Positions 1 through 33,480 of a stretch of DNA of 33,480 nucleotides are shown here, in pieces. This stretch comes from Deltaproteobacteria bacterium (GTDB lineage: Bacteria > Desulfobacterota > Desulfarculia > Adiutricales > Adiutricaceae). The DNA lies in assembly GCA_031264015.1 (NCBI GenBank), contig JAISET010000093.1, positions 1 through 33,480 of the forward strand, given 5' to 3'. Position 1 is the stretch's first letter. Each line of letters begins with the position of its first letter. A model generated the notes under the pieces. It did no database searches and had not been told where the DNA came from. It saw only the letters and a list, made by a program, of their open reading frames with translations. The translations under genes and the position numbers were made by a program.

Positions 1-32
1 GCCCCCCGACGGGCAATTCCCCGCAAGGGCTT

Positions 33-118
33 CTTTTTTTCCATGGGGAGGGTCCCGAGCAATGCGGAGGTCGATTATTCCGCCTGTCTTTGTCAAAACA
101 CTCTTGTTTGCTTTTTAA
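33..118 (+). promoter_or_regulatory. Possible promoter region of the zinc-ribbon/TM2 pseudogene
   Basis: A T-tract at about 33-40 follows GC-rich sequence and may be the end of an upstream terminator. Further on, TTGTCA (90-95) is followed after 17 nt by TTTTAA (113-118). This is a good -35 but a poor -10. It lies about 40 nt upstream of the broken reading frame. Weak support. Confidence 0.2.
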
Positions 119-157
119 ACCAAAGAATATGACCTGCTTTATTTTGTCCGATAAAAA

Positions 158-981
158 GTGGCAAAACGGCTTTTTGCACTCAATGCGGCGCCTCCCTCCC
201 GCCGAGCGTCCAGAACTGTCCCGACTGCGGGGCGCCGCGGCCCTCATATGTCCCGGCCCCCCGGCCGCCGTCTCCCCGGCCGGTCCCGCTGGAGTCCCAG
301 CCGGCGCCACGTCCTCTGCCGCAACAGCCGGTCCCCCGGCCGGCGCCCTTGCAGCCGCGGCAACGGACGCCGGAAAAGCAGGCGGAACAGCAGCAGCCCC
401 GGCAACGGACCCAGGCGGCCCCAGGCCGGGGCGGCCCCCCGCCGCAGCAGGGGCGGGGCGTGACGCGCGCGCCCGGGAGGGCCCCGGGAGCCGTCCCGGA
501 AGGCTGCCAGACGTCCTCCCGGGAGCGGCCGCCCGCCGGCTGGGCCCCGGGCGGGCCGCAGCCGGGGCAGTCCCCCGGGAGCAAGACCGTCGCCATCCTG
601 CCGGCCTGGTTTTTCGGGTGGCCGGGCTTCCGCCGCTTCCGCGTCGGCAGGTTCGTCCCGGCGACACTGACGCGCCCGACCCCGGGCGGCCTCGGGACCT
701 GGCGGCCCGCAGACTTCATCCCCGTCCGCGCCGGCAGGCCCAAAGACTCCGACTCCCTCCCGGTCAGCAGGCCCCGCAGCCTGGCCGTGGCGCCGCCGGC
801 GATCGTCGGCGCAAGCGGGGGCTCCGCCGCGCCGTCGGCCGTCGCCGCCGCCAGGCCGGCTGCCAGCCGCGGCGGGAAGACTTGCCTCGCGGCGCCGACC
901 GCGGCCGGGGCGGAGGAAATATGCATGGGCAAACACGACCGCCAACCGGGGATTATGAGGAGCCGGCCGGGGCGGGCCTGA
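158..981 (+). pseudogene. Degenerate zinc-ribbon + TM2-domain membrane protein (frameshifted, decayed)
   Basis: Frame 1 is open from about 133 to the stop at 981. It reads a classic double-CxxC zinc ribbon at about 172-240 (FCTQCG, then about 10 residues, then CPDCG). A Pro/Gln/Arg-rich linker follows to about 570. Next comes a recognisable but damaged TM2 domain at about 580-745 (GWPGFRRFRVGR, then GGLGTWRPADF, where intact TM2 domains have G-x-G-x-H-R-F-Y-x-G and GGLGIWWLIDL). No ATG, GTG or TTG exists in this frame before the ribbon. A GTG at 158 in frame 2 gives MAKRLF and joins the ribbon only by a -1 shift in the T5 run 171-175. Many expected Leu, Ile, Tyr and His positions are Pro, Thr or Arg, so the segment could hardly span a membrane. 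The family is usually a small inner-membrane protein of unknown function. The reading frame is well supported; the pseudogene call is inference. A sequencing error could explain the frameshift but not the domain decay. Confidence 0.6.
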
Positions 982-1442
982 AAAGACCGCCCGGCTTCGA
1001 CTGCGGCCCCGCCAACCCGCGCTCCGGCGACGGCGGCGAGTCCCGCCACGGGCTCGTCATCGCCAGACGGGACGGCCGGGGGCCGCCGGACTGCGGCGGC
1101 CGCGCCTGGGCGCCGGGACGGGCCAAAGCTAAAGGCCCCCGGGGAGACGCGTGACGGCGGTCCCCCCGGGGGCCTTTTTAATGGCCTGGTCGTCAAAGGT
1201 CGGTGAAAGTCGTTTAAAGTCGCCGAAACAGACTTTTAGAAAAAAACTGTCCAAAAGACGGCCCTCCCCCCGTCCGGGCCCCCTCGTTCGGCGCTCCCGC
1301 CCCCCTCCTTTTTTCATCGGCATCAGGCCGTATTTTCATACTCTTCTCATCAACCTCGCCTCAGTTTAAGCCGTTTTTTAAGACCAATGCTTTGCCCGCC
1401 GGACGCGCGCGCCGACGCCTGTGACGACGCGTCCGCCGGCGT
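982..1442. other. Gene-poor spacer with a short possible ORF and a terminator
   Basis: No convincing gene. A Shine-Dalgarno-like GGAGGA (912-917) precedes two ATGs, at 921 and 925. The first opens a 77-codon frame to 1154 with high G/C at position 3 and a natural-looking charged composition, but it resembles nothing I recognise and may be pseudogene tail. On the minus strand, just beyond the tsaB stop, GGACGCG (1401-1407) can pair with CGCGTCC (1428-1434). A T-poor tail follows, so this is at best a weak terminator. Confidence 0.3.
1134..1179 (+). terminator. Rho-independent terminator
   Basis: GGCCCCCGGGG (1134-1144) pairs perfectly with CCCCGGGGGCC (1164-1174) and is followed at once by TTTTT (1175-1179). 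The T run is on the + strand, so it ends a + strand transcript. The only candidate is the zinc-ribbon/TM2 gene region, which supports that strand having once carried the gene. Confidence 0.75.
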
Positions 1443-2243
1443 CTAGGCCCGGGCCGGCAGTCTCGCGGGCGGGGCCCACTTTTTGAAGATGTCCGGGGAG
1501 CGGCCGTAGAGAGGGGCGGGCGGATGGCTGGCCAGGGTCCCGCAGGCGAGATAATAGGCGGCCAGGTCGGCCAGGGCCTCCGGGGACGCCGGGTCGACGG
1601 GCCCGGGGAGAAAACCGGGCCATAATCCGGGCGGCAGAAGGGGGAGCCCCGGCCCGACCAGGGTGACGGCCCCGCCGCGGGAAGCCTCGGCGAGGGTCCC
1701 GCCCAGACGCCCCGGCGCCGCGGCCAGCGTCCCCGTCAGAGCCTCGGGCTCCGGGTCGCCGGAGTTTTTTAAGTCCTGACGATTTTCCTGATTGTCCGGG
1801 TTTTGACGACCGGCGGTCTTGGCGGGGGGAAAGCGGTAGAGAACGGAGAAGACCTCGCCGTGTCTGGCGTCGACCACGGGGGCGACCAGGCGGGCCGCGC
1901 CGCCCGTCCGGGAGAACTCGGCCAGGGCCATGGCCAGAAGACTATGGACGCCGACGGCGGGAACGTCCAGGCCCAGGCCCAGACCCTTGGCCAGGGCGAG
2001 ACCCACGCGCAGGCCGGTGAAGCTGCCGGGCCCGCGGCCGCAGGCCAGCAGGTCGGGTTTGGCGCCCAGGGCCTCGGGGGAGTCGCAGAGCTCGGAGACG
2101 GCGGGGGGCAGGGCGGCCGAGTGCCCCGCCGGGCCTCTGAGGACGGTCTTTTTCAGAAGTCTGCCCCCGCGGCCCGAGCCGTCGGACTCGACCAGGCCGA
2201 CGGCCGCCTCGGGGGCGGAGGTGTCCCAGGCGAGAACGAGCAC
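1443..2243 (-). CDS. tsaB: tRNA threonylcarbamoyladenosine biosynthesis protein TsaB
   Basis: TsaB is the ASKHA-fold scaffold that, with TsaD and TsaE, transfers threonylcarbamoyl to A37 of ANN-decoding tRNAs in the cytoplasm. The 266-residue product begins with the family start (LAWDTSAPEAAVGL). It has the conserved GPGSFTGLRVGLALAKGL stretch at about residues 71-88 and the PVVDARHGEVF strand near 125. E. coli TsaB is about 230 residues. The extra length is partly a hydrophilic Asn/Gln/Asp-rich insert near residues 145-165 after RFPPAKTAG. The start is GTG (2243-2241), 3 nt after the rseP stop, so the two genes are translationally close and surely cotranscribed. The rseP-tsaB order is familiar from deltaproteobacteria. 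Confident call. Confidence 0.93.
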   Translation of the reverse strand: MLVLAWDTSAPEAAVGLVESDGSGRGGRLLKKTVLRGPAGHSAALPPAVSELCDSPEALGAKPDLLACGRGPGSFTGLRVGLALAKGLGLGLDVPAVGVHSLLAMALAEFSRTGGAARLVAPVVDARHGEVFSVLYRFPPAKTAGRQNPDNQENRQDLKNSGDPEPEALTGTLAAAPGRLGGTLAEASRGGAVTLVGPGLPLLPPGLWPGFLPGPVDPASPEALADLAAYYLACGTLASHPPAPLYGRSPDIFKKWAPPARLPARA

Positions 2244-2246
2244 CGC

Positions 2247-3659
2247 TCACTCCGCCTGCCCGGTCTGGACGGCGGGCGGCGGCCCTCCCCGGCGGGTGAC
2301 GATGCGGGAGATGTCGTTGTAGAAAACCAGGACCATCAGGGCCACCAGGGCGCCGACGCCCACCATCTGGGAGACCTCCCGGACCCGCAGGCTCAGGGGT
2401 TTGCGTCTGACGCCCTCGACGAGGAAGATGAGGATCTGGCCGCCGTCGAAGACGGGCAGGGGGACCAGGTTGATGATGGCCAGGTTGATGCTGATGAGGA
2501 CCATCAGAAATATGAAGTCGTCGAGGCCGCTCCTGATGGAGAGCCCGGCCTGCTCGGCGATCAGGATGGGGCCGCCCATGACCTTGGGGGAGATCTTGTG
2601 GGAGACGATCTTGCCCAAAACGGAGAAGGTCAGGGTGGTGATGTTCCAGCAGTCCCTGAGGCTGAAGTGGGCGGCCCGGAAGGGGCCCACCCTCTCCCTG
2701 ACCGCCGTCGGGCGGCTGGAGATGCTGATCAGGGGCGTGTAGACCGTCTCGCCGTCGAGGTTCTGGGAGGGCTCGGCGACGGGGGTGATCATGAAGCTCA
2801 TGGTCCGCCCGTCCCTCAGCACCTCGAAATTCAAAGGCTTGATGTCGACGGGGCCCGGCTTCCCGCGGCCCTCCGCCGGCCCCTGGACGATCTCCTCGAG
2901 CTCGACCCAGTCCCTGATGGCCCGGCCGTCGATGGCGGTGATCAGATCCCCGGGCCTGAGTCCGGCCAGGTCGGCGGGCTTGCCCGGGACGACCCGGCCC
3001 ACCTCGGTCCTCAGGAGGGGCCTGAGCCCCAGGCTCCAGTAGGGGGAGCTGTCGCCGAGCATGTCCCTGGCGTCCTCGCGCCTGGGGGTCACCTGGAAAG
3101 TTCTGGCCGCCCCGTCCCTCTCGACGGAGACCGCGACCGGGCTCCCGTCGGAGAGCTCCTGGATCTCCTCGATCTGGTCGTAGAAGCTGACCTCCCGGCC
3201 GTCGATCCCGGTGACGAGGTCGCCGTAGCGCAGGCCCGCCCGGTAGGCCGGCCCGTCCTCGGGGATCATGCCGACCGTCGAGGGGGCGTGGCTGACGCCT
3301 ATGGCCATGACCAGAGCCCACATGGCCAGGAAGGCGAAGACCAGGTTGAAAAGGGGCCCGGCGAAGACCACGGCGATCCTGACCCAGACGGGCTTGTGGT
3401 TGAAGCTTTTGGCCAGCTTCTCCGGGGGGACGTCGTCGCCGGGCTCCTCGCCGCAAAGCTTGACGTAGCCGCCCAGGGGCAGCCAGCAGACCTGGTAGAC
3501 GGTCTCGCCGATCTTTTTCGACCAAATCCGCGGCGGGAAGCCCAGGGAGAAGCTGTCCACCCCGACGCCCAGGAGCTTGGCGACCAAGAAGTGCCCCAGC
3601 TCGTGGACGAAGATCAGGATCAGAAGCAGAACTATGAACGAGACGATGGTGAGCAGCAT
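2247..3659 (-). CDS. rseP: RIP metalloprotease RseP (site-2 protease)
   Basis: Inner-membrane zinc metalloprotease that cuts transmembrane segments, classically of anti-sigma factors after a first periplasmic cut. The 470-residue product shows the HELGH zinc motif at 19-23 in the first membrane helix. A PxGGYVKL segment lies at 61-68. Two periplasmic PDZ domains follow (about 125-190 and 215-290, each with an AGLRxGDLIT/VTxIDG signature). The third zinc ligand lies in NLVPLPVFDGG at 397-407. Length matches E. coli RseP (450). The start is ATG at 3659, preceded by a good GGGAGAG ribosome site. The neighbours normally found upstream (dxr, cdsA) are absent; a gene-free divergent region lies there instead. 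tsaB follows in the same operon. Confidence 0.95.
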   Translation of the reverse strand: MLLTIVSFIVLLLILIFVHELGHFLVAKLLGVGVDSFSLGFPPRIWSKKIGETVYQVCWLPLGGYVKLCGEEPGDDVPPEKLAKSFNHKPVWVRIAVVFAGPLFNLVFAFLAMWALVMAIGVSHAPSTVGMIPEDGPAYRAGLRYGDLVTGIDGREVSFYDQIEEIQELSDGSPVAVSVERDGAARTFQVTPRREDARDMLGDSSPYWSLGLRPLLRTEVGRVVPGKPADLAGLRPGDLITAIDGRAIRDWVELEEIVQGPAEGRGKPGPVDIKPLNFEVLRDGRTMSFMITPVAEPSQNLDGETVYTPLISISSRPTAVRERVGPFRAAHFSLRDCWNITTLTFSVLGKIVSHKISPKVMGGPILIAEQAGLSIRSGLDDFIFLMVLISINLAIINLVPLPVFDGGQILIFLVEGVRRKPLSLRVREVSQMVGVGALVALMVLVFYNDISRIVTRRGGPPPAVQTGQAE

Positions 3660-4005
3660 ATCTCTCCCTATCCCGGGGCGCGTGATTTCCTGGCCGGCCG
3701 CCTTGACTTGTCCCGGCCCCGCCCCGGGTCTCCGGGGGCCCCGGGGCCGCCGGCTTAAACTTATACCATATTTCGGCCTCCGGCGCCTTAAAAAATGACC
3801 CCGCCGCGCTTTTTTTAACCCGCGCCCCGCGACTCGCCCCGGCCCCGGCGACTCCGGACGGGGGGAGGGCCGCCGCTTTTTGAAGGCCGCGCGGTCCCGG
3901 CCGCGGCGTCGGGGGGCGTCGGCCCGCCTCCGCCCGGCGGCGGCGGAAACTTGTCGGGACCGTTTGACAATTTTTAGGCAATATCACCATATTATCATTA
4001 CAAAT

Positions 4006-4035
4006 TTGACTATTAACATAATTAAAGAATAATTT
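4006..4035 (+). promoter_or_regulatory. Candidate sigma-70-type promoter for livJ
   Basis: TTGACT (4006-4011) with TAATTT (4030-4035) at 18 nt, or AATAAT (4028-4033) at 16 nt, in the AT-rich island. Use of this promoter would give livJ a leader of about 375 nt, long enough for regulatory folding. Confidence 0.4.
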
Positions 4036-4345
4036 ATGATTTTTAATTATTTAATTCATCTTAAAACTCTCAAAAGAGCGTCAGGTCAAATTGAGCAAAG
4101 ACCTCAGGGCAACTTTACTCTTGACCGCCGAGCGGCTTTTAAGCTATCTTTCCCTTATCGCTTCGGGCAGCGCTCCAAAAACGGCGGGGCGGAACGGCGG
4201 CCGGACGGCCGGCGGTCCGGCGGCCTTCTTTTGGCCGGCCTTGTCTTGTCGGCGCCCGCCCGGAGGTTGAAAAAAAAGCTTGCACCTATGTACCCTTCGC
4301 CAGGCTTCCGCTTAAGGCGCAAGGACGGGCACATCCAACATAAGG

Positions 4346-4399
4346 CCCCCTCCGGCAAGGCGGGGGTGGCCGTTTCTCCCCGGGTCGAGACCCGGGGAG
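4346..4399 (+). promoter_or_regulatory. Stem-loops in the livJ leader
   Basis: Two GC-rich hairpins lie just before livJ. CCCCCTCC/GGCGGGGG (about 4346-4368) is imperfect. CTCCCCGGGTC (4376-4386) and GACCCGGGGAG (4389-4399) form a perfect 11-bp inverted repeat with only 2 nt between. The second ends about 7 nt before the Shine-Dalgarno GAGGG, so it could be an operator palindrome, an mRNA 5' stabiliser or a translation-control structure. No T run follows, so it is not an ordinary terminator. Confidence 0.5.
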
Positions 4400-4417
4400 T
4401 TTCCTCGAGGGAAACGT

Positions 4418-5539
4418 ATGAAAGCATTATGTAAAGCATTGGCCGTGTTCGCTCTGGCCGTCTGTCTGCCTCTGGCCTCGGCCCGGGCCCAGGACGACGA
4501 GATCAGGATCGGCTTCGGCGGGGCTCTTCTGGGCAACCTGGCCAGCTACGGCCTCTCCAACCTTTACGGCATCGAGTACGCCGTCGGGCAGATCAACGCC
4601 CAGGGCGGCGTTTTGGGCAAGCAGGTCGCCCTGGTCCAGGAGGACGACGCCTGCGACCCCAAGGCGGCGGCCAACGCGGCCAACAAGCTGGCCAGCGAGG
4701 GGCTGACCCTGATCCTGGGGCACACCTGCTCCGGGGCCACCCGCAGCGCCCTCTCCGTCTACGGCGACAACGCCCTGGTCATCTCCAGCTCGGCCACCGA
4801 GATCTCGCTGACCGACGACGGCCAGCACCCGTTCTTCTTCAGGACCACCCCCCGCGACGACGCGCAGTCCGAGGCCCAGATCCAGCACATCAAGGCCAGG
4901 GGCTACAAGAAGGTGGCCATCCTCCACGACAAGGGCGACTACGGGCAGTCCCTGGCCACCCTGGCCACCGACTCCATCAACGCCAACCCCGGCGACATCG
5001 AGATCGTTCTGAACGACGGCATCACCAGCGGCGAGGTCTCCTACGAGGAGATCGTCTCCAAGCTGCGCGACAGCGGGGCCGAGGTCCTCATCTGGGGCGG
5101 CTACTACAACGACGCCTCCAAGCTGGCCATGCAGATGCGCGACAAGGGTCTCGACACCGTCGTCGTGGGCCCCGACGGGCTCTATGACCCCAGGTACATA
5201 ACCCTGGGCGGCGCCGCGGTCGAGGGCTCCATCGTCACCGGCCAGGCCAACATCAGCGACACCGAGGCCGGCCGGGCCGCCGTGGCCGACCACCAGACCA
5301 GGCACCAGGAGGAGATCGGCACCTACTTCTTCTACGCCGCCGGGGCCGCCCAGGCTCTTTTGGCCGCGGTGGAAAAAGTCGGCAACACCACCGACCTGGC
5401 CGCCATCAAGCAGCACTTGACCGAGGACACCGTCGACACCGTCATGGGGCCCGTCCGCTTCGACGCCAAGGGCGACGTCATCGGCACCGGCTACACCCTC
5501 TTCGAGGTGGTCAACGGCCAGTTCGTCGAGGTCAAGTAG
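4418..5539 (+). CDS. livJ: Branched-chain amino acid ABC transporter, periplasmic binding protein
   Basis: Type I periplasmic binding protein of the LIV family. It captures leucine, isoleucine or valine (or a related ligand) and delivers it to LivHM. The 373-residue product has a clear signal peptide (MKALCKALAVFALAVCLPLASARA, cut near residue 24). The mature protein starts DDEIRIGFGGALLGNLASYG, the usual first strand and ligand loop. The family segments LVQEDDACDPKAAANAANKL, HTCSGATRSALSVY and FFRTTPRDDAQ are all present. The two Cys (CDPK, HTCSG) are conserved and probably form a disulphide, as in E. coli LivJ. The start is ATG at 4418 with GAGGG 7 nt upstream. A 251-nt gap with GC-rich stems separates it from livH. 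That is common where the binding protein is made in excess. The exact ligand cannot be read from sequence. Confidence 0.93.
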   Translation: MKALCKALAVFALAVCLPLASARAQDDEIRIGFGGALLGNLASYGLSNLYGIEYAVGQINAQGGVLGKQVALVQEDDACDPKAAANAANKLASEGLTLILGHTCSGATRSALSVYGDNALVISSSATEISLTDDGQHPFFFRTTPRDDAQSEAQIQHIKARGYKKVAILHDKGDYGQSLATLATDSINANPGDIEIVLNDGITSGEVSYEEIVSKLRDSGAEVLIWGGYYNDASKLAMQMRDKGLDTVVVGPDGLYDPRYITLGGAAVEGSIVTGQANISDTEAGRAAVADHQTRHQEEIGTYFFYAAGAAQALLAAVEKVGNTTDLAAIKQHLTEDTVDTVMGPVRFDAKGDVIGTGYTLFEVVNGQFVEVK

Positions 5540-5790
5540 GCCCCGGGGCCGCGGGGACGGCCCCCGGCCTCCCGGCTCCCCGGCTCGTTAATTGACTCGT
5601 TGTTTGAATAGTTGTTCGGCTCGCCAACCTGTCGGACCCGGCCCGGACCCCCAGCGGTCCCGGGCCGGCTCCGATTTAATTTGCCGTCCGCCCCGGACGC
5701 CCATTTTTTTCCCACGTTCGTTTTCTTGGCGCCCCGAGGCGCGCCCGTCTGAGGCGGACGCCCCGGCGACGGGGGCCGGGCTGAGATAAA
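5540..5790 (+). other. livJ-livH spacer with GC-rich stem-loop
   Basis: No gene. Just after the livJ stop, GGCCCCGGGGCC and the adjoining GGCC/CCGG runs (about 5540-5575) can fold strongly but have no T tract. This would fit an attenuating or RNA-protecting structure that makes livJ message more abundant than the downstream transporter genes. Confidence 0.4.
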
Positions 5791-6699
5791 ATGACTTTTT
5801 TTCTCGATCTTTTCATGAGCGGCCTGACCAAGGGCAGCATCTACGCCCTGATCGCCCTGGGCTACACCATGGTCTACGGGATCATCGCCCTGATCAATTT
5901 CGCCCACGGGGAGATATACATGATCGGGGCCTTCACGGCGCTTCTGGCCTCCATGGTCCTCTCCAGCCCGGCCGTGGGCATGTCCGGCTGGGGGCTTCTG
6001 GTCTCGGTGGCCACTATCGCCGCCGTCTACGCCGCCATGTACGGCTGGACCATGGAGCGGATAGCCTACCGGCCTCTGCGCGGCTCCTCCAGGCTGGCCC
6101 CGCTCATCAGCGCCATCGGCATGTCCATCTTCCTGCAGAACTACGTCCAGCTGGCCCAGACCCCCAACTTCCTCCAGTTTCCCGACCTGGTCCCCCAGAT
6201 GCCCTTTCTCAAGCCGATCGCGGGCTACCTCAGCAGGACCCAGCTGGTCATCCTCCTGTTCACCCTGCTCTCCATGGTCGGGCTGACCCTGTTCATCAAG
6301 TTCACCAAGACGGGCATGGCCATGCGGGCCGTGGCCCAGGACCAGACCATGGCCAGGCTGACCGGGGTCGACATCGACCGGGTCATCTCGTCCACCTTCG
6401 TCATCGGCTCGGTGCTGGCCGCCCTAGGCGGCGTCCTGATCGGCTGCAGCATGCGGCAGATCGACTTCTACATCGGCTTTCTGGCCGGCATGAAGGCCTT
6501 CACCGCGGCCGTCCTGGGGGGCATAGGCTCCATCCCCGGGGCCGTGGTCGGGGCGCTGATCCTGGGCTTCGCCGAGAGCTTCGCCGCGGGCTACATCTCC
6601 AGCTCCTACAAGGACGTGGTGGCCTTCATCATCCTGATCCTCATTTTGATCTTCAGACCGGAGGGCATCATGGGTCAGGCCCAGACGCAGAAAGTCTGA
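5791..6699 (+). CDS. livH: Branched-chain amino acid ABC transporter, permease LivH
   Basis: Integral inner-membrane permease that pairs with LivM and is driven by LivG/LivF. The 302-residue product starts MTFFLDLFMSGLTKGSIYALIALGYTMVYG. It carries the family stretch INFAHGEIYMIGAF (about 33-46), multiple hydrophobic helices, and the EAA-like coupling loop GMAMRAVAQDQTMARLTGVDIDRV near 180-200. The conserved GGIGSIPGAVVGALILG follows near 240-256. Length matches E. coli LivH (308). The ribosome site before ATG 5791 is weak (GAGATAAAATG). It is 24 nt upstream of livM. Confidence 0.94.
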   Translation: MTFFLDLFMSGLTKGSIYALIALGYTMVYGIIALINFAHGEIYMIGAFTALLASMVLSSPAVGMSGWGLLVSVATIAAVYAAMYGWTMERIAYRPLRGSSRLAPLISAIGMSIFLQNYVQLAQTPNFLQFPDLVPQMPFLKPIAGYLSRTQLVILLFTLLSMVGLTLFIKFTKTGMAMRAVAQDQTMARLTGVDIDRVISSTFVIGSVLAALGGVLIGCSMRQIDFYIGFLAGMKAFTAAVLGGIGSIPGAVVGALILGFAESFAAGYISSSYKDVVAFIILILILIFRPEGIMGQAQTQKV

Positions 6700-6723
6700 G
6701 AGAGAAGAGGAAGACGGCCCGCC

Positions 6724-8109
6724 ATGCGCGCCTCAAACTTTAAACAATTCTGGCCCCGCGTCCTCGAGGAGCTCAAGGCGGCCTTCCTGGCCGCGGTCTG
6801 GATCTCCGTTCTGGCCTTCCCCCTGATGACGCTCTCCATCGGCCTCAACTCCAACTACGCTTTCTCCATGGCCAGGATGCCCAAGCTGGCCGGGGCGGTC
6901 TTCGTCCTGACCATCCTCTGGCGCTTTTTTCTCAGGCGCCGCAGCTTCCAGTCCATCTCCAAGGTGGTCCTGGAGTCCGAGGGCCTGCCGGAGGACCTGA
7001 AAAAAGGCCCCAGGCCCTCCTGGGTCTCGGTGGTCATGGCCTCCAGGCACCGCGGGACCGGTCTCGCCGTCCTTCTTTTGGTCATGGCCTCCGTCCCCTT
7101 CATGGCCTCGCCCTACGTCGTCAGCGTCATGGTCACGGCCCTCATCTACGTGGCCCTGGGGCTGGGCCTCAACGTGGTGGTGGGCGTCTCGGGCCTTTTA
7201 AACCTCGGCTACGTGGCCTTCTACGCCATGGGGGCCTACACCTACGCCCTTTTGTGCACGCAGTTGGGCTGGGGCTTCTGGCTCTGCCTGCCCCTGGGGG
7301 CGCTGACGGCGACCCTGATGGGGCTTCTTTTGGGCTTTCCGGTCATCAGGCTCTCGGGGGACTATCTGGCCATCGTCACCCTGTCCTTCGGCGAGATCAC
7401 CAGGCTTGTGCTGACCAACCTCGCCGTCACCAACGGGCCCCGGGGCATCAGCAACATCAGGCCCCCGGGCTTTTTCGGGCTCAATTTGAACGGCGGCCCC
7501 AAGGACTTTCTGGTCTCGACCCTGGGCATGAACCCGGCCATGGACGTCAACAAGGTCCTCATCTATTTCGTCATCCTGGGCCTGGTCGTCCTGACCATCG
7601 TCTGCGTCTTCAGGCTCGAGAACTCGCGCCTGGGCCGCGCCTGGCTGGCCATGCGCGAGGACGAGGTGGCCTGCCAGGCCATGGGCATCAACCGCGTCAG
7701 CGCCAAGCTGACCGCCTTCGCCCTGGGCTCCACCTGGGCCGGTCTCGCGGGCGTGGTCTTCGCCTCCCAGATCACCTTCATCAACCCGGCCAGCTTCTCG
7801 TTCCTGGAGAGCATCATGATCCTTTCCATCGTGGTTCTGGGAGGCATGGGCTCCATCCCCGGCGTCATCATCGGGGCGGCGGTTTTGATCATCCTGCCCG
7901 AGCAGCTGCGCTTTATCTCGCAGTACCGCATGCTGGTCTTCGGCGCCCTGATGGTCCTGATGATGGTCTTCCGTCCCGGGGGCCTCATCCAGAGCGTCCG
8001 GGAGGTCTACATCCACAAGGGGGCGGCCGGCGCCCCCCCCCGGGGCCCCGGGGCCGCGGCCGACGCGGGCGGGCCGGCCGGCGGCGGCGGGGCGGAGGGC
8101 CGGTCATGA
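6724..8109 (+). CDS. livM: Branched-chain amino acid ABC transporter, permease LivM
   Basis: Second membrane subunit of the LIV transporter. The 461-residue product has an N-terminal extra pair of membrane helices (about 15-75, like the DUF3382-type region of E. coli LivM). The permease core starts at about residue 110 (YVALGLGLNVVVGVSGLLNLGYVAFYAMGAY, then LSGDYLAIVTLSFGEITRLVL). The coupling loop is GRAWLAMREDEVACQAMGINRVSAKL, and a terminal VVLGGMGSIPGVIIGA segment follows. The tail (about 435-461) is Gly/Ala/Pro-rich, low in complexity, and longer than usual. The stop overlaps the livG start as ATGA. A purine-rich AGAGGAAG lies about 10 nt before the ATG. Confidence 0.94.
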   Translation: MRASNFKQFWPRVLEELKAAFLAAVWISVLAFPLMTLSIGLNSNYAFSMARMPKLAGAVFVLTILWRFFLRRRSFQSISKVVLESEGLPEDLKKGPRPSWVSVVMASRHRGTGLAVLLLVMASVPFMASPYVVSVMVTALIYVALGLGLNVVVGVSGLLNLGYVAFYAMGAYTYALLCTQLGWGFWLCLPLGALTATLMGLLLGFPVIRLSGDYLAIVTLSFGEITRLVLTNLAVTNGPRGISNIRPPGFFGLNLNGGPKDFLVSTLGMNPAMDVNKVLIYFVILGLVVLTIVCVFRLENSRLGRAWLAMREDEVACQAMGINRVSAKLTAFALGSTWAGLAGVVFASQITFINPASFSFLESIMILSIVVLGGMGSIPGVIIGAAVLIILPEQLRFISQYRMLVFGALMVLMMVFRPGGLIQSVREVYIHKGAAGAPPRGPGAAADAGGPAGGGGAEGRS

Positions 8110-8951
8110 CGGGCTCCCCCGACACCCCCGACGTCAGGGCCGGGGCGTCCGCCGACGCCTCCGGGGAGGGGACGGACAGCATCCTGGAGACCCGCGAGCT
8201 GAGCATGGTCTTCGGCGGCCTGGTGGCTTTGAACCGGGTCGACCTGGGCGTGGGGCGCGGGACCATCACGGCCCTGATCGGCCCCAACGGCTCGGGCAAG
8301 ACCACCTTCTTCAACTGCATCACCGGCATCTACAAGCCCACCAGGGGCCTGGTGACCCTCCGGCCCGAGGGCTCCCCGGCGGTGCCCCTCAAGGGCCTGG
8401 CGCCCGACCGCATCACCCACGAGGGCCTGGCCAGGACCTTCCAGAACATCAGGCTGTTCAACAACCTGACCGTCCTCGAGAACGTCCTCATCGGCAGGCA
8501 CACCCGCATGAGGGCGGGGCTCTGGGGGGCGCTGACCAGAAACAAGAGGACGCGCCGGGAGGAGCGGGAGGCCATCGACCACAGCTTCGGGCTCCTGGTC
8601 AGCTACGGCCTGGACCACATGGCCAACGAGCTGGCCAAGAACCTGCCCTACGGGGACCAGAGGCGCCTGGAGATCGTCCGCGCCCTGGCCACCGAGCCCA
8701 GGGTCCTGCTGCTGGACGAGCCCGCGGCCGGCCTCAACATCGGGGAGACGGCGCTGCTGCGCGAGCTGATCCTCTCCATCCGGGAGACGGAGAAACTCTC
8801 CATCCTGCTGATCGAGCACGACATGAGCCTGGTCATGAGCGTCTCGCAGAAGATCTATGTCATCGACTACGGCACCCTGATCGCCCAGGGGCGCCCGGAG
8901 GACATCCGGAAGGATCCCAAGGTCATCAAGGCCTACCTGGGGGAGGAATGA
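8106..8951 (+). CDS. livG: Branched-chain amino acid ABC transporter, ATPase LivG
   Basis: Cytoplasmic ATPase of the LIV transporter. The start is ATG 8106, overlapping the livM stop (ATGA); longer frames upstream are shadows. The product is 281 residues. The first ~27 residues are a low-complexity extension not seen in E. coli LivG (255). Walker A GPNGSGKTT is at 59-67. The LivG-type insert FQNIRLFNNLTVLENVLIGRH follows. The signature is LPYGDQRRLEIVRAL, with LPYG in place of LSGG (LSYG or LPYG is typical of LivG). Walker B is VLLLDEPAAGLN, and the switch His lies in LLIEHDMSLVM. It ends in an ATGA overlap with livF. Confidence 0.94.
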   Translation: MTGSPDTPDVRAGASADASGEGTDSILETRELSMVFGGLVALNRVDLGVGRGTITALIGPNGSGKTTFFNCITGIYKPTRGLVTLRPEGSPAVPLKGLAPDRITHEGLARTFQNIRLFNNLTVLENVLIGRHTRMRAGLWGALTRNKRTRREEREAIDHSFGLLVSYGLDHMANELAKNLPYGDQRRLEIVRALATEPRVLLLDEPAAGLNIGETALLRELILSIRETEKLSILLIEHDMSLVMSVSQKIYVIDYGTLIAQGRPEDIRKDPKVIKAYLGEE

Positions 8952-9670
8952 TGAGCGCGCCCATGCTGGAGCTCTCCGGGGTCCGCACGGCCTACGGGAA
9001 CATCGAGGCCCTCAAGGGGGTCGACCTGCGCATCGACGAGGGGGAGATCATCGCCCTTTTGGGCTCCAACGGGGCCGGCAAGACCACCACTTTGAGCTCG
9101 GTGACCGGCCTCACCCCCCCCAAGGCCGGCCGCATCGTCTTCGAGGGCGAGGACATCCGGGGCGCCAGGACCGAGTCCCTGGTCAAAAAGGGCCTCGTCA
9201 TGGTCCCCGAGGGGCGGCGCATCTTCCCCGGCCTGACGGTCCTCGAGAACCTCAGGATGGGGGCCTATCTGATCGACGACAAAAAGGCCGTCGAGCGCGA
9301 CCTCGAGCGCGTCTTCAACCTCTTCCCCATCCTGGCCACCAGGTCCAGGCAGAGCGGCGGGACCCTCTCCGGCGGCGAGCAGCAGATGCTGGCCATCTCC
9401 CGCAGCCTGATGGGCCGCCCGCGCATGCTCCTGCTGGACGAGCCGAGCCTGGGCCTCGCCCCCATCGTCATCAAGAACATCTTCGAGACCATCCGCAAGA
9501 TCAACCAGGAGAACGGCACGACCATCCTCCTGGTCGAGCAGAACGCCAACCTGGCCCTCATGCTGGCCCACCGCGCCTACATCATGACCACCGGCGTCAT
9601 CACCCTGTCGGGCACCGCGGCCGAGTTCCTAAACGACGAGGCCGTCAGAAAGGCCTACCTGGGCGGCTGA
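8948..9670 (+). CDS. livF: Branched-chain amino acid ABC transporter, ATPase LivF
   Basis: Second ATPase of the LIV transporter, 240 residues, close to E. coli LivF (237). Walker A is GSNGAGKTT (39-47). The LivF-type MVPEGRRIFPGLTVLENLRMGAY is at 84-106. The signature is LSGGEQQMLAISRSLM (139-154). Walker B is MLLLDEPSLGLAP (159-171), and the switch region is LLVEQNANLAL. The start overlaps the livG stop (ATGATG, two in-frame ATGs; the first is used here) and sits after GGGAGGA. It is the last gene of the operon. GC-rich repeats follow (GGGCGG 9672-9677 and CCGCCC 9691-9696) without a T tract. Confidence 0.94.
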   Translation: MMSAPMLELSGVRTAYGNIEALKGVDLRIDEGEIIALLGSNGAGKTTTLSSVTGLTPPKAGRIVFEGEDIRGARTESLVKKGLVMVPEGRRIFPGLTVLENLRMGAYLIDDKKAVERDLERVFNLFPILATRSRQSGGTLSGGEQQMLAISRSLMGRPRMLLLDEPSLGLAPIVIKNIFETIRKINQENGTTILLVEQNANLALMLAHRAYIMTTGVITLSGTAAEFLNDEAVRKAYLGG

Positions 9671-9895
9671 CGGGCGGCCCCGCCGCGGTCCCGCCCCGAA
9701 CGGCCCGCTCAGGCCCGGCCCGTCATGGAGGCCGCCGCCCGGACGACCGCGTCCGTCTCGCGGGACCGACAGTCGCTCGCATATATATATAACGCGGGCA
9801 TATATGCGGCGCGGGGCTCCGCGCAAGGCATGCGCGCCTCGCAGGCATGCCTCGTTAACGTTGTTTTCAGACTAACTTTCATCGGGACCGACATC
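9671..9895 (+). promoter_or_regulatory. livF-LRR1 spacer with nested inverted repeats and AT core
   Basis: Set in GC-rich DNA, 9778-9870 holds an alternating TA run (from about 9781) forming GCATATAT...ATATATGC. GCGCGGGGCTCCGCGC and two copies of GGCATGC follow. The TA-rich core is a plausible -10 region for LRR1. The inverted repeats could be operator sites. No family-level regulator is recognised. Confidence 0.35.
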
Positions 9896-11122
9896 ATGCC
9901 GTCAGAAAAGAAACCGGAGGATCGCGGCGTCCCCGCCGCTGTCCGCGACCCCGCCGAGGAGAGGGCCCTGGCCGCCGTCGGCGGGCGGGCCTCCTGGACC
10001 AAAATCGACGGGGTCCCGCGCGTCACGGGCCTGGTCATTTCGGGCCCGTCGTTTAAAGGCGCGGTCAAACTGGGGGAGTTTCCCTTTCTCGAGGAGCTGG
10101 CGGTCGACCGGACGGAGCTCGAGGAGCTGGACGTCACCCAAAACGGCGCCCTGTCCCACCTGAGGGTCACGGGAAACAAACTCGCCCGGCTGGACGTCTC
10201 CAAAAACACCGAGCTGGTCAGCCTGATCGTCCATAACAACGGGCTTGTCGAGCTGGACGTATCCAAAAACGGCAAACTGACCTGGCTCGACGCCAACAGC
10301 AACAATCTCTCCCGCCTCGACGTCACCAAAAATCCGCTCCTGGCCAGCCTGAACGTCTTTTCCAACCGGCTTGATTATCTCGACGTCTCGGAAAATGTCG
10401 CCCTGGCCCACCTGCAGGCGGGCTATAACCGGCTCGCGACCCTCGATGTCTCCAATAATCCCGCCCTGCGCGAGCTGTGCGTCTCCGAAAACAGCCTGAC
10501 GGGCCTCGACGTGTCCGGCAACAAATCCCTGGCCTCCCTGGACGTCTCCCAAAACAATCTGAGGGGTCTGGAAGTCTCCCAAAACGCGGCCCTGGCCTCC
10601 CTGGACGTCTCGCAAAACCGGCTGACGACCCTGGTCGTCTCCAGGAACGCGGGCCTGGTCTCCCTCGAGGCCGGCGCCAACCTGCTGGAAAACGTCAACG
10701 TCTCCAAAAATTTCGCCCTGGTCGGCCTGGAAGTCGGCGAAAACCGGCTGGCCTCCCTGGACGTCTCCAAAAACGCGGCCCTGGAATGCCTGGAGGTCCA
10801 GGCCAACCGGCTGGCCTCCCTCGACGTCTCTCAAAACGTCGCCCTCGCCCGTCTGAACGCCTCGGAGAACCTGCTGGAGCGCCTGGACCTCTCGAAAAAC
10901 AAGGCCCTGGCCTATCTCGACGTCTCCTCGAACCGCCTGGCCGAGCTCGACATCTCCGGCAACCCGGCGCTGACCTATCTGCGGGTCACCAAAAACCGGC
11001 TGCGGGACCTGGACATCTCCAACAACGCCGAGCTGGACGAGCTTTACGCCGACAAATATCCGGCGCCCGACTCCGAGATATTTGACGACGACCCGCCGGC
11101 CGGGCTGTTTCCAGACGACTGA
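9896..11122 (+). CDS. Leucine-rich-repeat protein, paralogue 1
   Basis: A 408-residue solenoid protein. After a ~75-residue head (MPSEKKPEDRG..., then a ...SWTKIDGVPRVTGLVISG... cap shared with the next two genes) it has about fifteen 21-residue repeats. Consensus: L-D-V-S-x-N-x-x-L-x-x-L-x-V-x-x-N-x-L-x-x. This resembles the TpLRR class (Treponema-type LRRs). No signal peptide, lipobox or membrane helix is visible, so it is probably cytoplasmic or exported by a route not readable here. The tail is acidic (FDDDPPAGLFPDD). I chose ATG 9896 because all three paralogues begin MPS. Longer in-frame starts upstream run through the spacer repeats. It lacks the Lys/Arg-rich helix (RRKALLEKKK) of paralogues 2 and 3. 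Such LRRs usually bind protein; the partner is unknown. Confidence 0.8.
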   Translation: MPSEKKPEDRGVPAAVRDPAEERALAAVGGRASWTKIDGVPRVTGLVISGPSFKGAVKLGEFPFLEELAVDRTELEELDVTQNGALSHLRVTGNKLARLDVSKNTELVSLIVHNNGLVELDVSKNGKLTWLDANSNNLSRLDVTKNPLLASLNVFSNRLDYLDVSENVALAHLQAGYNRLATLDVSNNPALRELCVSENSLTGLDVSGNKSLASLDVSQNNLRGLEVSQNAALASLDVSQNRLTTLVVSRNAGLVSLEAGANLLENVNVSKNFALVGLEVGENRLASLDVSKNAALECLEVQANRLASLDVSQNVALARLNASENLLERLDLSKNKALAYLDVSSNRLAELDISGNPALTYLRVTKNRLRDLDISNNAELDELYADKYPAPDSEIFDDDPPAGLFPDD

Positions 11123-11183
11123 GCGGGCGAACCGGACGGGCGCCCCGGACGCGGCGTCTCCGACAACTGGAAGGACCGGCCCC

Positions 11184-12608
11184 ATGCCGTCAAAAAAAGT
11201 ACTTTCGGCCCGCCGCAAAAAAGCCCTCCTCGAGAAAAAGAAGACGGGGGCGGCGAGGGAACCCGTCCGCGACCGGGCGGAAAGAGATTTTTTGGCGGAC
11301 GTCGCCAAAAACGCGACGGAGACGGTCCGGGGCGGGATGCCGTGGGCGGCGAAGACGGTCTGGGACTGGACGCCGCGGGGGGCGGACGACGGAAAGACGG
11401 GCAAGCTGGAGGCCGCCAGGCGGATGAAGGCCCTGCTCGCCGCCGCGGGCAAGCTGTCTCTGGCCGAACTTGGCGCGAAGGCCACGTGGACGAACGTCGA
11501 CGGCGTCCTGCATGTCACGGCCCTCGTCCTGAGAGGACCGGCCTTCGAGGGCGTCCTCGCGCTGGCGGGAATCCCTTTTCTCGCGGATCTCGAGGTCTCG
11601 GACACCGAGCTTCGCGGGCTGGACATTTCCGGAAACCCCGTCCTGGCCAAATTACAATTGCGCGACAATTTGCTGGACAAGCTGGACGTCTCCGACAATG
11701 CGAGTCTAATCTGGCTGGACGTCGCCGGCAACGCGCTGCGCTCCCTTGACGTCGCCAAAAACGGCGGCCTGACTTTTCTTGACGCCGAGCGCAACCTCCT
11801 CTCCGAGCTTGACCTCTCCAAAAACCCGGCCCTGGCCATCCTTAACGTCAACATGAACCACATGGACGAGCTGGACGTCTCGAAAAACGCCGCCCTGGCC
11901 GAGCTGTTCGCCTCAAACAACTATTTGGGCGGGCTGGACGTCTCCGGCAACGCCGAGCTGAGGCTTCTGGACGTCGCCGAAAACGCGCTGACGGAGCTGG
12001 ACCTCTCTAAAAACACCAAGCTGGCTTATCTTGACGTCATGGAAAACGAGCTGGAGACCCTGGACGTCTCCAAAAATCCGGCCCTGATCAAGCTGCGTCT
12101 GTCCGAAAACAACCTGGAGAGCCTCGACGTCTCCGGCCGCGCCGCCCTGACCGATCTCGTCGCCGACAACAACCGGCTGGCGGAAATCAAAGTCTCCGGC
12201 TGCGCCGCCCTGAGACGCCTGGATGTCGACGAGAACTTGCTGACCGGGCTGGACCTTTCGACGAACGCCTCGCTGACCGGCCTGGACGCCTCCGTCAACA
12301 AGCTGGAATCCCTCGACGTCTCCGGCAACCCCGCCCTGGAGTCTCTCAGCGCCGGACACAACCGCCTGGAAAAAATCGACCTCTCGCGCAACGCCCGGCT
12401 GGTTTACCTGGAATTGGAGGGGAACCGCCTGGAGGAACTCGACGTCTCAAAAAACGTCGCCCTGATCTTGTTGGACGTCTCCGGAAACCGGCTGTCCAGG
12501 CTGGACCTCGCCGCCAACCAGGCGTTGGCGGAAGTGCGCGCCTTCGGCACAACCCTGACCGACTCCGACATATCCGGCTATTCCGGGAAGGCGCGCTTCA
12601 ATAGCTAG
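11184..12608 (+). CDS. Leucine-rich-repeat protein, paralogue 2
   Basis: A 474-residue protein, 61 nt after paralogue 1 and probably cotranscribed. The start is ATG 11184 with GGAAGGA about 8 nt upstream. The N-terminus is strongly basic and probably helical (MPSKKVLSARRKKALLEKKK, residues 1-20), followed by GxxxEPVRDRxE. A ~100-residue linker leads to the cap WTNVDGVLHVTALVLRGPAFEGVLAL. About fifteen 21-residue LRRs then run to the end (DVSKNAALAELFASNNYLGGL type). No signal peptide or membrane helix. Paralogue 3 has nearly the same head, so the gene pair arose by duplication. Function unknown; a protein-binding scaffold or exported effector are both possible. Confidence 0.8.
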   Translation: MPSKKVLSARRKKALLEKKKTGAAREPVRDRAERDFLADVAKNATETVRGGMPWAAKTVWDWTPRGADDGKTGKLEAARRMKALLAAAGKLSLAELGAKATWTNVDGVLHVTALVLRGPAFEGVLALAGIPFLADLEVSDTELRGLDISGNPVLAKLQLRDNLLDKLDVSDNASLIWLDVAGNALRSLDVAKNGGLTFLDAERNLLSELDLSKNPALAILNVNMNHMDELDVSKNAALAELFASNNYLGGLDVSGNAELRLLDVAENALTELDLSKNTKLAYLDVMENELETLDVSKNPALIKLRLSENNLESLDVSGRAALTDLVADNNRLAEIKVSGCAALRRLDVDENLLTGLDLSTNASLTGLDASVNKLESLDVSGNPALESLSAGHNRLEKIDLSRNARLVYLELEGNRLEELDVSKNVALILLDVSGNRLSRLDLAANQALAEVRAFGTTLTDSDISGYSGKARFNS

Positions 12609-12996
12609 CAGGACGCGTCATGACGTCAAGGAAGCGGTCTTTAACTGTTTAAATTTCTCATAATTTCCATAAGGCTCGTTCGTCCGACCGCCCGATCCAT
12701 GACGCTCTTTCCGCCGATGGCGACTGTCCCTTTGTCCGACTCATTTATTAAAAAGCATAAATTTTCTTTCATTTTTATCATATTTAATTCAGTGGCAAAA
12801 ATATCAACAGCAACAACAACGACAACGACAACGAAAATATCAGCAGCAACGAAAATAGCAACAACGACAGCGACAGCGACGACAACGAAAATAGCGACAA
12901 CGACAGCGACAGCGACAGCGACGAAAATAGCGGCAACAACACCAAAGGGCTCCCAACATTCTATTTTTTCAACCAGCCCTCATGAGGAACAGCGCC
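12609..12996 (+). repeat. Spacer with CAACGA-type microsatellite encoding an acidic Asn/Ser/Asp tail
   Basis: An AT-richer spacer. From about 12806 to 12945 it is an impure microsatellite of CAA, CGA and GAAAATAGC units. One frame has a stop near 12785 and no start codon. It reads an Asn/Ser/Asp/Glu-rich stretch (NENSDNDSDSDSDENSG-like) and ends TGA at 12983-12985, overlapping ATG 12982. Acidic tails also end paralogues 1 and 3, so this may be the surviving 3' end of a lost LRR gene. The alternative Thr-rich frame (12699-13007) shows no family signal. Confidence 0.5.
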
Positions 12997-14475
12997 ATGC
13001 CGTCTAAAAAAGAGCTTTCGACCCGCCGCAGAAAAGCCCTCCTCGAGAAAAAGAAATCCGGGGCGCCGAAGGAACCCGTCCGCGACCGGACGGAAAAGGA
13101 ACATTTGGCGGCTATCGGCGAAAGGGCGCTGGCGACGGTCATGGGCGAGAAATCGTATATGGCGGAATTCCAAAAGATAGTCGCCATGGTCAAAGCCGGC
13201 CGGAAGCCGCCGCTGCCCGACCTCGGCGCGAGGGCGACGTGGACAAATATCGGCGGGACGCTGCATGTCGCGGCCCTCGTCCTGGACGGGAACGCCTTCG
13301 AAGGCGTCCTCGCGCTGCCCAATTTTCCTTTTCTCACGGATCTTGAGATCACGAGCACGGAGCTGACGGAGGTGGACGTCTCTCAAAACGTCGCCCTGAC
13401 CAGGCTGTCGGTCGACTCGACCATGATGGACACCCTGGATGTCTCCAAAAACACGGCTCTTACTTGTCTGGAAGTCGAAAGCGACCTGCTGCATACCCTC
13501 GACATTTCCAATAATCCGTCCCTGACTCGTCTGATCGCCAACAACAACCATCTTTCCGTCCTCGACCTATCCAAAAATCCGGCCCTGACCAGTCTGAACG
13601 TCTCCGATAACCGGCTGGCAGGCCTCGACTGCTCAAACCTCGCCGCCCTGACCGAGCTGGACGCCGGCTATAATCAGCTGACGTCCCTCGACGTCTCGAA
13701 AAATCCCGCCCTGACCAGTCTATACGCCAACCACAACCAACTGGCGGCTGTCGACGTCTCCCGCAACCCGGCGCTCGCCTACCTGGATGTCAGTGGCAAC
13801 CGACTGGCCGCGCTTGACGTCTCCAAGAACACCGGGCTGAAAATTCTGCACGCCGACTGCAACCAGCTCTCGGAACTCGAAATCTCCGACAACGCCGCGC
13901 TGATATCTTTATTTGTCGACTGCAACCGGCTGACCGCCCTTGACGTCTCGAAATGCGCCGAGTTGAGACTTCTTGAGGCCTGGAACAACCGGCTGACCGA
14001 GATCGACCTAGCCGCCAACCCCGCCCTGAGGAGTCTTGTTATCTTCGGAAACCAGCTGACGACCGTCGACGTCGCGAGAAACACCGCCTTGGAACATCTG
14101 GACCTCTCCGGAAACCAGCTGACGACCGTCGACGTCGCGAGAAACACCGCCTTGAAACATCTGGACCTCTCCGCAAACCGACTGACGACCCTGGATGTCT
14201 CCGCCAACTCCGATCTGACCGATCTTAACGCGGCCGTAAATCAACTGACCTCCCTGGACCTCGCCAACAATCCGAAGCTGACGGATCTGAACGTCGCCAA
14301 TAACCCGCTGAAGGACCTCCTCCTAATCGACGACGCTTTTTATGAAAGACTTGCTCTGATCTTCGGCGAGAACGGTCAGGACGGTCAGGACGACATGTTC
14401 GATATTACTTATGTCGACGACGACAATGACGAAGATAATGATGATGAAGAAGAAGATGGCGACATTGACGAGTAG
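12997..14475 (+). CDS. Leucine-rich-repeat protein, paralogue 3
   Basis: A 492-residue LRR protein. An earlier in-frame ATG at 12982 overlaps the ribosome site GAGGAA (12984-12989). That site is correctly spaced for ATG 12997, which also restores the shared MPSKK start. The basic head (MPSKKELSTRRRKALLEKKK, then SGAPKEPVRDRTEKE) and the cap (WTNIGGTLHVAALVLDG) match paralogue 2. About fifteen 21-residue LRRs follow. The tail (about 470-492) is highly acidic (DDDNDEDNDDEEEDGD). Repeats 12 and 13 are a near-identical 63-bp DNA duplication. No signal peptide or membrane helix. A perfect CTCGTCCCC/GGGGACGAG palindrome (14508-14525) lies just after the stop and may end the transcript, though it lacks a T run. 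Confidence 0.8.
   Translation: MPSKKELSTRRRKALLEKKKSGAPKEPVRDRTEKEHLAAIGERALATVMGEKSYMAEFQKIVAMVKAGRKPPLPDLGARATWTNIGGTLHVAALVLDGNAFEGVLALPNFPFLTDLEITSTELTEVDVSQNVALTRLSVDSTMMDTLDVSKNTALTCLEVESDLLHTLDISNNPSLTRLIANNNHLSVLDLSKNPALTSLNVSDNRLAGLDCSNLAALTELDAGYNQLTSLDVSKNPALTSLYANHNQLAAVDVSRNPALAYLDVSGNRLAALDVSKNTGLKILHADCNQLSELEISDNAALISLFVDCNRLTALDVSKCAELRLLEAWNNRLTEIDLAANPALRSLVIFGNQLTTVDVARNTALEHLDLSGNQLTTVDVARNTALKHLDLSANRLTTLDVSANSDLTDLNAAVNQLTSLDLANNPKLTDLNVANNPLKDLLLIDDAFYERLALIFGENGQDGQDDMFDITYVDDDNDEDNDDEEEDGDIDE
14047..14172 (+). repeat. Recent 63-bp tandem duplication inside LRR paralogue 3
   Basis: 14047-14109 and 14110-14172 are identical except for one base (GGAACAT versus GAAACAT). 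Each unit encodes three 7-residue thirds of one 21-residue LRR. Its size and identity show a recent in-frame gain of exactly one repeat. Confidence 0.9.
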
Positions 14476-14648
14476 GACGGAGCCGGGCGTCTCCTAAGTC
14501 GCGGCTCCTCGTCCCCGGGGACGAGCGGTCAATGCCCGGGCAAATATCGTCGACGAAACAACCCCCCGCCGCCCCTCCCCGCCCGTTTGACTGCCGCCTC
14601 AAAACTCCCCCCGGAAAACGTCGGAAGGCCGGCCCCGGCAAAAAATAT

Positions 14649-14677
14649 CTTTTTTTTAGCCTAAATGAGCTATAATA
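14649..14677 (+). promoter_or_regulatory. Candidate promoter of the mla operon
   Basis: A perfect TATAAT -10 (14672-14677) lies in an AT-rich stretch amid GC-rich DNA. The -35 side is a T run (TCTTTT at 17 nt), a poor match. Transcription would start near 14684, just before a perfect hairpin. Confidence 0.45.
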
Positions 14678-14688
14678 AGGAACCAATG

Positions 14689-14716
14689 GTCTGGAAAAGT
14701 CTCATTTTCCAGACCC
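14689..14716 (+). promoter_or_regulatory. Perfect 11-bp stem-loop at the mla leader 5' end
   Basis: GGTCTGGAAAA (14689-14699) and TTTTCCAGACC (14706-14716) are exact inverse complements around a 6-nt loop. The site lies a few bases beyond the predicted transcription start. It could be an operator dyad for a repressor or a 5' hairpin protecting the message. No T run follows the stem. Confidence 0.55.
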
Positions 14717-14807
14717 TCCGACCCCCGCCCCCCCCGATCCCCCGGCCCCGGGCCGAAAGGCCCGATGACCCGTTCCGGGGGGCAGTCGCGGAACAAGGAC
14801 CGCCCCG

Positions 14808-15926
14808 TTGACCAAAACCCCCAGGAACAGCCCCCTGACCATCGACGGACCCCGCGGCGGGAGGGCCTCGCTGCGCGGGGAGCTGACCGCCAAGGCGCCG
14901 GGGGCCGTCTGGGACAAGCTCCTGGGGACGAGAAAGCCGCCCGGCCCGCTGGTTTTGGACCTGGGGGAGCTCTCCGGGCTGGACCTCAACGGGGCGGCCC
15001 AGCTGCTCTGGCTCCGGGACCGCTTCCGGGCCGGGGGCGCGGAGCTGACGGTCGAGAACCTCCCGGGGCGGCTCCGGCCCATCTGGGACCTGGCCGTCAG
15101 CACCCTGGGCCCCCCCGTCGCCCCGCCCCGCCGGCCGTCCCTTTTGGAGGTCACCGGAAGGATCCTGGCCGACGCCTGGTCGGACGCCCTGGCCCTGACC
15201 GGATTTTTGGGCGAGCTCCTCTACCATCTGGGCGGGGTCTTCAGGCGGCCCTGGTCCCTGCGGTGGGGGGCGACCATGGCCCAGGCCCAGACGGCCGTCG
15301 TCGACGCCCTGCCGGTGACCGCCCTGGTCTCCTTTCTGGTGGGCCTGATCCTGGCCTTCCAGTCGGCCATGTTCATGCGCATGTTCGGGGTGGACATCTT
15401 CGTGGCCGACCTGGTGGGGCTGGCCCTGATCCGGGAGCTGGGGACGCTTCTGACGGCCATCGTCCTGACCGGGCGCAGCGGCTCCGCCTTCTCGGCCGAG
15501 CTGGGGGCCATGAAGGCCAACCAGGAGATCGACGCCTTCGTGACCATGGGCCTCTCCCCGGGCCGCGACCTGGTCCTGCCCAGGGTGGCCGCCCTGACCG
15601 TCGCCACCCCTCTTCTGACCGTCCTGGCCGACTTCGCCGGTCTTCTGGGCGGCAACCTGGTCATGGTGACGCTCGGGCACCCCGTCTCCGTCTTCTGGAC
15701 CGAGCTCGCCGGCCACATCGGGGCATCCGACATCGCCACCGGCCTGTTCAAGTCCTTCGTCTTCGGCTTCTCCGTGGCCGCCATCGGCTGCCAGAGGGGC
15801 CTGGCCGCGGGCTCCGGGCCCATGGCCGTGGGCGAGGCCACCACCCGGGGCGTGGTCACCAACATCGTCGTCCTCTCCGTTCTGGACAGCCTGTTCGCGG
15901 TGCTTTTCTATGTCCTCCGCTGGTGA
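14808..15926 (+). CDS. mlaE: Lipid ABC transporter permease MlaE with fused N-terminal STAS (MlaB-like) domain
   Basis: Permease of the Mla system, which moves phospholipids between inner and outer membranes. The 372-residue product has a STAS domain at about residues 12-105 (LVLDLGELSGLDLNGAAQLLWL, the MlaB-like part) fused to an MlaE permease (about 120-370). The latter carries the family core LIRELGTLLTAIVLTGRSGSAFSAELGAMKANQEIDAF. In E. coli, MlaB and MlaE are separate proteins; STAS-MlaE fusions are known in other bacteria. The start is TTG 14808 with AAGGA about 8 nt upstream. No better in-frame start is seen. Its last 17 nt overlap mlaF. Confidence 0.88.
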   Translation: MTKTPRNSPLTIDGPRGGRASLRGELTAKAPGAVWDKLLGTRKPPGPLVLDLGELSGLDLNGAAQLLWLRDRFRAGGAELTVENLPGRLRPIWDLAVSTLGPPVAPPRRPSLLEVTGRILADAWSDALALTGFLGELLYHLGGVFRRPWSLRWGATMAQAQTAVVDALPVTALVSFLVGLILAFQSAMFMRMFGVDIFVADLVGLALIRELGTLLTAIVLTGRSGSAFSAELGAMKANQEIDAFVTMGLSPGRDLVLPRVAALTVATPLLTVLADFAGLLGGNLVMVTLGHPVSVFWTELAGHIGASDIATGLFKSFVFGFSVAAIGCQRGLAAGSGPMAVGEATTRGVVTNIVVLSVLDSLFAVLFYVLRW

Positions 15927-16893
15927 CAATTTGACCTCCGGCGCGGATCCGGCCGGTCCCCCCGGAAACTCGGTCCCCGGGGCCTCCGTCCTCCCGGGTC
16001 CCGCCTCGGGCCCGGCCGCGGCCGCCCCGGACCAGCCCCCGGCCAATGACCGCTCCCCGGGAGGCTGCGGTCCGCCCGAGGGGACCGTCCCGCGGGATGC
16101 CTGCCCGCTGGCGGTCAGCTCCCTGGACGTGGGCTACCCGGGCGGGCCCGTGCTTTTAAAGGACGTCAGCTTCACCGTGCGGCCCGGCGAGATCGTCGGG
16201 ATACTGGGGCCCAGCGGCTGCGGGAAGTCCACTCTTCTGCGGCACCTGGTCGGGCTCGAGCGGGCGGCGACGGGCGAGATCAGGCTGTTCGGGCGCGACC
16301 TCTGGGCCGGCGGCGGGGCCTGCCTCGACGAGATCCGCCGCCTCTTCGGGGTCATGTACCAGGGGGGCGCCCTGTTCGGGGACCTGAACCTCCTGGAGAA
16401 CGTGGCCATGCCGCTCAGGGAGTTCACCACCCTCAGGCCGGGGGCGGTGGAGACGGCGGCCAGGCTCAAGCTGGCCCTGGTGGGCCTCTCGGGCTTCGAG
16501 TACTACCAGCCCTCCAGCCTCTCCGGAGGCATGCGGAAGAGGGCGGCCATCGCCCGGGCCCTGGCCTTGGAGCCGGGCCTGCTGTTTCTGGACGAGCCCT
16601 CCGCCGGCCTCGACCCGGTCACCTCGGCGGGCCTGGACAAGCTTGTCAGGACCCTGGCCCGCAACTTGTCGCTGGCCTTCGTCGTCGTCACCCACGAGCT
16701 GACCAGCGTCATGGCCACCGTCGACCGGGCCGTCCTGCTGGACAAAAAGAAGAGGGGCGTCGTCGCCATGGGCTCCCCCCGTCATCTGGCCTATGAGTCC
16801 GGCATCCCCGAGGCCGAGGCCTTCTTTCGCCGGGCCGGGCCGGACGACTCCCGCGGCTGGCCGGGCGGCCGGCCCGGGGCCGCCGAAAGGTAG
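15910..16893 (+). CDS. mlaF: Lipid ABC transporter ATPase MlaF
   Basis: ATPase of the Mla transporter. The 327-residue product begins with about 65 residues of Pro/Gly/Ala-rich, probably disordered sequence absent from E. coli MlaF (269). The ATPase core then has Walker A GPSGCGKST (100-108), Q-loop MYQGGALFGDLNLLENVAMPL (149-169) and signature LSGGMRKRAAIARAL (204-218). Walker B is LLFLDEPSAGLDP (224-236), and the switch is THELTSVMATVDR with H262. LSGGMRKR is typical of MlaF. Because the start lies inside mlaE, the long head could be over-called, but no internal ATG in this frame begins nearer the core. A 202-nt spacer with repeats follows before mlaD. Confidence 0.9.
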   Translation: MSSAGDNLTSGADPAGPPGNSVPGASVLPGPASGPAAAAPDQPPANDRSPGGCGPPEGTVPRDACPLAVSSLDVGYPGGPVLLKDVSFTVRPGEIVGILGPSGCGKSTLLRHLVGLERAATGEIRLFGRDLWAGGGACLDEIRRLFGVMYQGGALFGDLNLLENVAMPLREFTTLRPGAVETAARLKLALVGLSGFEYYQPSSLSGGMRKRAAIARALALEPGLLFLDEPSAGLDPVTSAGLDKLVRTLARNLSLAFVVVTHELTSVMATVDRAVLLDKKKRGVVAMGSPRHLAYESGIPEAEAFFRRAGPDDSRGWPGGRPGAAER

Positions 16894-16989
16894 GCCGAAA
16901 GGCCCCCGGCCTGGACTGGGGGGGCCCCTTGCGGTAAAATGTGACGGTCGCGATCTTTTCCAACCTCCGGCCGCCCCCCGCGCGCGGGC

Positions 16990-17075
16990 GTTTGTCCGAC
17001 CGGCCCGTCCGACCGGCTTTTTTAAGCCTGTCCGGCCGGCCGCCTTATCGAGCCTGTCCGGCCGACGCTTGTCGT
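16990..17075 (+). repeat. Imperfect tandem repeats in the mlaF-mlaD spacer
   Basis: GTCCGACCGGC occurs twice (about 16994-17018), followed by TTTTTTAAG. AGCCTGTCCGGCCG then occurs twice about 25 bp apart (about 17026 and 17051). The first pair can form only short stems before the T run, so termination here would be partial. No gene fits the spacer. Confidence 0.5.
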
Positions 17076-17095
17076 CGACCCGTCCGGAAACCGTC

Positions 17096-18046
17096 ATGGC
17101 CGTCAAGACCAACTACCTGAAAATCGGAGTCTTCACCGTCGCCGCCCTGGCCCTGCTGTCGGCGGCCGTGCTGTACTTTGGCCTGAGCTCCGCCTTCAAG
17201 CCGGTCCTCGGCTGCCAGACCTACTTCGACCACACCGTCCAGGGCCTCTCGGTGGGCTCCCCCGTCAACTTCAGGGGCTTCAGGGTGGGCCAGGTGACGG
17301 GCATAGACCTGCCCCAGACCACCTCGGGCTCCGGCCAGCTGCTGGTCAGGGTGGACTTTCTGGTCTTCCCGGACGCGCTGACCGGCAGCAAGGACGTCCG
17401 GCCCGAGCAGGCCAGAAACATCCTCGAGCGGGAGATCAAAAACGGGCTGCGCTGCTTTCTGACCTACCAGGGGGTCTCGGGCATCGGCTACCTGGACCTC
17501 GACTACATGCAGGCCTCGGCCCAGGACGAGCTGATCCTGACCGTCGCCTCCCCGGACATCCTGGTGCCCAGCGCCAGGGGGGCCATGCTCTCCATCGGGG
17601 ACTCCCTGACGGCCATCCTGCGGTCCCTCGCCCAAGTGGACTTCCAGAACCTCAACAAGAGCGTCACCAGCACCCTCAACTCGGTGGAGAGACTCTCCGC
17701 GGCCGTCGAGGCCGAGGTCCAGGGCCTCAACGACACCGTCGGCTCCGCCTTGAACGACCTGGGCAAGGCCGCCGCGGACTTCTCGGCCCTGGCCGGGAAG
17801 GTGACCGCCGACCTGGAGGGGCTTGATCTCCCCGCCCGCTCCGCCCAGCTCTCCGCCTCCCTGGGGCGGCTTTCGACCGTCCTGGGCCAGGCCGAGGCCA
17901 TCGCCCGCGCCACCCGGGGCAGCATGGGCTCCACCCTCGAGAACCTCAGGGTCATGTCGGAAAACTTCCGGGAGCTCTCCGAGACGGCCAGGCGCTACCC
18001 CAGCTCCATCATCTTCGGCCAGCCGCCGACGGAGCTGCCCAAATGA
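17096..18046 (+). CDS. mlaD: MlaD-type MCE substrate-binding protein
   Basis: Membrane-anchored periplasmic lipid-binding subunit of the Mla complex. The 316-residue product has one N-terminal membrane helix (about 9-30, IGVFTVAALALLSAAVLYF). The MCE domain follows (about 40-130), with the family signature VQGLSVGSPVNFRGFRVGQVTGIDL. A long Ala/Leu/Ser-rich helical region (about 185-300) probably forms a coiled or tubular extension. E. coli MlaD is 183 residues, so the C-terminal extension is closer to PqiB/YebT-like or alphaproteobacterial MCE proteins. I chose ATG 17096 (after CCGGAAA) because the upstream frame is low-complexity and the usual MxxKxxYxxVGxFV start lies here. The stop overlaps the next start as ATGA. 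Confidence 0.88.
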   Translation: MAVKTNYLKIGVFTVAALALLSAAVLYFGLSSAFKPVLGCQTYFDHTVQGLSVGSPVNFRGFRVGQVTGIDLPQTTSGSGQLLVRVDFLVFPDALTGSKDVRPEQARNILEREIKNGLRCFLTYQGVSGIGYLDLDYMQASAQDELILTVASPDILVPSARGAMLSIGDSLTAILRSLAQVDFQNLNKSVTSTLNSVERLSAAVEAEVQGLNDTVGSALNDLGKAAADFSALAGKVTADLEGLDLPARSAQLSASLGRLSTVLGQAEAIARATRGSMGSTLENLRVMSENFRELSETARRYPSSIIFGQPPTELPK

Positions 18047-18711
18047 GCGCCCGCCCGAAAACGCGCGCCGCCGTCGGGAGGACGGCCCTGGCGAGGCTCC
18101 TGCTGCCGGCGGTCCTGGCCGCCGTCCTGGCCCTGCCGCTCACCGCCTGCGGCCTCTCCAGGCCCTACCCCTCCGTCCGCTCCTTCTCGCTGGACCCGGG
18201 GGGCGGGCCCGTCATGACGGACAAAGCCGCGAGACCGCTGCTTGTCCAGGTGGCCTCGAGCGGCGCCGCCTCCCAGTACGAGACCAAGAAGCTGGTCCAC
18301 AAGATAGGGCCCAACGAGTTCCGGGAGGACTTTTACAGCGAGCTGGTGGGCCTCCCCTCCAGGCTGGTGGCCGAGGCGGCCGCCGGCTGGCTGGACGCCG
18401 GAAGCCGCCGCCTCAGGGCCGCCGCCGGACATGGCGCCCAGCCCCCCGACCTGCTCCTGGACCTCTACGTGGTCGTCTTCCAGGGCAACTACGGCCTCCC
18501 CTCCCCGGCGGCGGAGATCGAGGTCCGCCTGACGCTGACCGACCAGCGCAGGCAGAGGCCCCCGGTGCTGCTGGCCGGGACCTATAAGGCCTCCTCGCCC
18601 CTGGACCCGGCCGCCCCCGACCAGCCCGCCGAGCTGGCCGCCGCCCTGGGACGCGCCCTGGGCAAAATTTTGACGGACGCCCAGACCGACATCGAGCGCG
18701 TCGTTCCCTAA
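18043..18711 (+). CDS. PqiC-like ABC-type transport auxiliary lipoprotein
   Basis: A 222-residue predicted lipoprotein. It has a basic start, a hydrophobic helix (about 15-33) and a lipobox LTAC with Cys 36. The PYPSVRSFSLDPG strand after the lipobox and the later LDLYVVVFQGNYG segment fit the ABC_trans_aux/PqiC family (DUF330 type). These proteins sit in the outer membrane and work with MCE lipid transporters. Its start overlaps the mlaD stop (ATGA), so it belongs to the same complex. No mlaC gene is present in the operon; this lipoprotein may take over the outer-membrane end. The family call rests on architecture and context. Confidence 0.75.
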   Translation: MSARPKTRAAVGRTALARLLLPAVLAAVLALPLTACGLSRPYPSVRSFSLDPGGGPVMTDKAARPLLVQVASSGAASQYETKKLVHKIGPNEFREDFYSELVGLPSRLVAEAAAGWLDAGSRRLRAAAGHGAQPPDLLLDLYVVVFQGNYGLPSPAAEIEVRLTLTDQRRQRPPVLLAGTYKASSPLDPAAPDQPAELAAALGRALGKILTDAQTDIERVVP

Positions 18712-18715
18712 AAGT

Positions 18716-18764
18716 CGGGCCCGCTCCAAAAATTCCCCGGACCCCGGGACGGCAAGCGGGCCCG
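18716..18764 (+). terminator. Large GC stem-loop after the mla operon
   Basis: CGGGCCCGCT (18716-18725) pairs perfectly with AGCGGGCCCG (18755-18764). An inner GC-rich palindrome (CCCGG/CCGGG) lies in the loop. It begins 5 nt after the stop of the last gene. No T run follows, so termination strength is uncertain. Confidence 0.4.
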
Positions 18765-18845
18765 CCCCCATAAGCCCGAGACGGCCGCCGGACCGGCGGG
18801 CCCGCCGGCCGCCGAATCCTCCGCCCCCTGAAAGACGCCCGGCCC

Positions 18846-20771
18846 ATGACCCCGACCCCGACCCCGACCCCGACCAAAGACAACAAGACGGAACGCCCGA
18901 CGCCCGGCGGCCCCGCCCCCGGGGGGACGTCGGCCGCGGCCGCCCTGGTCCTGGTCTGCCTGGGGCTGGCGGGCCTGGCCCTGGTCCCGCAGTATCCCGG
19001 CTTCTGGGTGCTGCCTGTGGTCCTGGCCCTGCTGATTCTGCTGGTCCGGGGGCCCAAAGCCATTGTCGCGGGACTCAGGTCCGCCGCCGGGCCCGGGGCC
19101 CGGAAGTCTCTGGCCGCGGCCGGACAGATCGTCCTATGTCTGGCCGCCCTGCTCCTGGTCGGGAGCCTGACCGCGGCCCCGGTCCTGAACGTCTCGGCGC
19201 CCCCCGGGGTCGTTCTGGCCCCGGAGACCAGGAGGCTGCTCGCGCGGCTGGAGGTCCCGGTCAAATTCGAGGCCCGGCTCTCGAGGCGGGCCGACCCCGG
19301 GCCCGCCGCTCATCTTCTGGGCCTCTACGCCCGGGAGACGGACATGATCACCGTCTCGGTGGACAGGACCGAGGGCCTGGCGGAGGCCCTGGACGGCGAG
19401 ATCAGGGTCGCCGACCCCGGCTCGCTGGCCGTCAGCGCGGAGGGGTTCCAAGAAACCGTCAGCCCCATCGACTCTGGAAAAATCGACGAGGCCCTCCGGC
19501 GCCTGGTCTCCCCCGTGCGCCTGGTCTACAACCTCTCCGGGGACGGCGAGAAGTCCACCTTCGACCCGGGCCACCGGGGCCTGAGCCTCTGGGCCGAGAG
19601 CCTGGGCCGCAGCAAGATTTATTTCCGGGACCTCTTTTTCCCCGGGCCCGGCCTGCCCGTCCAGGCCGCGGCGGCGGACGCCCTGGTGCTGGCGGGCCCG
19701 AGGCGGCCCCTGGGCCCGGAGCGCGAGAGGGCGCTGCTGGACTACGTGGCCGGGGGAGGAAGGCTTCTGGTCCTCCAGGACCCCATGGTGGCCGGGCTCG
19801 ACCCCTCCGCCCTGGCCAGGTTCGGCCTGAACATCCCCTGGGGGCTGGTGGTGGACCCCCAGGCCTCCTGGACCGGCACGACCGACTATTTTATCGTCGG
19901 CCGGGACTTTCCCTCCCATCCCGTCACCGCCGGCCAGGACCAGCCCGTCGTCTGGCCCCTGGCGGGCGCCCTGCGGCTGGCCGAGTCGGACGGCCCCGGG
20001 GCCCCGGCCGAGGAGGACGTGCCCATGCTCACGCTGATCGAGGAGACGGGGGGAGCGGACGGGGACGCCGCGGGCGGCGACGACGCCGGCGGGAACGACG
20101 CCTCCGAAACCGTCCCCGGTCCGGACGACAACGCTAAAAACGCGGCTTCGGCCGACGGGAGGGCGGAGGGAATCGAGACGGGGACAGGCGCGGGGAATGA
20201 GGACGCGGGACGGGAAAAAGGCGGGGCTGAAAACGCCGACATCAAGGACGACGTCGCTTTAGCCGATGATGACGCCGCTTTGACCGATAATGACAACGAC
20301 GCCGCGAACGACGTTGTTTTGACCGACGACGACGCCGGCGAGAAAACAGACGACCCGGCCTACCAGACCTGGGCCATCGCCCTGACCTCGCCGGGGGCCT
20401 GGCTGGAGACGGACGCGGCGTCCCTGGCCGCCGACGCCCATGTCTACCAGGCGGAAAGCGACTTCGCCGGGCCCCTGGTCCTGGCCTCGGCCACCTCGTT
20501 CGCCAACGGGGCCAGGCTGGCCGTCTTCGCCGACGCCGACCTGGCCGCCAACGGCTTCCTCGCCTACGCCGGCAACGAGCGGTTCCTCAACAACACCCTC
20601 TTCTGGCTGCTGGGGGCCGAGGACGACCTGGCCGTCCCCGCCGCGGGCGGGACGATCTTAAACATCGACCGGCAGAGCGCCAGGCTTTTGTTCTGGCTGC
20701 CCGCCGTCATCTGGCCCATGCTGGCCCTGGCCGTCTGGCGCGTCCGCCACCGCCGCAGGCGCCGCGGCTGA
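18846..20771 (+). CDS. GldG-family ABC-associated membrane protein (Gldg/DUF4350-type)
   Basis: A 641-residue protein. It has two or three N-terminal membrane helices (about 30-68 and 90-110) and a large periplasmic part with GldG-like features (VRLVYNLSGDGEKSTF, DALVLAGPRRPLGPERERALLDYVAGGGRLLVLQDP). One C-terminal helix (about 615-635) is followed by a basic end. The segment NGFLAYAGNERFLNNTLFWLLG is typical of the family C-terminus. GldG proteins usually partner a GldF-type permease and GldA-type ATPase, but neither is nearby. Two oddities stand out. The start is a CCCCGA microsatellite (18851-18874) giving TPTPTPT. An acidic Asp/Ala/Asn-rich insert (about residues 395-510) splits the periplasmic part. 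The start has only a weak ribosome site (GAAAG). It faces the SUMF1-like gene. Confidence 0.65.
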   Translation: MTPTPTPTPTKDNKTERPTPGGPAPGGTSAAAALVLVCLGLAGLALVPQYPGFWVLPVVLALLILLVRGPKAIVAGLRSAAGPGARKSLAAAGQIVLCLAALLLVGSLTAAPVLNVSAPPGVVLAPETRRLLARLEVPVKFEARLSRRADPGPAAHLLGLYARETDMITVSVDRTEGLAEALDGEIRVADPGSLAVSAEGFQETVSPIDSGKIDEALRRLVSPVRLVYNLSGDGEKSTFDPGHRGLSLWAESLGRSKIYFRDLFFPGPGLPVQAAAADALVLAGPRRPLGPERERALLDYVAGGGRLLVLQDPMVAGLDPSALARFGLNIPWGLVVDPQASWTGTTDYFIVGRDFPSHPVTAGQDQPVVWPLAGALRLAESDGPGAPAEEDVPMLTLIEETGGADGDAAGGDDAGGNDASETVPGPDDNAKNAASADGRAEGIETGTGAGNEDAGREKGGAENADIKDDVALADDDAALTDNDNDAANDVVLTDDDAGEKTDDPAYQTWAIALTSPGAWLETDAASLAADAHVYQAESDFAGPLVLASATSFANGARLAVFADADLAANGFLAYAGNERFLNNTLFWLLGAEDDLAVPAAGGTILNIDRQSARLLFWLPAVIWPMLALAVWRVRHRRRRRG

Positions 20772-20784
20772 CCCTTGGCGGCGG

Positions 20785-20827
20785 GCCCGCCGCCCGGGAA
20801 AACAGGCCTGTTCCCGGGGGGGCGGGC
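20785..20827. terminator. Shared hairpin between converging genes
   Basis: GCCCGCC-GCCCGGGAA (20785-20800) pairs with TTCCCGGGGGGGCGGGC (20811-20827) around AACAGGCCTG. It lies between the stops of the GldG-like gene (20771) and the SUMF1-like gene (20828). It can serve both strands, but neither side has a clean T run. Confidence 0.5.
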
Positions 20828-21625
20828 TTATTCCTCGGGGGACCAGACCAGGCGGAAGCCGACAACTTTTTCCTTCTCGCCGTAACTTCTGTAGGTCGGG
20901 CTGGCCTCGTTTTGCGACGCATAGTCGCCGCCCCTGTGCGCGCGGCCGTACCCGACGACGGGGCCGGCCGGGGCGACGGACGGGCTGACAAAATAGTAAA
21001 ACTTGCCGTAATAGTCGGACACCTGCTCGCTGACGTTGCCGATCATGTCGTAAAGACCCCAGGCGTTCGGTTTCTTCTGGCCGGCGAAATGCGCCTGACC
21101 GTCGGAGTTGCCCTTATGCCAGGCGAACTGCCCCAGCCCGTCGGGGTCGTCCCCGAAGGGATATTTGGTCGTCGAGCCGGCCCGGCAGGCGTACTCCCAC
21201 TCGGCCTCCGTGGGCAGCCGGTAGCCGTCGTGGCCCTCGCTTTGGTTGAGCCGGGCGATGAAATCCTGCATCTCGTCGTAGCTTATGTCCGAGACGGGCA
21301 GGATGCTGTCCTCGTGGGAGTCGGGGCTGTTTTCCATGACCCGGGCCCACTGCCCCCTGGTCACCTCGAACCTGCCCAGATAAAACGTCCGGGGGATGTC
21401 GACCTCGTGGGCGAGCATCTCGTCGGGATACTTGCCGCCGCCCATGACGAACGAGCCGGCCGGAATTTGCACGAACTGCATCCCGACGCTGTTGGAGTAA
21501 ACCTGCGGCGAGTCGGCCGGGGCGTCCGGGGCCAGGGGCGGGGCGAGCGACAGGACCGCCGTCGCCAGGACGGCGAGAAGAAAAACATGGGCCGCGGACG
21601 GGCGCGCGCGATTAATTTTTTTCAT
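20828..21625 (-). CDS. SUMF1/formylglycine-generating-enzyme-fold protein, secreted
   Basis: A 265-residue protein with a signal peptide (about 1-35) and one SUMF1 (FGE-sulfatase) domain from about 40 on. Segments seen: GMQFVQIPAGSFVMGG, YLGRFEVTRGQWARVM, VSDISYDEMQDFIARLNQ, GYRLPTEAEWEYACRAGS, NAWGLYDMIGNVSEQVSDYY, RGGDYAS and GFRLVW. True FGEs oxidise a sulfatase Cys using a C-terminal Cys pair. That pair is absent here, and the usual GNVWEW has become GNVSEQ. This is more likely a binding or structural relative than an active FGE. It starts at ATG 21625 after GGGAGA, 53 nt behind the MORN/Sel1 gene, which it probably follows in one transcript. Confidence 0.82.
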   Translation of the reverse strand: MKKINRARPSAAHVFLLAVLATAVLSLAPPLAPDAPADSPQVYSNSVGMQFVQIPAGSFVMGGGKYPDEMLAHEVDIPRTFYLGRFEVTRGQWARVMENSPDSHEDSILPVSDISYDEMQDFIARLNQSEGHDGYRLPTEAEWEYACRAGSTTKYPFGDDPDGLGQFAWHKGNSDGQAHFAGQKKPNAWGLYDMIGNVSEQVSDYYGKFYYFVSPSVAPAGPVVGYGRAHRGGDYASQNEASPTYRSYGEKEKVVGFRLVWSPEE

Positions 21626-21678
21626 TGACGTCTCCCGCGGGCGGGGCCAAAAGAGGCGGTTTGTCCGGCGACGGCCGG

Positions 21679-23826
21679 TCAGTCGGGGATTCCGGAACAG
21701 CTGGTGTTATAGGTGGAGTCTCTATGCGAACTGTAGGTGTCCCACACATGTCTGACGGACACTTGCTCGGTTTCGGGCGAGAACCCGAGGACCGTGTACA
21801 CATGAGTGACGTCAACCATGCAGTTAAATAAGCAGAATGATATTCTATCCTGCGTGTATTCGCGCCAAGTCTTGCCCGCGTACACGTGTCTGCAGGCGTT
21901 GGCCTTCCTTTCCCTCTCCAGGACGGCCGCGCGCTCCTCCGCCGCCCTGGCCTCGGCGACCGCGCGCTCCTCGGCCGCCTGTCTCTCCGCCTCCGCCCTG
22001 GCGCGGGCCTGCTCCTCGGCCAGCTGGCGGGCCTGCTCCTCGGCCAGCAGTCGCTCCCTTTCCTCCCGCTCCCTTTTGGCCGTCAGATATCTGGTTTCGG
22101 ACGCGTTGACATAGTCGCCGAGAAAGCGCGTCTTGTCCGCGGGCATGCCGCCGCTTTTGGCGGCGTTGAGATAATTTTTGGCCAGGTCGAAATCCCCGTC
22201 GTCGACCCCGTGCAAAACCATCATCACCCAGGCGTCCTCATGCCCCAGCTCGTCGGCCTCGGCCAGCAGCCTGTTTCTCTCCTCCGCGTCCCTCTCCCCG
22301 ACGCCGACGCCGGAGTCGTAAAAATAGCCGAGCTCGAAGACGGCCTCGGGGTTGCCGGCCTCGGCCGCCGCGCGCATCCATTGAAGGGCTTTCCCGAAGT
22401 CCGCCCTCAGGGCGTGTTCCCGGGCGAGAAACAGCCGGGCCCTGGCCGAGCCCTTTTCGGCCAGGGGCGTCAGGCCGTAAATGGTCCCCCCCGCCCGGTC
22501 GGCCTGCCTGAACAGCCGCATGGCGCCCCCGACGTCCGTCGGCGTCCCGTCCCCGACGAAGGTCAGCTGGCCCAGACGAATTTTGGCGAAGGAGCTGCCC
22601 TGGTCGGCGGCCTTTCGGAACCATTCCGCGGCCGCCTTGGCGTCCGGCTCCAAAGCGCCGGACAAAGCGCCGCCGCCCGACCGGCCGTCGTCGGACGAGC
22701 CGCCGCCGCCAAACAGGCGGCTTAAAATCGAGGAGGGGGCGGGGGGTTCGGGGGGCGCCGAGCGCAGGCCCAGCAGGCTGGCCTCGGCGACGACGCTCAT
22801 CGCGGCCGCGTCATTGTTCCCGGCGTCGCTCAGCAACTGTTTCCAGACGGCGTTCAGGGCGTCGACGGCGCGTTTTTTCTCGGCCTCGTCCCCGGCCTGG
22901 CGGTATTGCAGCAGGGCCAGCCAGCCGGACCCGAAGGCGCGCCCTTTTCTGGCGGCGTCCTCGACGGCCTCCAGGGCCCTGTACTCCTGGCCGTGCATCA
23001 TGTGGGTCTCGACCAGCCTGCCCTCGGCCGCGGCGTCCCCTTCGGCGGCCAGGCGCTGCAGGTCCCTGACGCTCGGGGGCGGGGTCTTTCTGACGACGGG
23101 CAGCGGCCTGACCGGGTCCTCGGCGGGGGGCAGCTGCGGAACGACGAAAGCGACCGGGGCGTTCAGGTCGAAGGACGGGGCAGCGTCCGGCGACGAGGCG
23201 GCGGCCGGGGCGCCCGGCGGGGAGGACGGGGCCGGGGCGCCAGGCGGGGAGGACGGGGCCGGGGCGCCTGCCGCCGCTCCGCCCCGGGGGGCCGGGCTCG
23301 TCCCCGCGTCCAGGCCGGCCAGGTGCTCGGCGAACAGCTCCAGAAACTCCGGGTCGGTCTCCCGCTCGAGCAGGACGCCCTCCTCGTACTCCGAGACGGC
23401 TATGAACTCGCCCCGCTCGTCATATTCCAACTTGAAGCCGTGCTGCAGGTGTCCGGCGTACTGCTGCTCGACCATGGTCATCCCGTCGGGCCAGTACTCG
23501 AGGCGCCAGCCCTCCCTGAGCCCGCGGACGAAAGTCGTCGCCGACGCGAGCGTCCCCGTCTCGTCGTATTCTTTCTTGATCCCCGTCCGCAGGCCGTCCG
23601 CCACCGGGCCCTCGCTCTTCAGCGTCCCGCTCGGGTAATATTCCCGCACGTTGCCCGAGACGAGGTTTCCCGTCCCCCTTTCCCTGTAGACAAGGGCGCT
23701 GCCGGACTGCTGGATGTCCAGGTCCGCCTGGTTGAAGTCGGCGGCGAGACCGGCGGCGGGACCGAGGCAGGCCGAGGCCAGCGAGAAGGCCAGGGCGAGG
23801 GCAAGAGTCGGGAAAAAACCGCGCAT
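21679..23826 (-). CDS. Secreted MORN-repeat/Sel1-repeat protein with coiled coil
   Basis: About 715 residues. The signal peptide is MRGFFPTLALALAFSLASACLG. A run of MORN_2-type repeats follows (about 45-155; YYPSGTLKSEGPVADGL, EYDETGTLASATTF, YWPDGMTMVEQQYAGHLQ). Next is a Pro/Ala/Ser linker with a 27-bp tandem repeat (SSPPGAPAP, near 23212-23270). Sel1-like tetratricopeptide helices follow (about 380-530; AAEWFRKAADQGSSFAKIRLG, ALQWMRAAAEAGNPEAVFELGYFYDSG). An Arg/Glu/Ala coiled coil (about 560-630) precedes a C-terminal domain with four Cys. A GTG 18 nt upstream is possible, but the purine run GGAGAGGAG sits just inside it at proper spacing for ATG 23826. Probably a periplasmic protein-interaction scaffold, followed by the SUMF1-like gene. 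The C-terminal domain is not recognised. Confidence 0.8.
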   Translation of the reverse strand: MRGFFPTLALALAFSLASACLGPAAGLAADFNQADLDIQQSGSALVYRERGTGNLVSGNVREYYPSGTLKSEGPVADGLRTGIKKEYDETGTLASATTFVRGLREGWRLEYWPDGMTMVEQQYAGHLQHGFKLEYDERGEFIAVSEYEEGVLLERETDPEFLELFAEHLAGLDAGTSPAPRGGAAAGAPAPSSPPGAPAPSSPPGAPAAASSPDAAPSFDLNAPVAFVVPQLPPAEDPVRPLPVVRKTPPPSVRDLQRLAAEGDAAAEGRLVETHMMHGQEYRALEAVEDAARKGRAFGSGWLALLQYRQAGDEAEKKRAVDALNAVWKQLLSDAGNNDAAAMSVVAEASLLGLRSAPPEPPAPSSILSRLFGGGGSSDDGRSGGGALSGALEPDAKAAAEWFRKAADQGSSFAKIRLGQLTFVGDGTPTDVGGAMRLFRQADRAGGTIYGLTPLAEKGSARARLFLAREHALRADFGKALQWMRAAAEAGNPEAVFELGYFYDSGVGVGERDAEERNRLLAEADELGHEDAWVMMVLHGVDDGDFDLAKNYLNAAKSGGMPADKTRFLGDYVNASETRYLTAKREREERERLLAEEQARQLAEEQARARAEAERQAAEERAVAEARAAEERAAVLERERKANACRHVYAGKTWREYTQDRISFCLFNCMVDVTHVYTVLGFSPETEQVSVRHVWDTYSSHRDSTYNTSCSGIPD

Positions 23827-24134
23827 CCGCGTTCTCCTCTCCACAATCAGAAAGTCTTCCGTCGAAAATCAGGCCGCCGAAAGTCTCCCGCCGAAAGTCT
23901 TCTGTCGGCGCCGCGGGACGGGCGGCGAAAAGACAAGACGGGCCCGGCGGCCGGCCGATAAAAACCGGCCGATAAAAACCGGCCGGAGGAAAGCCGGGGC
24001 CTCCGCCCGCAGGCAATGTCAAACCGGCATGCGCGGCCTCGGGGAAACCGGCATGCGCGGCCTCGGGGAAGACGGCGGGGGCGGCCTCAAGAAAGCGCCC
24101 CGCCAAACAAACGGCCTCGTCGACAGATGAGGAA

Positions 24135-24163
24135 ATCTTATCCCGCGGCCCTTGTCTTGTCAA
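24135..24163 (-). promoter_or_regulatory. Strong candidate promoter for the MORN/Sel1-SUMF1 transcript
   Basis: Minus strand: TTGACA (24163-24158), 17-nt spacer, TAAGAT (24140-24135). A perfect -35 with ideal spacing. Transcription would begin near 24128, giving a leader of about 300 nt that includes the doubled repeats. Confidence 0.6.
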
Positions 24164-24408
24164 GGCCAAACAGTCAGATTTATTAGGAATATAAAGAAGC
24201 CAAGGAGAAGCTGAAACGACTTTCCCCCGGCTTTTTTAGGCGGATAAAAACAGGCCGCCGGGTCTTGCTTTCAACGCGAAAAAACAATTTGCCTGGCATT
24301 TATAAGCTAATTATAACTCGACGGCACAAAATTACGGTCTGATACTGTTGAAATATGAGCGGAGTTTAAATTTTTTCAGCGCGAAAACAACAAAGCCGGC
24401 CCGTCGTC

Positions 24409-24445
24409 AAAAAACAGGCCTGCCGGCCGGGTCCGGGACGGCCGG
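24409..24445 (-). terminator. Likely terminator after the HD-GYP gene
   Basis: Read on the minus strand, CCGGCCG and CGGCCGG (24445-24439 and 24429-24423) form a stem. It is followed 8 nt later by TTTTTT (24414-24409). It lies about 25 nt beyond the HD-GYP stop. The gap between stem and T run lowers confidence. Confidence 0.5.
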
Positions 24446-24468
24446 ACGGCGGCCGGACGACGGCCCTC

Positions 24469-25719
24469 TCAGCCGGTCCTCTCGGGAAAGCGCTCGCGGA
24501 TCTTGCGCAGGATGGGCCTGACGGCCAGGAAGGACTCTATGACGGCGGGGTCGAAGTGGTGGCCGCTCTCCTGCTCCATGATCTGCACGGCCAGGTCCTC
24601 GTCGACGGCCTCCTTGTAGGCCTTGCGGCTGCTCAAGGCGTCGAAGACGTCGGCCGCGGCCAGGATGCGCCCGTAAATGGAGATCTCCTCGCCCTTCTTG
24701 CCCCTGGTGTGGCCGTAGACGGGCTCCACCAGCTTGACGTCCAGAAAGCCCGGGTAGCCCAGCCCGTCCCAGCGCTCGTGGTGGTCGCTGACCAGGCTGT
24801 AGGCCAGCCGGTCCAGGGGGGTGTGCTTGCCGGCGTAGAGCCTGGCCCCGGCCTTGACGTGGGCCTCCATGACCGCCCTCTCCTGCTTGTCCAGGCGGGC
24901 GGGCTTGTTGAGGATGTGCAGGGGCACCCAGACCTTGCCCACGTCGTGGACCAGGGCGGCCACGGGCAGGAAGTTCAGGATGTGCTCCCTCTCCGGCTGC
25001 GGCACCCGGTGGCGCTGGGACCAGTTCTGGTAGATGGCCGTGGAAAGATGGGCCACCCTCTGGACGTGGGCGACGCTCTCGGTGTAGTCGTGCAGCTCCA
25101 CCAGGCGGACGCTGTTGAGAACCGAGTCCCGCAGCGTGACCGCCTTCTCGAGGGCCATGGCGGCGTTCAGGGCGAAGAAGGACAAAAGCTGCTCGTCGAC
25201 CTTGGAAAACGAGGTCACCCGCCCGGCCGGGTCCAGGGGGTTGATGACCTGCAGGACGCCCAGCAAGTCGTTGTTTTTGGTGACCAGGGGCAGGGTGATG
25301 ACGGCCTTGCAGGCGTAGTTGTTGGTGGCGTCGATTTTCTTGAAGTGCTGGAAGGGGGCGTCGGGGTCGATGTCGCCGGTGTCGTTGACGATCAGGATCC
25401 GCCGGTTGGCGGCCACGAAGCCCGCCAGGGTGGTCTGGTCGATCTCCAGGTTGAAGCCGGTGAAGGGGAGCTCCGCCGTCTCCGGAATCAGGCGCTCCAG
25501 GTAGGTGTTCTGGCTGGTGGAGAAGATCAGCCGTCCCTTCTGGAGGGTGTAGACGGTCCCCGCCTCGGCCCCGACCACCTGCCGGGCCTTCTCCAGCATC
25601 TTTTTTAAGAGGAGGTCGACGTCCATCAGGCCGTTGAGCTCGGCCGCCAGGCAGGCCACCCTGCGCTCCCTCTCCCAGTCCTTGGGGACGGTCTGTCCCT
25701 CCGATTGATCGACTTTCAA
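24469..25719 (-). CDS. GAF + HD-GYP domain cyclic-di-GMP phosphodiesterase
   Basis: A 416-residue cytoplasmic signalling enzyme. A GAF sensor lies at about 25-190. The HD-GYP domain (about 205-410) should hydrolyse c-di-GMP. Metal and catalytic residues are all visible: VHDVGK (257-262, HD pair), EAHVKAGARL (285-294), SDHHERWDGLGYP (311-323, matching HHExxDGxGYP), AADVFDAL (355-362) and HHFDP (387-391). The usual RPYK after DALSS is RKAYK. An inserted loop (about 326-343, VKLVEPVYGHTRGKKGE) follows the GYP. The start is TTG 25719 with GGAGTGA 8 nt upstream. It follows the histidine kinase gene by 108 nt on the same strand and is probably cotranscribed, coupling a sensor to second-messenger turnover. 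Confidence 0.88.
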   Translation of the reverse strand: MKVDQSEGQTVPKDWERERRVACLAAELNGLMDVDLLLKKMLEKARQVVGAEAGTVYTLQKGRLIFSTSQNTYLERLIPETAELPFTGFNLEIDQTTLAGFVAANRRILIVNDTGDIDPDAPFQHFKKIDATNNYACKAVITLPLVTKNNDLLGVLQVINPLDPAGRVTSFSKVDEQLLSFFALNAAMALEKAVTLRDSVLNSVRLVELHDYTESVAHVQRVAHLSTAIYQNWSQRHRVPQPEREHILNFLPVAALVHDVGKVWVPLHILNKPARLDKQERAVMEAHVKAGARLYAGKHTPLDRLAYSLVSDHHERWDGLGYPGFLDVKLVEPVYGHTRGKKGEEISIYGRILAAADVFDALSSRKAYKEAVDEDLAVQIMEQESGHHFDPAVIESFLAVRPILRKIRERFPERTG

Positions 25720-25827
25720 AAGGCGTCACTCCGTGTTGTGTTCTCGCCGGCGCCTCCGCCGGTCCCGCCGTCCGGGCCCGCTCGCCCGCTCGTCCGGCCC
25801 GGTCCCGGCCGCAAGCCCGCCCCCCGC

Positions 25828-28788
25828 TCAGGCCTCGGCGTGCAGGGCCTTGTAGACGGCCCCGGCTATGTCCTCGATGGAATAGGGTTTGGCGACGAAG
25901 GAGCTGGCGCCCAGAGCCTGGGCCCTGACCACCTCGTCGTTCTCCGCCATGCCGCTGGCGATGATGGCCTTCTGGTTCGGCTTGATGGCCAGGATGGCCT
26001 CGTAGGTCTGCCGGCCGTTGATGCCCGGGTCCATGATCATGTCCAGGATGACCAGGTCGGCGTCGCTTTTCTTCAGATACTCCAGGGCCTCCTCGCCGGA
26101 GGAGACGGAGTGGGGGTCGTAGCCCAGGGTCTTGAGCATCTTCTGGGCCAGCTTGCGCTGGATGTCCACGTCGTCCACCACCAGGATCTTCTGGCCCCGG
26201 CCCTTGAGCTCGGAGAGGGGGCCCGGGGTCTTCTTACGGGCCCGCTCGGCCGAGGAGGCCAGGTAGACGGTGAAGGAGGTGTTCTTTCCGTCCGACTTGA
26301 CCTCGACGGCCCCGCCGTGATCCCTGACGATCAGGTCGACCAGGGCGAGCCCCAGGCCGCGGCTCGCGTCCCCCTTCAGGGTGTAGAAAGGCTCGAAGAC
26401 GCGGTCGAGGTCCCGCTCGGGGATGCCGGGCCCGTCGTCGGTGACTCTCAGGCGGACGTAGTCGCCCGGGGAGAAGCCGACGAAGGGGCCGGGGTTGCCG
26501 TCCAGGCGGACGTTGGCCAGGGAGACGACGATCAGGCCGCCCTTTTTGTCCGACCCGGAGATGGCCTCGACGGAGTTGACCACCAGGTTCTGGACGACCT
26601 TGCGCAGGTGGGCGGGGGAGCCCCTGACGACCGCCGGCTCCGGGGGCTTCTCGACGGTGACCAGGATGTCCTTGCGGCTGGCCAGCAGGCTGGAGAGCGC
26701 CGGGTTGGTCTCGATCAGCGACGCCGCCAGCTCGGAGAGGTCGCAGTTGACCTTGGCGGTGGCCACCCCCTTGGAGAGCGTCATCAGGTCGCCCACCACG
26801 TCGGCGGCCCTGCGCCCGGCGTCCAGGATGTCGTCGGCCAGGGCCCTCTGGGCCTCGGAGAGGTCGGGGTCCCGCAGCAAAAGCTCGGGATAGCCGATCA
26901 GGCCCGAGAGGATGTTGTTGAGCTCGTGGGCGACGGAGGCGGCCATCAGGCCCATGGCCTCCATCTTCTGGGAGCGGGCCAGCTTCTCCTTCAACTCGAG
27001 CTTCTCCTTCTCGGCGCGCCTGAGCTCGGTGATGTCCACCCCCAGGCCCAGGATGAACTCCCGGTCGAGAAAGGTCATGGTTTTGCCGAACAAAAGAAGA
27101 CGCGTGCCGCCGGCCGGGCCCTTGTCCAGCGCCAGCTCGCGGCCGTTGACCACCTGGCCCCGGCGGGAGAGCTCGTCGAGAAACTTGGTCCAGACCGGGG
27201 CGGGAATTTTTAGCAGCTCGGCCAGGCTGCGGCCCCGGGCCCGCTCGAGGCTGGTCCCGGCGTGGCGCTCGAACTCCCCGTTGCCCTCCAGCAGAACGCC
27301 CCCGGCGTCCATGATGGTGATCACCTGGGGGGAGACCTCGAAGACGGTGCGGAACTTGACCTCGTTCTCCGTCACCCGCCGCTCGGCCTCCCGGCGCTCC
27401 AGGATCATCTTGTTGGCCGCCTCGGCCAGGCCCGCCAGCTCGGCGAAGGACTGCTCCGAGGGGTCCATCTCCACGGAGCTGGTGGCCGCCTCGTTGAAGA
27501 ACCTGGTGAACCGGGAGACGCTGGCCGTCAGCTTGCGGGTCAGCACCAAGGAGATGACCGCCACCAGGGCCAGGACGCAGACGGTGATGATCAGGACCCT
27601 GGTGATCTGCCGGGTCAGGTTGCGGCGCATGCTGGTCTGCTGGACGGCCAGGTTGTCGGCCAGGACCGAGGAGTCCACCCAGTTGACGACGACCCACTTC
27701 CAGCTGCCCAGGGCCCGGAAATAGGCGATGCAGTCCTCGGGCCCGCCGTCCGTCGGGTCGGGCAGGGAAAAATGCAGATGCCCCCGCCCCTGGCTGGCGG
27801 CCCGCTCGACCACCAGGCCGAGGGCCTCCCGCAGGTCGGGGTCGAAGCCCTCCTCGTCCAGCCTGTGCCCCACCACCGAGGGGTCCGAGTACGAGAGCAC
27901 CAGGCCGTCGAGGGTCATGATCAGCCTGCTGTACTCCGGGGGCAGCGAGACGTTGTCGGCCCACCTGATCAGCTCCCGGCGCAGGTCGTCCTCGAAGTCG
28001 GAGTAGTAGCTCGAGGCCCCCAGGATCCAGTCGTACTTCTCGTAGTGCTTCAAAAAAGTCGTGGGCGTCTCCCCGGCGCCGCCGGCCTCGCGGGCGGCCT
28101 CGGAGAGGTCTATGCGGTAAAAGCCCTCCCCCACCGTCTTGACCGACTCGATGGAGCGGCCCAGGGACTCGGGGTCCAGGCTCATGCCCCGCCTGTCCGC
28201 CGCCCCCCCGGCGTCGGGCCCGCCCCCGCCGGGGGAGGCGGGCGCGGCGGACGGCGCGGCGGGGGCGGGGGAGTCCGGCGACGGGGAGTCGGACGGCGGC
28301 GGGGCGGAGGCGGAGGAAACTTGGAGGGCCGAGGCGGCGGCGGCCGGGCCCCAGCCCATCAGCACCTCGCCCTCGGCGGTGGTGCAGAAGTAGCCGCTCT
28401 GGCCGTCGGAGAAGGCCAGGTTGTCCAACACGGAGAGGATCATCACCTTGGAGGCGTCCTGTCCGAAGCCGGCCAGCCGCGGGTCGGACTCGAGCCCGGT
28501 CAGCATGTTCCAGATCTCCAGGACCCGATCCTTGATGTTGATGTAAAACTTGACCTGGCTGGCCGAGGTCTGGGCCTCGATGTACTCGCTGATGTGGTTG
28601 GTCTCCAGGCTCAGGAGAAGCTCCGCCTCCTCGTTGTACTCTTTGGCGGTGGCCTCGCTCAGCTGGGCCGCCCTGTTGAACTCGAAGTTGATCCAGATGA
28701 TGGCCATGAGGATGATGGAGGCCAGGGAGACGGCCGTCAGCAGCAATGGAATGACCTTGGTCAGGCCGTGTTTTGGCTCCCGAACCAT
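25828..28788 (-). CDS. Cache-PAS hybrid histidine kinase with C-terminal receiver
   Basis: A 986-residue membrane sensor. The first helix is at about 11-33. The periplasmic Cache-like sensor (about 40-385) has GYFCTTAEGEVLMGWG and a second half with KYDWILGASSYY and GSWKWVVVNWVD. The first half is interrupted by a Pro/Ser/Ala/Gly-rich insert (about 155-200). The second helix is at about 397-417 and leads into a linker and coiled stretch. A PAS domain lies at about 475-590. HisKA has the H-box SVAHELNNIL (phospho-His 621). HATPase has QNLVVNSVEAI (731-743), VTDDGPGIP and RGLGLALV. The receiver (about 866-982) has acidic pair VDDVD, phospho-Asp 916 in VILDMIM, and Lys 967 in VAKPY. A self-contained phosphorelay start with no response regulator beside it. 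The HD-GYP protein downstream is the likely functional neighbour. The start ATG 28788 has a weak ribosome site. Confidence 0.9.
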   Translation of the reverse strand: MVREPKHGLTKVIPLLLTAVSLASIILMAIIWINFEFNRAAQLSEATAKEYNEEAELLLSLETNHISEYIEAQTSASQVKFYINIKDRVLEIWNMLTGLESDPRLAGFGQDASKVMILSVLDNLAFSDGQSGYFCTTAEGEVLMGWGPAAAASALQVSSASAPPPSDSPSPDSPAPAAPSAAPASPGGGGPDAGGAADRRGMSLDPESLGRSIESVKTVGEGFYRIDLSEAAREAGGAGETPTTFLKHYEKYDWILGASSYYSDFEDDLRRELIRWADNVSLPPEYSRLIMTLDGLVLSYSDPSVVGHRLDEEGFDPDLREALGLVVERAASQGRGHLHFSLPDPTDGGPEDCIAYFRALGSWKWVVVNWVDSSVLADNLAVQQTSMRRNLTRQITRVLIITVCVLALVAVISLVLTRKLTASVSRFTRFFNEAATSSVEMDPSEQSFAELAGLAEAANKMILERREAERRVTENEVKFRTVFEVSPQVITIMDAGGVLLEGNGEFERHAGTSLERARGRSLAELLKIPAPVWTKFLDELSRRGQVVNGRELALDKGPAGGTRLLLFGKTMTFLDREFILGLGVDITELRRAEKEKLELKEKLARSQKMEAMGLMAASVAHELNNILSGLIGYPELLLRDPDLSEAQRALADDILDAGRRAADVVGDLMTLSKGVATAKVNCDLSELAASLIETNPALSSLLASRKDILVTVEKPPEPAVVRGSPAHLRKVVQNLVVNSVEAISGSDKKGGLIVVSLANVRLDGNPGPFVGFSPGDYVRLRVTDDGPGIPERDLDRVFEPFYTLKGDASRGLGLALVDLIVRDHGGAVEVKSDGKNTSFTVYLASSAERARKKTPGPLSELKGRGQKILVVDDVDIQRKLAQKMLKTLGYDPHSVSSGEEALEYLKKSDADLVILDMIMDPGINGRQTYEAILAIKPNQKAIIASGMAENDEVVRAQALGASSFVAKPYSIEDIAGAVYKALHAEA

Positions 28789-29352
28789 AGAAACCCACAG
28801 GCGAGGCGAATATCCGGCCGGTCGCGATCAGGGCCGGACGAGATTTGACCGGACAAAAAAAAACGGAAAAACCAAACAAAGACAACGGGCGGCCGGCGCG
28901 GACAAGGAAAAAAGGCGACAAAGAAAGACTCCGGTGACGCGCCCCGAAAAAAGACAAAAACGGTCGAAAAAACGTCCCCGCGCCCGCCGGTCGGACGGCC
29001 GGAGGGGGCGGCCGGAAAAGTCTTTTCCATCAGGGGGCCCGCCGCGGACGAGTCGGGGAAATTGCGGCGGTTCCTTAATTTTAATGAAAATATGGCCGAA
29101 ATGCAACAAGCGGGCCGGGTCCGGAAAGTCAGGTCGAGCCTGGCGGCGCCCCGGGCGCGCCAAAAACTCCCGCCGGCAGGGCGAGGCCCGCCGCGTGCCG
29201 CTTTGTCAAAGTCTTCGGACGCCATATGACAGCATATTACCATGTCCGCGCGTCCGATTATTTTTTTCTACGATAAAAGCATTACTTTTTATGGCATGTC
29301 GCCTTAGCAAGCATGCCAGTTTCAACAATCGAGCTTCACGGGCGCCGCCAGC
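28789..29352. other. Gene-free spacer between the kinase and the hydrolase
   Basis: No gene is supported; frames here on both strands are compositionally random. The left part is purine-rich on the + strand (A runs at 28855-28930). Near 29285-29315 GGCATG and CATGCC form a small dyad just beyond the hydrolase stop, with no T run on the minus side. Confidence 0.5.
29078..29106 (-). promoter_or_regulatory. Candidate promoter for the kinase/HD-GYP transcript
   Basis: Minus strand: TTGCAT (29106-29101), 17-nt spacer, TAAAAT (29083-29078). A good -10 and a modest -35. It would give the kinase gene a leader of about 280 nt. Confidence 0.35.
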
Positions 29353-30447
29353 TCAGTCGGCCGCGGCCCCCGTCCCGGTCCCGGCGACGCTCCCCGCGGC
29401 CGGAGCCGGATCCCCGCCGGAGTCCCGCGGATCGGCGGACGGCCCGGGGGGATGGTCGGCGGACGACCCGGGGGGAGGGTCCGCCGGTGGCTCCGGGGCG
29501 TCGTCATCGCCGCCCCCGCCGCCGTCGCTCCTGGAGTAAAAGGGCCAGTTTTTCGTGCCCCCGCCCCGGCCGAAGACGGCCTCCAGCGAGCGGGAGTAGG
29601 TCCCCTGGTTGCTCATGAAGTCCATGTGCGCGCCCTCCAGGGTGACGAAGGCCTTGGGGCCGCCGTCGTAGGCCTCGAAGTTCTTTAAACCCAGCTCGAA
29701 GGGGACGATCTCGTCGTCGGGGGAGTGCAGAAACAAGATGAAGGAGGGGGTAATTTTTTTAAGCGTCGCCAAAGTGTCGTATGTGCCGCCCAAAACCAGG
29801 GGCAGCATGGGCCTGAGAAAGGGAAACTTGATGCGGCCCGTGTCCAGAAGCGAGGTGAAGGTGCCCTCCAGGACCACGGGCCCGTGGTGGGCCCTCTTCG
29901 CCCAGGCCAGCTGGGCCGCCACCCCGCCGCCCAAAGAGAAGCCGTGGATCAGGATCCGCTCCGGCGGGACGCCCCGGGCGACCAGAAAGTCAAAGGCGAC
30001 CTCGGCGTCGGCGACGGCGGCCTCGAGGGTCGCCCGGCCCTCGGAGTGCCCGAAGCCCTCGTAGTCGACGCCCAAAATCCCGTAGCCCAGCTTGTGCCAC
30101 ATGATGATCCTGCCGATCATCAGCTCGAGGTTCCCGGAGTTGCCGTGGAGCAGCAGCACGGTGGGGGCCCCCTCCGGCGCGGGCAGGTACCAGCAGTTGA
30201 ACTTGTTGCCGCCCGCGCCCTCGAGCCAGACGTCCTCGAACTCCCAGCCTATCCTGCCGATGTTGCTCTCGATGTCGCGGGAGGGATAGAGGACGAGCCT
30301 GTTTTTAAAAAACAGCAGCCCCGCCGCCATGAGAAGATAGAGCAGCAGCACCGCCAGGACGACCCGCAGGACGGCCTTGCCGGGACCGATCTTTTTGACC
30401 TCGACCCCGCCGCCCCGCAGATAAAAACCCTTCGTCAGCCAGCTCAT
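29353..30447 (-). CDS. Membrane-anchored alpha/beta hydrolase (S33-type)
   Basis: A 364-residue serine hydrolase. A membrane anchor lies at about 24-47. The hydrolase domain (about 60-290) has the oxyanion strand VLLLHGNSGN (97-106) and the nucleophile elbow GFSLGG with Ser 171. An acid lies in HSPDDEIVP (Asp 244/245), and the catalytic His is in EGAHMDF (His 274). This is the pattern of BEM46/YfhR-type or S33 hydrolases; the substrate is unknown. The C-terminus (about 305-364) is a Pro/Asp/Gly/Ala-rich low-complexity tail containing a repeated PPG.SAD motif, probably disordered and not part of the family. The start ATG 30447 follows GGCGGGTC. A clear promoter lies 60 nt upstream. No operon partner is seen. 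Confidence 0.82.
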   Translation of the reverse strand: MSWLTKGFYLRGGGVEVKKIGPGKAVLRVVLAVLLLYLLMAAGLLFFKNRLVLYPSRDIESNIGRIGWEFEDVWLEGAGGNKFNCWYLPAPEGAPTVLLLHGNSGNLELMIGRIIMWHKLGYGILGVDYEGFGHSEGRATLEAAVADAEVAFDFLVARGVPPERILIHGFSLGGGVAAQLAWAKRAHHGPVVLEGTFTSLLDTGRIKFPFLRPMLPLVLGGTYDTLATLKKITPSFILFLHSPDDEIVPFELGLKNFEAYDGGPKAFVTLEGAHMDFMSNQGTYSRSLEAVFGRGGGTKNWPFYSRSDGGGGGDDDAPEPPADPPPGSSADHPPGPSADPRDSGGDPAPAAGSVAGTGTGAAAD

Positions 30448-30509
30448 GAGACCCGCCTAAAAAAATGATCGCCCGGGCCCGCGGGAACGGGCCGGTAAAA
30501 TTACGGCCT

Positions 30510-30538
30510 ATTGTACCCTTTTTGGCCCCAATTTGTAA
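30510..30538 (-). promoter_or_regulatory. Candidate promoter of the alpha/beta hydrolase gene
   Basis: Minus strand: TTACAA (30538-30533), 17-nt spacer, TACAAT (30515-30510). The start of transcription would fall near 30503, about 56 nt before the ATG. It marks the border between the GC-rich chromosome and the AT-rich end region. Confidence 0.5.
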
Positions 30539-30655
30539 GAGGTTTATCCTCTTCCAGATAACGGATAATTTCTTGAATTTGTTATGATGTTAATTTTAGG
30601 CATAATTAATTACTAATGGTTTGTTATTTAAGTAAAAGTGAATAATAGTTAGAAG

Positions 30656-30976
30656 TTAAAAAATTTCAATGCCGATACGCAACACTTCTTTGACAAAAGG
30701 ACTGTCATCTTCAAGATCAGACGCTTCATATGCGATAGGTTCAATATACAATTCTTTATATTTATGTGATAGATGTAAAAGTATCTTCATATTACCAAAC
30801 CAATTAATATCTCCGTAAGTATCTAGGAAGAAACAGACATCTACATCGCTGTATATGGTGGCATTGCCTTGTGCATATGATCCATAAAGAAAAACTTTAT
30901 TCACAGGAAGCACTTTTCTAACATCATCAGCGTAAACTTTGACAAGTGTAGTTACTTTGCTAAGGTCATGAGCCAT
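30656..30976 (-). CDS. MNT-type nucleotidyltransferase (HEPN/MNT module, MntA-like)
   Basis: A 106-residue minimal nucleotidyltransferase. In HEPN/MNT toxin-antitoxin modules this protein neutralises the HEPN ribonuclease, in studied cases by adding AMP to it. The active-site motif is GSYAQGNATIYSDVDV (32-47), with Gly 32/Ser 33 and Asp 44/Asp 46. Length is normal for the family (about 100). The start ATG 30976 has GAGGAAG 7 nt upstream. It overlaps the 3' end of a HEPN reading frame by 25 nt, the usual module order. Base composition is AT-rich and unlike the genes to the left, suggesting transfer. Its partner is truncated, so this gene may be an orphan antitoxin. Confidence 0.82.
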   Translation of the reverse strand: MAHDLSKVTTLVKVYADDVRKVLPVNKVFLYGSYAQGNATIYSDVDVCFFLDTYGDINWFGNMKILLHLSHKYKELYIEPIAYEASDLEDDSPFVKEVLRIGIEIF

Positions 30977-31216
30977 TTGAAAACTTCCTCTGTCTTGGTC
31001 AGTATCAATCTAGCATTTTCTTTGTTTAAATTTAAATATAATTCTCGTTTATATTCAACATAACGTGAATCAATATAGTAAATGGAAAGATCATCAAAAA
31101 ATGATTGAAAGTCTTCAGTTAAAGGAGAATGAAATTTATCAGTAATAAATGAATATAATTTGTTAAGGTCATGTATTCTTGGAAAATTGTCATCGATAAG
31201 AAGAGTATGTAATCCT
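30952..31216 (-). pseudogene. 3' fragment of a HEPN-domain gene, truncated at the insertion sequence
   Basis: Read on the minus strand, the frame ending TAA at 30954-30952 gives about 85 residues. These include PRIHDLNKLYSFI, then YYIDSRYVEYKRELYLNLNKENA and TKTEEVFKWL. This fits the C-terminal half of HEPN proteins: the HDL motif, the xSRYxxY motif and the following helix. The N-terminal half, with the usual AxEKALKA helix, is missing because the insertion sequence starts at 31221. Joining the two sides of the element across one TTAA does not restore it: the frame runs back into TAG at 32987-32985. So DNA was lost, or the HEPN gene was already broken. The fragment overlaps the MNT gene by 25 nt. 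Confidence 0.65.
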
Positions 31217-31260
31217 TTAAGCTGTAGTTCCCTGTGAGTTTTTCTAATTACAAATCGCCA

Positions 31261-32763
31261 TCAGCCTGTGGAATATGTGTGTTCAACTTTGAGCTTGAAA
31301 GCCTTGTATATGTCATTTGCACATTTTGCGGCCTCCATTGTAAGGACATAGCCATCAAAGACCTTGCACTTATGGTTTCGCAAGGCCAGCAGTGCGTTTT
31401 CCGGGGTGTGCTCCGTCTCTCTCAGATCCTCCTGGAGTTTCTTGATGATGGCCGATGCCGTGAACGCGAGCAGCAGATGCCCGCGCAGGGTATCTTCCGA
31501 CTGGACGCGAAGCGGCATGAGATTGGTGTTGTTCTTGCACACGTCAAAGACCTGTTCGATCTGTTGCCTGGTATAGTACAGCGGCAGTATCCCGTCTTTG
31601 GCGATCGGCCGCGTGGACAACAGGACGAACAGCCCCTGCGCCTGCATCTCCCTGTGCACCTGGGCGCCGCTCATATGGCCGCGGGCGGCGCGCGCGAACA
31701 GCTTTGAGGACTGAAGCGAGCGCATGGACAGGTCAAGCCCCAGATAGGCGTATGCCCGCCGCCCCGGGACAAGCTCGCACTCAATGCGCTTGATATAGGC
31801 GTATCGCGTGTTGTAGGAGACGAGGTTCCCCTCGTCTCTCAGCGAGGGGAGGTGCTCGGCGATGATCGCCTTGTACAGCTTGCGGTTCTCACGCATCCGG
31901 GTCACAAAAGATATCCCGGCCTCGTACATCTCCTCGGCGTTCTCATCTGTGAGGTATCCGGCGTCCAGGATGGCGAACTTCGTGTCTATGCCCAGGGCCT
32001 TCAGCTCCAGTATGGTCTTCGTCAAGGTCGAGACGTCGACGATGTTTCCCGCGACGTAGCGGAAGTACAGGGGGAGGTTCGTTTTTTGCTGCACGACGTA
32101 GATCAGCCGGATCTCGTTGCTGAGTTGGCCGTTGTGGTTGCTGACCGCCGTCAGCGGAAAGTGGATGCTGTTAGGCAAGCCGGTGCTGTCAATCAGCACA
32201 TCTTCGCCCTCTGCCCGGTGCGCAAGAAGTCTTGAGTATTCGCGGAAGAACGCCCGGCAGGAACTTTCCTTTCCAACAGAGGAGAGCAGTTCGCTGATAC
32301 GCTGGCTTTCCAGGTTGGCCTTCGGGTAGAGCATGCGGGCGTAAGTCCCGGCGAACCATTCGGCGGCGTTGTAGTTCGCCGTGCTGCAGATGACGTAGAA
32401 CAGGACAAGGGCCCTCACGGAGTCATGGTTGCCGTACTTGATGGCGTCAATGGCGGCCTCCATGCCGATCCTTTTGATATATCTGTCCACAAAAAAGGCA
32501 TCGCCGAAATCAAGGATGAGCCTTTCCCGGGCGTTTTTGCGCTTCGTGACGGGTATCACTGCCGAAGAGGGCGGGGGGCCGAAGGCGCCAGTGGCAATGT
32601 CGTAAGTAAATACGCCCCGCTCGCGGCTCCTGTAAATGCCGACCTTTTCGTCAATTACTCTGCCGAGGCTTACCTGGGTGGTCTTGACTTTGCCGTCGAT
32701 TCTTTCAGATTTGCATATCTTCGCGTACTTCACACCGCCTTTAACATCATAGCCAATGTACAT
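31261..32763 (-). CDS. IS4/IS1634-like DDE transposase
   Basis: A 500-residue transposase, full length for the IS1634-like group. Probable catalytic residues: Asp 192 (VLIDSTGLPNS), Asp 267 (AILDAGYLTDE) and Glu 403 (YYTRQQIEQVFD, the Y-x(2)-R-x(3)-E type motif). A long beta-strand-rich insert lies between the second Asp and the Glu. The first ATG in frame (32781) lies ahead of AAGGAGG. That site is ideally spaced for the second ATG at 32763 (MYIGYDVKGG), so I chose the latter. The stop is only 10 nt inside the left inverted repeat. It is expressed from its own promoter, which overlaps a palindrome built from the end motif. Confidence 0.88.
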   Translation of the reverse strand: MYIGYDVKGGVKYAKICKSERIDGKVKTTQVSLGRVIDEKVGIYRSRERGVFTYDIATGAFGPPPSSAVIPVTKRKNARERLILDFGDAFFVDRYIKRIGMEAAIDAIKYGNHDSVRALVLFYVICSTANYNAAEWFAGTYARMLYPKANLESQRISELLSSVGKESSCRAFFREYSRLLAHRAEGEDVLIDSTGLPNSIHFPLTAVSNHNGQLSNEIRLIYVVQQKTNLPLYFRYVAGNIVDVSTLTKTILELKALGIDTKFAILDAGYLTDENAEEMYEAGISFVTRMRENRKLYKAIIAEHLPSLRDEGNLVSYNTRYAYIKRIECELVPGRRAYAYLGLDLSMRSLQSSKLFARAARGHMSGAQVHREMQAQGLFVLLSTRPIAKDGILPLYYTRQQIEQVFDVCKNNTNLMPLRVQSEDTLRGHLLLAFTASAIIKKLQEDLRETEHTPENALLALRNHKCKVFDGYVLTMEAAKCANDIYKAFKLKVEHTYSTG

Positions 32764-32779
32764 GAGCGGCCTCCTTGTC

Positions 32780-32811
32780 ATGTAATTAGAACTCGTATAT
32801 TCTAATTACAT
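32780..32811. promoter_or_regulatory. Palindromic operator-like site at the transposase promoter
   Basis: ATGTAATTAGAA (32780-32791) and TTCTAATTACAT (32800-32811) are perfect inverse repeats around an 8-nt spacer. The core GTAATTAGAA is identical to the inner edge of both IS ends (32889-32898, and inverted at 31242-31251). It overlaps the last bases of the transposase -10 and the start of its transcript. Confidence 0.65.
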
Positions 32812-32838
32812 AATATCAAAAAGTCCGCCGCCTATCAA
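32810..32838 (-). promoter_or_regulatory. Transposase promoter
   Basis: Minus strand: TTGATA (32838-32833), exact 17-nt spacer, TATTAT (32815-32810). Each hexamer has one mismatch to consensus. It lies 45-75 nt before the chosen start. Confidence 0.65.
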
Positions 32839-33068
32839 GAGTAACCAGAATAAACAGGGAAAATGATCAGATACCCCCGCTTCTTCCCGTAATTAGAAAA
32901 AATCACAGGGAACTACAGCTTAACTTCTTTTCCATTGCGGGTGTGATGGATATGGTCATTGGCATGGGGCTCCCCCTTAATCTTCTAAAGTATATCATAA
33001 ATGCCATTATTATGAAAACAAGCGCGATTGCCCCCCAGGGCGGATGCATATTGTTTTTACTGAATTAA

Positions 33069-33192
33069 GGATCAGTTCAGAAACAATTTGTACGTTTTTC
33101 CGGCCAGGCGTTCTCGTTTTGGCCGGATTGTCAGCGGCCAAAACGAGAACAGCGCCGCCAGGAGAATGTACAAGTTATTTATGAACTGATCC
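33069..33192. mobile_element. 124-bp MITE-like palindromic element
   Basis: The outer 25-bp ends (33069-33093 and 33168-33192) are inverted repeats with 22 of 25 matches, beginning GGATCAGTTCA. Inside, GTTCTCGTTTTGGCC (33110-33124) and GGCCAAAACGAGAAC (33136-33150) are a perfect 15-bp inverted repeat around an 11-nt loop. It has no coding capacity, is far too symmetric for chance, and its ends differ from those of the neighbouring IS. No clear target duplication is visible. It may be a MITE mobilised by another transposase, or a REP-like or attenuator hairpin. Confidence 0.65.
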
Positions 33193-33223
33193 CAATATGC
33201 GTCAGCCCTGATGACACCACACC

Positions 33224-33252
33224 TTGAAATTCCTTTAGCTATACGTTATATT
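33224..33252 (+). promoter_or_regulatory. Promoter of the Rpn-type gene
   Basis: TTGAAA (33224-33229), exact 17-nt spacer, TATATT (33247-33252). Transcription would start near 33259, about 20 nt before the ATG and just ahead of the ribosome site AAGGAAGGGA (33261-33270). Confidence 0.6.
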
Positions 33253-33279
33253 TATAAAAAAAGGAAGGGATTTACCAGT

Positions 33280-33480
33280 ATGGAACTGAGCCCGCTTTTG
33301 CCGACGAACGATTTCGTCTTTAAGAAAATATTTACGAAAGATGTTAAAATTATTGAAGATTTTCTTAAAACAGTGCTGGATTTGCCTCCGGAAGAGTACC
33401 GGGATCTGACGGTACTGGATCCCAATCTGGATCGGGAGTTCATCGAAGACAAGCTTGGCGTTCTGGATGTTAAAATCAAT
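33280..33480 (+). CDS. Rpn-family recombination-promoting nuclease / PD-(D/E)XK transposase (5' part, runs off window)
   Basis: The first 67 codons of a gene that continues past the window. The start is ATG 33280 after AAGGAAGGGA. The product begins MELSPLLPTNDFVFKKIF, the hallmark opening of the Rpn/PDDEXK_2 family (PTNDxxFKxIF). FLKTVLDLPPEEY, then LDPNLDREFIEDKLGVLDVKIN follow; the last piece matches the family DKxSILDVxA strand that carries a catalytic acidic residue of the PD-(D/E)XK fold. These nucleases are often multi-copy and promote recA-independent recombination. Many copies are degenerate; this one is intact as far as it can be read. Confidence 0.85.
   Translation, partial: MELSPLLPTNDFVFKKIFTKDVKIIEDFLKTVLDLPPEEYRDLTVLDPNLDREFIEDKLGVLDVKIN

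Follow-up and report, generated by a model that had tools for sequence, protein, structure and literature searches.

Decay towards G/C of a putative zinc-ribbon/TM2 pseudogene, and signs of an A:T to G:C substitution bias in its genome

Results

A zinc-ribbon/TM2 gene remnant at the start of the window

The window, by which we mean the whole stretch of 33,480 nucleotides that was analysed, belongs as contig C9 to a genome (G000) of 3.95 Mb that is 87% complete. Judging by RseP, the named relatives closest to it are 'Deltaproteobacteria' bins and Candidatus Adiutrix, with at most 59% identity; the source bacterium and its nearest relatives are presumably termite-gut bacteria. A gene remnant consisting of a zinc ribbon, a Pro/Gln linker, a TM2 domain and an extra helix spans about 166–1150. 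The first-pass annotation had recognized a TM2-derived frame, which the Pfam match and the alignment with intact relatives support, but its limits of 580–850 were too narrow for the remnant. The features are as follows.

61–165, + strand: AT-rich block (GC 0.37) just upstream of the presumed dead gene, showing no shift toward GC when GC is read in 60-base steps
166–168, + strand: ACG where relatives have the start codon, in the context ATG-x-x-TGC (start contexts of 18 relatives)
175–237, + strand: zinc ribbon CTQCGASLPPSVQNCPDCGAP with all four of its four Cys kept (Pfam Zn_Ribbon_1, 26 bits versus a cut-off of 25)
244–576, + strand: Pro/Gln/Arg-rich linker with GC 0.82; the linkers of relatives are Pro/Gln/Gly/Tyr-rich
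577–768, + strand: eroded TM2 domain (Pfam TM2, 18.6 bits, cut-off 27.9; alignment and substitution counts)
769–870, + strand: eroded second hydrophobic segment (GC2 0.85), aligning with the post-TM2 helix of relatives
942–1061, + strand: putative pilin-like tail remnant in another frame, resembling the tails of L006 and L007 (P = 0.0075)
1159–1174, + strand: terminator-like hairpin, followed by a T run

The zinc-ribbon/TM2 frame is open from 133 to 981. At 166 it reads ACG-GCT-TTT-TGC, where most relatives begin ATG-x-x-TGC, and no ATG, GTG or TTG was found in this frame ahead of 349. The idea that the start had been lost through a missing T in the run at 171–175 was dropped, since ACG sits at the start position of the family. 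When the tail was compared with those of relatives, one of the three frames fitted (P = 0.0075), and the profile search gave the tail no score; a frameshift at about 930–955 is likely on this moderate support from the sequence.

The intact relatives, which occur across the genus and the family, have a zinc ribbon, a Pro/Gln/Gly-rich linker, TM2 and a further helix, and several carry a pilin-like tail. The window TM2, the weaker of the two TM2 places in this genome, could be aligned with them over its whole length (best matches 34–46% identity). The window copy resembles zinc-ribbon/TM2 proteins (PF05154 with PF13240) in its domain order and has largely kept the invariant TM2 Gly, Arg, Trp, Asp and Phe, but it differs from them in that the start codon is absent and the His, the Tyr and most Leu/Ile residues have become Arg, Pro and Thr. 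Its score of 18.6 bits lies below the curated PF05154 cut-off of 27.9 bits and does not place it among functional TM2 members. According to the alignment, an HRFY-type core with two membrane-spanning segments is likewise missing, as Pro or Arg stands at conserved Leu, His and Tyr positions. This Pro/Arg form was absent from all relatives compared, and no close DNA copy of the gene was found in its own genome or in the genus. The full-length alignment with intact relatives and the disabling lesion at the start position are both properties of a pseudogene; as judged from the sequence, this gene once encoded a zinc-ribbon/TM2 membrane protein and is now dead, that is, a putative pseudogene of the ordinary kind. 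Tandem pairs or triplets of zinc-ribbon/TM2 genes were seen in relatives (G002:C105:426–1725; G005:C205:4148–5017; G010:C106; G014:C118).

Direction of decay in the TM2 gene

We examined codon alignments of the window gene with 25 homologues, scoring a position as conserved when at least 85% of the homologues agreed. The results showed that 14 of 28 conserved A/T sites at second codon positions are now G/C and that none of the 16 conserved G/C sites has become A/T (Fisher p = 0.0005), which bears out the A/T to G/C erosion proposed from the window alone. At first codon positions the corresponding fractions were 3/9 and 1/12. The intact homologues had 0–4 changes in the conserved A/T second-position class. 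GC3 of the window gene is 0.94, GC falls at no codon position, GC1 included, and the equilibrium GC obtained from the gene is 0.93 (0.73–0.99). GC2 has shifted by about 0.25 in TM2 versus only 0.02 (S.D. 0.05) in intact genes at 25–50% identity. The second hydrophobic segment, for which the same Leu to Pro/Ser pattern had been described, aligned with the extra helix of relatives (GC2 0.85), and its erosion pattern was like that of TM2. Most changes are T to C or A to G, as had been claimed; 'almost every' was slightly too strong, given a few misfits (Gly to Val, Gly to Ser, Val/Ile to Phe).

Another eroded zinc-ribbon/TM2 gene, L074 of G003 (G003:C111:51157–51264), shows ordinary randomization without a GC push: at second positions 7/21 sites went from A/T to G/C versus 1/14 in reverse, and GC3 is 0.49. 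The contrast matters because TM2 second positions are T-rich, so that any decay raises their GC2.

Substitutions in a hisB pair

A hisB DNA pair was used in place of a close TM2 orthologue for the substitution count. The broken copy lies at the start of contig C209 (L180) and was found by the frameshift and stop search, and the intact copy on C226 (L249) was found by a genome search. Over about 440 bases the two copies share 87% identity. From the intact to the broken copy, 44 of 144 A/T sites changed to G/C (A>G 21, T>C 21, T>G 2) and 8–9 of 298 G/C sites changed to A/T, besides small indels, which gives a per-site ratio of about 11:1 toward GC and a two-state equilibrium of 0.92 GC (0.85–0.96). 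The unbiased substitution spectrum that would have spoken against the proposal was not seen in this pair. The His-His of hisB, which we take to be the conserved metal site, is Arg-Arg in the broken copy. Both contigs continue into identical hisA sequence, which argues that they come from one organism.

Base composition in this genome jumps over a few hundred bases; a block of about 0.2 GC (L180, G000:C209, 640–1350) adjoins the GC-eroded hisB copy (0.73–0.77 GC).

Other decayed genes and repeat copies

Disrupted genes were sought by frameshift and stop, a search blind to composition, in approximately 1 Mb (about a quarter) of the genome, with genes called by a periodic Markov caller. A decayed aldehyde dehydrogenase gene on C1 (L107 10250–11781) was spotted first by its high GC2 and then independently by its frameshift. 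When second positions with agreement among three intact homologues were counted, 34 of 139 A/T sites had become G/C versus 5 of 94 in reverse, and the catalytic motif has changed from Gln-x-Cys to Arg-x-Arg. A short tandem repeat (RLPAPGS) at L107 11280–11345 breaks this gene just after the catalytic motif. The Fic gene on C39 (L149 6495–7301), in which Arg and Ser replace the His and Asn of the motif, was chosen solely by high GC2 and serves as an illustration.

Repeat copies gave the same picture. When L158 and L171 were polarized by a third copy, their private GC-ward versus AT-ward changes were 19:4 and 19:0, and L153 versus L117, an unpolarized pair, gave 24:0 among 25 mismatches. In the smaller samples from G002 and G003, of only six pairs each, no pair was equally one-sided. 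Decay from A/T to G/C thus recurs in this genome beyond the TM2 gene, and the proposed G/C-ward drift extends to the hisB pair, the aldehyde dehydrogenase, the repeat copies and the neighbour context of silent sites described below.

Agreement among disrupted stretches was partial: hisB and the aldehyde dehydrogenase match the TM2 gene, but L135, L137, L114 and L151 have an AT-rich or mixed composition. Singletons are balanced in a ten-copy repeat located at contig ends, the equilibrium of which is 0.55, and intergenic DNA has a mean GC of 0.56 with a spread of 0.1–0.9. In two repeat families the AT-richest copy sits in an AT-rich island, and the bias may therefore be regional. The low-GC exceptions could be due in part to AT-rich foreign DNA, to promoters and to dead DNA being lost before it reaches equilibrium; a process restricted to certain regions could also account for them.

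Contigs are broken by a GC-rich repeat that is about 330 bases long and present in at least 10 copies (L187, L175, L176, L171, L137, L168, L153, L124 and L165, mostly contig ends). Its variants are distributed as a mosaic, as if the copies exchange sequence. An Rfam search of the repeats gave no match.

Neighbour context and silent sites

The neighbours of changed bases were compared in four DNA pairs, the direction of change being taken from protein conservation for hisB and, in part, from the comparison of three copies for the repeats; for L153/L117 it was assumed. A>G changes, counted on either strand, were over-represented where the preceding base is a pyrimidine (odds ratio 3.2, p = 2.5e-9) and where the next base is G or C (odds ratio 2.8), and they showed no strand asymmetry. 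The context in these pairs is thus TpR>CpR (equivalently YpA>YpG).

Four-fold sites of the genes of this genome have a GC of 0.93, and T/(T+C) at these sites is 0.025 before G, 0.013 before A, 0.091 before C and 0.118 before T. Avoidance of TpA is common in bacteria, and the silent-site argument is therefore carried by the TpG part. For genes with homology support, the ratio of TpG to TpC is 0.38 (0.31–0.47) in this genome, compared with 1.64 in G003 and 1.38 in G002, so that the TpR signature at silent sites of intact genes is present here and absent from these two congeneric relatives.

Since the hisB-derived equilibrium of 0.92 equals the four-fold GC of 0.93 and the TpR context is shared, decay seems to follow one species-wide A:T>G:C substitution bias that would shape silent sites and dead DNA alike. 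Dead DNA and silent sites agree in direction and context, as such a bias predicts; it also predicts that all neutral DNA moves one way, and here the balanced ten-copy repeat and the intergenic GC of 0.56 do not conform.

Discussion

Proposed course of decay

We consider it probable that the dead TM2 gene, freed from selection, is drifting to the GC-rich neutral equilibrium of the species under a genome-wide A:T>G:C bias. On this account the start codon was lost and the hydrophobic segments would no longer be expected to span the membrane. With purifying selection gone, bases would drift to the neutral equilibrium, about 0.9 GC in the GC-rich backbone, mainly through A>G and T>C transitions that would turn Leu, Ile, His, Tyr and Lys codons into Pro, Thr and Arg codons. 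A single genome-wide bias may drive the changes in TM2, hisB, the aldehyde dehydrogenase and the repeats. Its source might tentatively be sought in mutation, or in T:G mismatch processing that favours C:G, perhaps during recombination.

The GC-biased repair or conversion suggested by the first-pass annotation is compatible with the data, but mutation bias, repair bias and biased conversion all predict the same GC-ward direction. A preference for TpR>CpR is what T:G-to-C:G mismatch processing might be expected to leave. We regard it as possible, yet rather doubtful, that a truly A:T>G:C-biased mutation or mismatch-processing spectrum (T:G to C:G, mainly TpR) sets both the silent-site GC and the direction of decay. 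Vsr turns T:G into C:G, and the genome encodes it; as a species-specific cause it was rejected, as most relatives have Vsr too. UDG-superfamily glycosylases were rejected because every genome of the genus has one match, and loss of mismatch repair (a mutator) was ruled out by MutS and MutL, both present above the profile cut-off. Plant-type C-to-U RNA editing behind the Pro and Thr codons was rejected because it would leave His>Arg, Tyr>Arg and Lys>Arg changes unrestored, and a diversity-generating retroelement because A>G and T>C occur equally often on one strand.

Alternative explanations

Hypermutation from A:T to G:C that acts locally and in episodes on duplicated or dispensable DNA, resembling repeat-induced point mutation but aimed at adenine, would hit a few tracts hard and spare the rest. 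It would account for the extreme one-way pairs (24:0, 38:1, 46:4) alongside balanced pairs and an unbiased repeat family, for the marked neighbour preference and transition excess, and for the untouched AT-rich DNA next door. However, the broken hisB has 8–9 reverse changes, transversions and indels, as in slow decay, the intact hisB copy was spared, and single-copy genes genome-wide show the same context at silent sites; we therefore think this explanation improbable. The identical hisA stretch, at which a hypermutated tract would end, may itself be functional, and some of it is assembly overlap. In fungi, repeat-induced point mutation likewise produces transitions in one direction in duplicated DNA and prefers certain neighbours, but here the direction is the opposite, the organism is a bacterium, only one hisB copy has changed, and single-copy genes share the signature at silent sites.

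A protein might still be made from the TM2 gene, remodelled into a soluble Arg/Pro-rich form that keeps its zinc ribbon, the changes being adaptive or tolerated. The four ribbon Cys, the frame open from 133 to 981 and the high GC3 would fit, but no start codon that could be used precedes 349, open frames arise easily at such GC (several other frames here are open too), a 21-residue ribbon may survive by chance, and the Pro/Arg form was found in no relative; the suggestion is thus quite improbable. Still slightly less credible is ordinary unbiased decay, in which any random change at T-rich TM2 second positions raises GC, as in L074 of G003, since decay this deep should clearly have cut the GC3 of 0.94 in the window, where GC1 is not lower either, and since the hisB count normalized per site is about 11:1.

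Relation to known systems

What remains of interest under a genome-wide A:T>G:C bias is that bias and its species-specific neighbour signature, rather than the pseudogene itself. Mutation was AT-biased in all lineages tested by Hershberg and Petrov (2010, PMC2936535), and the same study notes that selection on base content acts on pseudogenes as on the rest of the genome. This genome resembles those systems (PMC2936535; Hildebrand 2010, PMC2936529) in its high silent-site GC and in that dead DNA shares the fixation bias, but here dead DNA rises in GC, about 11:1 in hisB, which is the reverse of the reported mutational direction. Biased gene conversion is a leading candidate for fixation bias (Lassalle 2015, PMC4450053). 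As in bacterial GC-biased gene conversion (PMC4450053), A:T to G:C changes are in excess outside selected sites and the equilibrium equals silent-site GC; the present case, known from substitution counts, differs in the species-specific TpR>CpR signature and in strong variation between neighbouring segments.

The old question is what holds some bacterial genomes GC-rich, given AT-biased mutation in every lineage of PMC2936535. Genes that decay GC-ward, together with a signature missing in two congeneric relatives, allow one to ask which repair or recombination trait differs. If mutation here were truly A:T>G:C-biased, it would contradict the view of AT-biased mutation as universal among bacteria. 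In practice, GC-eroded pseudogenes keep long open frames and may be annotated as real Pro/Arg/Ala-rich proteins, as our simple gene caller did.

Conserved proteins of this genome were also seen to carry in-frame inserts. The match to mutS (G000:C249:1087–4290) falls into two parts, separated by about 800 bases within a single open frame that is 1227 codons long, and in tsaB (window 1443–2243) the matches of relatives are interrupted near residues 140–162.
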